Shown here piece after piece: positions 1 to 64,000 of a stretch of DNA of 64,000 bases. Numbering within the stretch: the stretch's first letter is position 1; the number at the start of each line of letters is the position of its first letter. The DNA is from Shinella pollutisoli (GTDB taxonomy: Bacteria > Pseudomonadota > Alphaproteobacteria > Rhizobiales > Rhizobiaceae), in NCBI RefSeq assembly GCF_024609765.1, contig NZ_JANFDG010000003.1:62001-126000 (forward strand), given 5' to 3'. The position numbers and the translations under genes were made by a program. The notes under the pieces are model-generated. The model saw only the letters and a list, made by a program, of their open reading frames with translations. It did no database searches and had not been told where the DNA came from.

Positions 1-588
1 CAACCCGACGATCAGCGGCCGGGTGGCCTGCGCCAGCCGCTCGGGCAGCGGCACGCCGAGCACGATGGGCACATTGGCCGTCTTGATGCCGCGATTGGCG
101 AGATAGATGCTCGTCGGCGTCTTCGAGGTGCGGCTGATGCCGACGAGGATCACGTCCGCCTCGTCGATATCGGCGGGCAGCTGCCCGTCGTCATGGTCCA
201 TCGTGAAATTCAGCGCGTCGATGCGGGCGAAATAGTCGGCGTCCATCACGTGCTGCGCGCCGACGCGGCGGCGCGACGGCGCGCCGAGATAGGACTGGAA
301 GAGGTCGATGATCGGCTCGAGCACGGAGACGCAGGGAAGCCCCATCTCCCGGCAGCGCTGGTCGATGATCTCGGAGAGCTCGCGGTCGACGATCGTGTAG
401 AGGACGATGCCGGGCGCGCCGTCGATGGCGTCGAGCACCGCCATCAGCTGCTTGCGGTTTCGCACCAGCGGATAGACGTGCTCCAGCGCCTGCGAGGACT
501 GGAACTGGGCGGCGGCGGCCCGGCCGGCGGCGATCAGCGTCTCGCCCGTCGAGTCCGAAATCAGATGGAGATGGAAGTAGTTTTTCAT
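1..588 (-). CDS. Pyruvate,phosphate dikinase / PEP synthase regulatory protein (PPSR, DUF299), partial
   Basis: The first 196 residues are present; the gene runs off the left edge, and the family is usually about 270 residues. This family is a bifunctional serine/threonine kinase and pyrophosphorylase that switches PPDK or PEP synthase off and on. The N-terminus reads [17 protein letters not shown], a typical family start, and the phosphate-binding loop GISRTSKT lies at residues 150-157 followed by TSIYLANRG. The ATG at 588 is the natural start. It is transcribed away from hemE, and the two genes flank a 414-bp gene-free stretch. Whether the target is PPDK or PEP synthase cannot be told here. 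Confidence 0.9.
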
Positions 589-682
589 GCTCTCCACAAT
601 ATCCTCCGCTGCCTGTTGATAGGCCGGGACGGCCAAGAGCTAATGACGGCGGCGGCCCCGAGGCAAGGGGACAACGTCCGAT

Positions 683-691
683 TTATCCACA
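683..691 (+). promoter_or_regulatory. DnaA box (perfect TTATCCACA)
   Basis: This is an exact match to the high-affinity DnaA consensus TTATNCACA in the ppsR-hemE intergenic region. It is the strongest single initiator-binding site visible there. Confidence 0.65.
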
Positions 692-725
692 AAGGCGGGT
701 GACGCCCGGCCGCTTGTCCCGCGGC

Positions 726-734
726 TGTGGACAA
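726..734 (-). promoter_or_regulatory. DnaA box (one mismatch)
   Basis: On the minus strand the sequence is TTGTCCACA, one change from TTATCCACA. It lies 35 bp from the perfect box and faces it, an arrangement common in replication origins. Confidence 0.5.
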
Positions 735-1002
735 GACTCGCGGAACGGCAAAGTGTCGCGTCCATCCACAGCCGGCCCACAGGAACGGCATTTTCCAAGA
801 CCGGCGTAATCTCCTGATTCGAAAGCCGGAATCCGAATGATCCCCGATCTTCTGGAAAAGCATCCGAATCCATCCTCCGGATTCGGGCGCCGCGGCGCAT
901 CAAGGGTTCCCTGTGGAGCGGATTTAATCCTTGATAGTCACCGACTCTAAGAAATAGAAACCTCTTCAAAGAGATTTTTTCATTGTTTGGGAGAGTTCCG
1001 CG

Positions 1003-2037
1003 GTGTCTCGGAAAAGCCGGAAGATCGTCGATGTTTTGAATGGCAAGACGGTTTCTCCCCCTCCCCTGTGGCTGATGCGGCAGGCGGGACGCTACCTGCC
1101 GGAATACCGCCGGACGCGGGAGCAGGCGGGCGGCTTCCTCGATCTCTGTTATTCGCCGGAGCTCGCGACGGAGGTGACGCTGCAGCCGATCCGGCGCTAC
1201 GGCTTCGACGCGGCGATCCTGTTCTCCGACATCCTCGTCATCCCCGATGCGCTGAGGCGCAATGTCCGCTTCGAGGAGGGCCATGGACCGAGGCTCGACC
1301 CGATCGACGCCGACGGCATTCGCGCGCTGAAGCCCGATGCGGTCGCCGACCACCTGCGGCCGGTGATCGAGACGGTCGGCCGCATCCGCGCGGCCCTTCC
1401 GGAAGAGACCGCCCTTCTCGGCTTCTGCGGCGCGCCCTGGACGGTCGCCACCTACATGATCGCCGGCCACGGCACGCCGGACCAGGCGCCGGCCCGGCTC
1501 TTCGCCTATCGCGACCGGGCGACGTTCTCCTATCTCCTCGATTTCCTCGCCGACGTCTCGGCCGATTATCTCGTCGCGCAGATCGATGCCGGCGCCGATG
1601 CCGTGCAGATCTTCGATTCGTGGGCGGGGGTTCTCGGCGAGCGGGAATTTGCCGATTTCGCGGCGCGTCCCGTCCGGCGCATGATCGATTCGGTGCGCGC
1701 GCGCCGCCCGGCCGCGAAGGTCATCGCCTTCGCCAAGGGGGCCGGCCTGCTCCTGAAGACCTACCGCCAGGAGACGCGGGCCGACGCGATCGGCCTCGAC
1801 TGGTCCGTGCCCCTCTCCTTCGCCGCCGAGCTGCAGAAGGACGGTCCGGTGCAGGGCAATCTCGACCCGATGCGCGTCGTCGCCGGCGGTGCGGCGCTCG
1901 ACGAGGGCGTCGACGCGATCCTCACGGCGCTCGGCAACGGCCCGCTGATCTTCAATCTCGGCCACGGCATCACGCCGCAGGCCGATCCGGAGAACGTGGC
2001 GCGGCTCGTGGACCGGGTGCGCGGGGGCCGGCCATGA
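1003..2037 (+). CDS. hemE: Uroporphyrinogen decarboxylase
   Basis: 344 residues, normal length. HemE decarboxylates the four acetate side chains of uroporphyrinogen III to give coproporphyrinogen III in cytosolic haem synthesis. Visible signatures are the substrate-binding motif [11 protein letters not shown] (residues 26-36), the [13 protein letters not shown] segment with the catalytic aspartate (about 73-85) and [13 protein letters not shown] further on. The start is a GTG at 1003 preceded by a GGGAG ribosome site. Its stop overlaps the hemJ start (ATGA), so the two are translationally coupled. Its 5' side abuts the putative origin. Confidence 0.96.
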
Positions 2038-2573
2038 CCGAGCGGCAGACGGGCGAGGCGCCGGGCCGGCGCGCGCGCATCCGCGCGGCGATCGCCCTTG
2101 CCGTCTTCGCCCTCGTCGCCGGCCTCGTCGTGCTGTTTCCGCCGGAAAATCCCTATCTGTGGCTGAAGGCGCTGCACATCATCGCCGTCATCTCCTGGAT
2201 GGCGGGCCTGCTCTACCTGCCGCGGCTCTTCGTCTATCACACCGACGCGCCGAAGGGTTCGCCGCTTTCGGAAACGCTGAAGGTGATGGAGCGGCGGCTC
2301 TACCGCGTCATCATGCAGCCGGCGATGGGCCTTGCCTGGCTGCTCGGCCTCTATCTCGCCTGGTCGGTCTACGGCTTCCAGGGCGGCTGGCTGCATGCGA
2401 AGCTGCTTCTCGTCGTGCTTCTCACCGGCGTGCACCAGTTCTACGGCCGCGCCGTCGAAGCCTTCGCCCGCGACGAGAACCGCCGCAGCGGCCGCGCCTG
2501 GCGCGTCTGGAACGAGGCGCCGGCGGCCCTGATGATCCTCGTCGTCGTGATCGTCGTCGTGAAGCCGTTCTGA
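2034..2573 (+). CDS. hemJ: Protoporphyrinogen IX oxidase HemJ (UPF0093 / CopD-like membrane protein)
   Basis: 179 residues, inner-membrane protein. HemJ oxidises protoporphyrinogen IX to protoporphyrin IX in bacteria that lack HemG and HemY. The family core [20 protein letters not shown], carrying the conserved histidine, is at about residues 43-62, followed by LFVYH. Four hydrophobic segments are visible: near 20-38, 43-63, 95-115 and 160-178. The ATG overlaps the hemE stop by 4 bp, forming a haem-synthesis pair. Older annotations call it a hypothetical CopD-family protein; the hemE linkage supports HemJ. Confidence 0.9.
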
Positions 2574-2762
2574 GCCGTCCGTTGCGACAGGAAGGAGAAA
2601 TTCCGACGCCCCCTTGCGGCCCAGGGCCGGAACCGCTATTTTCCGCGCATCTCATCTTTCGTGGCATGTGTATTCGTTCAGTGGACTGCTCCGGACCTCG
2701 CGCAGTTCGTCCTTGACCCGCACGCCTTCTCCCATCCCGAAGACCTCCAGCATGGACCATTC

Positions 2763-4028
2763 ATGGCCGAAATGAAGCTACAAGACCTCAAGAACAAGAC
2801 TCCGACCGACCTCCTCGCTTTCGCCGAATCGCTCGAGGTCGAGAACGCGAGCACGATGCGCAAGCAGGAACTGATGTTTGCCATCCTCAAGATGCTGGCC
2901 GCGCAGGACGTGGAGATCATCGGCGAGGGTGTTGTGGAAGTGCTGCAGGACGGATTCGGCTTCCTGCGCTCGGCCAATGCGAATTACCTGCCCGGCCCGG
3001 ACGACATCTACATCTCGCCCTCGCAGATCCGCCGCTTCTCGCTGAAGACCGGCGACACGGTCGAGGGGCCGATCCGGGGACCCAAGGAGGGCGAGCGCTA
3101 TTTCGCGCTGCTCAAGGTCAACACGATCAATTTCGACGACCCGGAGAAGATCCGCCACAAGGTCCATTTCGACAACCTGACGCCGCTCTATCCGAACGAG
3201 CGCTTCAAGATGGAACTCGACGTTCCGACCTCGAAGGACTTGTCGCCGCGCGTGATCGACCTCGTGGCGCCGCTCGGCAAGGGCCAGCGCGCGCTGATCG
3301 TCGCGCCGCCGCGCACCGGCAAGACGGTGCTCCTGCAGAACATCGCCCATTCGATCACCGCGAACCATCCGGAATGCTACCTGATCGTGCTGCTCATCGA
3401 CGAGCGGCCCGAGGAGGTGACCGACATGCAGCGCTCGGTGAAGGGCGAGGTCGTCTCCTCGACCTTCGACGAGCCGGCCGCCCGTCACGTCCAGGTCGCG
3501 GAGATGGTGATCGAGAAGGCGAAGCGCCTGGTCGAGCACGGCCGCGACGTCGTCATCCTGCTCGATTCGATCACCCGCCTCGGCCGCGCCTACAACACGG
3601 TCGTGCCGTCCTCCGGCAAGGTGCTGACCGGCGGCGTCGACGCCAACGCCCTGCAGCGGCCGAAGCGCTTCTTCGGTGCGGCCCGCAACATCGAGGAAGG
3701 CGGCTCCCTGACGATCATCGCCACGGCGCTGATCGACACCGGCAGCCGCATGGACGAGGTCATCTTCGAGGAGTTCAAGGGCACCGGCAACTCGGAGATC
3801 GTCCTCGACCGCAAGGTCGCCGACAAGCGCATCTTTCCGGCGATGGACATCCTCAAGTCGGGGACCCGCAAGGAGGACCTGCTCGTTCCGCGCCAGGACC
3901 TGCAGAAGATCTTCGTGCTGCGCCGCATTCTTGCACCGATGGGCACGACGGACGCGATCGAATTCCTCATCGACAAGCTCAAGCAGACGAAGAACAACGG
4001 CGACTTCTTCGATTCGATGAACACCTGA
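2763..4028 (+). CDS. rho: Transcription termination factor Rho
   Basis: 421 residues. Rho is a hexameric RNA-dependent ATPase and helicase that ends Rho-dependent transcription. The N-terminal Rho/RNA-binding region contains [20 protein letters not shown], followed by the ATPase core with the Walker A-type GPPRTGKT-like segment ([15 protein letters not shown], about 180-194) and the Q/R-loop region. The start [17 protein letters not shown] at 2763 matches rhizobial Rho; a second ATG three codons later is possible. The 189-bp leader after hemJ suggests its own promoter. A hairpin terminator follows the stop. Confidence 0.97.
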
Positions 4029-4054
4029 GGTTTCCATTCAGGTCGGTGTGCGAT

Positions 4055-4083
4055 GGTCCCGCCCGCAAGGCGGGGCCATTTTT
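4055..4083 (+). terminator. Intrinsic terminator after rho
   Basis: Stem TGGTCCCGCC (4055-4064) pairs with GGCGGGGCCA (4070-4079) with one G-T pair; loop CGCAA; followed by four T. It is placed 27 bp after the rho stop. Confidence 0.8.
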
Positions 4084-4152
4084 CGTTGATGCGAATCGAT
4101 TCTTCTCCGAAACGAACTTTCGATTCGCTTCCGTAACCTGTGGCGTTGAACG

Positions 4153-5475
4153 ATGAACGACGAAACGATCTATGCCCTTTCGAGCGGCGGATTGCCTTCC
4201 GGCGTCGCCGTCATCCGCATCAGCGGGCCGCAGACGCAGCATGTTCTCGATGCCTTGTGCGGGCGCATGCCGGAGCCTCGGTTCGCGACGCTCCTTCCGA
4301 TTCGCAACCGGAACGGTGAGGCTTTAGACCGCGGACTGGTGCTCTATTTCCCCGGGCCAGCCTCCTTCACGGGTGAGGATACCGCCGAATTGCAGATCCA
4401 CGGGGGCCGGGCGACGGTCAGGGCGGCGTTCTCGGCGCTGGACGCGATCCCGGGCCTGCGGGCGGCCGAAGCCGGCGAGTTCTCGCGCCGTGCCTTCCTG
4501 AACGGCAAGATGGATCTGGTCGCCGTCGAGGGGCTTGCCGATCTCGTCGCCGCGGACACGGAGATGCAGCGCCGGCTGGCGGCGGAGCAGGCCTCCGGCG
4601 GCCTGTCCAGGCTCTACGAATCCTGGGCGAAGCGCCTGACCCATGCGCGGGCGATGATCGAGGCCGAGCTGGATTTCGCCGACGAGGAGGATGTCCCGGG
4701 CTCCGTTGCCGAAACCATATGGGACGACATGCGCCTCTTGCATCAGGACGTCGTTAACCATATTTCGTCCGCGCAGGCGGGCGAGATCGTCCGGGACGGG
4801 CTGCGGGTCGTCATCGCCGGCCCGCCGAACGCCGGAAAATCCAGCCTTATCAACTATTTGGCCAAGAGGGATGTGGCGATCGTCACCGATGTTCCGGGCA
4901 CGACGCGCGATGTGCTGCATGTCGACCTCGATCTCTATGGCTTCGCCGTGCGGCTTTACGATACGGCCGGGTTGCGGGATACCGAGGATCTCGTCGAGCG
5001 GGAGGGCATTCGCAGGACGCATCTGTCGCTCGCCGAGGCCCATCTGGTGCTTTTGCTCCGCGATCGGCCGGATGCGGAGATCGATAGCGTGAAAAGCGTC
5101 TATACCGGGCCGGTCATCCGCGTCGGCACGAAGGTAGACCGGCAGGAATCGGCTTGGCCGGCCGGCACGGCGGATGTTATGATTTCCGTCGAGACAGGTG
5201 CCGGCATTCCGGAGCTGCTTGCAAGGATCGGTGCGTACCTGCCGGACATTTCGGCGGCCAATGCCCAGGCCCTCCCGACCCGCAAGCGGCATTTCGACAA
5301 TCTCCGCGTCGTGGAAGACAATCTGGGGCAGGCGATCGATGCGGCGCATGTCGGGCTGGATATCCGGGCGGAGTTCCTGCGCCGCGCCGCACACGCCCTC
5401 GGGCGTATCGCGGGGCGCGTCGACGTGGAGAATCTTCTCGATGTGATCTTCTCCGAATTCTGCATCGGAAAATGA
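4153..5475 (+). CDS. mnmE: tRNA uridine-5-carboxymethylaminomethyl modification GTPase MnmE (TrmE)
   Basis: 440 residues. With MnmG it forms the complex that adds (carboxymethyl)aminomethyl groups at wobble uridine 34. The N-terminal folate-binding domain begins MNDETIYALSSGGLPSGVAV. The G domain carries G1 GPPNAGKS (223-230), PGTTRD (248-253) and G3 DTAG (270-273), with a TKVD G4 motif. The C-terminus ends CIGK, the catalytic cysteine motif. Three GANTC sites sit just upstream (4093-4126). The TGA stop is part of a parS site (5473-5488). mnmG follows after 68 bp. Confidence 0.97.
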   Translation: MNDETIYALSSGGLPSGVAVIRISGPQTQHVLDALCGRMPEPRFATLLPIRNRNGEALDRGLVLYFPGPASFTGEDTAELQIHGGRATVRAAFSALDAIPGLRAAEAGEFSRRAFLNGKMDLVAVEGLADLVAADTEMQRRLAAEQASGGLSRLYESWAKRLTHARAMIEAELDFADEEDVPGSVAETIWDDMRLLHQDVVNHISSAQAGEIVRDGLRVVIAGPPNAGKSSLINYLAKRDVAIVTDVPGTTRDVLHVDLDLYGFAVRLYDTAGLRDTEDLVEREGIRRTHLSLAEAHLVLLLRDRPDAEIDSVKSVYTGPVIRVGTKVDRQESAWPAGTADVMISVETGAGIPELLARIGAYLPDISAANAQALPTRKRHFDNLRVVEDNLGQAIDAAHVGLDIRAEFLRRAAHALGRIAGRVDVENLLDVIFSEFCIGK

Positions 5476-5488
5476 TTCACGTGAAACA
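5473..5488. other. parS centromere site 1
   Basis: TGATTCACGTGAAACA has one mismatch to the palindromic ParB-binding consensus TGTTTCACGTGAAACA. It overlaps the mnmE stop codon. Confidence 0.85.
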
Positions 5489-5514
5489 GTGCAACGTGAG
5501 CGAGTCGCATGACG

Positions 5515-5530
5515 CGTTTCACGTGAAACA
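5515..5530. other. parS centromere site 2
   Basis: CGTTTCACGTGAAACA differs from the parS consensus only at the outermost base. It lies 42 bp from site 1, just before the mnmG start. Confidence 0.87.
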
Positions 5531-5543
5531 GGTGGACTGAGAC

Positions 5544-7430
5544 ATGACAGAGCGGCTTGGCTATGATGTCGTCGTGATCGGCGGCGGGCATGCGGGTACG
5601 GAGGCGGCCGCGGCCTCGGCGCGCTTCGGTGCGCGGACGGCCCTCGTCACGCACAAGGCCGCGACGATCGGCACGATGTCCTGCAATCCGGCGATTGGCG
5701 GTCTGGGGAAGGGCCATCTCGTGCGGGAAGTCGATGCCCTCGACGGGCTCATGGGCCGTGTCGCCGACAAGGCGGGGATTCAGTTCCGGCTTCTCAATCG
5801 CCGCAAGGGGCCCGCCGTCCGGGGGCCGCGCACGCAGGCGGACCGCAGGCTTTATCGGGAAGCGATGCAGGCGGAGATTGCTGCGATCGACAATCTCGAT
5901 GTGATCGAGGGCGACGCCTTCGATGTCGAGATCGTTGATGGCCGGGTGTCTGCCGTGATCATGCAGGACGGGCGCCGGATCGCGTGCGGGTCGGTCGTGG
6001 TGACGACCGGGACCTTCCTGCGCGGCCTTATTCATATCGGCAACGAAAAGATTCCGGCGGGCCGCGTCGGCGAAGCGCCGTCGATCGGTCTTTCGGCGAC
6101 GTTCGAGCGGCTGGGCCTCGGGCTCGCGCGCCTCAAGACGGGAACGCCGGCACGGCTGGACGGCCGGACGATCGACTGGAGCGCCGTCGGCCGGCAGGTG
6201 GCCGACGAGGATCCGGTGCCCTTCTCCTTCATGACGGACCGCATCACCACCCCGCAGATCGAGTGCGGCGTCACGCGCACGACGGCCGAGACGCACCGGA
6301 TCATCGAGGAGAATATCGGCCGTTCGGCCATGTATTCCGGGCAGATCGAAGGCGTCGGGCCGCGTTATTGCCCGTCGATCGAGGACAAGATCGTCCGTTT
6401 CGGCGAACGGGACGGACACCAGATCTTCCTCGAGCCGGAGGGTCTGGACGACGACACGGTCTATCCGAACGGCATTTCCAACTCCCTGCCGGTCGATGTG
6501 CAGGCGGCGTTCATCCGCACGATTCCGGGCCTGGAGACGGTTCGGATCCTTCAGCCGGGCTATGCGATCGAGTACGATCACGTCGATCCCCGCGAGCTGT
6601 CGGCCACGCTGGAGGTGCGCCGCGTCGCCGGTCTCTTCCTTGCCGGGCAGATCAACGGGACGACGGGATACGAGGAAGCGGCGGCGCAGGGTCTCGTCGC
6701 CGGCCTGAACGCGGCGCGCCGCGCCGGCGGTGGGGACGGTCATGTATTCAGCCGGACGGAGAGCTATATCGGCGTGATGATCGACGACCTCACGTCACGC
6801 GGCGTGACGGAGCCCTATCGGATGTTCACGTCCCGCGCGGAGTATCGGCTGTCGCTGCGCGCCGACAATGCCGACATGCGCCTGTCGCCGCTCGGCCTCC
6901 AGCTCGGCCTGCTCGGCGAAGCGCGCGCCGAGCGCTTCGGGCGCTGGTCGGCGGACATGGATCGGCTTCGCGGCCGGCTCAAGGCCCTGACGCTGTCGCC
7001 GAACGAGGCCGCCCATGCCGGGATCAAGGTGAATCAGGACGGGACCCGCCGGAGCGCCTATGATCTGCTCGCCTATCCGGACATCGACTATGCACGCCTT
7101 GCCGGCATCTGGCCGGAGGCCCTGGCCGCGGTCGCGCTACGCATGCGGGAAGCGATCGAGATCGAGGCGAGCTATGCGGTCTACATGGAGCGCCAGCAGG
7201 CGGACATCGCCGAGACGAAGAAGGAGGAGGAGCGGCGCATTCCCGACGCTTTCGACTTCCTCACCTTGCCGGGGCTCTCGATCGAATTGCGCCAGAAGCT
7301 GACGGCTGCACGCCCAGCCAATCTGGCGCAGGCCGCCAAGGTGGACGGAATGACGCCGGCTGCTTTGACGCTGCTTCTCGCCCACCTGCGGCGCGGGCAG
7401 AATGACGATGCCGTGCGGGCGGCACACTGA
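5544..7430 (+). CDS. mnmG: tRNA uridine-5-carboxymethylaminomethyl modification enzyme MnmG (GidA)
   Basis: 628 residues, full length. It is the FAD- and NADH-dependent partner of MnmE in wobble-uridine modification. The dinucleotide-binding motif VIGGGHAG is at residues 11-18, and the family block [21 protein letters not shown] follows at about 50-70. The GidA-associated C-terminal domain is present. Two parS sites lie in its 5' region. The TGA stop shares one base with the ATG of rsmG, so the genes are coupled. Confidence 0.97.
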
Positions 7431-8065
7431 TGGAGAGTCTGCCCCGCGACCTGAACGGCCTGCGTGTTTCACGTGAAACCATGGACCGCCTGCACGGCTT
7501 CGTCGCCCTGTTCCGCAAATGGGCTAGGGCGATCAACCTGGTGGCGCCGTCGACGCTTGCGGAGCTGTGGCGCCGCCACGTCGTCGACAGCGCGCAGATC
7601 TACGCCCTCCATCCGGGGCCGCGGCACTGGGTAGATCTCGGAAGCGGCGGCGGCTTTCCGGGGATCGTCACCGGCATCCTGCTGGCGGAAGCCGGCGACG
7701 GCTGGGTGCATCTGGTCGAAAGCAACAACAAGAAGGCGGCCTTCCTGCGCACCGCTATTCTCGAAACCGGTGCGCGCGCCTCGGTCCATCCGATCCGCAT
7801 CGAGGAGGCGCCCAGGGTAATCGAACATTGCGACGCCATATCCGCGCGCGCCCTCGCCGATCTCGATCTCCTGCTCGAATTCGGCTTTCCCTGGGCCGAG
7901 CGGAACGCCGATCTGCGCTTTTTCCTGCACAAAGGCCGGGATTATCAGCGGGAGGTCGATAAAGCGGTTGGTCGCTGGAGTTTCGATCTGGTAAAACATC
8001 GAAGCATCGTCGAGCCGGATTCGTTCGTGCTCGAGATTGCGAATCTTTCGCAAAGACCCTCGTGA
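7430..8065 (+). CDS. rsmG: 16S rRNA (guanine527-N7)-methyltransferase RsmG (GidB)
   Basis: 211 residues. This SAM-dependent enzyme methylates G527 of 16S rRNA; loss in other bacteria gives low-level streptomycin resistance. The SAM-binding motif [11 protein letters not shown] is at 68-78. The ATG overlaps the mnmG stop (TGATG). Codons 12-17 (RVSRET) are built from a parS site, so the protein sequence here is partly shaped by centromere function. parA follows after 15 bp. Confidence 0.95.
7465..7480. other. parS centromere site 3 (inside rsmG)
   Basis: TGTTTCACGTGAAACC is a match of 15 of 16 bases to parS. It lies within the coding sequence of rsmG, encoding residues 12-17. Confidence 0.87.
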
Positions 8066-8080
8066 TATTGGCGGACGTCC

Positions 8081-8875
8081 ATGGCAGGCGAGAAGAACAG
8101 GATCATCACCATTGCGAACCAGAAGGGTGGCGTCGGCAAGACGACGACGGCCATCAACCTCGCGACGGCGCTGGCGGCGATCGGCGAGCGCGTGCTCATC
8201 GTCGATCTCGACCCGCAGGGCAATGCCAGCACCGGCCTCGGCATCGACCGCCGCAACCGCGAATTTTCCTCCTACGACCTGCTGATCGGCAGCCACGGGG
8301 TCGCGGAAACCGCGCTGGAAACGGCCGTGCCGAACCTGTCGATCATTCCCTCGACGATGGACCTGCTCGGCATCGAGATGGAGATCGCCCAGCAGAGCGA
8401 CCGCGTCTTCCGGCTGCGGCGTGCGTTGGCCTCCGCAGAGGCGCTTGCCTATTCCTATGTGCTGGTGGACTGCCCGCCGTCCTTCAACCTGCTGACGATG
8501 AATGCGATGGCCGCCGCCCACTCGGTCCTGGTGCCGCTGCAATGCGAGTTCTTCGCGCTCGAGGGCCTGAGCCAGCTTCTGGAGACGGTCGACCAGGTGC
8601 GCCGCACGGTCAATCCCTATCTCGACATCCAGGGTATCGTGCTGACCATGTTCGATTCGCGCAACAACCTGGCGCAGCAGGTGGTCAACGACGTGCGAAC
8701 CCATCTCGGCGAGAAGGTCTATCACACGCTGATCCCCCGCAACGTGCGGGTCTCGGAGGCTCCGTCCTACGGGAAGCCGGCGATCCTCTACGACCTTAAA
8801 TGCGCCGGAAGCCAGGCCTATCTTCAGCTGGCGTCGGAAGTGATCCAGCGCGAGCGGCAACGCAAGGCCGCATGA
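8081..8875 (+). CDS. parA: Chromosome-partitioning ATPase ParA
   Basis: 264 residues. This Walker-type ATPase binds DNA non-specifically and moves ParB-parS complexes (origin segregation). The deviant Walker A motif KGGVGKTT, with its signature lysine, is at 15-22; the VDLDPQGNAS switch region follows at about 41-50. It lies directly after rsmG and 22 bp before parB, the usual chromosomal operon order. Five parS sites lie within about 12 kb, which marks it as the chromosomal rather than a plasmid copy. Confidence 0.97.
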   Translation: MAGEKNRIITIANQKGGVGKTTTAINLATALAAIGERVLIVDLDPQGNASTGLGIDRRNREFSSYDLLIGSHGVAETALETAVPNLSIIPSTMDLLGIEMEIAQQSDRVFRLRRALASAEALAYSYVLVDCPPSFNLLTMNAMAAAHSVLVPLQCEFFALEGLSQLLETVDQVRRTVNPYLDIQGIVLTMFDSRNNLAQQVVNDVRTHLGEKVYHTLIPRNVRVSEAPSYGKPAILYDLKCAGSQAYLQLASEVIQRERQRKAA

Positions 8876-8897
8876 CCCTGTACCGTGAGTAGAAGTC

Positions 8898-9791
<894 letters not shown>

Positions 9792-9807
9792 GTTTCCTTA
9801 GCCGGAT

Positions 9808-10848
9808 TCAGGAGCTCTTTCGCCCGGATTGCAGGACGGTCGCCAGCAGGGTCTGCATGGCGATCGTGTCCTCCAGCGCGGGACGCTGGCGGCTTTGCAA
9901 TATGGCCGCCTGAAGCCGCTGCGTCTCGCGGCGGATGGCTGGGCCGGTCCAGGTTCTCAGCGCATTTTCCACGACGGGCTTGCGGCGGAAATGCAGGTGC
10001 CGGCCGAGCGTCGCCAGGGCCTGTGCGGCAGGCATGCGCTTCTCGTCCATCTCGGCGCGCATCAGCTCCAGGAGCTGGAACTGGCGCAGGCAGCCCTGGA
10101 GCACCAGGAAGACCGGCGTCCTGGACGAGACGATCTTCTGGATGGCATGAAGGAAGCCCTCGCGATCGCCCCGGAGGACCGCATCCACCGCGTCGTCGGT
10201 GGAAATGGCGCTGGCGTCGCCGACGATCTCCTCCACGTCCGCCTCCTCGACGACCTCCCTGCCGCGGCAGTAGAGCGCGAGCTTCTGCAGCTCGTTGCGC
10301 GAGGCGAGCCGGTCGCCGCCGATCGTCTCCGTCAGCCGCTCGCGCGCGGCCGGCGAGATGCGCAGGCCGGCGGCGGCGAGCTCCTGGTCGATGAGGCTCT
10401 GGAGCGCGCGGCTGTCGTCGGCATAGCAGGGGATGGCCACGGCCTGCGGCGTGGATTCGGCGAGCTTGCGCAGGGCCGCGCCCTTCTTCAGGTCTCCGGC
10501 CTCGACGATCAGCGTGGACGGGCCGGGCGGCATCCCGGCGAGATGCTGGAACGCGTCGCAGAGGCCCTTCTCGTTGGCCGCGCCGCGCACCCAGACGAGC
10601 CGGTCGCCGCCGAAGAGGCCGATGGCGTTCATCTCGTCGATCAGCCGGCCGGCATCCTGCGCGACGTCGCCGGCGTCGAGCTTGATCACGGAGAAGGGGT
10701 CGTCGAGGGCGACGCCGCTTGCGGCCGCGAGTGCTACGGCGCGCTCGGAGACGAGGCCGCGGTCGGGGCCGTAGACAAGGAGGAGGCGCACGGGCATCGG
10801 CCGCCGCTTCACGAAAGCGTCGAATTCGTGCGACTTGATCTCGGCCAT
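9808..10848 (-). CDS. holA: DNA polymerase III subunit delta
   Basis: 346 residues. The delta subunit is the wrench of the clamp loader that opens the beta clamp. The alphaproteobacterial family start MAEIKSHEFDAFV is present, with LLLVYGPDRGLVSERA near residues 22-37 and IGLFGGDRLVWVRG near 76-89. As expected for delta, no functional Walker A motif is seen. It lies 7 bp downstream of lptE, in a leuS-lptE-holA minus-strand operon. Its stop is flanked by the GAATCCGGCT motif found at two other convergent junctions. Confidence 0.92.
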   Translation of the reverse strand: MAEIKSHEFDAFVKRRPMPVRLLLVYGPDRGLVSERAVALAAASGVALDDPFSVIKLDAGDVAQDAGRLIDEMNAIGLFGGDRLVWVRGAANEKGLCDAFQHLAGMPPGPSTLIVEAGDLKKGAALRKLAESTPQAVAIPCYADDSRALQSLIDQELAAAGLRISPAARERLTETIGGDRLASRNELQKLALYCRGREVVEEADVEEIVGDASAISTDDAVDAVLRGDREGFLHAIQKIVSSRTPVFLVLQGCLRQFQLLELMRAEMDEKRMPAAQALATLGRHLHFRRKPVVENALRTWTGPAIRRETQRLQAAILQSRQRPALEDTIAMQTLLATVLQSGRKSS

Positions 10849-10855
10849 GGCCGGT

Positions 10856-11380
10856 TCAGCGCCGCGCGAGCGCGGCGGCCACGTCGGCGCGGATCAGCTC
10901 GGCGAGCTCGCGGGCGGCGCGGTTCTCGGCGTCGCGCACGGCCCTGAGCTTGGCGAATTCCTGCACGGGGAAATCGACCGAGGCGACGGTCGAGCGCCGG
11001 CCGGAGGCCATGGTCTCGCCGGTGTCGATCTTGGCGAGGTTGTAGTCGGCGGTCACGACGAGGCGGCCGGCGCGGGGCACGTCCGTCTTGATGTCGAGCA
11101 GCACGCCGACATTGCGCACCGTGACGTTCAGGTCGAGGTGGTAGGCCGCCGTCTGCGGCTCGCCGGCGCCGCCGGCAAGGAGAAAGATCAGGCTGTTGCG
11201 TACCTGCTGCTCGACGCGGTCGTCCGCCTCGGAGATCGAGACGGAGGCGAGCTTGCCCCCGGTGTCGCCGCCGGTGGAATAGAGCGGCCGCACCTGGCAG
11301 CCGGCGACGAGGGCGAGAAGCGCCAGTCCGCCGGCCAGCTTCGCCAGCCGAAAACGGCCCGTTCCGTCAGACAACAACAT
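10856..11380 (-). CDS. lptE: LPS-assembly lipoprotein LptE
   Basis: 174 residues. LptE plugs the LptD barrel that inserts lipopolysaccharide in the outer membrane. A lipoprotein signal peptide ends in the lipobox LVAGC with lipidated Cys28, followed by QVRPLYST, typical of alphaproteobacterial LptE. The start overlaps the leuS 3' end by 14 bp. The leuS-lptE-holA order is widely conserved and supports the call in this fast-evolving family. Confidence 0.9.
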
Positions 11381-13997
11381 TCACGATCCTCTGCGGTACG
11401 ACGATGATCTTCTTCGGCTGCTTTCCGGCGAGCGCCGCCTGCACGGCCTCGAGCGCCAGCACGGCGCCCTCGACGGCAGTCTGGTCCGCGTCGCGGGCGA
11501 TTGTCAAATCCGCCCGCTTCTTGCCGTTGATCTGCACCGGCAGCGTGATCTCGTTTTCGGCAACAAGCCGCTCGTCATAGGCCGGCCAGCCGGCGGTGGC
11601 GACGAGGTCGGCGCCGCCGATCTCGCGCCAGCATTCCTCCGCGAGATGCGGCGTCATCGGCGCGACGATGCGGATCAGGATGCCGACGGCCTCGCGCAGT
11701 GCCGCGGCGAGCTCCGGCGAGGCCTTGCCGGCGGCGGCGGCCGCAAGCGGGGCGGCGAGCGTGTTGACGAGCTCGTAGATGCGTGCCACGGCCTTGTTGA
11801 AGGCGAGCTTGTCGTAATCGGCCTGCACGGCCTTCAGCGTCCTGTGGGCGGCCTGCGAGACGGCCAGCGCCTCGCCTTCCGCGCCCGGCCGGCTCTCGAC
11901 CGCCGTCAGCGCCGGTGCGGCCTCCGAGACGAGACGCCAGACGCGCTGGACGAAGCGATGGGCGCCCTCGACGCCGGCTTCCGACCAGATGACGTCACGG
12001 TCCGGCGGCGAGTCGGAGAGCACGAAGAAGCGGGCCGTGTCGGCGCCGTAGGAGGCGATGATGTCGTCCGGGTCGACCACGTTCTTCTTCGACTTCGACA
12101 TCTTCTCGATCGAGCCGATCGCGATTTCTTCTCCGGATTCGACGTGCACGGCGCGGCGCCTGCCGTCCGCCTCCTCGATGCGGATCTCGGCGGGCGTCAC
12201 CCATTCGCGCTTGCCGCCCGTCTCGCGGCTATAGGTCTCGTGCACCACCATGCCCTGGGTGAAGAGGCCCTTGAAGGGCTCCTTCAGGTCGAGATGGCCG
12301 GTCTCGCGCATGGCGCGGGTGAAGAAGCGCGAATAGAGCAGATGCAGGATCGCGTGCTCGATGCCGCCGATATACTGGTCGACCGGCAGCCAGGCATTGG
12401 CGGCGGCCGGATCGGTCGGGTCGTTCTCCCAGGGCGCGGTGAAGCGGGCGAAATACCAGGAGGAGTCGACGAAGGTGTCCATCGTGTCCGTCTCGCGCCG
12501 GGCATCCCTGCCGCAGGCCGGGCAGGCGACGTGGCGCCAGGTCGGATGCCGGTCGAGCGGGTTGCCCGGCTTGTCGAAGGTCACGTCGTCGGGCAGCTTC
12601 ACCGGCAGGTCGGCCTTCGGCACCGGCACGACGCCGCAGGCCTCGCAATGGATGACCGGGATCGGGCAGCCCCAGTAGCGCTGGCGCGAGATGCCCCAGT
12701 CGCGCAGCCGGAAGTTCACCTTGCGCTCGCCCTGCGGCGCGCCGCCGAGCATGGTCGCCGTCAGCTTCTCGGCCACCGCCTCGAAAGCGGCGTCGGTGGA
12801 AAGCCCGTCGAGGAAGCGGGAGTTGATCATCACGCCGTCGTAGACATAGGCCTCGTCGCCGATGGCGAAGGTCGCGGCATCGCCGTCCTCCGGCATGACG
12901 ACGGGCACGACCGGCAGGCCGTATTTGCGGGCGAAGTCGAGGTCGCGCTGGTCGCCGGAGGGGCAGCCGAAGATCGCGCCGGTGCCGTAGTCCATCAGCA
13001 CGAAATTGGCGACATAGACCGGCAGTTCCCAGCCCGCGTCGAAGGGATGGCGCACGCGGATGCCGGTGTCCATGCCCTTCTTCTCGGCCGTCTCGAGGGC
13101 GGCGAGCGAGGTGCCGGCGCGCCGGCATTCCTCGGCGAAGGCTTCGATAGCCGGATTCCTCGCCGCCGCCTCGCGGGCGAGCGGATGGTCGGCGGAGATC
13201 GCGAGGAACGAGGCGCCGAACAGCGTGTCGGGACGCGTCGTGTAGACGGTGACGTCCCTGGCGGCGGTGAGGCCCGCGCCGTCGGAGATCTCCCAGCGGA
13301 CCAGCATGCCCTCGGAGCGGCCGATCCAGTTCTTCTGCATCAGCCGCACCTTCTCCGGCCACTGGTCGAGCGTGTCGAGCGCGTCGAGCAGGTCCTGGCT
13401 GAAATCGGTGATTCGGAAGAACCATTGCGTCAGCTCGCGCTGCTCCACCAGCGCGCCGGAGCGCCAGCCGCGGCCGTCGATCACCTGCTCGTTGGCGAGC
13501 ACGGTGTGGTCGACCGGGTCCCAGTTCACCTTCGACTGCTTGCGGTAGACGAGGCCCTTCTCCAGGAAGTCCAGGAAGAGGTGCTGCTGGCGGTGATAGT
13601 ATTCGACGTCGCAGGTGGCGAACTCGCGCGACCAGTCGAGCGACAGGCCCATCGATTTCAGCTGGCCGCGCATGGTCTCGATGTTCTGGTAGGTCCAGCC
13701 CTTGGGGTGGACCTTGTTCTGCATGGCGGCGTTCTCCGCCGGCATGCCGAAGGCGTCCCAGCCCATCGGGTGCAGCACGTTGTAGCCGCGGGCGCGCTTG
13801 TAGCGGGCGACGACGTCGCCCATCGCGTAGTTGCGCACGTGGCCCATGTGGATGCGGCCCGACGGATAGGGGAACATCTCCAGCACGTAGTACTTCTCGC
13901 GCGGGTCGTCGTTCTTCGTCAGGAAGACGTTCTCTTCGTTCCATTTCGCCTGCCAGCGGGGCTCGGCATCGCGCGGATTGTAGCGTTCGGTGGCCAT
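11367..13997 (-). CDS. leuS: Leucyl-tRNA synthetase
   Basis: 876 residues. This class I synthetase charges tRNA-Leu and has an editing domain. The HIGH-type motif HMGH is at 50-53 after YPSGRI, and KMSKS is near residues 629-633. The editing (CP1) insertion contains the [19 protein letters not shown] stretch. The chosen start [19 protein letters not shown] at 13997 is the family start; the frame is open 102 bp further upstream but that part has no family character. It diverges from the YggS gene across about 180 bp. Confidence 0.96.
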
Positions 13998-14174
13998 GTC
14001 TGTGATGTTCCGGAAGTCTTTTGGGGAAGTTCTCGGCGGGCGGTGCGCCCATGCGAAGTTGTCGCGCTGACCTTCACCATGAAACCGCCGGAGCGTCAAG
14101 TTTTGCGGGCTCGCGCTTGGCTTTCCGGCCGGATTTCGCTAGGTCCGGCAGGACCGACAGCGGGGAGAACGACC

Positions 14175-14834
14175 ATGGAGCTTCAGGACCGTCTCGAAGA
14201 GGTGCGGGCGCGCATCGATAAGGCGAGCCGCGAGGCCGGCAGGCCTGCCGGCGCGGTGACGCTGGTCGCCGTCTCGAAGACCTTCGACGCGGAGGCGATC
14301 CGCCCGGCGCTCGCCGCCGGCCAGCGCGTCTTCGGCGAGAACCGCGTGCAGGAGGCGCAGGGCAAGTGGCCGGCCCTGCGCGCCGGGACGCCCGGCATCG
14401 AGCTTCATCTGATCGGCCCGCTGCAATCGAACAAGACGGCCGACGCCGTGGCGCTCTTCGACGTGATCGAGACGGTGGACCGCGAGAAGATCGCCCGGAC
14501 GCTCGCCGCCGAGATGGCGCGGCAGGGCCGGCGACCGCGACTCTATGTCCAGGTCAACACCGGCCTCGAGCCGCAGAAGGCCGGCATTGCGCCGGACGGG
14601 ACGCTCGCCTTCGTCGCCTTCTGCCGCGACGAACTCGCGCTCCCGATCGAGGGGCTGATGTGCATCCCGCCGGCCGACGAGAACCCGGGGCCGCATTTCG
14701 CGCTGCTCGCCAAGCTCGCCGCGCGGGCGGGGCTGGAGAAGCTCTCCATGGGCATGTCGGGCGACTACGAGACGGCGATCGCCTTCGGTGCCACCAGCGT
14801 GCGCGTCGGCTCGGCGATCTTCGGCACGCGCTAG
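14175..14834 (+). CDS. YggS/PROSC-family pyridoxal-phosphate homeostasis protein
   Basis: 219 residues. Members bind PLP in a single-domain alanine-racemase-like barrel and buffer vitamin B6; no catalytic reaction is established. The PLP lysine is Lys35 in TLVAVSKTF, followed by FGENRVQEAQGKW and HLIGPLQSNK, and the C-terminal SMGMSGDYETAIAFGATSVR phosphate-binding block. The start at 14175 is preceded by a GGAGAACGACC ribosome site. It diverges from leuS. Confidence 0.93.
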   Translation: MELQDRLEEVRARIDKASREAGRPAGAVTLVAVSKTFDAEAIRPALAAGQRVFGENRVQEAQGKWPALRAGTPGIELHLIGPLQSNKTADAVALFDVIETVDREKIARTLAAEMARQGRRPRLYVQVNTGLEPQKAGIAPDGTLAFVAFCRDELALPIEGLMCIPPADENPGPHFALLAKLAARAGLEKLSMGMSGDYETAIAFGATSVRVGSAIFGTR

Positions 14835-14972
14835 CAGTCCCGGCAGGCGCATCCGCGCCCTCCCCTATCGTCCTAACCCTTTGGTCTGGCTTTTCGCCGG
14901 CCCCGCGCTCTCCTATCCTTCGACCCCGAGGAGCGACGGCCGCCGGTTCGGCCGTCCCGTCGGGAGGATGCA

Positions 14973-16874
14973 ATGCAGAGCAATTACGGGGAAATCTACC
15001 GGGCCTGGCGGTCCGATCACGTCGCGCACTGGACGGAGGCGGCGCGCGGCGTCGACTGGTTCGAGCATCCGGCCACCGTCTTCGACGAGACGCTCGGCGT
15101 CTACGGCCGCTGGTTCCCGGACGGGCGCGGCAACACCTGTCACAACTGCGTGGACCGCCATGTCGAGGCCGGGCACGGCGAGCGCACCGCGCTGATCTAC
15201 GACAGCCCGGTCACCGGCCGGAAGGCGCGCTACAGCTATGCCGAGCTGCTCGGCGAGGTGAACGCCATGGCGGCGGTGCTCGCCGACCACGGCGTGGAGA
15301 AGGGCGACCGCGTCGTCATCTACATGCCGATGATCCCGGAGGCGGTCTTCGCGATGCTCGCCTCAGCCCGCATCGGCGCGATCCATTCCGTCGTCTTCGG
15401 CGGCTTCGCGGCGAACGAGCTTGCCGCGCGCATCGAGGATTCGCAGGCGAAGCTCGTCGTCTCGGCGAGCTGCGGCATCGAGCCGAACCGCATCGTCGCC
15501 TACAAGCCGCTGCTCGACGCGGCGATCGGCCTGTCGCATCACAAGCCGGACCATTGCCTCGTGCTGCAGCGGCCGGAGCATGAGGCCGAGCTTGGCGAGG
15601 CGCGCGACGTCGATCTCGGCCCGGCGCTGGAGGCGGCGCGCGGGCGCACGGTGCCCTGCGCGTCGCTCGCCGCCACCGATCCGCTCTACATCCTCTATAC
15701 GTCCGGCACGACCGGCCAGCCGAAGGGCGTGCTGCGCGACAACGGCGGCCATATGGTGGCGCTCGCCTGGTCGATGCGGGCGATCTACGGCGTTTCGCCC
15801 GGCGAGGTCTTCTGGGCGGCCTCCGACATCGGCTGGGTCGTCGGCCATTCCTACATCGTCTACGCGCCGCTCCTCAACGGCAGCGCCACGGTGCTCTACG
15901 AGGGCAAGCCGGTCGGCACGCCGGATGCCGGCGCCTTCTGGCGCGTCGTCGAGGAATACAAGGTCTCCGTGCTCTTCACGGCGCCGACCGCCTTCCGCGC
16001 CATCCGCAAGGAGGACCCGGAAGGGGCGCTGGTGAAGGACTACGACCTCTCCAGCCTCCGGGCGCTGTTCCTCGCCGGCGAGCGGGCCGATCCGGACACG
16101 GTGCAATGGGCGGAAAGGGTGCTCGGCGTGCCGGTCATCGATCACTGGTGGCAGACGGAGACGGGCTGGACCATCGCCGGCAATCCGCTCGGCCTCGGCC
16201 AGCTTCCCGTCAAGCACGGCTCGCCGACCGTGCCGATGCCCGGCTACGAGCTGCACGTGCTGGACGATGCCGGCCACGAGGTGCCGCCCGGCACGCTCGG
16301 CAACATCGCGCTGAAGCTGCCGCTGCCCCCGGGCTGCCTGCCGACCTTCTGGAATGCCGACGCCCGCTTCCGCGCCGCCTGCCTCGACGAGTTTCCCGGT
16401 TACTACAAGACGGCCGACGCCGGCTATGTCGACGAGGACGGCTACGTCTTCATCATGTCGCGCACCGACGACATCATCAACGTCGCCGGCCACCGCCTCT
16501 CCACGGGGGCGATGGAGGAGGTCTGCGCCAGCCATCCGGACGTCGCCGAATGCGCGGTGATCGGCGTCGCCGACACGGTGAAGGGGCAGATCCCGGCGGG
16601 CTTCCTCGTGCTCAACAGCGGTGTTTCACGTGAATCATCGGTGATCGAGCGCGAGGTGGTGGGGCTGGTGCGTGACCGCATCGGCCCGGTCGCGGCCTTC
16701 AAGACGGTGATCTGCGTGAAGCGCCTGCCGAAGACGCGCTCGGGAAAAATCCTGCGCGGGACGATGCAGAAGATCGCCGACCACGAGCCGTGGAAGATGC
16801 CCGCCACCATCGACGATCCGTCGATCCTCGACGAGATCGCCGCCGCGCTCCAGACCCGGGGCATCGGCGCATGA
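14973..16874 (+). CDS. prpE: Propionyl-CoA synthetase-like acyl-CoA synthetase (PrpE)
   Basis: 633 residues. AMP-forming synthetases of this group activate propionate or other short acyl acids to CoA esters. The nucleotide loop YTSGTTGQPKG is near 241-251, the adenylation motif HWWQTETGW near 391-399, and the catalytic C-terminal lysine sits in KTRSGKILR near 591. PrpE-type features such as GNPLGL rather than Acs-type wording separate it from the acs gene nearby. Codons around 551-555 (GVSRES) include a parS site. A strong terminator follows immediately. The substrate range is inferred. Confidence 0.82.
   Translation: MQSNYGEIYRAWRSDHVAHWTEAARGVDWFEHPATVFDETLGVYGRWFPDGRGNTCHNCVDRHVEAGHGERTALIYDSPVTGRKARYSYAELLGEVNAMAAVLADHGVEKGDRVVIYMPMIPEAVFAMLASARIGAIHSVVFGGFAANELAARIEDSQAKLVVSASCGIEPNRIVAYKPLLDAAIGLSHHKPDHCLVLQRPEHEAELGEARDVDLGPALEAARGRTVPCASLAATDPLYILYTSGTTGQPKGVLRDNGGHMVALAWSMRAIYGVSPGEVFWAASDIGWVVGHSYIVYAPLLNGSATVLYEGKPVGTPDAGAFWRVVEEYKVSVLFTAPTAFRAIRKEDPEGALVKDYDLSSLRALFLAGERADPDTVQWAERVLGVPVIDHWWQTETGWTIAGNPLGLGQLPVKHGSPTVPMPGYELHVLDDAGHEVPPGTLGNIALKLPLPPGCLPTFWNADARFRAACLDEFPGYYKTADAGYVDEDGYVFIMSRTDDIINVAGHRLSTGAMEEVCASHPDVAECAVIGVADTVKGQIPAGFLVLNSGVSRESSVIEREVVGLVRDRIGPVAAFKTVICVKRLPKTRSGKILRGTMQKIADHEPWKMPATIDDPSILDEIAAALQTRGIGA
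16622..16637. other. parS centromere site 4 (inside prpE)
   Basis: TGTTTCACGTGAATCA has one mismatch to parS. It sits in the coding sequence, about 8.7 kb from parA. Confidence 0.75.
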
Positions 16875-16908
16875 AAAAACCCGGCCGCGGATGGCGGCCG
16901 GGTTTTTT
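16874..16908. terminator. Bidirectional terminator between prpE and TrcR-family gene
   Basis: A perfect inverted repeat: AAAAAACCCGGCCGC (16874-16888) and its complement (16894-16908) with a 5-base loop. The A and T runs on either side make it work in both directions, serving the two convergent genes. Confidence 0.92.
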
Positions 16909-16931
16909 GTGAAGGGATGGGCCGGCCGGTC

Positions 16932-17633
16932 TCAGAACCGGTCGTCCTCCTCGTCCTCGTCGGGGGAGGAGGACTTCAGCGACTTCAGCTTGGCGAAGAC
17001 GGCGTCGGCGTCGATCTCCTTCTCCTCCTCGCGGTCGCTGTAGGGCAGCTTTTCCGTTTCCTGCGCGGATTCGAGCGTGGCGCCGACTTCCGCCGCCGTC
17101 GGCAGCGGGCGGCCCTTCGAGGCGCGTTCCACCTCGAGGTCGAGGTCGATCTGCGAGCAGAGGCCGAGCGTGACGGGGTCCATCGGCGTCAGGTTGGCCG
17201 AGTTCCAGTGGGTGCGCTCGCGGATCTGCTCGATCGTCGACTTGGTGGTGCCGACGAGGCGGGAGATCTGCGCGTCCTTCAGCTCCGGATGGTTGCGCAC
17301 CAGCCAGAGGATGGCGTTGGGGCGGTCCTGGCGCTTGGAGACCGGCGTGTAGCGCGGGCCCTTGCGCTTGGATTCCGGCACGCGCACCTTCGGTTCGGAG
17401 AGTTTCAGCTTGTGGGCGGGGTTCGCCTCGGCGCGGGCGATCTCCTCGCGGGAGAGCTGGCCGGTGGCGATCGGGTCGAGACCCTTGATGCCCTGCGCCG
17501 ATTCGCCGTCCGCGATGGCCTTGACCTCGAGCGGATGCAGCTTGCAGAACTGTGCGATCTGGTCGAACGAGAGCGCCGTGTTGTCGACCAGCCAGACGGC
17601 GGTCGCCTTTGGCATGAGCAGCTGTTGAGCCAT
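16932..17633 (-). CDS. TrcR-family (DUF1013) cell-cycle transcriptional regulator
   Basis: 233 residues. This family is restricted to alphaproteobacteria and is described as a cell-cycle transcriptional regulator. The sequence opens with MAQQLLMPKATAVWLVDNTALSFDQ, followed by a helix-turn-helix-like part (QIAQFCKLHPLEVKAIADGE), a second predicted HTH near 114-140 (DAQISRLVGTTKSTIEQIRERT) and an acidic C-terminus (DEDEEDD). The ATG at 17633 is preferred over an upstream ATG (17690) because homology begins there. It lies between two acyl-CoA synthetases but no functional link is implied. Confidence 0.85.
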   Translation of the reverse strand: MAQQLLMPKATAVWLVDNTALSFDQIAQFCKLHPLEVKAIADGESAQGIKGLDPIATGQLSREEIARAEANPAHKLKLSEPKVRVPESKRKGPRYTPVSKRQDRPNAILWLVRNHPELKDAQISRLVGTTKSTIEQIRERTHWNSANLTPMDPVTLGLCSQIDLDLEVERASKGRPLPTAAEVGATLESAQETEKLPYSDREEEKEIDADAVFAKLKSLKSSSPDEDEEDDRF

Positions 17634-17872
17634 GGATATAGTCCTCTTGTCCGTCCGCGCCGGTGTCGCGGGCCGTGGAATGTTAACCACTCTAATTTCC
17701 GGGAATTGCGCCCTCTATAACGCCGCGTCGCAAGAAATGCAATTCTCCGCAAGGCAAATGACCTTCGTCTAATTGCCGGAAGGGTTTGACCTGATATGTA
17801 TGGGCGAGACTTGCGCGGCCGCAGGAGACGGCCCCCGCGCGTTTGCATCGAGTGCATCGAGGGAGGAATTTC

Positions 17873-19828
<1,956 letters not shown>

Positions 19829-19844
19829 CCGCCCTACGGATGGA

Positions 19845-19868
19845 AACGGCGGCCTGCGGGCCGCCGTT
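19845..19868 (+). terminator. Intrinsic terminator after acs
   Basis: Stem AACGGCGGCC (19845-19854) and GGCCGCCGTT (19859-19868), loop TGCG, then CTCGTT. The stem is strong, the U tract weak. Confidence 0.7.
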
Positions 19869-19964
19869 CTCGTTCAGGAGGTCGCCCTCCGCTTTTGTCC
19901 CTTCTGCCATTCGGAGAGGGAAGCGGGTCGCGGCCCGCACCGGCATTTCCTGAGCCGGATTCTC

Positions 19965-20174
19965 TCAGAAATCGATCGCTCGGCCCTTGATCTCCCAATC
20001 GCCGTAGCGGGCCGGGTCGGCACCGCCGCGGCCGCCGATCTCCGGCGCGGGCTCGGCCGGCATCGCCGCCCTGCGCCGTTCCTCCGCTTCCTTCAGCGCG
20101 CGCAACGCGGCGGGTGAAAGGACCTTCCGGCCATCGCTACGATTGTCGTTGTCGCTTTGCATGAGAATCGGCAT
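19965..20174 (-). CDS. DUF1674 protein, SDHAF4/Sdh8-like
   Basis: 69 residues. The C-terminus GGRGGADPARYGDWEIKGRA matches the DUF1674 signature shared with the mitochondrial succinate dehydrogenase assembly factor SDHAF4, which protects flavinated SdhA before complex assembly. A role in succinate dehydrogenase maturation is inferred from that family. The start is uncertain: an ATG at 20162 (65 residues) has a GGAAGG ribosome site about 12 bp upstream, whereas the same GGAAGG abuts the ATG at 20174. It is divergent from htpX with a parS site between. Confidence 0.8.
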   Translation of the reverse strand: MPILMQSDNDNRSDGRKVLSPAALRALKEAEERRRAAMPAEPAPEIGGRGGADPARYGDWEIKGRAIDF

Positions 20175-20245
20175 CCTTCCCGGATATTGAAGAAGTCCTG
20201 TCGGATGACCATCATATAAGGGCGTGGGTTCGCTGTGGAAAGCGT

Positions 20246-20261
20246 TGATTCACGTGAAACA
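20246..20261. other. parS centromere site 5
   Basis: TGATTCACGTGAAACA is identical in sequence to site 1. It lies in the divergent intergenic region between the DUF1674 gene and htpX, about 12 kb from parA, directly before a TTGACA hexamer. Confidence 0.83.
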
Positions 20262-20319
20262 TTCCTTGACAGCAAGGGAAGCGACCAGGGCAACGAGGCA
20301 GACAGGAGCCGGAAAAAGC

Positions 20320-21282
20320 ATGAACATCGTTCGCACAGCCATGCTGCTCGCCGTCATGACGGCGCTTTTCATGGGCGTGGGCCTGCTGATCGGCGGCAAG
20401 GGCGGCATGATGATCGCCTTCTTCGTCGCGCTCGCCATGAACATCTTCTCCTACTGGAACTCCGACCGGATGGTGCTGTCGATGTACGGCGCCAAGGAGG
20501 TCGATGAGCGTTCCGCCCCGGAATATTACGGCATCGTGCGCGATCTCGCCGCGCGCGCCGGCCTGCCGATGCCGCGCGTCTACGTGATCAACAGCGACCA
20601 GCCCAACGCCTTCGCCACCGGCCGCAACCCCGAGAACGCCGCCGTCGCCGCCTCGACGGGCCTCCTCCATTCGCTGTCCTACGAGGAGGTGGCGGGCGTC
20701 ATGGCGCACGAGCTCGCCCATGTCCAGAACCGCGACACGCTGACGATGACGATCACGGCGACGATCGCCGGCGCGATCTCCATGCTCGCCAATTTCGCCA
20801 TGTTCTTCGGCGGCGGCAGCAGCCGCGAGAACAACAATCCGCTCGGCTTCGTCGGCGTGCTGATCGCCGCGATCGTCGCGCCCTTCGCCGCCATGCTGGT
20901 GCAGATGGCGATCAGCCGCACGCGCGAATATTCCGCCGACCGGCGCGGCGCGGAGATCTGCGGCAATCCGCTGTGGCTCGCCTCGGCGCTGAAGAAGATC
21001 GCCATCGCCGCCGGCCGCATTCCCAACGAGGAGGCCGAGCACAATCCGGCGACCGCGCACATGTTCATCATCAATCCGCTGTCGGGCGAGCGGATGGACA
21101 ACCTGTTCTCGACCCATCCGAACACGGAAAACCGCATCGCCGCGCTGGAAGAAATGGCGCGCGGTGCGCGGCAGCGCTCGACGGAACCGGTCCGCGCTGA
21201 TACTGCGGTGCGCAAATCGCGCTCCGTTCCGACGACCGGCTGGGGGCGCGGTGGCGAACCGCCCAAGGGCCCCTGGTCCTAG
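20320..21282 (+). CDS. htpX: Membrane zinc metalloprotease HtpX
   Basis: 320 residues. HtpX (M48 family) degrades misfolded inner-membrane proteins. Two N-terminal transmembrane helices (about 5-25 and 29-46) precede the zinc motif HELAH at 130-134; the downstream SADRRGAE segment carries the third ligand. Two further hydrophobic stretches lie at about 147-165 and 177-197. The C-terminal tail (about 285-320) is basic and proline-rich. The start at 20320 is preceded by GGAGCCGGAAAAAGC. A parS site is 58 bp upstream. Confidence 0.95.
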
Positions 21283-21283
21283 A

Positions 21284-21327
21284 GCAATTCCAGCAGAAGC
21301 GTGTCGCGGTCTTGCGTGCGGAATTGC
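21284..21327. repeat. Rhizobiales-type intergenic inverted repeat, copy A
   Basis: Arms GCAATTCC (21284-21291) and GGAATTGC (21320-21327) flank about 28 bp. A second copy with the same arms and clearly similar middle lies at 48419-48459. It starts right after the htpX stop and overlaps the likely 5' end of the next gene. Confidence 0.7.
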
Positions 21328-22749
21328 GTGAAGACGCTGAAAGATGACAAAGTCTTGAACGACGACGAAGCGAAGCGAAGAACCCATCCGAAGCGACCGC
21401 ACGGTGCGAACCCGTCCGCGCCGGCCCGGCACGAGAAGCCGGGGCTGAAGGCACGGCAGGCCGCCGCCCGCATCCTTGCGGCCGTCGTCGACCGCAGGAC
21501 CCCGCTCGACGGCATGCTGGACGCGGAGAACGGCAATCCCGTCTACCGGCAATTGCCGGAGGCCGACCGGGCGCTGGTGCGCGCCATCCTCAACACGGCG
21601 CTGCGCCACCTCCCCCGCATCGAGGCGATCCTCGATTCGCTGGTCGGCACGCCGCTGCCGGAAGGCGCGCGCGCCCTCCACCACGTGCTGACGGTCGCCG
21701 CCGCGCAGATCCTCTATCTCGACGTCCCGGACCATTCCGCCGTCGACCTCGCCGTCGAGCAGGCGCAGATCGACCCGCGCAACCGGCGCTTCGCCAGCCT
21801 CGTCAATGCCGTGCTGCGCCGCCTCGCGCGGGAGAAGGCCTCCCACCTGACGGCGACCCATGCGGTTCCGGCCGTGCCGGACTGGTTCCACCGTCGTCTC
21901 GTCGCCGTCTACGGCGCCGAGCATGCGGCGCGGATCGCCGAGGCGCTGCTCGAGCCGTCGGCGATCGACCTCACCGTCAAGTCGGATGCCGAGGGCTGGG
22001 CGGCGCGGCTTTCCGGCAGGGTGCTGCCGACCGGCTCGGTGCGCCTGCCCGCCGGCTCCGGCGCCATTCCCGCGCTCGAAGGCTTCGAGGCGGGGGAATG
22101 GTGGGTGCAGGACGCCGCCGCCAGCATTCCCGCGAAGCTGTTTTCCAACCTTTCCGGCAAGCGCGTCGCCGATCTCTGTGCGGCCCCCGGCGGCAAGACG
22201 GCGCAGCTCGCGCTCGCCGGTGCCGAGGTGACCGCGCTCGACCAGTCGGGAAACCGCCTCAAGCGCCTCGTCGGCAATCTTGTCCGGCTCGGCCTGTCGG
22301 CCACGGCCGTCGAGGCCAACATGATGGATTACCGGCCGGCCGAGCCGTTCGACGCCGTGCTGCTCGACGCGCCCTGTTCCTCGACCGGCACCATCCGCCG
22401 CCATCCCGACGTGCTGTGGACCAAGGGGCCGGAGGACATCGAGAAGCTCGCGCGCCTGCAGGAACGGCTGCTGCGCCACGCGCTGACGCTGGTCAGGCCG
22501 GGCGGCGAGCTGGTCTTCTCCAACTGCTCGCTCGATCCCGACGAGGGCGAGGCGGTGACGGCGCGGGTGCTCGCCGACAATCCCGGCTGGCGCCGCGTGC
22601 CCGTCGATCCGGCGAACTGGCCGGGGCTGGAGGCGGCGATCACCCCGCTCGGCGAATTCCGCACCACGCCGGCCATGTTGCCGGCCGCGGGCGGATTTGC
22701 GGGCGGGCTGGACGGTTTCTACGCCGTGCACCTGCGGCGGGAGGCATGA
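21328..22749 (+). CDS. RsmB/NOL1-type RNA (cytosine-5-)-methyltransferase
   Basis: About 473 residues. It has an N-terminal NusB-like RNA-binding region (RQAAARILAAVVDR onward) and a SAM-dependent methyltransferase core: motif I VADLCAAPGGKTAQLA, motif IV DAPCSSTG, motif VI FSNCSLDPDEGE. Both conserved cysteines (motif IV catalytic-release and motif VI) are kept; the residue before the second is Asn rather than the common Thr. The family methylates 16S rRNA C967, but paralogues exist. The start is unclear: GTG 21328, GTG 21301 and TTG 21355 are all in frame with no good ribosome site. Confidence 0.85.
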   Translation: MKTLKDDKVLNDDEAKRRTHPKRPHGANPSAPARHEKPGLKARQAAARILAAVVDRRTPLDGMLDAENGNPVYRQLPEADRALVRAILNTALRHLPRIEAILDSLVGTPLPEGARALHHVLTVAAAQILYLDVPDHSAVDLAVEQAQIDPRNRRFASLVNAVLRRLAREKASHLTATHAVPAVPDWFHRRLVAVYGAEHAARIAEALLEPSAIDLTVKSDAEGWAARLSGRVLPTGSVRLPAGSGAIPALEGFEAGEWWVQDAAASIPAKLFSNLSGKRVADLCAAPGGKTAQLALAGAEVTALDQSGNRLKRLVGNLVRLGLSATAVEANMMDYRPAEPFDAVLLDAPCSSTGTIRRHPDVLWTKGPEDIEKLARLQERLLRHALTLVRPGGELVFSNCSLDPDEGEAVTARVLADNPGWRRVPVDPANWPGLEAAITPLGEFRTTPAMLPAAGGFAGGLDGFYAVHLRREA

Positions 22750-22846
22750 CCGGCCCGCCGCTCATCAACAGCGGATCGCCGGCGGGTCGATTGACGGCCC
22801 TCCATTCCTCGGCCTACCAATAGGCCGGTGGAGGCAACTTTTAACC

Positions 22847-24526
22847 ATGCAGCTTTCCGACCGGCAGCGGCTTCTCTATCTGTATCTGCGTGAGGGGTGG
22901 CGCCGTTTCTCGCGGAGGCTCGCCCTCGGGCGCATCACCGCGCTGCGCTTCGCGGGCCTTTCGCCGGACCGCCTGATCGTCGCGCCGACCGATCTCCATC
23001 CGGCCGATTCCTTCGTCGGGGAGGAGATTCTCGGCGGGCGCTTTCCGCTCGCCGGCCGGGTGCTCGATTGCGAGGGCGAATCGCCCTTCGCGCTGGAGCT
23101 TCCCTCGGAGGAATTCGCCGTCCGCCTCCATTCCTTCGGCTGGCTGCGCCACATGCGCCTCGTCGAGCCGGAAGCGGCGGCGCTCGCCGCCCGCTTCATC
23201 GTCGACGACTGGCTGCAGAGCCACGGCAGGGTGATCGGCGGGCTCTCCTGGCGGCCGGACGTCATCTCACAGCGCATCATCGCCTGGCTTTCCCATTCGC
23301 CGGTCGTGCTGAAGGATGCCGACTACGCCTTCTACCGCCGCTTCCTGAAGAGCCTCGCCTTCCAGGTCCGCTATCTCCGGCACATCGCCGATACGACGCG
23401 CGACGGCGAGCCGCGGCTTCGCGCGCGCCTCGCGCTCGCCATGGCCTCCATCGCCATGCCGGCCTCCGCGTCGCGCATGCGCCGGGCCGCGCGCGACCTC
23501 GACCGCGAGCTGATGCGGCAGATCCTGCCGGACGGCGGCCACGCGTCGCGCAACCCGCGCGCCGCGCTCGACGTGCTGCTCGATCTCCTGCCGCTGCGCC
23601 AGACCTACGTGAACCTCGGCCACGAGATGCCGGCGCAGCTCATCCCCTCGATCGACCGCATCTATCCGGCGCTGCGCTTCTTCCGCCACCAGGGCGGCGA
23701 GCTCGCGCTCTTCAACGGCGCGACCTACACGCTGGCGCACGAGCTGATGTCGGTGCTGCGCTACGACGAGACGGGCGGAGCGCCCTTCAAGGCGCTGCCG
23801 TCGAGCCGCTACGACCGGCTGGCGGCGAAGGAGACCGTCGTGCTGATGGATACCGGGCTGCCGCTGTCGGTCGACCTGTCGGCGACGGCGGCGGCGGGCG
23901 CGCTGTCGATCGAGATGTCCTCGGCGCGCAACCGTTTCATCGTCAATTCCGGGCGGCCGCGCTTTGCCGGCGAGGCGCTCCGGCAGATGGCGCGCGCGAC
24001 GGCGGCCCATTCGGTGGCGACGCTCAACGACACCTCCTCCTCGCGTATCTCGACCTCGCGCTTCCTCGGCCCGATCCTCGTCAGCGGCGTGCACAGGGTC
24101 GAGGCGTCGCGCTACGAGAGCCAGGCCGGCGCCGACGGCATCCGCGCAACCCACGACGGCTATCTCAAGAGATTCGGCCTGATCTACGAGCGCGACATCC
24201 ATCTCGCCGCATCCGGCGGCGAGGTGCGCGGCCGCGAACGCTTCTTCAACCCGAACGACGCCGATGCGACGCTCGCCGGCACGGCGGTCGTGCGCTTCCA
24301 CATCCATCCGGCGATCCAGCTCTACCACGCGTCGGCGAACGAGACGCGGCTGGTGGCGCCCGACGGCGAGGCCTGGGCGCTCACCTGCATCGACGTGCCG
24401 GTGGAGGAGGAGGAGGATGTGTTCTTCGCCGATCCCTCCGGCGTGCGCGCCTCGCGGCAGCTCACGCTCACCATGCCGCTCGGCACGGTGCCGGACGTCC
24501 AGTGGCTTCTGACGCGGCGGCGCTGA
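22847..24526 (+). CDS. Heparinase II/III-family protein
   Basis: 559 residues. Its length and layout fit the alphaproteobacterial heparinase II/III-like family (alpha-helical N-terminal half, beta-rich C-terminal half), usually encoded just before purH, as here. No classical signal peptide is evident: the N-terminus MQLSDRQRLLYLYLREGWRRF is amphipathic. The C-terminal half holds AHSVATLNDTSSSRIS and RFHIHPAIQLYH, family-like blocks with histidines. A polysaccharide lyase role is inferred; the substrate is unknown and heparin itself is unlikely. Confidence 0.8.
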   Translation: MQLSDRQRLLYLYLREGWRRFSRRLALGRITALRFAGLSPDRLIVAPTDLHPADSFVGEEILGGRFPLAGRVLDCEGESPFALELPSEEFAVRLHSFGWLRHMRLVEPEAAALAARFIVDDWLQSHGRVIGGLSWRPDVISQRIIAWLSHSPVVLKDADYAFYRRFLKSLAFQVRYLRHIADTTRDGEPRLRARLALAMASIAMPASASRMRRAARDLDRELMRQILPDGGHASRNPRAALDVLLDLLPLRQTYVNLGHEMPAQLIPSIDRIYPALRFFRHQGGELALFNGATYTLAHELMSVLRYDETGGAPFKALPSSRYDRLAAKETVVLMDTGLPLSVDLSATAAAGALSIEMSSARNRFIVNSGRPRFAGEALRQMARATAAHSVATLNDTSSSRISTSRFLGPILVSGVHRVEASRYESQAGADGIRATHDGYLKRFGLIYERDIHLAASGGEVRGRERFFNPNDADATLAGTAVVRFHIHPAIQLYHASANETRLVAPDGEAWALTCIDVPVEEEEDVFFADPSGVRASRQLTLTMPLGTVPDVQWLLTRRR

Positions 24527-24634
24527 TTCCGCACGGTTTCGAGGTTTTCTCCGGCCCGGCGCTATGATAACGGGGCGCATGTCCACCCGGCCCCTGCCCT
24601 CCTCCCGCGCGGGGCCGTCAGAACGGAGCGTGCC

Positions 24635-26245
24635 ATGGCCGTCATTTCCAAGAAAATCCCCGCCCCCGACCGCGTCGAGATCCGAACGGCGCTCCTCTCC
24701 GTCTCCGACAAGGCGGGGATCGTCGAGCTGGCGCGGGCGCTTTCGGAAAAGGGCGTGCGGCTCCTCTCGACCGGCGGCACGCACAAGGCGCTGAAGGACG
24801 CCGGCCTTGCCGTCACCGACGTCTCCGAGGTCACGGGCTTTCCGGAGATCATGGACGGCCGCGTCAAGACGCTGCATCCGGCCGTCCACGGCGGCCTGCT
24901 CGCCATCCGCGACGATCAGGAGCACCGCCACGCGATGGAGGTGCACGGCATCGGCGCGATCGACCTTGCCGTCATCAACCTCTATCCGTTCGAGGAGGTC
25001 CGCGCCAGGGGCGGCGACTATCCGACGACCGTCGAGAACATCGATATCGGCGGCCCGGCGATGATCCGCGCCTCGGCGAAGAACCACGCCTATGTGACCA
25101 TCGTCACCGATCCTTCGGATTACCCGGCACTGATCGAGGAGATCGCCGGCGGCGCGACCTCCTATGCCTTCCGCCAGCGCATGGCGGCGAAGGCCTTCGC
25201 GCGCACGGCGGCCTACGACGCGGCGATCTCCAACTGGTTCGCCGAGGCGCTCGACATCGCCATGCCGCGCCACCGCGTGCTCGGCGGCGTGCTGAAGGAG
25301 GAGATGCGCTACGGCGAGAACCCGCACCAGAAGGCGGGCTTCTACGTCACCGGCGAGAACCGGCCGGGCGTCGCCACCGCCACGCTGCTGCAGGGCAAGC
25401 AGCTTTCCTACAACAATATCAACGACACGGATGCTGCCTTCGAGCTGGTCGCCGAGTTCCTGCCCGAGAACGGGCCTGCCTGCGCGATCATCAAGCATGC
25501 CAACCCGTGCGGCGTCGCGGTCGGCAAGACGCTGAAGGACGCTTACGTCCGGGCGCTCGCCTGCGATCCGGTCTCGGCCTTCGGCGGCATCATCGCGCTC
25601 AACAGCACGCTCGACGGCGAGACGGCCGAGGAGATCGTCAAGCTCTTCACCGAGGTCATCATCGCGCCGGATGCCGACGAGACGGCCCGCGCGGTCATCG
25701 CCGCCAAGCCGAACCTGCGCCTGCTGGTGACCGGCGGCCTGCCCGATCCGCGCGTGCCCGGCCTTTCGGCCAAGACCGTGTCGGGCGGCCTGCTGGTGCA
25801 GACGCGCGACAACGGCATGGTCGAGGATCTCGAGCTCAAGGTCGTGACGAAGCGCGCGCCGACGGCCGAGGAGCTGGAGGACATGAAGTTCGCCTTCAAG
25901 GTCGCCAAGCACGTCAAGTCCAACGCCGTCGTCTACGCCAAGGGCGGCCGGACGGCGGGCATCGGCGCCGGGCAGATGAGCCGGGTGGATTCCGCCCGCA
26001 TCGCCGGCCTCAAGGCCGAGGAAGCGGCGAAGGCGATGGGCCTTGCCGAGCCGCTGACGCGCGGCTCCGCCGTCGCCTCCGAGGCCTTCCTGCCCTTCGC
26101 CGACGGCCTGCTCTCGGCGATCGCGGCGGGCGCCACCGCCGTCATCCAGCCGGGCGGCTCGATGCGCGACGCGGAAGTCATCGCCGCCGCGGACGAGGCA
26201 GGCGTCGCCATGGTCTTCACCGGCATGCGGCATTTCCGGCACTGA
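24635..26245 (+). CDS. purH: Bifunctional AICAR formyltransferase / IMP cyclohydrolase
   Basis: 536 residues. It catalyses the last two steps of IMP synthesis. The N-terminal MGS-like IMP cyclohydrolase domain includes [11 protein letters not shown] and [15 protein letters not shown]; the C-terminal AICAR transformylase carries the catalytic Lys-His pair in IIKHANPCG (near 285-293) and ends in the usual [14 protein letters not shown]. It is preceded by GGAGCGTGCC and lies 108 bp after the heparinase-like gene. It converges on the MFS gene. Confidence 0.97.
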
Positions 26246-26288
26246 AATGCGCGGCGGGTGAACGCCGGGCGGGAATCGATAGCCGGAT

Positions 26289-27671
26289 TCAGCGCGCCCT
26301 GCCCGCGGGATAGGGCGTGCGGAGAAGAAGGATCAGGCCGGCGACGAGGAAGACGATCAGCACCGCCATGCCCGCTCGCGCCGATCCGGTGGCCGTGGTG
26401 ATGAGGCCGACGGAGAGGGGCGCCAGGAACGAGGTCGCCCGGCCGGAGAGCGCGTAGAGCCCGAAATAGCGGCCGGCCTCGTCCGGATGGACGCTCTGCG
26501 CGAGATAGGAGCGGGCGGAGGCCTGCACCGGACCGAAGGCGACGCCGACGAGGAGGCCGAAGATTATGTAGGCCTTCTCCGCCGCCGTGCCGAACAGGCC
26601 GCCGGTATCCCCGGCCGGCAGCGGCACGAGGCCGAACAGGGTGAAGCCCGGCCCGGTCGAGACGATGCCGAGCGTGGCGACGACGAGGCAGACGAGGCTC
26701 GCCACCACCACGACCTTCGAGCCGAGCCTCCGGTCGAGCCGGCTCGCATAGAGGCAGCCGCCGATCGCCACGACGTTGAGGATGATGCCGAAGAGGCCGA
26801 GCTCGACCGTCTGCCAGGCGAACATGCCGGCGGCGAAGGTGCCGCCGAGCGCGATCAGCCCGTTGACGCCGTCCTGGTAGATCATGCGGGCGATCAGGAA
26901 GCGCAGGATGCCGGACCTCTGCCGGAGCTCGCCGAGCGTGTGGCGAAGCTCGGCAAGGCCGGTCCGGACTGCGCCGCGAACCGGCGGGCCCCTCGGCCGG
27001 TCCGGCGTGAAGAGGAACATCGGCAGCACGAAGACGAGGTACCAGAGCGCGGAGACCGGCCCGGTGACGCGCGCATCCTCGCCGCTCGCCGGATCCAGAC
27101 CGAAGAGCGGCTCCAGCCCGGCGATCGTGCGTCCCGTGTCGGGGCTTGCGGCGAGCAGCGTGACGACGGCGATCAGCACGATCATGCCGCCGAGATAGCC
27201 GAACCCCCAGGCGATGTTGGAGATGCGCCCGGTCTCGGCCGGCGGCACCAGCCGCGGCATCATCGAATCGTTGAAGACGATGGAGAATTCCGCCGCCACC
27301 GTCGCCAGCACGACCATCGCCAGCGGAAAGACGAGGCCGCTGCCGGGGGCAGCGAACCAGAGGGCGGCGAGCGACAGGATCTTCACGACGGCAAAGGCGC
27401 CGATCCACGGCTTTCGCGGGCCGGAGGCATCGGCGATCGAGCCCAGCACCGGCGCGGCGAGCGCGATGGCGATGCCGGAGATCGTCAGCGTGTAGCTCCA
27501 GGCGGCCTGCCCCGTCACCGGGTCCTCCGCCAGCCGGGAGACGAGATAGGGGCCGAAGACGAAGGTGGTGACGACCGTGAAGAACGGCTGCGCGGCCCAG
27601 TCGAACAGCATCCAGGCGCCGATGCTGAGCCGGCTTGCCCGTCCGCCGCCGGATTCCGTCACGCTTGCCAT
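26289..27671 (-). CDS. MFS transporter, UMF1 (Atg22-like) family
   Basis: 460 residues with about 12 hydrophobic segments. UMF1 proteins are major-facilitator relatives of yeast Atg22, thought to be effluxers; substrate unknown. The N-terminus [24 protein letters not shown] is the family signature, and the inter-helix motif [16 protein letters not shown] corresponds to the MFS loop 2-3 motif. The large central hydrophilic loop (about 225-255) is normal for MFS. It converges with purH; its stop abuts the GAATCCGGCT motif. Confidence 0.85.
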
Positions 27672-27744
27672 CGTCCCTCGCTTTGTTGTGAGGCGAGGCT
27701 AGCACTTGCAGTCGGCGTGATTCAACTGCCGGAGGCACTGTAAA

Positions 27745-27864
27745 GCCCCCTCATCCGCCTGCCGGCCCCTTCTCCCCGGCGGGGAGAAGGGGCATGACGA
27801 GACGTCGGCGATCTTCTCCTTCTCCCCGGCGGGGAGAATGTGGCCGAAGGCCGGATGTGGGGGC
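27745..27864. repeat. REP/BIME-like intergenic repeat cluster 1
   Basis: Two hairpins with the core TTCTCCCCGGCGGGGAGAA (about 27769-27791 and 27820-27838) are enclosed by rough inverted arms CCCCCTCATCCG and CGGATGTGGGGG. This is a common Rhizobiales palindromic repeat type; a related cluster lies at 37648-37788. It fills the gap between two minus-strand genes and may stabilise or terminate transcripts. Confidence 0.8.
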
Positions 27865-27887
27865 CTGTCCTCCTTCGCGTCCCTCCC

Positions 27888-30800
27888 CTACCGCGCCCGG
27901 TCCTGCACCAGGTCGCTCAGGATGCCGGCGGCGACGCTGATCTTGGCGAGCGTCGCCTCGCCCCCCTCCGTCAGGGCGGAGAGGCGGCCGGTGACGCGGG
28001 CGAGGCGTTCGCTGTCGGCCTGCAGCCAGGCGGCAAGCGGCGCCTTGTCGCCCTTGTGGCGGGAGAGCACGGCGGTCGCGAGGTCGCGCCGCGCATTGGC
28101 GATGTCCGTCAGGCTGCGCTGCAGGGCGAGCGCCTCGTAGAGGTCGGTGGTCGGCACGCGGCCGGCCGCGGCGATCAGCCGGCCGATGTTGAGCGCGCCG
28201 CTGATGCCGGCAAAGACCTGCGCCGTCTTGCCGAGCGTGTCGCCGGTGGCGGCGGCGATCAGCATGACCTCCGGCACGAAGGTCATCGTCGAGAGCAGCG
28301 TGATCTCGTCGGCGAGCGCCGCCGGCACGCCGCTGTCCTGATAGGCCTGCGAGCGGCGCCGCGCCTCCTCGCCCGCCTGTTCGGAGACGAGCGTCGCCAT
28401 GTGCGGGCGGAGCTGCTTCAGCGCCTGCTTCAGCTTGTGCACCGCCTCGTTCATCGGGCCGGCGACGGCGCCGGTCGTCAGAAGCAGGCCGGTGACGGTG
28501 GCGTAGATGCGGCCGAGCTCCTCGTAGAGCTCGTTCTGCACCGCGCCGTTCACCGCATTGTCGAGCGCGTCGATGCCGGCGTGGAGCGGCTGCAGGCCGT
28601 AGCCGTCACGGGCGACGACGGCGGCCTTCACCACGTCGGCGGTGACGAAGCCGGTGCCGTCCGTCAGCGTGCTGACGAAGGCGGGGCCGCCGAGGTTGAT
28701 CGCCTCGTTGGCGAGCACGGTGGCGACGATCTCGCGGCGCAGGCGGTGGCTGCGGATGTCCTCCGCGTGGACCTTCTGCATCTTCGCCGGGAAATAGCCC
28801 GAAAGCGTCGGTTCGAAATAGGGCTCGTCCGGCAGGTCGCTGCGGATCAACTCGTCGAACAGGACCAGCTTGGCATAGGAGAGCAGCACGCCGATCTCCG
28901 GCCGCGTCAGCCCCTTGCCGGCCTGGTAGCGCTCGGCGATCGCCTGGTCGTCCGGCAGCGTCTCGACCTTGCGGTTGAGCTGGCCGGAGGCCTCGAACCG
29001 CGTCATCAGGCGGGAGAGCGGCGCGCGGTTGGCCGCGCCCTGGCGCTCGGTGAGCGAGATCGCCAGCGACTGCAGGTAGTTGTTGCGCAGAACGAGGGCC
29101 GCCACCTCGTCGGTCATCGAGGCGAGCAGCGTGTTGCGCTTGGCGCGCGTCAGGCGCCCGTCGCGCATCGCCGAGGCGAGCGCGATCTTGATGTTGACCT
29201 CCACGTCGGAGGAATTGACGCCGGCCGAGTTGTCGATGGCGTCGGAATTGCAGCGGCCGCCCTTGAGGCTGTAGGCGATGCGGCCGCGCTGGGTGACGCC
29301 GAGATTGGCGCCCTCGCCGATCACCCTCGCCCGCACGTCCTCCGCGGCGACGCGGATCGGGTCGTTGGCGCGGTCGCCGACCTCCGCGTCGGTCTCCGCC
29401 TGGCTGCGGATATAGGTGCCGATGCCGCCGAACCAGAGGAGGTCGACCGGCGCCTTGAGGATCGCCGACATGATCTCGAAGGGGGTGGCCTTCTGCTTGT
29501 CGATGCCGATGGCGGCCATCGCCTCGGACGTGAGCGTGACCGACTTCTCCGTGCGCGAGACGATCATGCCGCCCTTCGAGAGCAGCGACCTGTCGTAGTC
29601 CTGCCAGCTCGATCGCGGCAGGTTGAACAGCCGGCGTCGCTCCGCGAAGGCGGAATCGGTATCCGGCGAAGGATCGATGAAGATGTCGCGGTGATCGAAG
29701 GCGGCGACGAGCCGGATCTTGCGCGACAGCAGCATGCCGTTGCCGAAGACGTCGCCCGACATGTCGCCGACGCCCGCCACTGTGAAGGGCGTCGCCTGGA
29801 TGTCGATGTTCATCTCGCGGAAATGCCGCTTGACGGTCTCCCAGGCGCCGCGGGCGGTGATACCCATCTTCTTGTGGTCGTAGCCGGCCGAGCCGCCGGA
29901 GGCGAAGGCGTCGTCGAGCCAGAAACCGGCCTCCTGCGCCAGTGCGTTGGCGGTGTCGGAGAAGGTCGCCGTGCCCTTGTCGGCGGCGACGACGAAATAG
30001 GGGTCGTCGCCGTCGAGGCGCACCGTGTCCGGCGGCGGCACGACGTCCTGGCCGACGATGTTGTCGGTGACGGAGAGCAGCGTGCGGATATAGGTCTTGT
30101 AGGCCTCGGTGCCGGCCTTGAAGACCGCGTCGCGGCTGCCGCCGGCCGGAAGCTGCTTCGGATAGAAGCCGCCCTTGGCGCCGACCGGGACGATGACGGC
30201 GTTCTTGACCTGCTGCGCCTTGACGAGGCCGAGCACCTCGGTGCGGTAGTCCTGCGCGCGGTCCGACCAGCGAAGCCCGCCGCGGGCGACCTTGCCGAAG
30301 CGCAGGTGCACGCCCTCCACCTCCGCGCCGTAGACGAAGATCTCGCGGTAGGGCCGCGGCTCCGGCAGGCCTTCGAGCTGCTTCGGGTCGAGCTTGAGCG
30401 CAAGCGTGGCGCGCGGCCTGCCGCCCTCGTCGCGCTGGAAGTAGTTGGTGCGCAGCGTGGATTCGATGGCGTTGACGTAGCGGCGGAGGATCCGGTCCTC
30501 GTCGAGGCTCGGCACGTTCGCCAGCGCGTCCTCGATGCTTGCCGCGATCTCCGCCGACTTCTTCTCGCGCTGGCGGGCGGAGACGCGCGGGTCGAGGCGG
30601 ATCTCGAACAGGCGGAAGAGGTTGGCGGCGATCGCCGGATACTTGTTGAGCGTGTCGGCGATGTAGTCCTGCGAATAGGCGATGCCGGTCTGGCGGAGAT
30701 AGCGCGCATAGGTGCGCAGCGCCATGATCTCGCGCACGTCGAGGCCGGCCGTGAGGATCAGCCTGTTGAACGTGTCGTCGTCCGTCGTGCCGTGCCAGGC

Positions 30801-32675
30801 GGCGAGGAAGGCCTCCTCCAGCACGGCGCTGAGCCGGCCGAGGTCGATCTCGAGCCCGTCGCGGTGCGTGAGCTCCATGTCGTGCAGCACGATCGTCCGT
30901 TCCGCCCCGCCGGGCGTGACGAGCAGGAGCTCGTGCGTCTGCTCGCTGACGACGCTGAAGCCGAGGTTTTCCAGGAGCGGCACGCGGCGCGACAGCGAGA
31001 CGGCGGTCTCGGCGTGGAAGATCTTCAGCTCCAGCGAGCGCAGGTCGGTATTGGCGGCCTTGCGGTAGAAGGAGATGCGGATCGGGCTTTCCGGCGTGGC
31101 GCCGGTGATGAAGGGCAGGTCCGCATGCGCCTCGGCGGGCGAGAAATCCTCCTGGTAGCTCTGGTCGGCGACGAGCCGGATGCCGTCGGCGCCGGCGAGC
31201 GCCTCGAAACGGTCGCTCCAGCGCGTGGCGATCTCGCGCACGGCCTGCTCGAGCCTGCCCTGCGCGATGCGCGGCGTCTTGCCGCCGGAGCGGCCGATGA
31301 TGAAGTGGACGCGCGCCAGCCCCCCTTCCGGGAAGGCCGGATAATAGGCGGAGACGCGGCCGTCATAGACGGATTTCAGGTGGTTGCCGATCTTCTCGCG
31401 CACGTCGGAATCGTACTGCTCGCGCGGCACGTAGACGATGACGGAGACGAAGCGGTCGAAGCGGTCGATGCGCGGCAGGACGCGGATGCGCGGCCGGTCG
31501 GACAGTTCGTTGATCTGCTCGCAGAAGCTGGCGAGCAGGGCGGTGTCGATCTGGAAGAGGTCGTCACGCGGATAGGATTCCAGCGTGTTGATCAGCATCT
31601 TGCCGGAGTGGCTCTGCGGGTCGTAGCCGAAATGCTCGATGATCTCGGCGACCTTGGAGCGCAGCAGCGGGATCTCCCCGGCGGCGTGCGTATAGGCGGT
31701 GGAGGTGAAGAGGCCGACGATGCGCAGTTCGCCGATCACCCGCCCGTTCCCGTCGAAGCGCTTCATGCCGACATAGTCCATGTAGGCGCGGCGGTGGACG
31801 ACGGATTTCACGTTGGCCTTGGTGACGATCAGGAAATCCGGGCCTTCGAGGAATTCCAGGATCTCCGGCGTCGTCGTCACGGCGTCCTTGCCGAGGCGCA
31901 GCACGCGCACGTCCGGGTCGGAGAGGATGCCGAGGCCCTCGCCGCCGCGTTCGACGGTCGCCGCCTCCCCCTTGCCGCTGTAGGTGTATTCGCGCATGCC
32001 GAGGAAGGTGAAGTTGTTGCCGCGCAGCCAGCGCAGGAAGGCGAGCGCCTCCTCCTTGTCGCCGCCGCGCTTCGCCGTCGCGTAGCGCTCCATGTCGGCC
32101 ATGGCGCTGTCGAGCTTTTCGACCATCGCCGGCCAGTCGCCGACGGCGAGATGCACCTGGTCGAGCACGTGGCGCACGCGCTCCGCAAGGGCCGCGGCCT
32201 CGCCGGGGGCGAGCTCCGACAGGTGGATCTCGATATGGCTCACGCGGTGGGCCGGGTCGCTCTCCTCGTCCGGCGAGAAGAGCTTCGGCGGCTCGTCGCC
32301 GTTGACGACGAGGATCGGGTGGACGGCGAGATGCAGCTCGCGATGCGTGCTCGTGACCTCGCCCATCACCGAATCGTAGAGGAAGGGCTGGTTGCGGTCG
32401 GTGACGGAAAGCACCGTCACGGGCTGGCGCTGCGGGGCGACGCCCGCGAGGTTCGTCACCGTCACGCGCGGTTCCTTGCCGTCCCAGGCGGCAATCTCGC
32501 TCATCGCATGGGCGGCGGTGATGGCGAGCATCTCGCCGCTGTAGTGGTCGAGATCGTCCTGGCTGGCACGCCCGAACAGGATTTCCGGGCTCAGTATGTT
32601 CGCGCCGAGGGCGGCGGCCGCGGTCTTGGCTGCTTCGATGTATTTTTCGCGTTTCATGATGGTCCTGGCACCCAT
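27888..32675 (-). CDS. NAD-specific glutamate dehydrogenase, large (about 180 kDa) type
   Basis: 1595 residues, normal for this class. It oxidatively deaminates glutamate to 2-oxoglutarate, feeding the TCA cycle. The long N-terminal half carries ACT-like regulatory regions; the catalytic core includes VGAKGGFYPKQLP (near 831-843), with the substrate lysine, and GVGDMSGDVFGNGML (near 965-980). The family C-terminal domain follows. The start MGARTIMKREKYIEAAKTAA is preferred; a second ATG lies six codons in. It diverges from the pyridoxal kinase gene across 251 bp. A long open frame on the opposite strand is a GC artefact. Confidence 0.95.
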   Translation of the reverse strand: MGARTIMKREKYIEAAKTAAAALGANILSPEILFGRASQDDLDHYSGEMLAITAAHAMSEIAAWDGKEPRVTVTNLAGVAPQRQPVTVLSVTDRNQPFLYDSVMGEVTSTHRELHLAVHPILVVNGDEPPKLFSPDEESDPAHRVSHIEIHLSELAPGEAAALAERVRHVLDQVHLAVGDWPAMVEKLDSAMADMERYATAKRGGDKEEALAFLRWLRGNNFTFLGMREYTYSGKGEAATVERGGEGLGILSDPDVRVLRLGKDAVTTTPEILEFLEGPDFLIVTKANVKSVVHRRAYMDYVGMKRFDGNGRVIGELRIVGLFTSTAYTHAAGEIPLLRSKVAEIIEHFGYDPQSHSGKMLINTLESYPRDDLFQIDTALLASFCEQINELSDRPRIRVLPRIDRFDRFVSVIVYVPREQYDSDVREKIGNHLKSVYDGRVSAYYPAFPEGGLARVHFIIGRSGGKTPRIAQGRLEQAVREIATRWSDRFEALAGADGIRLVADQSYQEDFSPAEAHADLPFITGATPESPIRISFYRKAANTDLRSLELKIFHAETAVSLSRRVPLLENLGFSVVSEQTHELLLVTPGGAERTIVLHDMELTHRDGLEIDLGRLSAVLEEAFLAAWHGTTDDDTFNRLILTAGLDVREIMALRTYARYLRQTGIAYSQDYIADTLNKYPAIAANLFRLFEIRLDPRVSARQREKKSAEIAASIEDALANVPSLDEDRILRRYVNAIESTLRTNYFQRDEGGRPRATLALKLDPKQLEGLPEPRPYREIFVYGAEVEGVHLRFGKVARGGLRWSDRAQDYRTEVLGLVKAQQVKNAVIVPVGAKGGFYPKQLPAGGSRDAVFKAGTEAYKTYIRTLLSVTDNIVGQDVVPPPDTVRLDGDDPYFVVAADKGTATFSDTANALAQEAGFWLDDAFASGGSAGYDHKKMGITARGAWETVKRHFREMNIDIQATPFTVAGVGDMSGDVFGNGMLLSRKIRLVAAFDHRDIFIDPSPDTDSAFAERRRLFNLPRSSWQDYDRSLLSKGGMIVSRTEKSVTLTSEAMAAIGIDKQKATPFEIMSAILKAPVDLLWFGGIGTYIRSQAETDAEVGDRANDPIRVAAEDVRARVIGEGANLGVTQRGRIAYSLKGGRCNSDAIDNSAGVNSSDVEVNIKIALASAMRDGRLTRAKRNTLLASMTDEVAALVLRNNYLQSLAISLTERQGAANRAPLSRLMTRFEASGQLNRKVETLPDDQAIAERYQAGKGLTRPEIGVLLSYAKLVLFDELIRSDLPDEPYFEPTLSGYFPAKMQKVHAEDIRSHRLRREIVATVLANEAINLGGPAFVSTLTDGTGFVTADVVKAAVVARDGYGLQPLHAGIDALDNAVNGAVQNELYEELGRIYATVTGLLLTTGAVAGPMNEAVHKLKQALKQLRPHMATLVSEQAGEEARRRSQAYQDSGVPAALADEITLLSTMTFVPEVMLIAAATGDTLGKTAQVFAGISGALNIGRLIAAAGRVPTTDLYEALALQRSLTDIANARRDLATAVLSRHKGDKAPLAAWLQADSERLARVTGRLSALTEGGEATLAKISVAAGILSDLVQDRAR

Positions 32676-32926
32676 GGATCTATCCCCGAATCCGATGGCC
32701 GGACGTTAGCAGAAGAAAATTGCGGCGCGGCGAAATTTGTGATTTTCCGAGAAAATTCAATCGATTTTGTCCGCAGGAGCCCTCCGCGACCGTAAAAGCG
32801 AGGAAAAACAGCGCCGTTTCCGCTCGAAATGGCGAAAATGGCGACCGGCAGGACCATGCGACGAGGGCGGTTGACAGGCTCCGAGCCCCCTGCGATCACT
32901 CGGGCGAGCGATCGGGAAAGGCGGAC

Positions 32927-33799
32927 ATGGAAGGCGGCAAGGGAACGGTCATCGTGGTTTCGAGCCATGTGGTGCGCGGCACGGTCGGCAACCGCGCGGC
33001 CGTCTTCGCGCTCGAGACGCTCGGCCATCCCGTCTGGGCGGTGCCGACGGTGATCCTGCCCTGGCATCCGGGCCACGGCCCGTCGACGCGGATCGCCATC
33101 GGGCCGGAGGATTTCGATGCCGTCGTCTCGGACCTCATCCGCGCCCCCTGGCGCGGCGAGGTAAAGGCGGTGCTCTCCGGCTATCTCGCCCATGCGGGCC
33201 AGGCCGAGGCCGTCGCCCGGCTGGTCGAGGCGCTGCGGGCGGAGCGGCCCGACCTCGTCTACATGTGCGATCCGGTGCTGGGCGACGAGGACGGGCTCTA
33301 CATCGCCGAGGAGACGGCGCGGGCGATCCGCGACCGGCTGATCCCGCTCGCCTCCATCGCCACGCCGAACCGCTTCGAGCTCGCCTGGCTGTCGGGCGCG
33401 CCGCTTGCGTCGAATGCGGCAATCATCGACGCGGCGCTGGCGCTCGGGCCGGCGCAGGTGCTCGTCACCTCGGCGCTGCCGATGATGGCGGGGAGCACCG
33501 GCAACCTCTATCTCTCCGGCCGCGCCGCGCTGCTGGCCGAGCACCGCCTCGTCTCCGATCCGCCGAACGGCACCGGCGACCTGCTGGCGGCGGTCTTCCT
33601 GTCGCGGCTGATGGAGGGCCTGCCGGAGGAGCGGGCGCTCATGATGGCGACGGCGAGCGTCTTCGAGATCGTGGCGCGCACGGCCAAGCGCGGCGCCGAC
33701 GAGCTGACGCTGGAACAGGACGCCTCCAGCATCGCCACGCCCATGGCCATGGTGCAGATGCGCCGGCTCGTCCATCCGGCGCAGGGACGGCGCCGCTGA
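32927..33799 (+). CDS. pdxY: Pyridoxal kinase PdxY (ribokinase-like)
   Basis: 290 residues. It phosphorylates pyridoxal to PLP in vitamin B6 salvage. The N-terminal VIVVSSHVVRGTVGNRAAVFALETLG is the PdxK/PdxY substrate region, MCDPVLGD near 110-117 is the metal/phosphate block, and the ribokinase anion hole NGTGDLLAAVFLSR is near 213-226. The ATG at 32927 follows GGAAAGGCGGAC. A TTGACA hexamer at 32871 may be the promoter -35, though no good -10 follows. Confidence 0.9.
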   Translation: MEGGKGTVIVVSSHVVRGTVGNRAAVFALETLGHPVWAVPTVILPWHPGHGPSTRIAIGPEDFDAVVSDLIRAPWRGEVKAVLSGYLAHAGQAEAVARLVEALRAERPDLVYMCDPVLGDEDGLYIAEETARAIRDRLIPLASIATPNRFELAWLSGAPLASNAAIIDAALALGPAQVLVTSALPMMAGSTGNLYLSGRAALLAEHRLVSDPPNGTGDLLAAVFLSRLMEGLPEERALMMATASVFEIVARTAKRGADELTLEQDASSIATPMAMVQMRRLVHPAQGRRR

Positions 33800-33896
33800 T
33801 CCCCGCATCCGCCCTTGCGCGCCCGTGCGCGGAGTGATTTATGCCTGCTGTGGATGGCCGCCCAGGCCGAACGTCGCAAAGGGGGTACTCGACCGC

Positions 33897-34538
33897 ATGA
33901 ACCGCTTTCCCGACCGTCTCCTCAACGGCTACCGCAACTTCATGGCCGGCCGCTACAGCGAGCAGCACCTGCGCTACAAGGCGCTTGCGGAAACCGGGCA
34001 GAAGCCGAAGACGCTGGTGATCGCCTGTTGCGATTCCCGCGCGGCGCCGGAGACGATCTTCGACAGCGGGCCGGGCGAGCTCTTCGTGGTGCGCAACGTG
34101 GCGAACCTGGTGCCGCCCTACGAGCCGGACGGGCAGTTCCACGCCACTTCCGCGGCGCTCGAATTCGCCGTGCAGTCGCTGAAGGTGAGCGACATCGTCG
34201 TCATGGGCCACGGCCGCTGCGGCGGCATCTCCGCCGCGCTCGACCCGGATGCCGAGCCGCTGTCGCCCGGCGACTTCATCGGCAAGTGGATGGGCATGCT
34301 GAAACCCGTGGCCGAGCAGATCCAGAACGCCGAGATCCTCACGGCGGGCGAGCGCCAGCGGGCGCTGGAGCGGGTCTCCATCCGCAATTCGCTCGCCAAT
34401 CTCCGGACCTTCCCCTGCGTGCGCATCCTGGAGGAGCGCGGCCGCCTCCAGCTTCATGGCGCCTGGTTCGACATCTCGACCGGCGAACTCTGGATCATGG
34501 ACGCCAAGACCGGCGATTTCCAGCGGCCGGGAACGTAG
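33897..34538 (+). CDS. Beta-class carbonic anhydrase
   Basis: 213 residues. It interconverts carbon dioxide and bicarbonate. Zinc ligands are visible as Cys44 of CCDSR (44-48, with the Asp46-Arg48 dyad), His105 and Cys108 in MGHGRCGG. The C-terminus LHGAWFDISTGELWIMD is typical. The ATG at 33897 is chosen; the frame is open 72 bp upstream with no family similarity. It follows pdxY by 97 bp on the same strand. Confidence 0.94.
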   Translation: MNRFPDRLLNGYRNFMAGRYSEQHLRYKALAETGQKPKTLVIACCDSRAAPETIFDSGPGELFVVRNVANLVPPYEPDGQFHATSAALEFAVQSLKVSDIVVMGHGRCGGISAALDPDAEPLSPGDFIGKWMGMLKPVAEQIQNAEILTAGERQRALERVSIRNSLANLRTFPCVRILEERGRLQLHGAWFDISTGELWIMDAKTGDFQRPGT

Positions 34539-34554
34539 GCGCTAACAAAGGAAA

Positions 34555-34580
34555 ACCCGGCGCGGTCTCCCGCACCGGGT
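34555..34580 (-). terminator. Terminator of the lytic transglycosylase gene
   Basis: Stem ACCCGGCGCGG (34555-34565) against CCGCACCGGGT (34570-34580), one mismatch. On the minus strand it is followed by a short T run. It sits between the two convergent genes. Confidence 0.7.
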
Positions 34581-34605
34581 GGATTCCCTCCGCGATCGGG
34601 GACGG

Positions 34606-35427
34606 TCAGTTGCCGTCGATCTCCGCGCCGATGATGGCGATCGCGCGCTGGTAGACGCTCGCCGCGTTCCAGCCCTGCAGGGCGCCGAAATTGGCCTGGC
34701 CCGGCTGGTAGCCGGCACCGGGGGTCCAGCCGTGACCGCGCAGGAAGTTCGCGGTCGAGGCGAGCGCGTCGGCCTTGGAGCCGACGAGGTCGATGCGGCC
34801 GTTGCCGTCGCCGTCGACGCCGTATTTCAGGACGTTCGCCGGTAGGAACTGCGTCTGGCCGATCTCGCCGTGCGCCGCGCCGCGCGCCGACGGGCTGAGG
34901 ATGCCCTTCTGCACGAGCTGCAGGGCGGCATAGAGCTGGTTGGTGAAATATTCCGGGCGCCGGCAGTCATAGGCGAGCGTGGCGACGGCCGAGAGCGTGT
35001 GCTCCTTGCCGAGGAAGCCGCCGAAGCCGGTTTCCATGCCCCAGATCGCCAGCAGCGGGCCGGCTGGCACGCCGTAGCGGCTCTCGATGCGGTTGAAGAG
35101 CGCGGCGTTCTGCTGCTTCAGGCTCTTGCCGCGGCGGATGATGGTCGCGCCGCCGCGCTTCTGCATGAACTGCTCGAGGGAGAGCTTGAAGCTCTTCTGG
35201 CCGCGGTCGGCGCGGATCGTCGCCTTGGCGTAGCCGACATTGGCGAAGGCCTTGTTCAGGGTGCCCTTGTCGATGCCGCGTGCGGACGCCTCCTGCTTGA
35301 AGGCCTCGACCCAGGCGGGGAAGCCGCCGGCGTCGTTGCCGCACCTGGCGGCGTAGGCGGTGGCCGGCAAGGCCGCCGTCGTGATCATTGCGGCCAGCAG
35401 CCCGGCCGCCTTTGCTGTCATGCCCAT
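34606..35427 (-). CDS. Lytic murein transglycosylase (MltB-like, SLT_2)
   Basis: 273 residues. It cleaves peptidoglycan between MurNAc and GlcNAc with 1,6-anhydro product formation. A signal peptide (about residues 1-27, ending ATAYA) directs export; there is no lipobox, so it is probably soluble periplasmic. The catalytic glutamate is Glu132 in AIWGMETGFGGF. HGEIGQTQFLPANVLKYGVD and GHGWTPG are family blocks. The start at 35427 gives a clean signal peptide; a longer frame to 35523 does not. Confidence 0.9.
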   Translation of the reverse strand: MGMTAKAAGLLAAMITTAALPATAYAARCGNDAGGFPAWVEAFKQEASARGIDKGTLNKAFANVGYAKATIRADRGQKSFKLSLEQFMQKRGGATIIRRGKSLKQQNAALFNRIESRYGVPAGPLLAIWGMETGFGGFLGKEHTLSAVATLAYDCRRPEYFTNQLYAALQLVQKGILSPSARGAAHGEIGQTQFLPANVLKYGVDGDGNGRIDLVGSKADALASTANFLRGHGWTPGAGYQPGQANFGALQGWNAASVYQRAIAIIGAEIDGN

Positions 35428-35571
35428 GAAAAACCCCGTGATCCGTCTATCCTGCCGCGGAACATGCCATGTCCCGCAAAACCTGTCACCGCAACTTGCC
35501 GAGAGCGAGCCCGTCAGCTCCATTGACGGCGCCGACGGGAGATTTATTGCAAATTATTTACCAAAAGCTGA

Positions 35572-36606
35572 TCAGGCCGCCTGCTTCTTGGCCTTGATGA
35601 GGCCGCGGTCGACGAGAAGCTCGGCGATCTGCACGGCATTCAGCGCCGCGCCCTTGCGCAGGTTGTCGGAGACGACCCACATGTTGAGGCCGTTCTCGAC
35701 GGTGGCGTCCTCGCGGATGCGCGAGATGTAGGTGGCGTCCTCGCCGGCCGATTCGTACGGCGTGATGTAGCCGCCGTTCTCCTGCTTGTCGATCACCTGG
35801 CAGCCCGGAGCCTCGCGCAGGATCTCGCGCGCCTCCTCGGCGGTAATCTCGTTTTCGAACTCGATGTTGACCGATTCGGAATGGCCGATGAAGACCGGCA
35901 CGCGCACGGCCGTGCAGGTGACCTTGATCTTCGGGTCGAGCATCTTCTTGGTCTCGGCCACGACCTTCCACTCCTCCTTCGTGTAGCCGTCCTCCATGAA
36001 GACGTCGATGTGCGGGATGACGTTGAAGGCGATGCGCTTGGTGAACTTCTTCGATTCGATCGGGTCGGCGACGAAGACGGCGCGGGTCTGGTTGAAGAGC
36101 TCGTCCATGCCGTCCTTGCCGGCGCCGGAGACCGACTGGTAGGTCGAGACGACGACGCGCTTGATCGTGGCGCGGTCATGCAGCGGCTTCAGCGCGACGA
36201 CGAGCTGGGCGGTCGAGCAATTCGGGTTGGCGATGATGTTCTTGCGGGTGAAGCCGGAAATGGCGTCCGGGTTCACTTCCGGCACGATCAGCGGCACCTC
36301 GGCGTCGTAGCGCCAGGCCGACGAATTGTCGATGACGACGCAGCCCTGCGCGCCGATCTTCGGCGAATACTTCTGCGAAACGGAGCCGCCGGCCGACATC
36401 AGGCAGATGTCGGTGTCGGAGAAGTCGTAGGTTTCCAGGTTATGGACCTTCAGCGTCTTGTCGCCGAAGGAGACCTCGGTGCCGACGGAGCGGCTCGACG
36501 CCAGCGCCACGACCTCGTCCGCCGGGAAGCCGCGCTCCGACAGGATGTTCAGCATCTCGCGGCCGACATTGCCGGTCGCGCCGGCGATTGCGATCTTGAA
36601 ACCCAT
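35572..36606 (-). CDS. asd: Aspartate-semialdehyde dehydrogenase
   Basis: 344 residues. It reduces beta-aspartyl phosphate to aspartate semialdehyde, the branch point for lysine/diaminopimelate, threonine and methionine. The NADP-binding start MGFKIAIAGATGNVGREML and the catalytic Cys130 in NPNCST are clear. The start ATG at 36606 is preceded by a GAGAG ribosome-site-like stretch. Upstream lies a promoter, a threonine/lysine-rich leader ORF and alternative stem-loops (see 36650-36888), so expression is probably controlled by attenuation. No gene follows closely on the same strand. Confidence 0.96.
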   Translation of the reverse strand: MGFKIAIAGATGNVGREMLNILSERGFPADEVVALASSRSVGTEVSFGDKTLKVHNLETYDFSDTDICLMSAGGSVSQKYSPKIGAQGCVVIDNSSAWRYDAEVPLIVPEVNPDAISGFTRKNIIANPNCSTAQLVVALKPLHDRATIKRVVVSTYQSVSGAGKDGMDELFNQTRAVFVADPIESKKFTKRIAFNVIPHIDVFMEDGYTKEEWKVVAETKKMLDPKIKVTCTAVRVPVFIGHSESVNIEFENEITAEEAREILREAPGCQVIDKQENGGYITPYESAGEDATYISRIREDATVENGLNMWVVSDNLRKGAALNAVQIAELLVDRGLIKAKKQAA

Positions 36607-36649
36607 TGCAAGCTCTCTTTCTCTGTCTCTCCGCGGGTCCAGGAGGGGA

Positions 36650-36674
36650 AACCCGCCGGCCTTCGACGCGGGTT
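36650..36674 (-). terminator. Attenuator-like hairpin in the asd leader
   Basis: Arms AACCCGC/GCGGGTT (36668-36674 and 36650-36656) enclose an 11-base loop; on the minus strand the stem is followed by TTT then CCCC, so it is weak as an intrinsic terminator. Its upstream arm and loop can instead pair with a segment inside the leader ORF (36775-36799), making the two folds mutually exclusive. Confidence 0.5.
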
Positions 36675-36718
36675 CCGGTCCCCGGCCTTGCCGGGGAGAG
36701 AGCGGCGGGCCAGAGACG

Positions 36719-36838
36719 TCAGACGGTTTTCGTCGTCGTTTTGGCCGTTGTCTTGGAAAACGATGCGCAAGGGCGAACCCGCCCGGCGTCGAAGGCCGGG
36801 ACGTTGATGCGGGCGATGGCAGGACCAGGGCGGTGCAT
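36719..36838 (-). CDS. Putative Thr/Lys-rich leader peptide of asd (attenuation)
   Basis: A 39-codon ORF, too short for routine gene calling. AAAGGA stands 6 bp before the ATG. The N-terminal part reads MHRPGPAIARINVPAFDAGR; the end reads SKTTAKTTTKTV then TGA. That end has six threonine and three lysine codons in its last eleven, both end products of the pathway asd feeds. A sigma-70-like promoter lies just upstream and competing stem-loops lie downstream, the plan of thr-type attenuators. Regulation by threonine and/or lysine is inferred. It could be a chance ORF, but promoter, ribosome site, codon content and location agree. Confidence 0.6.
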   Translation of the reverse strand: MHRPGPAIARINVPAFDAGRVRPCASFSKTTAKTTTKTV

Positions 36839-36860
36839 GGCGGTTCCTTTGCGTGGCTGC

Positions 36861-36888
36861 TCAATACGCCGATCGCGTCAGGAGTCAA
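36861..36888 (-). promoter_or_regulatory. Putative sigma-70 promoter of the asd leader
   Basis: On the minus strand TTGACT (36883-36888), a 16-bp spacer and TATTGA (36861-36866). The -35 overlaps the 3' end of the PAP2 gene. Transcription would start near 36854, giving the leader ORF a very short 5' UTR. Confidence 0.6.
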
Positions 36889-37570
36889 GACCCAGGCGCT
36901 TCGGTTGCGGCCATCCGGCGGCATCGAAGCGGAAGAGCCATTGCCGGCCGGCAAAGAGGAAGGCGGCGGCGATCGCCGTCCAGAGGCCGAGCAGGAGGCC
37001 GGCGGCGACGTCGCTCGGATAGTGCGCGCCGACGACGACGCGTGACACGCCGATCGTCAGCGCGCCGGCGAGGAAGAGCGGCCTCAGCCCCGGCACCAGC
37101 ATCGAGAAGGCGCCGAAGAAGGCGCCGACCGCCGCCGAATGGCCGGACGGGAAGCTCTGGAACAGCGTGTCGAAGGAAAGCGGCGTCAGGTCGTAGGCGC
37201 CGCGCTCGGAGAGAAGCGCCGGGCGCGCCCGGCCGACGACGAGCTTGGCGAGATGGACGAGCGCGCTCGTCGCACCGATGGTGAGGAAGAAATAGAGGGA
37301 GAGGCGCAGCCCCGTGCGCGCCCTGCCCGCGACCGTCGCGCTGCGGCTCGCGCGCCCGAGCACATAGGCGACGATGACGAGCAGGCCGGAGCCGTAGATC
37401 ATCCAGCGGAAGGTGCCGAAATCGGTGATCGCATGGTTGAAGAGAACGATCCGTTCCGGAAGCGCCTGGGCACGCTGCGACAGCGCCGGATCGAAGGGAA
37501 CGAGTGCCACGACGAGGACGACGGTGGCGGCGAGCAGCCAGAGCGAGGACGTTGCGAGCGGACGGTACAT
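36878..37570 (-). CDS. PAP2-family membrane phosphatase
   Basis: 230 residues, with about six hydrophobic segments. The three PAP2 active-site motifs are all visible: KLVVGRARP (109-117), PSGHS (141-145) and SRVVVGAHYPSD (176-187). Such enzymes dephosphorylate lipid phosphates, for example undecaprenyl pyrophosphate or phosphatidylglycerol phosphate, or lipid A; the substrate cannot be decided here. It lies upstream of the asd leader on the same strand, but a promoter at its 3' end suggests separate units. Confidence 0.88.
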   Translation of the reverse strand: MYRPLATSSLWLLAATVVLVVALVPFDPALSQRAQALPERIVLFNHAITDFGTFRWMIYGSGLLVIVAYVLGRASRSATVAGRARTGLRLSLYFFLTIGATSALVHLAKLVVGRARPALLSERGAYDLTPLSFDTLFQSFPSGHSAAVGAFFGAFSMLVPGLRPLFLAGALTIGVSRVVVGAHYPSDVAAGLLLGLWTAIAAAFLFAGRQWLFRFDAAGWPQPKRLGLDS

Positions 37571-37647
37571 GACGGCCTTTCAAAGCGATGCAGGCCTGAT
37601 GTGCGTGAACAAGCGGGCTTTTCAAGGGTGTCCGGGAGGGGAAAAAC

Positions 37648-37788
37648 GCCCCTCACCCTAACCCTCTCCCCGCAAGCGGGGAGAGGGGACCTGCCTCATG
37701 AGACGATGATGGTTCGGGAAAACGATACGGCATGTCTCCTTCTCCCCGTTTACGGGGAGAAGGTGGCCGGCAGACGGGATGAGGGGCT
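37648..37788. repeat. REP/BIME-like intergenic repeat cluster 2
   Basis: Two hairpins, CCTCTCCCCGCAAGCGGGGAGAGG near 37661-37686 and CCTTCTCCCCGTTTACGGGGAGAAGG near 37738-37763, with outer arms CCCCTCACC and GGATGAGGGGC. It is related to the cluster at 27745-27864. It separates the PAP2 gene promoter side from the leuB 3' end. Confidence 0.8.
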
Positions 37789-37817
37789 TGGGCCCTGCCC
37801 TCCCGACGCCGGAAGCC

Positions 37818-38930
37818 TCAGGCGTAGTGCTTCCTGAACGCCGTAAGGATCGCGTCGCCCATCTCGGCGGTGCCGACCTGGCGGCAGCCCTCGGCCATGA
37901 TGTCGCCGGTGCGGATACCGCTGTCGAGCACCTCGGCGATCGCCTGCTCCAGCCTGTCGGCGTCCTCGACGAGGTTGAACGAGTAGCGCAGGCACATGGC
38001 GAAGGAGGCGATCATGGCGATCGGGTTGGCGATGCCCTTGCCGGCGATGTCGGGCGCCGAGCCGTGCACGGGCTCGTAGAGCGCCTTGCGCTTGCCGGTC
38101 TTCGGGTCGGGGGCGCCGAGCGAGGCGGACGGCAGCATGCCGAGCGAGCCGGTAAGCATGGCGGCGACGTCGGAGAGCATGTCGCCGAACAGGTTGTCGG
38201 TGACGATCACGTCGAACTGCTTCGGCGCCCGCACCAGCTGCATGCCGCCGGCGTCGGCGAGCATGTGGTCGAGCTGGACGTCGGAGTAGCTGCGCTTGTG
38301 CGTCTCGGTCACGACCTGGTTCCAGAGCACGCCGGACTTCATGACGTTGCGCTTCTCCATCGAGCAGACGCGGTTCCTGCGGGTGCGCGCGAGCTCGAAG
38401 GCGACGCCGGCGATGCGCTCGATCTCGTAGGTGTCGTAGACCTGCGTGTCGATGCCGCGCTTCTGGCCGTTGCCGAGGTCGATGATCTCCTTCGGCTCGC
38501 CGAAATAGACGCCGCCCGTGAGCTCCCGCACGATCAGGATGTCGAGGCCCTCGACCAGCTCCGGCTTCAGCGAGGAGGCGCTGGCGAGCGCCGGGTAGCA
38601 GATCGCCGGGCGCAGGTTGGCGAAGAGCTTCAGGTCCTTGCGCAGGCGCAGGAGGCCCGCCTCCGGGCGCACCTCGTAGGGCACCGCGTCCCATTTCGGG
38701 CCGCCGACGGCGCCGAACAGCACGGCGTCGGCGGCAAGCGCCTTCTCCATGTCGCCTTCGGAGATCGCCGCCCCATGGGCGTCGTAGGCGCAGCCGCCGA
38801 CGAGGCCCTCGTCGGTCGTGAAGCCGGCGCCGCGCTCGGCGTTCATGTAGGCGATGATCTTGCGGACTTCCGCCATGGCTTCCGGGCCGATGCCGTCGCC
38901 GGGCAGGAGGAGAAGGGTGCGGGTCGTCAT
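37818..38930 (-). CDS. leuB: 3-isopropylmalate dehydrogenase
   Basis: 370 residues. It oxidises and decarboxylates 3-isopropylmalate in leucine synthesis. The N-terminus [20 protein letters not shown] is typical; substrate-binding [10 protein letters not shown] and the metal site [27 protein letters not shown] follow, with [15 protein letters not shown] near the end. The ATG at 38930 gives the usual length. leuD lies 529 bp upstream on the same strand with a RidA gene between. Confidence 0.96.
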
Positions 38931-39030
38931 GGGAATATCCTTGGTCGCGGAGGGCGGGAAGACGTTCGCGCGCTTCTTAGCGCAACTTCCGTTCAAGGAA
39001 AATCGTTATCCGGCAAGAAATTTGCGCGGC

Positions 39031-39417
39031 TCAGGCGCGCTCGCGGCGCAGCGCCGTCACCTCGATCTCGATCAGCATCTCCGGGCGGATGAGGCCGCAG
39101 ACGACCATGGTGGCGGCCGGCCGCACCGGCCCGAAGGTCTCTCCGAGGATCGGGAAGACGCGGTCGGCGAAGGCGGCGTCGGTTACGTAATAATGGCAGC
39201 GCACGACGTCGGCGAGGGAAAAGCCCGCGTCCTCCAGCACCCTGCCGATGGTGGCGAGGCAAGTGCGCGTCTGGTCCTCGACGCTCTCCGGCATGGTCAT
39301 CGTCGTGTAGTCGTAGCCGGTGGTGCCGGAGACGAAGCACCAGTCGCCGTCGACGACGGCGCGGGAATAGCCCGCCGTCGTCTCGAAGGGGGAGCCGGAG
39401 GAGATCAGCCGGCGCAT
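39031..39417 (-). CDS. RidA/YjgF-family protein
   Basis: 128 residues. RidA proteins hydrolyse reactive enamines and imines made by PLP enzymes such as threonine dehydratase; this is a RidA-related subgroup and the exact substrate is unknown. The conserved arginine is Arg99 in VRPAATMV, with E117 in LIEIEV. CFVSGTTGYDY replaces the commoner SGQ motif. It lies between leuD and leuB on the same strand, so a link to branched-chain amino-acid metabolism is plausible. Confidence 0.85.
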   Translation of the reverse strand: MRRLISSGSPFETTAGYSRAVVDGDWCFVSGTTGYDYTTMTMPESVEDQTRTCLATIGRVLEDAGFSLADVVRCHYYVTDAAFADRVFPILGETFGPVRPAATMVVCGLIRPEMLIEIEVTALRRERA

Positions 39418-39426
39418 CGGGCCCCC

Positions 39427-39454
39427 GGGATTAGAACCAAGGGATTAGAACCAA
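39427..39454. repeat. Two tandem 14-bp units between leuD and ridA
   Basis: GGGATTAGAACCAA occurs twice back to back, followed by a third partial GGGAT. It is a small slippage-type duplication in the 41-bp spacer. Confidence 0.85.
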
Positions 39455-39458
39455 GGGA

Positions 39459-40064
39459 TCAGGCCCAGGGACGCGACGTGGCGGTCTGCTTCTCGAACGT
39501 GTCGATGGCCGACGCCTTCTCCAGCGTCAGGCCGATGTCGTCGAGGCCGTTCAGCAGGCAATGGCGGCGGAAGGCGTCGATCTTGAAGCCGATGCGGCCG
39601 CCGTCCGGGCCGGTGATTTCCTGGGCTTCCAGGTCGACCGTCAGGACGGCGTTCGAGCCGCGGCTGGCGTCGTCCATCAGCTTGTCGAGGTCTTCCTGGC
39701 TGACGACGATCGGCAGGATGCCGTTCTTGAAACAGTTGTTGTAGAAGATGTCGGCGAAGCTCGTCGAGATGACGCAGCGGATGCCGAAGTCGAGGAGCGC
39801 CCAGGGCGCGTGCTCGCGCGAGGAGCCGCAGCCGAAATTGTCGCCGGCGACCAGGATGGTCGCGTTCTGGTAGGCGGGCTTGTTCAGCACGAAATCCGGG
39901 TTCGGGCTGCCGTCCTCGAGATAGCGCGCCTCCGCGAAGAGGCCCTTGCCGAGACCGGTGCGCTTGATGGTCTTCAGGTAGTCCTTCGGGATGATCATGT
40001 CCGTGTCGATGTTGACGACGGGAAGCGGCGCGGCGACGCCGGTCAGCCTGACGAACTTTTCCAT
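39459..40064 (-). CDS. leuD: 3-isopropylmalate dehydratase small subunit
   Basis: 201 residues, the usual length. With LeuC it isomerises 2- to 3-isopropylmalate. It has the swivel-domain motifs [17 protein letters not shown] and [17 protein letters not shown]. The ATG at 40064 ([14 protein letters not shown]) is the family start; a longer frame to 40100 is not supported. leuC is not in the window, so the genes for the two subunits are unlinked, as in many rhizobia. Confidence 0.96.
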
Positions 40065-40209
40065 GGCGGATACCTCGAATGGGAATGATGTCGTGGCCAA
40101 GCGTTTAGATCAGTTTCCCCGCGATTTGAAGGGAAATCTTGGCCTTCGCCGCGCAGACGCGCGGGAAACCGGGCGCCGGAGCACCCGGTGGAGCCGCCGG
40201 GCTGCAGGC

Positions 40210-40458
40210 TCAGAGGTCGATAATGGTGCCGCGGCCGTCGTTCCAGATGCGCGGCTCGCGCCCGCCGGGCGCGGCCTTGCGGCAGCGCGCCGTGGCGCGG
40301 ACCGGGGCCGGCTGGAGCTTGCCGGCGAGCATGCTGCCGAGCGCCAGCACGGCGAGGATGCCGGCGATGGCGAGGCCGACGGAGGCGGCGAACAGGACGG
40401 TCGCGCCGGCGACGAGGATGGCGAAGACGGTGAAGATGGCGGAGCGGATGCGCTGCAT
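40210..40458 (-). CDS. Small membrane protein of unknown function
   Basis: 82 residues. A hydrophobic N-terminal half (about 5-45, one or two transmembrane helices) is followed by a basic tail with two prolines and an IWNDGRGTIIDL end. No family is recognised. The ATG at 40458 follows GAAAGGGCACAATCC. It diverges from the CitE-like gene by 108 bp. Confidence 0.6.
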   Translation of the reverse strand: MQRIRSAIFTVFAILVAGATVLFAASVGLAIAGILAVLALGSMLAGKLQPAPVRATARCRKAAPGGREPRIWNDGRGTIIDL

Positions 40459-40566
40459 TGGATTGTGCCCTTTCTCTGAAGGCAATGTGGGGGGCGATCT
40501 TGTCCATTGCAAGGCGGAATTCGGTCGGACTTGCCGGCTGCGGCAAAGCGCGGCAAAAAGGGTCGC

Positions 40567-41478
40567 ATGAACAGGACGCCCCACCACCATCCGCTCCGCC
40601 TGCGCCGTTCGGTGCTGAGCGTTCCCGCCGCGAACGCCCGGGCGCTCGCGAAGTCCGCGAGCCTCGATTGCGACGCGATCATCTTCGACCTGGAGGATTC
40701 CGTCCTGCCGGAGAAGAAGGCGGAGGCGCGCGAGGCCCTCGTCGCCCATTTCGCGGCGTTCGACCGGTCGGTCGGGCGCGAGCACGTCATCCGGATCAAT
40801 GCGCTGTCGGGGCCGGACGGAGCCGCCGACCTCGAGGCGGTGCTCGCCTGCATGCCGGATGCGGTGCTGCTGCCGAAGGTGAGCGAGCCGCAGGACATCC
40901 TGACGGCCGCGGACTGGCTTTCGGAAGCCGGGGCGGACGAGACCCCGCGCCTCTGGGCGATGATCGAGACGGCCGCCGCCCTCCTCAACATCGGCGCCAT
41001 CGCCGAGACGGGGCGCACCCATGGCGGCCGGCTCGACTGCTTCGTCGTCGGCCTCAACGACCTGCGCAAGGAAACGGGCATCGCCGACGTCGCCGGCCGG
41101 CCCTACCTCGTGCCGCTCCTGATGCAGGTGATCGTCGCCGCGCGCGCCTCGGGGCTCGACGTCGTCGACAGCGTCTTCAACGACTTCGCCGACAGCGAGG
41201 GGCTTGCGGCGGAATGCCGGCAGGGCCGGCTGATGGGCTTCGACGGCAAGATGCTGATCCATCCGGCGCAGATCGACGTCGCCAACGAGGCCTTCGGCGT
41301 CGACGAGGGGGACGCGGCCGAGGCGCTCGCCATCGTCTCCGCCTTCTCGGCGCCGGAAAATGCCGGCAGGGGCGTCGTCAACCTGCGCGGCCGGATGGTC
41401 GAGAAGCTGCATGCCGAACAGGCCGAGCGGCTGCTCGCCAAGGCCGACCTGATCAACGAGAGGAAGAAGCGCCGATGA
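40567..41478 (+). CDS. HpcH/HpaI aldolase / CitE-like CoA-ester lyase
   Basis: 303 residues. TIM-barrel lyases of this group include citrate lyase beta, malyl-CoA and citramalyl-CoA lyases. The N-terminal RRSVLSVPAANARALAKSA, the IFDLEDSVLPEKK metal-binding motif (about 39-51), the VLLPKV strand and AMIETAAALLNIGAIA fit. GFDGKMLIHPAQI near the C-terminus is conserved. The substrate cannot be told: no citrate-lyase alpha or gamma neighbour is present. The DUF1737 gene overlaps its stop by 4 bp. Confidence 0.85.
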   Translation: MNRTPHHHPLRLRRSVLSVPAANARALAKSASLDCDAIIFDLEDSVLPEKKAEAREALVAHFAAFDRSVGREHVIRINALSGPDGAADLEAVLACMPDAVLLPKVSEPQDILTAADWLSEAGADETPRLWAMIETAAALLNIGAIAETGRTHGGRLDCFVVGLNDLRKETGIADVAGRPYLVPLLMQVIVAARASGLDVVDSVFNDFADSEGLAAECRQGRLMGFDGKMLIHPAQIDVANEAFGVDEGDAAEALAIVSAFSAPENAGRGVVNLRGRMVEKLHAEQAERLLAKADLINERKKRR

Positions 41479-41681
41479 AAGTCTATCGATTCCTGACCGG
41501 TCCGGACGACGCCTCCTTCTGCCACAAGGTCACGCTGGCGCTGAACAGGGGCTGGGAGCTGCACGGCTCGCCGTCCTATGCCTACAACGACGAGACGCGG
41601 CAGATGCAGTGCGGCCAGGCGGTGGTGAAGGACGTGCCGGGCAAGGACTACACGCCGGACATCAAGCTCTCGGAACAGTAG
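41475..41681 (+). CDS. DUF1737 small protein
   Basis: 68 residues. It opens with MKVYRFLTGPDDASFCHKV and includes LNRGWELHGSPSY, the DUF1737 signature. Function is unknown. Its ATG overlaps the stop of the CitE-like gene (ATGA), so it is co-translated with it. Confidence 0.85.
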   Translation: MKVYRFLTGPDDASFCHKVTLALNRGWELHGSPSYAYNDETRQMQCGQAVVKDVPGKDYTPDIKLSEQ

Positions 41682-41694
41682 AGGGCGTGCGGGC

Positions 41695-42129
41695 TCAGCC
41701 CGCCGCGATCTCGGCGCTCGCCTCGATCCTCTCCATGTCGTCGTCCGACAGGCCGAAGTGATGGCCGATCTCGTGGATCAGCACGTGGGTGATGATGTCG
41801 CCCAGCGTCTCCTCGTTCTCCGCCCAGTAGTCGAGGATCGGGCGGCGGTAGAGGGTGATGCGGTTCGGCATCTCGCCGGTCTCGACCGTGAAGCGCTCGC
41901 CGATGCCGCGGCCCTCGAACAGGCCGAGCAGGTCGAAGGGCGTTTCCAGCGCCATGTCCTCATAGACGTCGTCGCTCGGGAACTCGGCGATCTCGATGAT
42001 GAGGTTGCCGGTCAGCGCGCGGAACTCCTCCGGCAGATGACCATAGGCTTCGAGCGCCAGCGATTCGAACGTGCTGATCGTCGGCGCGTGGCGGTTGCGC
42101 CAATCCTCGGTCTGGTCGATGCGGGCCAT
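41695..42129 (-). CDS. Zincin-like metallopeptidase (DUF1025 / MetP family)
   Basis: 144 residues, no signal peptide. The zinc motif is H119-E-I-G-H123 followed by HFGLSDDDM, the family's extended motif. This small cytosolic family is widespread in alphaproteobacteria and its natural substrate is unknown. The ATG at 42129 follows AAAGGAGACCCC. It converges with the DUF1737 gene. Confidence 0.88.
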   Translation of the reverse strand: MARIDQTEDWRNRHAPTISTFESLALEAYGHLPEEFRALTGNLIIEIAEFPSDDVYEDMALETPFDLLGLFEGRGIGERFTVETGEMPNRITLYRRPILDYWAENEETLGDIITHVLIHEIGHHFGLSDDDMERIEASAEIAAG

Positions 42130-42378
42130 GGGGTCTCCTTTGCCCGTCATATAGACGATTTTTCCCGCTTTTCGAGGGCGGATTTTGCGAAACCGGCCGC
42201 CGCCGCCGCGGCGGGCATCGATTCGACCCGGCGGCGGCCGGCACGGGCCATCCGCCGGCCGGGGCCGGAATCGGGGGATTGCAATAAAATGTGATCGGCC
42301 GGCGCCTGCGACAAAATGGTCGCCGCCCGCGCGTTTCCTCTCACGTAACGGCATGAAAATACGATGTTATTTGTCAAG

Positions 42379-42395
42379 TTTAGAATCGGTCTAAA
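42379..42395. promoter_or_regulatory. Irr-type iron control element (ICE)
   Basis: TTTAGA-N5-TCTAAA is a perfect 17-bp palindrome of the ICE type bound by Irr in rhizobia. It lies 33 bp upstream of the bfd -35. Irr usually represses bacterioferritin genes when iron is low; from this position other effects are also possible. Confidence 0.75.
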
Positions 42396-42427
42396 TTAAT
42401 GGGACAGCAGGGTTGACCTGTTCTTTC

Positions 42428-42456
42428 TTGACAGCAAATGTCCTCTTTTGCTTAAT
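42428..42456 (+). promoter_or_regulatory. Putative sigma-70 promoter of bfd-bfr
   Basis: TTGACA (42428-42433), a 17-bp spacer, then CTTAAT (42451-42456). Transcription would start near 42463, giving bfd a leader of about 34 bases. Confidence 0.65.
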
Positions 42457-42496
42457 CCCGGAAACTCAGTACATTGCGTATGGCAGGCACGACGAA

Positions 42497-42808
42497 ATGC
42501 TGGTTTGCAGCTGCAATTTCATCTCCGAAAAGGAAATCGTGGATGTGATCAACACCCTCCTCGACGAGGACTGTTGGCAGTTGATCGTGCCCGCGAAAGT
42601 CTACCATGCGATGCAGAAACGGGGCCGTTGCTGCGGCTGTTTCCCCAACGTCGTCGACATCATCGTCCGCACCACCGAGCAGTATCACGCCCGCCGCGAC
42701 TCGACGGAAGCCGAGATATTTGATTTCATGATCCGCCTCAAACAATTCCATGAAGATAACAGGAGAGCGGACCTTGAAAGGCGACAAAAAAGTCATCGAG
42801 CAGCTTAA
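42497..42808 (+). CDS. bfd: Bacterioferritin-associated ferredoxin (Bfd-like)
   Basis: 103 residues. Bfd passes electrons to bacterioferritin so that stored iron is released. The [2Fe-2S] ligands fit Cys4, Cys6 and the C45-x2-C48 pair in RCCGCF. It is longer than E. coli Bfd (64 residues), with a charged C-terminal extension. The ATG at 42497 gives the conserved MLVCSCN start. It overlaps bfr by 35 bp. Confidence 0.9.
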
Positions 42809-43259
42809 CGAAGCGCTCTATCTCGAGCTGGGCGCTGTCAACCAGTACTGGCTCCACTACCGCCTTCTCGAAGACTGGGGTTACACGCTTCTCGCCAAGA
42901 AGGAGCGTGCCGAGTCGATCGAGGAGATGCACCACGCCGACAAGCTCGTCTCGCGCATCATCTTCCTCGAAGGCCACCCCAATCTCCAGACCGTGGCGCC
43001 GCTGCGCATCGGCCAGACCGTCCGGGAAGTGCTGGAAGCCGACCTCGCCGGCGAATACGACGCCCGCACGGCCTACAAGAAGTCGCGCGACATCTGTCAT
43101 GACGCTGGCGATTACGTCAGCATGAAGCTTTTCGAGGAACTGCTGGCCGACGAGGAAGGGCATATCGACTTCCTCGAGACCCAGCTCGAGCTGCTCGGCA
43201 AGCTCGGCGAGGAGAAGTACGGCCAGCTCAACGCCGCCCCGGCGAACGAAGCCGAATAA
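42774..43259 (+). CDS. bfr: Bacterioferritin
   Basis: 161 residues, the usual length. It is a 24-mer iron store with haem and a di-iron ferroxidase centre. Ligands are all visible: E18, E51, H54, E94, E127 and H130, with the haem methionine M52 in EMHHA. The start is a TTG at 42774 preceded by AGGAG at 42761 (8 bp); an ATG at 42750 would make the protein eight residues longer and put the ribosome site inside it. It overlaps the bfd 3' end, so translation is coupled. Confidence 0.95.
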
Positions 43260-43284
43260 GCCTCCCGCATCGCGAAGATCGAAG

Positions 43285-43312
43285 AAATCCCCGGCCTCGT
43301 CCGGGGATTTTT
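43285..43312 (+). terminator. Intrinsic terminator after bfr
   Basis: Stem AAATCCCCGG (43285-43294) and CCGGGGATTT (43301-43310), loop CCTCGT, then TT. Confidence 0.88.
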
Positions 43313-43320
43313 CGTTTCCG

Positions 43321-43344
43321 ACCCTGTTCCCGCGGGAACAGGGT
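43321..43344. promoter_or_regulatory. 24-bp perfect palindrome, possible operator 1
   Basis: A perfect palindrome centred on GTTCCCGCGGGAAC with outer arms ACCCT and AGGGT. It is 9 bp after the bfr terminator and 236 bp before the RTX gene. Together with a second inverted repeat at 43378 it may be an operator, but it could also be an extra terminator stem. Confidence 0.5.
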
Positions 43345-43377
43345 CCGTCCGGCGCACCCGGTCTTGCCCCTCCGTCA

Positions 43378-43391
43378 GTTCCCGGGGGAAC
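43378..43391. promoter_or_regulatory. GTTCCC-N2-GGGAAC inverted repeat, possible operator 2
   Basis: It shares both half-sites and the two-base spacer with the palindrome at 43326-43339, and lies 52 bp further on (about five helical turns). It is followed by ACAGGG, as in the first copy. Confidence 0.45.
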
Positions 43392-43579
43392 AGGGAAGCA
43401 AATTTTTCTGCCGAATATAGCCGGCAAGAACACGGACGCATCCGTCCGTGCTCGATCGGACGAAATGCCTCCCCGGCGTCCGGCAGGACGCCTTCCCAGA
43501 ACCCCGGATGCTCCGGCGCGATCCGCCTGCAGGCGGACGCGCAGGGCGGAGCCGTGCCGGGATAGACCAGGAGAACCGA

Positions 43580-46500
43580 ATGGGTACGATCATGGGTACG
43601 AACGCCGCCGACACGCTGGTCGGCAGCGATCTCGAGAATGACTTCATCATGGCGCTCGACGGCGCCGACAGGGTCGACGGCGGCATGGGCGCCGACCAGA
43701 TCTTCGCCGGCAGCGGCGACGACGTCGTCGACGGCGCCTTCCAGGGCGACTTCATCATCGGCGACGAGGGCAACGATACGCTCTCGGGCGGCAGCGGCGA
43801 CGACATGATCGACGGCGGCTACGGTGCCGACACGCTGAACGGCGGCTCCGGCCGCGACACGCTGATGGTCGGCCGGCTCGAGACCGCCTCGGGCGACGTC
43901 GTCGACGGCGGCTCCGGCACGGACCGGCTGATGATCGACTATTCCGACCAGAGCGCTGGGCTCGACATCACCATCCGCGACTGGATCTCGCCGCAGACGC
44001 TCACCGGCAACGTGCGCGTGACCAATGTCGAGAGCTTCCAGATCACCGGCACGGACTTCAACGACCGCATCACCGGCGGCAACTATGCCGACATGCTGAC
44101 CGGCGGGCGGGGCAACGACATCCTGTCGGGCGGCCGCGGCGCCGACATGCTGTCGGGCGACGAGGGCAGCGACACGCTGCGCGGCGGATACGGCAGCGAC
44201 TACGTCACGGGCGGCGCGGACAACGACACGCTCTACGGTGACGCCGGCAGCGACCTGCTCTACGGCGGCGACGGCGTCGATACGGTCTATGGCGGCGACG
44301 GCGCGGACTATGTCTACGGCGATGCCGGCAACGACCGGCTTGCCGGCGACCGGGGCGACGACGTCGTCTCCGGCGGCGACGGCGACGACACCGTCAACGG
44401 CGGCGAGGGCAACGACTACCTCGAGGGCGGCCGCGGCAACGACCGCATCGAGGGCGGCGCCGGCCACGACACGATCGTCTACACCTTCGGCCAGGGCCGG
44501 GACACGATCACCGACAGCGCCGGCAGCGACCGGCTGGCGATCAACGCCTTCAACGGCAACTTCACCGCCAAGGCCGCAAGCCTCGCCAACACGATCGACG
44601 GCGGCACGTCCTTCAAGGGGATCGAGCACTACACGATCTATGCGACGGGCTCCGGCGCCAACCGGATCACTACCGGCTCGGGCAACGACGTGGTGGATTC
44701 GGGTGCGGGCAACGATGTGCTCGGCGGCGGCGCCGGCTACGACCGGCTGCATGCCGGCACCGGCCGCGACAAGGTGTCGGCGGGTGCCGGCAACGACTAT
44801 GTCAGCCTCGGCAGCGGCGGCGCGGATGCGGCCGACGGCGGCACGGGCACCGACACGGTCGCCGTCGACCGCCGCGACGGCAAGTCCTCGCTGACCTTCC
44901 AGGCGACCGGCGCCTCGGCCAAGCTCAGCGACGGCACGAGCCTGAAGAACTTCGAGCACATCGAGGTGTCCTTCGGTGCCGGCAACGACGTGGTGAAGTC
45001 GGTCGGCTCGGCGAAGTCCGTGGTCTTTTCCGGCGGCGCCGGCAACGACAAGCTGATCGGCACGAAGGGCGGCGACGTTCTCGACGGCGGCACGGGCAAC
45101 GACTCCCTCGTGTCGGGCTCCGGCAACGACCGGCTCTACGACTTCGGCGGCGTCAACAAGATCAGCGCCGGCTCCGGCAACGACCGCGTCGAGGTCGGCA
45201 ACAGCCTCAGCGGCGTGACCGGCCACAACACCGTCAGCCTCGGTTCCGGCAACGACAGCTTCTACCGCACAGCCTCCACCGGCAAGCTGAAGCTAGACGG
45301 CGGCACGGGAACGGACTTCGCCGCCATCGACTTCAGCCGCTACTCGAAGGACATCACCTTCACGCTGTCGCCGAACGTCATCGTGAAGAACGCGCCGGTC
45401 GTCGTGAAGAACGTCGAGCGCGTCGGCCTCGTCGGCGGTTCCGGCAAGGACACGTTCACCGGCGGCAAGCTCGCCGACGACCTGCGCGGCGGGAACAACA
45501 ACGACCGCCTCAGCGGCGGCGCCGGCAACGATCTGCTGTCGGGCGACGCCGGTCACGACACGCTGAACGGGGGCGACGGCAACGACATCCTCTACGGCGA
45601 CGGCTTCGGCCGCACCGGCGGGCGCGACAAGCTCTACGGCGGCGCCGGCAACGACCGGGCGCATGCCGGCATCGGCGACTTCGCCGACGGCGGCACGGGC
45701 AGCGACGTGCTCAACCTCAACGTGGCGGAACAGTCCAAGGCCATCTCCTTCAAGTTCTCGACCGGCACCGTCAAGGTCGACGGCACGACGAGCTTCAAGG
45801 GCTTCGAGGCGCTGGAATATTCCGGCAGCAAGGGCGTGGACACCGTCACCGGCGGCAACCTCGCCGACACGCTCGACGGCAATGCCGGCAACGACGTGCT
45901 GCGCGGCGGCGGCGGCAACGACCTCCTCGAGGACGGCGCCGGCAGCGACCAGCTGTTCGGCGACGCGGGCAACGACCGCCTGCTGCGCTCCGAGTTCACC
46001 GGCAAGGACGTCTTCGACGGCGGTTCCGGCACCGACACGCTGATGTTCGGGCTCGGGCAGACGTCCGTCGTGATCGACCTCGAGAACCAGGCGAAGAACA
46101 AGGGCATGGCGCTCGGCCTCACCGTCAGGAACGTCGAGGTCATCCACGGCAGCGCGGGCGACGACGACATCCGCGGCGACGCCGGTGCCAACGTGCTCCA
46201 CGGCAACGGCGCCGACGACGTGCTGCAGGGGCGTGCCGGCAACGACACGCTGGTCGGCGGGGCGGGCGACGACTGGCTGAGCGGCGGCGCCGGCCGCGAC
46301 CTGTTCGTCTTCGATCGCGCCGGGCGCGACGGCGAGGGCGACACGATCACCGACTTCGCGCGCGGCCAGGACAAGCTGGTGATCGACCGGGCGGCCTACG
46401 GCATCGCTTCGGGCGACAAGGCGGTGACGCTGGCGATCGGTGCCGATCCGGTGGCCACGAGTGCGAAGGGGACGTTCCTGTTCGAGACCGACAACGGCCG

Positions 46501-46606
46501 CCTCTGGTTCGATGCAGACGGCAAGGGGACGGCGGCCGATCTCGAGCTGGTCGCCACGCTTCAGGGTGTCAGGACGCTGTCGACGGGCGACTTCGACCTC
46601 CTCTGA
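43580..46606 (+). CDS. RTX (hemolysin-type calcium-binding repeat) protein, probably secreted by a type I system
   Basis: 1008 residues. There is no N-terminal signal peptide and no enzymatic domain. RTX blocks of GGxGxDxL type fill most of the chain, with a C-terminal serralysin-like region (about 900-1008, FARGQDKLVID) ending in DFDLL, as expected for a type I secretion signal. Between blocks are six non-RTX modules of about 60 residues (see findings). The ATG at 43580 follows AGGAG. No adjacent hlyB/hlyD genes are present, so the exporter is elsewhere. The role is unknown; surface or adhesin-like use is a guess. A terminator follows the gene. Confidence 0.88.
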   Translation: MGTIMGTNAADTLVGSDLENDFIMALDGADRVDGGMGADQIFAGSGDDVVDGAFQGDFIIGDEGNDTLSGGSGDDMIDGGYGADTLNGGSGRDTLMVGRLETASGDVVDGGSGTDRLMIDYSDQSAGLDITIRDWISPQTLTGNVRVTNVESFQITGTDFNDRITGGNYADMLTGGRGNDILSGGRGADMLSGDEGSDTLRGGYGSDYVTGGADNDTLYGDAGSDLLYGGDGVDTVYGGDGADYVYGDAGNDRLAGDRGDDVVSGGDGDDTVNGGEGNDYLEGGRGNDRIEGGAGHDTIVYTFGQGRDTITDSAGSDRLAINAFNGNFTAKAASLANTIDGGTSFKGIEHYTIYATGSGANRITTGSGNDVVDSGAGNDVLGGGAGYDRLHAGTGRDKVSAGAGNDYVSLGSGGADAADGGTGTDTVAVDRRDGKSSLTFQATGASAKLSDGTSLKNFEHIEVSFGAGNDVVKSVGSAKSVVFSGGAGNDKLIGTKGGDVLDGGTGNDSLVSGSGNDRLYDFGGVNKISAGSGNDRVEVGNSLSGVTGHNTVSLGSGNDSFYRTASTGKLKLDGGTGTDFAAIDFSRYSKDITFTLSPNVIVKNAPVVVKNVERVGLVGGSGKDTFTGGKLADDLRGGNNNDRLSGGAGNDLLSGDAGHDTLNGGDGNDILYGDGFGRTGGRDKLYGGAGNDRAHAGIGDFADGGTGSDVLNLNVAEQSKAISFKFSTGTVKVDGTTSFKGFEALEYSGSKGVDTVTGGNLADTLDGNAGNDVLRGGGGNDLLEDGAGSDQLFGDAGNDRLLRSEFTGKDVFDGGSGTDTLMFGLGQTSVVIDLENQAKNKGMALGLTVRNVEVIHGSAGDDDIRGDAGANVLHGNGADDVLQGRAGNDTLVGGAGDDWLSGGAGRDLFVFDRAGRDGEGDTITDFARGQDKLVIDRAAYGIASGDKAVTLAIGADPVATSAKGTFLFETDNGRLWFDADGKGTAADLELVATLQGVRTLSTGDFDLL

Positions 46607-46621
46607 GCGGCGACGGAGAAC

Positions 46622-46652
46622 GCCCTCCCCGGCTTTGCCGGGGAGGGCTTTT
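46622..46652. terminator. Terminator between RTX gene and rppH
   Basis: Stem GCCCTCCCCGGC (46622-46633) and GCCGGGGAGGGC (46637-46648), loop TTT, then TTTT. It is strong on the plus strand; it also lies after the rppH stop. Confidence 0.9.
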
Positions 46653-46657
46653 CGCGT

Positions 46658-47173
46658 TCACGGCGCAAGATGGGCGAAGGTCGCGACGACCTCCTCGTAG
46701 ACCTTGCGCTTGAAGGGGACGATGAGCTCCGGCAGGTTGCGCATCGGCTTCCAGTCCCAGGCGTCGAATTCCGGGGCGTGGCCGCCCGGCGGCGGATTGA
46801 TGGCGATCTCGCTCTCGTCGCCCGTAAAGCGGAAGGCGAACCAGCGCTGCGTCTGGCCGCGGTATTTCCCCTTGAGGCCGATGCCGATCAGGTGCTCCGG
46901 CAGGTCGTAGTTGATCCAGCGGCCGGCATCGGCGATCAGCGAGACGCTCCTGATGCCGGTCTCCTCGTAGAGCTCGCGATGGGCGGCTTCCAGCGGGTCC
47001 TCGCCCTTGTCGATGCCGCCCTGCGGCATCTGCCAGAGCTGCGGCGAGCCGTCGTATTCCGAATTGCCGACGGCGAGCCGGTGGCCGGCCCAGACGCGGT
47101 TCTCGGCGTTCAGCACCATGATGCCGACGCAGGGACGATAGGGCAGGTCTTCGGCGCGCACGGTCTTGGCCAT
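46658..47173 (-). CDS. rppH: RNA pyrophosphohydrolase RppH (Nudix)
   Basis: 171 residues. It removes pyrophosphate from the 5' end of transcripts, starting decay. The Nudix box runs from Gly52 to Ile74 with the REL YEE catalytic core (R66, E67, E70, E71), after [11 protein letters not shown]. It lies 18 bp after the deacetylase gene, at the end of the envC-ctpA cluster. Confidence 0.94.
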
Positions 47174-47191
47174 GGAAATTCCCCGGAAAAG

Positions 47192-48388
47192 CTATTGTCC
47201 GGCGGGCATGCCGGCAAGCGAGGCGACGCCGACGATCTCGATGCCGCGCCCGCCCGCTTCTTCGCACCATTCGCGGATCGCGTCCACGCTTTCGTCGAAG
47301 GCCGAGGCGATGCCGATCGCCGTGCCGTTGCGCCGCGCGATGCGCTCCAGCTCGTCGAGCTTCCTCAGGATCGCCTCGCGGGCGAGCTCGCCGTCGAGCT
47401 GCAGGTCGGCGAAGGCATGCGGTGCCTCGATGGCGCCGGCGATCGTGCCGGAGAGCGACTGCGCCGAGCTGCCGTCGTCGAGGAAGAGGAGGCCGCGGCC
47501 GGCGATGTCGCGCATCACCGGCTCCAGCGCGTCGGCGTCGGCGAGGAAGCGGCCGCCCATGAAATTGACGATGCCGGTATAGTTGGTGATCCGCGCCATG
47601 GCGCGATGGAGGTCGGCGATGGTCTTCTGCCGGCCGGTGTCGGTGCGCAACGTATAGGGGCCGGGATCGTTCTGCGGATAGTCGAACGGCTCCATGGGCA
47701 TCTGCAGCAGAATCTCGTGGCCGTCGCGGCGCGCATCCTGCATCCAGCGCGCGAGGCTGTTGCCGCTGGCGGCGAAGGCGAGCGTCACCTCGCCCGGCAG
47801 CTCGCGGATCGCCCGCTGCGTGCCGGTCTGGCTGAGGCCGAGGCCGCCGACGACGATGGCGATGCGCGTGCCGCGCGCGCCGGACCAGGGCCGGGCGTAC
47901 TGGTCCATCGGCCGCGTGCCGTCGAGGCCGATGACGGGGATCCTGCCCTCCGGCGTCTCCTCCAGCAGGTCCTCGTTGGGGAAGGCGGCCGAGCGCGCGT
48001 CCTGGCCGATGCGGCTCGCCTCCAGGATCAGCGGGCCCTTGCCGTCGCGCGTGCCGGGGGTGAAGGTGCGCACCACGCTGCCGTCGTCGGTCATCGTCTC
48101 GGAAACGCGGGCGCCGGACAGGCCCTTCTCGCGCCGCACGCCATCCCTTTCCGCCGGCGCCCGGCCGGCGACGGCCGTGTCGCCGTCGGTGGCGGCCTCC
48201 TCGGCGGGCACCGTCGGGGGCGCATGGCTGAGGCCGCTCGGCGCAAGCGCCGTCCAGCCGGAGAAGGCGAGCAGCCCGACCGCCGCGAGCGCGGAAAAGA
48301 CCGTTCCGGCGGAGAACCGCGACGGTCCCGCCGGATCCGGCCTCGCCTTGCGGTCCCGGCCGAGTGGTGCGTGAATGTCAGTGCCCAA
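47192..48388 (-). CDS. Divergent polysaccharide deacetylase (COG2861, DUF610)
   Basis: 398 residues. A short N-terminal region with a transmembrane segment (about 25-45, TVFSALAAVGLLAFSGW) is followed by a charged linker and a NodB-fold domain (RIAIVVGGLGLSQTGTQRAI onward). In E. coli the homologue YibQ sits next to envC, as here next to envC and ctpA. The start is probably TTG at 48388 (MGTDIHAPLGRDRK); a longer frame runs through an intergenic repeat. Deacetylase activity and substrate are not established for the family. Confidence 0.82.
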   Translation of the reverse strand: MGTDIHAPLGRDRKARPDPAGPSRFSAGTVFSALAAVGLLAFSGWTALAPSGLSHAPPTVPAEEAATDGDTAVAGRAPAERDGVRREKGLSGARVSETMTDDGSVVRTFTPGTRDGKGPLILEASRIGQDARSAAFPNEDLLEETPEGRIPVIGLDGTRPMDQYARPWSGARGTRIAIVVGGLGLSQTGTQRAIRELPGEVTLAFAASGNSLARWMQDARRDGHEILLQMPMEPFDYPQNDPGPYTLRTDTGRQKTIADLHRAMARITNYTGIVNFMGGRFLADADALEPVMRDIAGRGLLFLDDGSSAQSLSGTIAGAIEAPHAFADLQLDGELAREAILRKLDELERIARRNGTAIGIASAFDESVDAIREWCEEAGGRGIEIVGVASLAGMPAGQ

Positions 48389-48418
48389 GGTCGCTCGCGG
48401 CCCGCCGGATATGCTGCG

Positions 48419-48459
48419 GCAATTCCAGCAAAAATGTGTAGCGGTTTGTCCGGAATTGC
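48419..48459. repeat. Rhizobiales-type intergenic inverted repeat, copy B
   Basis: Arms GCAATTCC (48419-48426) and GGAATTGC (48452-48459), with a middle similar to copy A at 21284-21327 and a shared GTGAA flank. It lies between ctpA and the deacetylase gene. Confidence 0.75.
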
Positions 48460-48509
48460 GTGAAACGAAAGGCATCCGGGCCCCCGGCGACCGGGAGCCC
48501 GGACGGAGG

Positions 48510-49832
48510 TTACTGCTTCAGTTCCGCCTTTTCCGGACTGGCGGGGAAGGACGGATCGGTCTTCTCGCCGCGCAGGAGCTGCAGCGCGTATTGAAGCTGC
48601 AGGTCGTCCTTGGCCTCCGGCGGCACGTAGGCGGCCGAACCGGACCCTTCCTCCGTCTCGTTCTGGCCCTGGATGTGCCCGCGCAGGTTGGATTCGCCGG
48701 CGGCCTCCAGCTTGCCCTGCAATTCGGGCGGCAGCGGCTGGTCGACGATGATGTCGGGCGTGATGCCCGTGCCCTGGATCGACTTGCCCGACGGCGTGTA
48801 GTAGAGCGCCGTCGTCAGGCGCAGCGCGCCGGCCTCGCCCATCGGGATGATGGTCTGCACCGAGCCCTTGCCGAAGGAACGCGTGCCGAGCACGGTGGCG
48901 CGGCGCAGGTCCTGCAGCGCGCCGGCGACGATCTCCGAGGCCGAGGCCGAGCCGCCGTTGATCATCACGACCACCGGCTTGCCGTCGGAGAGGTCGCCCG
49001 GCGAGGCGTTGAAGCGGCGCGTCTCGTCCTCGTTGCGGCCGCGGGTGGAGACCACCTCGCCGCGCTCCAGGAAGGCGTCGGAGACGTTGATCGCCTGGTC
49101 GAGCAGGCCGCCGGGGTTGAGGCGGAGATCCAGCACGTAGCCCTTCAGCTTGTCGGCCGGCACCTCTTCCTTGATCTTGGCGAAGGCGTTTTCCAAGTCG
49201 TCGTAGGTCTTCTCCGTGAAGGAGAGGACGCGCAGGTAGCCGACGTCGTTCTCGACGCGGAACTTCACCGCCTTGACGGCGATGATGTCGCGCATGATCG
49301 TCAGCTCGATCGGCTTGTCGGCGCCCTTGCGGATCAGCGTCAGCTTGATCGGCGTGTTGACCGCGCCGCGCATCTTCTCGACCGCCTCTTCCAGCTTCAG
49401 GCCGCGCACGTCCTTGCCGTCGATCTTGGAAATGAAGTCGCCGGCGAGCACGCCGGCGCGGGCGGCGGGCGTGTCGTCGATCGGCGCGATGACCTTGACG
49501 AGCTCGTCCTCCATCGTCACCTCGATGCCCAGCCCGCCGAATTCGCCGCGCGTCTGCGTGCGCATGTCCTCGGCGTCCTTGGCGTTCATGTAGGAGGAGT
49601 GCGGATCGAGCGAGGTCAGCATGCCGTTGATGGCGTTCTCGATCAGCTGGTCCTCCTTGGGCGGCGTCACGTATTGCGCGCGCACGCGCTCGAAGACGTC
49701 GCCGAAGATCGACAGCTCGCGGTAGGTCGACGAACCGGCGGCCTCCGCAGGCAGGGTCGCCGTGTTGATGACGCTCATGGCCGTCGCACCCATCAGTGCG
49801 CCGACGAGAACAAGTGAAGCCCTACGAATCAT
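48510..49832 (-). CDS. ctpA: S41-family C-terminal processing peptidase CtpA
   Basis: 440 residues. This periplasmic carboxy-terminal protease has a signal or anchor sequence at 1-31, a PDZ domain (GLGIEVTMEDELVKVIAP onward, about 85-170) and the Ser-Lys dyad in NGGSASASEIVAGAL (about 290-304) and GTRSFGKGSVQT (about 316-327). In related bacteria CtpA trims peptidoglycan hydrolases or their adaptors. The start ATG overlaps the envC 3' end by 11 bp. Confidence 0.95.
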   Translation of the reverse strand: MIRRASLVLVGALMGATAMSVINTATLPAEAAGSSTYRELSIFGDVFERVRAQYVTPPKEDQLIENAINGMLTSLDPHSSYMNAKDAEDMRTQTRGEFGGLGIEVTMEDELVKVIAPIDDTPAARAGVLAGDFISKIDGKDVRGLKLEEAVEKMRGAVNTPIKLTLIRKGADKPIELTIMRDIIAVKAVKFRVENDVGYLRVLSFTEKTYDDLENAFAKIKEEVPADKLKGYVLDLRLNPGGLLDQAINVSDAFLERGEVVSTRGRNEDETRRFNASPGDLSDGKPVVVMINGGSASASEIVAGALQDLRRATVLGTRSFGKGSVQTIIPMGEAGALRLTTALYYTPSGKSIQGTGITPDIIVDQPLPPELQGKLEAAGESNLRGHIQGQNETEEGSGSAAYVPPEAKDDLQLQYALQLLRGEKTDPSFPASPEKAELKQ

Positions 49833-51231
49833 TGCGTGCCTTTCCAGAGTCTTTCGCGGACCACCAGGGCCGGGAATCAACCGGTTTTCCATTCTTTCGG
49901 AACTCAATGTAAAGTGTCGGCTTGTCCGTTTCCAGCGTCAAGGCGTTGACACTCGCCACCCTTTTCTCACCCATCACGGCGAGCGGCTCGCCGGCGACGA
50001 CGAACTGCCCTTCCCGCACGTTCACCCGGTCCATGCCGGACAGGACGAGGTGAAAGCCGTCCCCGGCGTTGAGGATGATCATGCGGCCGTAACTGCGGAA
50101 CGTGCCGGCGAAGACGATCCATCCGTCGGCGGGGGCGGTCACGAGCGCGCCGGGATTGGCGGCGAGGATCACCCCTTGCGATTCGTGGCCCGTGCCGTCG
50201 GCGTCGCCGAATCGGCGCAGCACGTCGCCGGCCACCGGATAGTCGAGCTTCTCGTGCAGTTCCTGGAACGGATATGCCGGAGCAATGCGGTTTTTGTCGG
50301 GCACGCCGCTCTGGGCGAGCGCCCTCGCCCTCTCGCGCTCGGCCTCGCTCTGGTTGCGCCGCTCCTCTTCCCTGGCGCGCGCGAGTGCCGCGGCATCGCG
50401 CACCGAGCCGATCTCGCGCTCCAGGCTGCCGATCAGGCCCTCGAGGCTTCCGGCGCGGGCGGCGAGCTCCTCGGCGCGGCGGCGTTCGGCGGCGAGCGTG
50501 CGGCTGTTCGTCTCCTTGAGCGCCTCGTTGCGGGCGATCAGGAGCTCGGAGCGCTTCTCCTCCTCGATGCGCAGGCGCATGGCGGAGGCGAGATCGGCCT
50601 TCTCCGCCTCGATCTGCCGGCGCACGTCGGAGAGCGCCGTGAGGTCGGCGGCGAGCTCCTCCGTCTCGCTGCGGATGCCGGGCACGACGGCGCCGAGCAG
50701 GATGGCGCTGCGCACGGAGGAGAGCGCATCCTCGGGCTTGACGAGGAGCGCAGGCGGCGGGTTGCGGCCCATGCGCTGCAGCGCCGCCAGCACCTCGGCG
50801 AGCAGGCCGCGCCGCTCGTGCAGCGAGGCGCGCACGGCATCCTCCTCCGCACGCATGCCCTCCAGGCGCTTCTCGCCGTCGAGGATCTTCCCCTCCATTT
50901 CCTTGCGGACGGCGGCGGACCTGACGATCGCCTCGCGCAGGTCCTGGCGCGTCTTCTCCAGCACGGCGATCTCGGCCTCCAGCTCCTTCGCCCGCTCCGT
51001 CGACAGCGTGATCGTCTGCGACAGCGCCTCCAGCTCGCGCCGGGTGCTGTCGCGGCGCAAGGCCAGCGCAGCGGCGGGATCGGGCTCGACCTTCGGCAGC
51101 GAGGCGGTCTTTTCCAGGGCGACGCCGGGCTCGGCGGAAAGCGGCGCCGGCAGGAGCAGGACGGCCAGCACCGCCCGCCGCAACAGGCGGCCGACGCCCC
51201 GTCCCGGATTGGATCTGCCGGCTCTCCTCAT
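49822..51231 (-). CDS. EnvC-like murein hydrolase activator
   Basis: 469 residues. A signal peptide (about 12-33) is followed by long coiled coil (about 55-300) and a LytM domain (about 340-460). The LytM domain lacks the zinc ligands of active endopeptidases: the HxH motif reads IEF in LYIEFRKNG, as in E. coli EnvC. It thus probably activates amidases at division rather than cutting itself. It is translationally linked to ctpA. Confidence 0.88.
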   Translation of the reverse strand: MRRAGRSNPGRGVGRLLRRAVLAVLLLPAPLSAEPGVALEKTASLPKVEPDPAAALALRRDSTRRELEALSQTITLSTERAKELEAEIAVLEKTRQDLREAIVRSAAVRKEMEGKILDGEKRLEGMRAEEDAVRASLHERRGLLAEVLAALQRMGRNPPPALLVKPEDALSSVRSAILLGAVVPGIRSETEELAADLTALSDVRRQIEAEKADLASAMRLRIEEEKRSELLIARNEALKETNSRTLAAERRRAEELAARAGSLEGLIGSLEREIGSVRDAAALARAREEERRNQSEAERERARALAQSGVPDKNRIAPAYPFQELHEKLDYPVAGDVLRRFGDADGTGHESQGVILAANPGALVTAPADGWIVFAGTFRSYGRMIILNAGDGFHLVLSGMDRVNVREGQFVVAGEPLAVMGEKRVASVNALTLETDKPTLYIEFRKNGKPVDSRPWWSAKDSGKARNDS

Positions 51232-51333
51232 CGCGTCCAGGACGTCCGTTCCTTCCCCATTCTGCCGAAGTCTTCCATATCGCCAAGAAACCGCGCCGAA
51301 AATACGGCTTGAGCCTTGCGCGACGGTATCGTC

Positions 51334-51816
51334 TCAGACGCGGTGGTAGGGATGGCCGGAGAGGATGGTGACGGCGCGGTAGAGCTGCTCGGCGATCAGG
51401 ATGCGCACGAGCTGGTGCGGCCAGGTGAGCCGGCCGAGGCAGAGAATCGCGTCGGCGCGGTCGCGGAGCGCGGGGTCGAGCCCGTCGGCGCCGCCGACGG
51501 CGATCACGAGGTCGCGCTTGCCGGCGTCGCGGAAGCCCGCGAGCAGGTCGGCGAAGGCGGGGGAATCGAGCGCCTTGCCGCGCTCATCGAGCAGGACCAG
51601 CACGCCGCCTTCCGGCAGCGCCTTCTCCAGCATCGCCGCCTCTTCGCGCTTGCGCGTCTCGGCATTGCCGGCGCGGCTTTCGGCCACCTCGGAAATCCTT
51701 CCGAGATCGAGGCCGACGGCGGGGCCGGCCTTGGCGAAGCGGTCGAGATAGCGGGCCGCGAGCTCCTTCTCGGGGCCGGCCTTCAGCCGACCCACCGCAA
51801 AAAGACCGATCCGCAT
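51334..51816 (-). CDS. rlmH: 23S rRNA (pseudouridine1915-N3)-methyltransferase RlmH
   Basis: 160 residues. This SPOUT methyltransferase modifies pseudouridine 1915 in the ribosomal A-site helix. The SAM pocket VGGADGLDPALRDRAD and C-terminal LYRAVTILSGHPYHRV are typical. It follows rsfS by 49 bp on the minus strand. Confidence 0.95.
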   Translation of the reverse strand: MRIGLFAVGRLKAGPEKELAARYLDRFAKAGPAVGLDLGRISEVAESRAGNAETRKREEAAMLEKALPEGGVLVLLDERGKALDSPAFADLLAGFRDAGKRDLVIAVGGADGLDPALRDRADAILCLGRLTWPHQLVRILIAEQLYRAVTILSGHPYHRV

Positions 51817-51865
51817 CGCCCGCTCCGTCCGCTCGTCTTCGCGCGGAGGCCGCGCGGTTTCCGTC

Positions 51866-52270
51866 TCAGTGGACGGTTCCGTCCTCGATCTCGGGAGCCG
51901 CCCACATCCGTTCGATGTTGTAGAACTCCCGCACTTCCGGCCGGAAGACGTGGACGATGATGTCGCCCGTGTCGATCAGCACCCAGTCGCCGCCTTCGAG
52001 ACCCTCGACGCGGGCATTGCCCAGGCCTTCGTCCTTGAGGTCGGAGATGAGATGGTCGGCGATCGCCATGACGTGACGGTTGGAGCGTCCGGATACGACC
52101 ACCATGTAGTCGCCCAGCGCCGATTTGCCGGCAATGTCGATGGTGACGATATCTTCCGCCTTGGAGTCCTCGAGGCTTGCGAGGACCAGTTGAAGGGCTC
52201 GGTCGGCGGCATCGTCGCCACGTCCCGGGCTTTTCGAGAAGGCGCTCTGGGCGCTTCCCTTCGCGTGCAC
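51866..52270 (-). CDS. rsfS: Ribosomal silencing factor RsfS
   Basis: 134 residues from the GTG at 52270. RsfS binds L14 on the large subunit and blocks subunit joining under starvation. Core motifs ALGDYMVVVSGRSNRHVMAI and DWVLIDTGDIIVHVFRPEVREFYN are intact. The start is uncertain: AAGGA is only 6 bp from a CTG at 52279, whereas the GTG is 15 bp away; an ATG at 52375 adds 35 residues without family likeness. It sits in the nadD-rsfS-rlmH order common in bacteria. Confidence 0.92.
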   Translation of the reverse strand: MHAKGSAQSAFSKSPGRGDDAADRALQLVLASLEDSKAEDIVTIDIAGKSALGDYMVVVSGRSNRHVMAIADHLISDLKDEGLGNARVEGLEGGDWVLIDTGDIIVHVFRPEVREFYNIERMWAAPEIEDGTVH

Positions 52271-52379
52271 TGTTGTCAGGTTCGTTCCTTTCCGTGTAAC
52301 AGGACAAGCACGTCTCGCACCGGCAAAGAGCGCCGGCACACCGTAAAAGGTGGCATCAACGGGTGCCCGTTTCAAGACG

Positions 52380-53024
52380 TCACTTCTGAGGGATCACTTT
52401 CTCCATCGCCGCGCGGCGGCGCAGCGCGGTGGAGCTCGCCGCCGAGCGGGGGCCGTGGATGAAGGTCCAGGCGGGCGCGGGGCGGCCGGGAAGGCTTCTC
52501 GCGTGCTCCTCGTCGACGCGTGCATGGTCGAAGGTCTTGGCCATGCGGGAGGAGAGATAGGCGAGCGTCGAGCCCGGCCGGTCGACCACGGCGATCGGGA
52601 AGGTCGTGGCGATCTTCCGCCAGTTCTGCCAGTGGTGGAAGGTCGCGAGATTGTCCGCGCCCATGACCCAGACGAAGCGGATGCCGCGGTTGAGCGCCCG
52701 CACGCGCTCCAGCGTCTTCGCCGTGTAGTTCTGGCCGAGCCGCTTCTCGAAGGCCGTCACCTTGATGCGCGGGTCCGGGGCGATCGCCTCGCTCCAGCGG
52801 ATGCGCTCGGCAAGCGGCGCGAGCTCGCGGTGGCTCTTCAGCGGATTGCCGGGGGTCACCATCCACCAGAGCTGGTCGAGGCCGAGACGGCGCAGCGCCG
52901 TCTCGGCGACCAGCGCATGGCCCTCGTGCGGCGGGTTGAACGAGCCGCCGAACAGGCCGACCGCCATGCCCTTCTCCACATGGGGCATCTTGAGATAGCG
53001 CTCGGCGACATCGTCCGTCGTCAC
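52380..53024 (-). CDS. nadD: Nicotinate-nucleotide adenylyltransferase
   Basis: 214 residues. It makes deamido-NAD from nicotinate mononucleotide and ATP. The nucleotidyltransferase motif GLFGGSFNPPHEGH is at 23-36 and SAASSTALR near the end corresponds to the ISSTxxR motif. The start is a GTG at 53024, directly after the proA stop (TGAcGTG); a later ATG (MPHVEKGM) is possible. Confidence 0.93.
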   Translation of the reverse strand: MTTDDVAERYLKMPHVEKGMAVGLFGGSFNPPHEGHALVAETALRRLGLDQLWWMVTPGNPLKSHRELAPLAERIRWSEAIAPDPRIKVTAFEKRLGQNYTAKTLERVRALNRGIRFVWVMGADNLATFHHWQNWRKIATTFPIAVVDRPGSTLAYLSSRMAKTFDHARVDEEHARSLPGRPAPAWTFIHGPRSAASSTALRRRAAMEKVIPQK

Positions 53025-53025
53025 G

Positions 53026-54297
53026 TCAGGGCCGCACCTGTCCGGTGCCGCGCACCCGGTACTTGAAGGAGGTGAGCTGCTCGACGCCGACGGGGCCGCG
53101 CGCGTGCATCTTGCCGGTGGCAATCCCGATCTCGCCGCCCATGCCGAATTCGCCGCCGTCGGCGAACTGCGTCGAGGCGTTGTGCAGCAGGATCGCCGAG
53201 TCGATCTCGTTGAAGAAGCGCTCCACCACCGCCGGATCCTCGGCGATCACCGCTTCCGTGTGGGAGGAGGACCAGCGGTTGATATGGGCGATCGCGCCGG
53301 AAATGCCGTCGACCAGGCTGACGGCGATGATGGCGTCGAGATATTCCGTCGACCAGTCCGCCTCGTTCGCGGGGACGAGGCCGGGGATCAGGGCGCGGAT
53401 CTCCTCCGTCGCGCGCACCTCGCAGCCGGCCGCCTGCAACGCTTCGACGAGGGGGGCGAGATGGGTGCCGGCGACGGCGCGGTCGACGAGCAGCGTCTCG
53501 GCCGCACCGCAGATGCCGGTGCGGCGCATCTTGGCGTTGACGACGACGTTCGTCGCCATGGCGAGATCGGCGGAGGCGTCGACATAGACGTGGCAGAGGC
53601 CTTCGAGATGGGCGAAGACCGGCACGCGCGCCTCGCTCTGCACGCGGGCGACGAGGCTCTTGCCGCCGCGCGGGACGATGACGTCGATCGCGCCGTTCAG
53701 CCCCGAGAGCATGGCGCCGACGGCGGCGCGGTCCGTCACCGGGACGTACTGGATCGCGTGTTCCGGCAGGCCGGCGGCCTTGAGCCCGGCGACGAGGCAG
53801 GAATGGATAGCCTGCGATGAATGCACGCTGTCCGACCCGCCGCGGAGAATCACGGCATTGCCGGCCTTGAGGCAGAGCGCGCCGGCATCCGCCGTCACGT
53901 TCGGCCGGCTCTCGTAGATGACGCCGATGACGCCGAGCGGCGTGCGCACGCGCTCGATATGCAGGCCGTTCGGCCGGTCCCAGGCGGCGATCACGCCGCC
54001 AACCGGATCGGGGAGCGCCGCGATGTCGCGGATGGCGGCGGCGATCGCCGCGATGCGCTCCGGCGTCAGCGTCAGCCGGTCGAGGAAGGACGCGGCGACG
54101 CCGCTCTCGCGGGCGTTTTCGAGGTCGATGGCGTTGGCGGCGAGGATCGCCTCGCTGCCCGCGAGGATCTCCGCGGCCATCGCCTCCAGCGCACGGTTCT
54201 TCCGTTCGGCCGTCGCGATCGCCAGCGGCCGGGCGGCGGCGCGCGCATTGCGGCCGATTTCGGCCATCAGGCCGTCGATATCGGTCTGGTCAAGCAT
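53026..54297 (-). CDS. proA: Gamma-glutamyl phosphate reductase
   Basis: 423 residues. It reduces gamma-glutamyl phosphate to glutamate semialdehyde, second step of proline synthesis. The catalytic Cys263 lies in [33 protein letters not shown] is the family block. The ATG at 54297 overlaps the proB stop by 8 bp. Confidence 0.96.
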
Positions 54298-55450
54298 GGG
54301 CGACGTCCTTCTCTGCCGTGGCGGCACGTCCGGTCACGACGAGGTCGTCGCGGTGCACCATGGCGGCGCGGCCGGCATAGCCGAGGATTTCGGCGATCTC
54401 GGCGGATTTCTTGCCGGCGATCAGCCGCGCCTCGTCGGCATCGTAGCCCACGAGCCCGCGGGCGATCTCGCGCCCGCCGGTGCCGATGATCGAGACGGTA
54501 TCGCCGCGCGAGAACGTGCCGGAAACGGCGCGGACGCCGGCCGGAAGCAGGCTCTTGCCGGAGGAAAGCGCGCTTTCCGCGCCCGCGTCGATCTCCAGCC
54601 GGCCGGCCGGCTGCAACTGCCCGGCGATCCACGTCTTTCGCGCGGTGACGGGGGAGCCGGAGGGGGCGAACCAGGAGGAGCGGGCGCCGTTCTCGATCGC
54701 CGACAGCGGCCGGTCGATCTTGCCCGAGGCGATGATCATGGCACAGCCGGCGCCGGTGGCGATCTTGCCGGCGTCGATCTTCGTGCGCATGCCGCCGCGC
54801 GACAGTTCGGAGGCCGCACCGCCGGCCATCGCCTCGATCTCCGGCGTGATGGCGTCGATGGTTTCGAGGAAGCGGGCGGAAGGGTCGAGATGCGGCGGCG
54901 CGGTATAGAGGCCGTCGATGTCGGAGAGCAGCACGAGCAGGTCGGCGCCCGTCATCGTCGCGACCCGGGCGGCGAGCCGGTCGTTGTCGCCGTAGCGGAT
55001 CTCGGTCGTGGCGACGGTGTCGTTCTCGTTGATGATCGGCACGGCGCCGAGCTTCAGGAGCTGGCTGATCGTCGCGCGCGCGTTGAGGTAGCGCCGCCGC
55101 TCCTCGGTGTCGCCGAGGGTGAGCAGGATCTGCCCGGCGACGATGCCGTCCGCCGACAGGCTCTCCGACCAGGCGCGGGCGAGCGCGATCTGGCCGACGG
55201 CCGCGGCCGCCTGGCTTTCCTCCAGCTTCAGCGCGCCCGACGGCACCTTCAGAACCGAGCGGCCGAGCGCGATCGCGCCCGAGGAGACGACCAGCACCTC
55301 CGTGCCGCCGGCGCGAAGTGCGGCGATGTCGGCCGAGAGCGCGTCGAGCCAGGCCTTCTTCAGGCCGGCCGCCCGGTCGACGAGGAGCGCCGAGCCGATC
55401 TTGATGACGATCCGGCGGTATTTCCCGAGCGGCTTGCGGCTTTTCGTCAT
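54290..55450 (-). CDS. proB: Glutamate 5-kinase
   Basis: 386 residues. It phosphorylates glutamate, the first and feedback-controlled step of proline synthesis. The amino-acid kinase domain includes [11 protein letters not shown] and [24 protein letters not shown] and a C-terminal PUA domain (about 290-375). The stop of obgE is 2 bp from its start, so obgE-proB-proA-nadD reads as one operon. Confidence 0.96.
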
Positions 55451-55452
55451 GG

Positions 55453-56787
<1,335 letters not shown>

Positions 56788-58716
56788 ATGTCCTTTCTGA
56801 CGAATACCAAGATCAAGACGAAAATCCTGTCGGTGATTGCCGGCGTTTCCGTGCTGGCGCTCGCCGGCGCGGCCTACATGGCCCAGAGCTTCAGGGAGAG
56901 CGATGCGGTTTACAAGGAGTTCATCACGCAGGATGCCGCGGCGTTGCGCCAGATCGCGCGCGCCGACCGCAACTTCGTCACGCTCTTCCACGACGTCTAC
57001 CGCATCGGCGTGCACGGTGCCGGAACGTCCAGCTACGATTTCGCCGTCGCCGACCTGAAGGCCAATTCCGAGCAGATGTATGCGCGCATGGAGGAGGCCA
57101 AGGCGCAGTTTCCGGAAAAGACCGCGGACCTGGACGCGTTCGTCGCCGAGATGCGCTCCATCGAGGCCGACCTGAACAGGCTCGCGGCGGAAAGCAGGAG
57201 CGGCCCGATCGAGACCTTCCGCGAGAAGACCGTCTCGCTCGACAAGCGCGGCGCCGCGTTCACCGAGCGGCTGCGCGCCTATACCGACGAGCTGCGCCAC
57301 GAGCTGGACGTGCGCGTCGAGGAGATCTCGACGCGCAACTCGGAAACGATCCTGTTCTCGCTGGCCGGCATCGTCGCGGCCATCGCCGCCGCCTTCGCCG
57401 GCGGTCTCGTGGTGGCGAGCCGCGGCATCGCCGCGCCGATCGGCCGGCTGCAGGAGCGCATGCGCACGCTTGCCGCGGGCGGGATCGACGAGGGCATCCC
57501 CGGCATGGACCGCGGCGACGAGGTAGGCGCGATGGCGAAGGCCGTCGACGTCTTCCTGGAGAACGCCCGCGCGCGCATCCGCCTGGAGCAGGAGGCCGAA
57601 GCCAACCGCAGCCTCTCGGAGAAGGAGCGCATCGAGCGCGAGGAGCAGCGTGCCCGCGAAGCGGCCGACATCAAGTTCGCCGTCGACAACCTCGCCGCCG
57701 GCCTCTCCCGCCTGTCGGACGGTGACGTCTCCTCGCGCATCGAGGCCACGTTTGCCGGTGCGCTCGACGGCGTGCGCCGCGACTTCAACGCATCCGCCGA
57801 GAAGCTGCAGTCGGCGCTCTCCCGCGTCGCGGAGAACGCGCGCGGCATCGACGCCGGCGCCAACGAGATCAAGGCGGCCGCCGACGACCTCGCCAAGCGC
57901 ACCGAGCAGCAGGCCGCCGCCGTCGAGGAGACCGCCGCGGCGCTGGAGGAGATCACGACGACCGTCAAGGACTCGACCAGGCGTGCCCAGGAGGCCGGCC
58001 AGCTCGCCGCCCAGGCCCGCCACGATGCCGAGCAGTCCGGCGCCGTGGTGCGCCGCGCCATCAACGCGATGGAGCGGATCGAGACGTCGTCGGACGAGAT
58101 CGGCAAGATCATCGGCGTCATCGACGAGATCGCCTTCCAGACGAACCTCCTGGCGCTGAACGCGGGCGTCGAGGCGGCCCGCGCCGGCGAGGCCGGCAAG
58201 GGCTTCGCCGTCGTCGCCCAGGAGGTGCGCGAGCTCGCCCAGCGCTCGGCCAATGCCGCCAAGGAGATCAAGGCGCTGATCACGACCTCGAACGAGCAGG
58301 TGCAGGAGGGCGTCGAGCTCGTCGGCGAGACCGGCCGGGCGCTGGAGACGATCGTCGCCGAGGTGCAGGACATCGACCGCAACGTCGCGGCGATCGTCGA
58401 GGCGGCGCAGGAACAGTCCTCCGGCCTCCAGCAGATCAACACGGCCGTCAACCAGATGGACCAGGACACGCAGAAGAACGTCGCGATGGTGGAGGAGACG
58501 ACGGCCGCGAGCCACAGCCTCGCCCGCGAGGTGACGTCGCTGAACCAGCTGCTCGGCCAGTTCAGGCTCGCTTCCGCCTCCGCACCGGCCTTCCGGCCGG
58601 CGTCGGGCGGCGAGGCGCCGGTCGCCTCGCCCGCCCGCGCGCTCGGCCGCAAGGTCGCGTCCGCCTTCTCCGGCAAGATGGCGGCGGCCGCGGCCGCCGA
58701 CTGGGAAGACTTCTGA
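56788..58716 (+). CDS. Methyl-accepting chemotaxis protein
   Basis: 642 residues. Two transmembrane helices (about 12-32 and 188-210) enclose a periplasmic four-helix-type sensor; HAMP-like sequence follows, then a second linker and the signalling domain with the conserved hairpin tip [21 protein letters not shown] (about 450-470, quoted here only in part). The C-terminus is DWEDF, resembling the CheR/CheB-tethering pentapeptide. Ligand unknown. No che genes are adjacent. Confidence 0.93.
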
Positions 58717-58760
58717 GAAACGGCCGGGCGGCGCGAGAGGCGCCGCCCGGCGCTACCCGA

Positions 58761-61148
58761 TCATTCCGGAACCTTCTGGCCGACGGTCGCCGAGGGGGAG
58801 GACGCGGCCTCCCTGCCCGCAGGCTCGCCCGCTTCCTCGCCGGTGATGACCGAGACGACGTCGGCCGCCAGCATGCCGAGCAGCTCCTTCTCCCGCTCCG
58901 ACAGGGCGTGCGGGCGCGTGTCGAGCAGGCAGAGCGCGCCCAGCACGTGGCCGTCCGGCGTCTTCAGCGGCGCGCCGGCGTAGAAGCGGGTGCTCCACAG
59001 CGTGATCGCCGGATGGTCGGCGAAGCGCGGGTCGCGCTCCGTGTCCGGCACCACCAGCATCTCGCCGCTCGCCACCACGTGGTCGCAGACCGCCTGCTTG
59101 CGCGGCATGACCACGGTGCCGTCGGCGGTCGTCATGCCCGGCAGGTCCTTGCTCTGGCCGATGATGAACTCGCGCTCGGCGTCGATCGCCGAAATCACCG
59201 CGAAGCCCACGTCGAAGACGTCGGCCGCCCGCTTGGCGAGCGCGTCGAGATCCTCCCGCGCATGGCCGGCGAGCACGCCGCTCGCGTGCAGCGCGTCGAT
59301 CCGTCCGGGATCGTTCTCCGGCTCGGTCGCCGTGCGCGCCGCCAGCCCTTCGTCGGGGGAGAGCATGTGCTGCATGCGCCGCACCGCCTCGTCGACGGAG
59401 GCGACGACGGCATCGGCGCCGAGATCGCGGTGCGCGCCGTCCTTCAGCAGGTCCGGCGGGCTGTTCCACAGCGCCAGCACGATGCGCAGATGCGGGAAGC
59501 GGTGGCGCAGCCGGCGGCAGAGCTGGCGGGCGGCGGCGGCCGGCGCCGGGCTGAAATAGCTGAGGCAGACCACGTCGGCGCCTTCGAGCTCCAGCTTGGC
59601 GACATGGCGGGTCGAGACGCCGCCGGCGGCGTGGAAATCGGCCGGAATGCCCTCGTGCGCCAGCGCATGGGCGAGCATCTCGGCGGCGACGGCGTCGATA
59701 TGCCACTTGCCGCCGAGGCAGACGACGCGCGGGCTTTCCTTCCCGACACCGTCGGCCGGATATTCCTCGCGCAGGTCGTCCAGCAGCTCGTCCATGCCGT
59801 TGGCGACGCGCAGCCGGTGCTCGGCCGTGGAGTTGCCGCCGTGGTCGGCGCCGGCGAGGCGCAGCACCGCCATTCCGGTGTCGTTGTAGAAACCGACGAG
59901 CGAGGACGCCTCGATCTCGTCGATGGCGATGTCGATCGCCTCCTCCGGGTCGTCGGCTAGCAGCCGCTGGTAGATGCGCGTCGGCACGTCGAGGGCCGGC
60001 GAAGAGCCGAGCAGCGTGTCGAGGAACTGCAGCTGCGGCAGGTTGCGGCCGATCACCAGCAGGCAGACGGTGAGCGGCGTCGACAGCACCAGCCCGACCG
60101 GCCCCCACAGCAGCGTCCAGAAGGTGGCGGCGGCGATCAGCGACATGGCCGAAAGTCCCGTGCTGGTGCCGTAGAGCATCGGCTCCACCACATTGTTGCT
60201 GGCGAGCTCCAGCGCGACGATGAGGCCGACGGTCAGGAGCACCATGGACCAGCCGGGATCGACGGCGAAGGCGAGCGCGATCGGGAAGACCGCCGATATC
60301 ATCGGGCCGATATAGGGAATGAAGCGCATGACGCCGGCGACCGTGCCCCAGAGCAGCGCGCCGGGCACGCCGATCAGCCAGAGGCCGAGCGCCATCGGCA
60401 CGGCATAGGTGAGGTTCACGAGGAGCTGCATCAGGAGATACTTGCTGATGCGGGTGCCGGCCTCCTCGATGGCCGTGGTGGAGCGGTGCAGGTTGCCGCC
60501 GAGCAGCCTGAGCAGCCGGTCGCGCAGGTCGCTGCGGTCGAGCAGCGCCAGGAACACGAAGACGAAGACGATGCCCGCCGTCGCCAGCGGCTCCAGCATC
60601 GGCACCAGCCATTCGAAGGCGGTCTCGAAGGGCGACTTGGCGACGCCGACGATCTCGACGCGCTGCGGCCCGTCGGCGGCCGGTTCCTCCGGTTCGGCCA
60701 GCATCTCCTTCTGCACCGCGTCCACCGTCTCCAGCGCGCCCTCCAGCATGCCCGGCCCCTTCATGCCGGCGCGCAGGTCGGAGAGCTTTTCGCGGATCGT
60801 CGTCTGGTAGGTCGGCAGCTCCGTGCTGAGCGCGCGGACCTGGGTGGCGAGCAGCACGCCGAGGCCGGCGATGAAGGCGAACACCGTCACCATGACGAGG
60901 ATGACGGCGAGAAGGCGCGGCAGCCCGCGCCGGGCGAGCCAAGAGACGAAGGGATTGAGCGCGAAGCCGATCAGGAAGGCGACGGCGAGCGGCAGCAGCA
61001 CGTCGCGGCCGAGATAGAGGGCGGCGACGAGGACCGCTGCGACGATGAAGGCGGCGGCGAGGCGCACGATGTCGGTCTGCGGGGAAAGGAGCGCCTCGCC
61101 GTCCCGCGCGCCGGGATCGGGGGCAAGGAGGGGGTCGCGCTTTCGCAC
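58761..61148 (-). CDS. AI-2E-family membrane protein fused to a cobalamin-binding-like region and a GAF domain
   Basis: 795 residues. The N-terminal part (about 25-375) has seven or so transmembrane helices and fits the AI-2E/PerM family. Residues about 480-610 (CLGGKWHIDAVAAEMLAHAL to ALWNSPPDLL) look like a Rossmann-type B12-binding fold. A GAF domain (about 640-770, with FYAGAPLKTPDGHVLGALCL) ends the protein. The start is a GTG at 61148 with AAGGA 6 bp upstream. The name AI-2E does not prove autoinducer transport; a light-, redox- or ligand-sensing exporter is possible. Confidence 0.8.
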   Translation of the reverse strand: MRKRDPLLAPDPGARDGEALLSPQTDIVRLAAAFIVAAVLVAALYLGRDVLLPLAVAFLIGFALNPFVSWLARRGLPRLLAVILVMVTVFAFIAGLGVLLATQVRALSTELPTYQTTIREKLSDLRAGMKGPGMLEGALETVDAVQKEMLAEPEEPAADGPQRVEIVGVAKSPFETAFEWLVPMLEPLATAGIVFVFVFLALLDRSDLRDRLLRLLGGNLHRSTTAIEEAGTRISKYLLMQLLVNLTYAVPMALGLWLIGVPGALLWGTVAGVMRFIPYIGPMISAVFPIALAFAVDPGWSMVLLTVGLIVALELASNNVVEPMLYGTSTGLSAMSLIAAATFWTLLWGPVGLVLSTPLTVCLLVIGRNLPQLQFLDTLLGSSPALDVPTRIYQRLLADDPEEAIDIAIDEIEASSLVGFYNDTGMAVLRLAGADHGGNSTAEHRLRVANGMDELLDDLREEYPADGVGKESPRVVCLGGKWHIDAVAAEMLAHALAHEGIPADFHAAGGVSTRHVAKLELEGADVVCLSYFSPAPAAAARQLCRRLRHRFPHLRIVLALWNSPPDLLKDGAHRDLGADAVVASVDEAVRRMQHMLSPDEGLAARTATEPENDPGRIDALHASGVLAGHAREDLDALAKRAADVFDVGFAVISAIDAEREFIIGQSKDLPGMTTADGTVVMPRKQAVCDHVVASGEMLVVPDTERDPRFADHPAITLWSTRFYAGAPLKTPDGHVLGALCLLDTRPHALSEREKELLGMLAADVVSVITGEEAGEPAGREAASSPSATVGQKVPE

Positions 61149-61241
61149 CGTCTGTCCTTTCCGTGAGAGCACCGCCGTCCGGGCGGCGTGACGGATATCT
61201 TGCGCGGCCGCCGCGCAGATCAAGGGCCCGTAGCAGGCAAA

Positions 61242-61730
61242 TTATCCCGCCGACAGGCCGCCGCGGCTCTCCTTGACGGTTTCCATCGCCACGCTGGTCG
61301 AGGTGCTGGCGACGAAGGGCAGCGTCGAGATGCGCTCGCCGAGGATATAGCGGTAGCGCCGGATGTCACGCGTGCGGATCTTCAGGAGGTAGTCGAAGCG
61401 GCCGGCGATCATGTGGCACTCCTCGACCTCGCGGATCTTCTTCACCGCGTCGTTGAAGCTCTTCAGCGCGTCCTCCTTCGTGTTGGTGAGCTTCACCTCG
61501 GCGAAGGCGATATGGTCGAGCCCGAGCTTGCCCGGGTTGAGGACCGCCGTGAAGCCCTCGATATAGCCCTCCTCGATCAGCCGCCTGAGGCGGATCTGGC
61601 ACGGCGTCTTCGACAGGCCGACGCGGGCGGCAAGCTCGGTGATCGAGATGCGGCCGTCTTCCGTGACCGCCTTGAGGATCTTGGCGTCGAACCGGTCCAA
61701 TTCACCAGGATCATGCTTTTCCATAGCCAT
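61242..61730 (-). CDS. putR: Lrp/AsnC-family regulator, probable PutR
   Basis: 162 residues. It has an N-terminal helix-turn-helix (ISITELAARVGLSKTPCQIR, about 29-48) and a C-terminal RAM/ligand domain (about 80-155). It is divergent from putA, the arrangement of PutR, the proline-responsive activator of putA in rhizobia and Agrobacterium. Two ATG codons (61730 and 61724) are possible. Confidence 0.9.
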   Translation of the reverse strand: MAMEKHDPGELDRFDAKILKAVTEDGRISITELAARVGLSKTPCQIRLRRLIEEGYIEGFTAVLNPGKLGLDHIAFAEVKLTNTKEDALKSFNDAVKKIREVEECHMIAGRFDYLLKIRTRDIRRYRYILGERISTLPFVASTSTSVAMETVKESRGGLSAG

Positions 61731-62003
61731 TTTGCACCGTCTATCCGCTAAAAATAAGTTTTTACGCCCAAGAAAGGCGGAAAAGCAAGTCGGAACGATT
61801 TTAGCCCTTGGAGTATGGTGCGGCCACTGAATCCGGCGCGCCGCCGCGGCCGGCGGCCCGCCTGCGCGAAAGCCTTGCAAGCGGGCGCGGACGGCGGGAA
61901 TATCCTGCGGACCGGGTTCGAAGTCGATACCAGCCGGATCGCCGGCGGCTCCCATGCGGCCGAGGGCGTCCACATCGCAACGCTTCTTTCGTCAGGGACT
62001 CCG

Positions 62004-64000
62004 ATGCTCAAAGCAGACGCCACCTCCGCCGGCCCCTCCCCCTTCTCCGCCTTCGCGCCGCCGATCCGGCCGCAGAGCGCGCTGCGCCGGGCGATCACCG
62101 CCGCCTACCGCCGCCCCGAGCCGGAATGCGTCTCGGCGCTCCTGCCGGAGGCCCGCGTGTCCGACGCCGAGCGCGCCGCCATCGCCGGCACGGCCCGCAG
62201 GCTGATCGAGGCGCTGCGTGCCAAGCACAAGGGCACCGGCGTCGAGGGCCTGGTCCAGGAATACTCGCTGTCGAGCCAGGAGGGCGTGGCGCTGATGTGC
62301 CTCGCCGAGGCGCTGCTGCGCATTCCCGACACGGCGACGCGCGACGCGCTCATCCGCGACAAGATCGCCGAGGGGGACTGGAAGTCGCATATCGGCGGCG
62401 GGCGCTCGCTCTTCGTCAATGCCGCGACCTGGGGCCTGGTCGTCACCGGCAAGCTCACCGGCACCGTCAACGACCGCAGCCTCGCGGCGGCGCTGACGCG
62501 CCTCATCGCCCGCTGCGGCGAGCCGGTCATCCGCCGCGGCGTCGACATGGCGATGCGCATGATGGGCGAGCAGTTCGTCACCGGCGAGACGATCGACGAG
62601 GCGCTGAAGCGCGCCCGGCCGCTGGAGGCGCGGGGCTTCCGCTATTCCTACGACATGCTGGGCGAGGCGGCGACGACGGCGGCCGACGCCGAGCGCTACT
62701 ACCGCGACTACGAGAACGCCATCCACGCCATCGGCAAGGCCGCGGCCGGCCGCGGCATCTATGACGGCCCCGGCATCTCGATCAAGCTGTCGGCGCTGCA
62801 TCCGCGCTATACCCGCGCGCAGGCCGAGCGCGTGATGAACGAGCTCCTGCCGAAGGTGAAGGCGCTCGCCGTGCTCGCCAAGGGCTACGACATCGGCCTC
62901 AACATCGATGCCGAGGAGGCCGACCGGCTGGAACTGTCGCTCGACCTGCTGGAAGACCTCTGCTTCGACGCCGACCTCAAAGGCTGGAACGGCCTCGGCT
63001 TCGTCGTGCAGGCCTACGGCAAGCGCTGCCCCTTCGTGCTCGACTTCATCATCGACCTCGCCCGCCGGGCCGAGCGGCGCGTGATGGTTCGCCTCGTCAA
63101 GGGCGCCTACTGGGATGCGGAGATCAAGCGCGCCCAGCTCGACGGCCTGTCCGACTTCCCCGTCTATACCCGCAAGATCCACACCGACGTCGCCTATGTC
63201 GCCTGCGCGCGCAAGCTGCTTGCGGCGCCCGACGCCGTCTTCCCGCAGTTCGCCACCCACAACGCCCAGACGCTTGCCACGATCCACCACCTGGCGGGTC
63301 CGGACTTCTCCGTCGGCAAGTACGAGTTCCAGTGCCTGCACGGCATGGGCGAGCCGCTCTACGACGAGGTGGTCGGCAAGGACAAGCTCGACCGGCCGGC
63401 CCGCATCTACGCGCCCGTCGGCACGCATGAGACGCTGCTCGCCTATCTCGTGCGCCGCCTCCTGGAAAACGGCGCGAATTCCTCCTTCGTCAACCGCATC
63501 TCCGATCCGGCCGTCTCCGTCGGCGAGCTTACGGCCGACCCGGCCGAGATCGTCGCCGCCATGCCGGTCGTCGGGGCGCCGCACGACCTGATCGCGCTGC
63601 CGAAGGCCCTTTACGGTGCGGCGCGGGAGAATTCGGCCGGCCTCGACCTCTCCAACGAGGCGACGCTCGCCGCGCTTTCGGAGAACCTCGCCGCGACGGC
63701 GCGCACCGCCTGGCATGCGGGCCCGCTGCTTGCCGACGGATCGACGGACGGCGACACCCGCCCGGTCCTCAATCCCGCCGACCACCGCGATGTCGTCGGC
63801 TCCGTCACCGAGCTGAAGGTCGAGGATGCGGGGCGCATCGCGCGGATGGCGGCCGAGCACGCGCCGGCCTGGGCGGCGGTGCCGCCGGCCGAGCGTGCGG
63901 CCTGCCTCGACCGGGCGGCCGACATCATGCAGTCCCGCATCGAGACGCTGATGGGCATCGTCATGCGCGAGGCCGGCAAGTCCGCCGCCAACGCGATCGG
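62004..64000 (+). CDS. putA: Proline dehydrogenase / delta-1-pyrroline-5-carboxylate dehydrogenase PutA, partial
   Basis: The first 665 residues are present; the gene runs off the right edge. PutA oxidises proline to glutamate in two steps. A dimerisation or arm region (1-100) precedes the FAD barrel (about 190-480) with RLVKGAYWDAEIKRAQ near 363-378 and FATHNAQT near 418. The aldehyde dehydrogenase domain begins near 570. There is no ribbon-helix-helix DNA-binding domain at the N-terminus, so this PutA should not repress itself; control falls to the divergent putR. The start at 62004 follows a 273-bp divergent promoter region. Confidence 0.95.
   Translation, partial: MLKADATSAGPSPFSAFAPPIRPQSALRRAITAAYRRPEPECVSALLPEARVSDAERAAIAGTARRLIEALRAKHKGTGVEGLVQEYSLSSQEGVALMCLAEALLRIPDTATRDALIRDKIAEGDWKSHIGGGRSLFVNAATWGLVVTGKLTGTVNDRSLAAALTRLIARCGEPVIRRGVDMAMRMMGEQFVTGETIDEALKRARPLEARGFRYSYDMLGEAATTAADAERYYRDYENAIHAIGKAAAGRGIYDGPGISIKLSALHPRYTRAQAERVMNELLPKVKALAVLAKGYDIGLNIDAEEADRLELSLDLLEDLCFDADLKGWNGLGFVVQAYGKRCPFVLDFIIDLARRAERRVMVRLVKGAYWDAEIKRAQLDGLSDFPVYTRKIHTDVAYVACARKLLAAPDAVFPQFATHNAQTLATIHHLAGPDFSVGKYEFQCLHGMGEPLYDEVVGKDKLDRPARIYAPVGTHETLLAYLVRRLLENGANSSFVNRISDPAVSVGELTADPAEIVAAMPVVGAPHDLIALPKALYGAARENSAGLDLSNEATLAALSENLAATARTAWHAGPLLADGSTDGDTRPVLNPADHRDVVGSVTELKVEDAGRIARMAAEHAPAWAAVPPAERAACLDRAADIMQSRIETLMGIVMREAGKSAANAI

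Follow-up and report, generated by a model that had tools for sequence, protein, structure and literature searches.

The stretch of DNA analysed here (64,000 nucleotides, referred to as the window) carries on its minus strand the gene asd, whose product, aspartate-semialdehyde dehydrogenase, stands where the pathways leading to threonine, methionine and lysine begin, the lysine route also supplying the cell-wall precursor diaminopimelate. In the window, a lytic transglycosylase gene is the downstream neighbour of asd. On the 5' side of the leader in front of asd is a phosphatase-like frame, which stops just beyond the -35 box. The leader and the gene comprise the following features:

36888-36861, minus strand: predicted promoter TTGACT-N16-TATTGA (TTGACT 36888-36883, TATTGA 36866-36861), from sequence and comparison
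36850-36845, minus strand: AAAGGA, putative ribosome-binding site of the leader frame, from sequence, with a similar element seen by eye in congeners
36838-36719, minus strand: leader frame of 39 codons with a Thr/Lys-rich end, ATG at 36838, UGA (TGA) stop at 36721-36719
36717-36708, minus strand: segment A, GUCUCUGGCC, predicted to pair with C in a ten-pair helix (local fold and partner-swap test)
36701-36695, minus strand: segment B, UCUCUCC, at stop+17, predicted to pair with D or locally with C' (partner-swap test)
36687-36678, minus strand: segment C, GGCCGGGGAC, including C' (CCGGGGA, 36685-36679) (local fold and partner-swap test)
36674-36650, minus strand: hairpin H4, AACCCGC..GCGGGTT (36674-36668 with 36656-36650), from family alignments
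36632-36626, minus strand: segment D, GGAGAGA, predicted to pair with B, at ATG-26 and just upstream of the asd Shine-Dalgarno site
36618-36613, minus strand: AGAGAG, likely Shine-Dalgarno site of asd, from position and sequence only
36606-35572, minus strand: asd, aspartate-semialdehyde dehydrogenase (NCBIfam TIGR01296 asd_B, 471.8 bits against a cut-off of 324.2, E 1.1e-141)

The leader frame translates to MHRPGPAIARINVPAFDAGRVRPCASFSKTTAKTTTKTV and its stop lies 112 nt before asd. The final eleven codons read K T T A K T T T K T V, so that the six Thr and three Lys counted there by an earlier note on this DNA were verified from the translation, and the TTGACT-N16-TATTGA promoter, the AAAGGA and the 39-codon frame that it had described are all present on the minus strand. 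A hairpin within the frame (36800-36782, minus strand, CCCGGC..GCCGGG) seems by eye to recur with altered stems across the family (L021-L068) and perhaps paces the ribosome. The reading of the leader as a dispersed repeat was dropped, as it is single copy across its 79-contig genome, with remaining matches that are short and a next best E of 0.06. A second leader 5' of hom was dropped as well, since hom lies ~50 nt behind an aminotransferase-like frame, and the frames of at least 25 aa listed there include no separate Thr/Lys one. Elsewhere in the window, at ~37650-37840, opposite-strand translations like PLTLTLSPQAGRG and PLSPLAGRGLG suggest an interspersed palindromic repeat between genes.

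As to the putative promoter, TTGAC[ACT] is present somewhere 5' of the end of the leader in 140 of 144 leaders and in 14 of 144 mononucleotide shuffles, and TTGACT..TA[AT]NN[AG] is matched by 72 of the 113 genus and family leaders, with a spacer of 16 nt in 71 of these 72. Counting against the promoter, a looser two-box pattern is satisfied in 86/144 leaders, and a generic sigma-70 scan of 35300-37400 reported no promoter. In L147, a TTGACA box stands so near the frame that the transcript may begin at or near the AUG. At the other end of the leader, a second family type features a clearer ACAGGAG near the same place as the putative asd Shine-Dalgarno site.

Conservation of the frame was followed through genomes in which asd could be located, namely 21/21 sampled from the genus (Shinella), 197/199 from the family, 146/150 from the order and 129/142 from the class. 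Upstream DNA was examined at 21 genus, 107 other family, 60 order (57 script-readable) and 20 class loci (18 readable), and each was scored by the number of Thr plus Lys in the last 12 residues of the best frame, with a threshold of 6. A score of at least 6 was reached by 21/21 genus, 93/107 other family and 34/57 readable other order loci (148/185 in total). The maximum on the 185 strands of the antisense control was 4, so that none reached the threshold (0/185), and ~0.1% of 3700 first-order Markov sequences reached 6. A chance or compositional frame was dropped, because antisense strands and Markov sequences fail to match this conservation, and the presence of a Thr/Lys frame upstream of asd far beyond chance is confirmed. 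The earlier note had been ready to give up its reading if no conserved frame with Thr/Lys codons appeared in relatives, and such an absence is clearly contradicted by the 148/185 loci.

Below the threshold fell 23/57 order loci and 14/107 family loci. Several of these family loci showed by eye very short frames of the same character from an internal ATG (MITRSPIKTII, MSARSLIKTTT, MSALTFTKTTIII). Four family loci, L078, L091, L131 and L143, hold no Thr/Lys frame by score (-1 to 1), and the leader may have been lost or replaced there; GA-rich sequence before asd is retained in L078 and L143. Short leaders, with the stop just 77-82 nt before asd, occur in L075, L077, L103, L104, L109, L120, L136, L144 and L147, and some short-leader frames have ~10 codons, such as MRTTIKTKTTI in L077. 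Outside the order, a Thr/Lys frame precedes asd in 2/18 readable loci (L332 and L338); these frames end in PTTTKKTKTVA and TITTPTTKTKTGITV, respectively, and L338 carries by eye a B:D-like pair, TCTCTTC/GGAAGAGA. An exact 39-base core was retrieved from at least 119 stretches of named records, with asd behind it in 116/119, the other three being ended early by the locus end before any recognised asd. The 80 titles listed for the core include Rhizobium, Sinorhizobium, Ensifer, Neorhizobium, Pseudorhizobium, Ciceribacter and Shinella.

The last 12 residues of the 148 passing leaders hold 826 Thr and 405 Lys among 1774, and, as these leaders were chosen by their T+K sum, only the split between Thr and Lys and its shift are informative. 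The penultimate residue is Thr in 131/148, the antepenultimate Lys in 103/148 and Thr also fills the fifth position from the end in 128/148. Within the last 15 residues, the Thr mean is 5.6 in the genus, 5.8 in the family and 6.5 in the order, and the Lys mean is 3.0, 3.1 and 2.2, respectively; 8/34 order leaders have one Lys only, and none has zero. Ile and Met average 0.4 to 0.9 and 0.2 to 0.3 of these residues. Judged by codon content, Thr is the constant signal and Lys the usual second signal. Lys is mostly encoded by AAA (346 AAA vs 59 AAG, counted over the final 12 codons of the 148 leaders, L021-L208), a preference that may bear on stalling or help to keep structure out of the frame.

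The frame also bears marks of translation. In 21/21 genus genomes, a start codon is found 39 codons ahead of the stop (ATG in 20, GTG in 1). Gap runs are divisible by three in 168/168 cases within the last 15 codons, vs 119/1028 after the stop; this count comes from three family alignments (46, 41 and 9 leaders, 96 in total) whose rows are related, and is to be taken as support, not as a probability. Variable columns over the frame in the genus showed no third-position excess (12, 12 and 13 by codon position), nor did those of codons 1-27 (10, 11 and 12 of 27); the first part thus yields no coding signal, as would be expected if the peptide end alone matters. In S. meliloti, a small frame named SEP5 was reported in the 5'UTR of an 'aspartate dehydrogenase' gene (PMC10117765, Microlife 2023); towards its end it carries six Thr codons and three Lys codons, its translation was shown by Ribo-seq and Western blot, and it is called 'possibly a leader peptide'. 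From codon content and place, SEP5 is likely the S. meliloti counterpart of the asd leader.

Behind the frame, inspection by eye and local folding gave a common layout from the stop to asd, consisting of pyrimidine-rich A directly behind the stop, pyrimidine-rich B ~16-22 nt after it, purine-rich C/C', hairpin H4 in the longer family leaders, and purine-rich D immediately 5' of the Shine-Dalgarno site. In the window, B:D emerged unprompted as inverted repeat I3. Because base composition could otherwise mislead pairing tests, partner swapping was used, in which the best helix between two windows of one species is compared with that obtained when the windows are swapped among species. The mixed set combined 31 order loci with 12 family loci chosen by hand, 43 leaders in all, and 15 window pairs were compared in it. 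Only A:C (z -4.7) and B:D (z -4.8) had 0/5000 permutations matching the native pairing in this set, followed by frame:A (z -2.5, 36/5000) and A:B (z -2.3, 55/5000), with B:C and C:D both at -1.4. The 31 order loci alone gave z -3.4 for B:D (2/5000) and -2.0 for A:C (125/5000), and another window set from the order gave -5.1 (0/2000) and -2.8 (11/2000), respectively. In the family (92 leaders), where z-values are inflated by shared ancestry, A:C reached -6.6 and B:D -7.0, and A:C, B:D, B:E, frame:A and A:B all stood at 0/5000. The covarying helices behind the frame are A:C and B:D. Changes on both sides of B:D between lineages include CCCTCTCC/GGAGAGGG, CCCTCACC/GGTGAGGG, CGCTCCCC/GGGGAGCG, CTCTTCCGCC/GGCGGGAGAG and TTTCTCTCCCTTCGGGG/CCTTGAAGGGAGAGAGG.

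The B:E signal is gone in the order and mixed sets and is probably a clade effect. The helix A:E, with A on the asd Shine-Dalgarno site, was dropped on order z-values of +1.3 and -0.2, despite a family z of -3.3, and A showed no covariation with the Shine-Dalgarno region in the mixed set (A:D z +1.1, A:E z -0.3). Pairing of frame with A had z -2.5 in the mixed set, -4.7 in the family and -1.3 in the order, and covariation of B:C was weak throughout (-1.4 mixed, -1.5 order, -3.2 family). For frame:E, the counterpart of the pairing between codon run and Shine-Dalgarno box in the actinobacterial LEU element, values of 0.0 (mixed), -0.9 (order) and +2.3 (family) were obtained from a swap test that is blind to invariant pairing. 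As A:C and B:D cross, they would make a pseudoknot if both form together, and B:C' overlaps both of them.

Leaving A out of the window from A to C worsened the fold by more than 1 kcal/mol in 107/124 leaders. In 117/124, a helix formed by the first 20 nt past the stop reached beyond nt 28, its median start lying 2 nt behind the stop. Other folding results count against the proposed RNA switch: local folds had a mean z of -0.96 in the family and -1.38 in the order, vs -0.7 in the frame body, the whole-leader fold was no better than shuffles (z -0.65), an RNAduplex test was weak (mean z -0.49, 12/161 below -1.5), and so was a single-sequence helix test (p<=0.05 in 9/127). L140, L165, L167 and L178 were left out of the partner-swap, T-run/gap and local-fold/variable-column counts for their stop-to-asd distance. 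Column counts were made on one family alignment of 35 of the 41 leaders of that type (L076, L080, L100, L106, L111 and L141 left out). In this alignment, 88.9% of cells were paired, a share reached by 2/500 shuffles and compared with 38.9-65.1% in slid versions, and seven pairs changed on both sides (7/500), a count that is non-discriminating as slid versions gave 6-11. The covariation score of B:C' alone in the family alignment was not distinguished (58/500). The hairpin that the earlier note had placed before asd is present as H4 (AACCCGC/GCGGGTT), with 87.6% of cells paired in the 35 leaders and both-side changes in 2/6 pairs, but it is one among several helices.

This locus has a short frame with its own start between putative promoter and gene, with conserved codons for amino acids that the asd pathway makes; behind the frame, A:C and B:D covary and the weakly covarying B:C' overlaps both. 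A translated Thr/Lys-rich leader regulating asd is supported as the best reading. It is quite probable, judging from sequence comparison, that the element is a ribosome-mediated attenuator of asd conserved across much of the order. The ribosome on the frame would be slowed by a shortage of charged tRNA-Thr (and tRNA-Lys), and its position would decide whether A:C forms. With A:C formed, B would be exposed in its loop and could pair with D beside the asd Shine-Dalgarno site, and with A:C unformed, B would be held in B:C' and D left free. The most likely output is initiation of asd translation, with starvation raising Asd; it is placed there because only a few nt separate the end of B:D from the Shine-Dalgarno site and most leaders are without a T-run.

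The switching folds are plausible, and two wirings of them come into question. Preferred, though at slightly under even chances, is the one in which B:D is the OFF state, formed once ribosomes clear the leader, and a ribosome at the last control codons disfavours A:C; B:D is preferred as OFF because it is the best-supported pairing and is placed where it should hinder the 30S subunit. In the other wiring, which is possible but rather doubtful, A:C and B:D together would be ON, and the OFF fold would consist of B:C' with A on the Shine-Dalgarno region. A terminating ribosome would cover A, and one stalled several codons earlier would leave A free; this geometry, together with frame:A pairing, leans to the second wiring, and the absence of covariation of A with the Shine-Dalgarno region in the mixed set counts against it. 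In each of four groups (127 leaders in total), masking the first 18-22 nt past the stop lowered the computed cost of opening the asd start site, an effect that a shorter RNA alone has likewise. Against the preferred wiring, masking only up to the stop in the nested folding model, which is where a stalled ribosome would be, barely changed the cost and raised it in two groups. As a whole, an order-wide translational attenuator reading Thr and Lys in one frame via crossing A:C and B:D, a pseudoknotted partner-exchange switch instead of a nested antiterminator/terminator, is proposed as a tentative model.

The earlier note had proposed that the leader senses Thr and/or Lys and sets asd transcription. 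Conservation and the retention of both codon types uphold a Thr/Lys leader regulating asd, and it is transcription as the output that fares poorly. The rival is termination, either classical thrL-type attenuation at an intrinsic terminator or a Rho-dependent event within the C-rich leader. In its favour, 33/144 leaders have at least five T in some 8-nt window, 16 of them with the run directly behind H4 (for example GCGGGTTTTCTCC in L107, L108 and L113, and GGGTTTTTTCC in L117). In the other 111/144 leaders, however, no 8 nt between the stop and asd contain more than four T, H4 is missing by eye from short leaders and many order leaders, and no T-run follows the covarying B:D in the sequences examined, this helix adjoining the asd Shine-Dalgarno site. 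Since the GC-rich hairpin and U-run of an intrinsic terminator are absent before the gene in most leaders, termination is an unlikely general mechanism; within one family group, some leaders could use H4 as a weak terminator.

Two further explanations shift the function away from the ribosome on the frame. The peptide might act in trans, or the leader RNA be released as an sRNA, as reported for S. meliloti peTrpL/rnTrpL, and the detection of SEP5 as a tagged protein (PMC10117765) fits this; against it, codons 1-27 vary about equally at all three positions in the genus, and some leaders have just ~10 codons with the Thr/Lys/Ile end alone kept, which leaves such a function very improbable, though conceivable as an added role. 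That the core is strongly conserved at the nucleotide level within the family could also reflect a riboswitch or protein-binding element with an incidental frame. This is still harder to credit, as Thr/Lys codons persist despite changed nucleotides in other families and gaps within the frame keep phase; moreover, Rfam covariance models gave none at the gathering score in the window and no family at E <= 1 in seven diverse loci.

Thr-rich leader peptides upstream of aspartate-family genes are familiar from thrL of enterobacteria, where Thr codons go with Ile codons and with an intrinsic terminator, whereas the asd leader combines Thr with Lys codons, precedes asd and is mostly without a T-run. 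If the model is true, a single Thr plus Lys leader would explain branch-point balance in a large group of plant-associated and other bacteria. The crossing helices offer a concrete, mutable model, and the leader frame is an annotation candidate in many genomes of the order. The asd leader peptide is partly known already via SEP5, which in the portion of PMC10117765 available is printed as 'conserved only in Sinorhizobium' and comes with no RNA mechanism; in contrast to this, the frame described here is family-wide, frequent in the order and accompanied by covarying helices, and the printed restriction of the peptide to Sinorhizobium would be revised accordingly. The literature searched, in which subscription papers were mostly outside coverage and long result lists were sampled, gave no account of wider conservation or an RNA switch. 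Among the matches listed, only PMC10117765 bears on the asd leader, and the main text of an S. meliloti sRNA survey (PMC2873474) contains no 'asd'. S. meliloti trpL/rnTrpL, from the same bacterial group, is a leader-peptide attenuator too, but it differs in reading Trp, in attenuating transcription and in its leaderless frame. The nearest printed analogue in the literature searched is the LEU element of actinobacterial leuA (Seliverstov et al. 2005, PMC1262725), for which no sequence kinship is claimed; it has Leu codons, not Thr/Lys, and its codon run itself pairs with the Shine-Dalgarno box.
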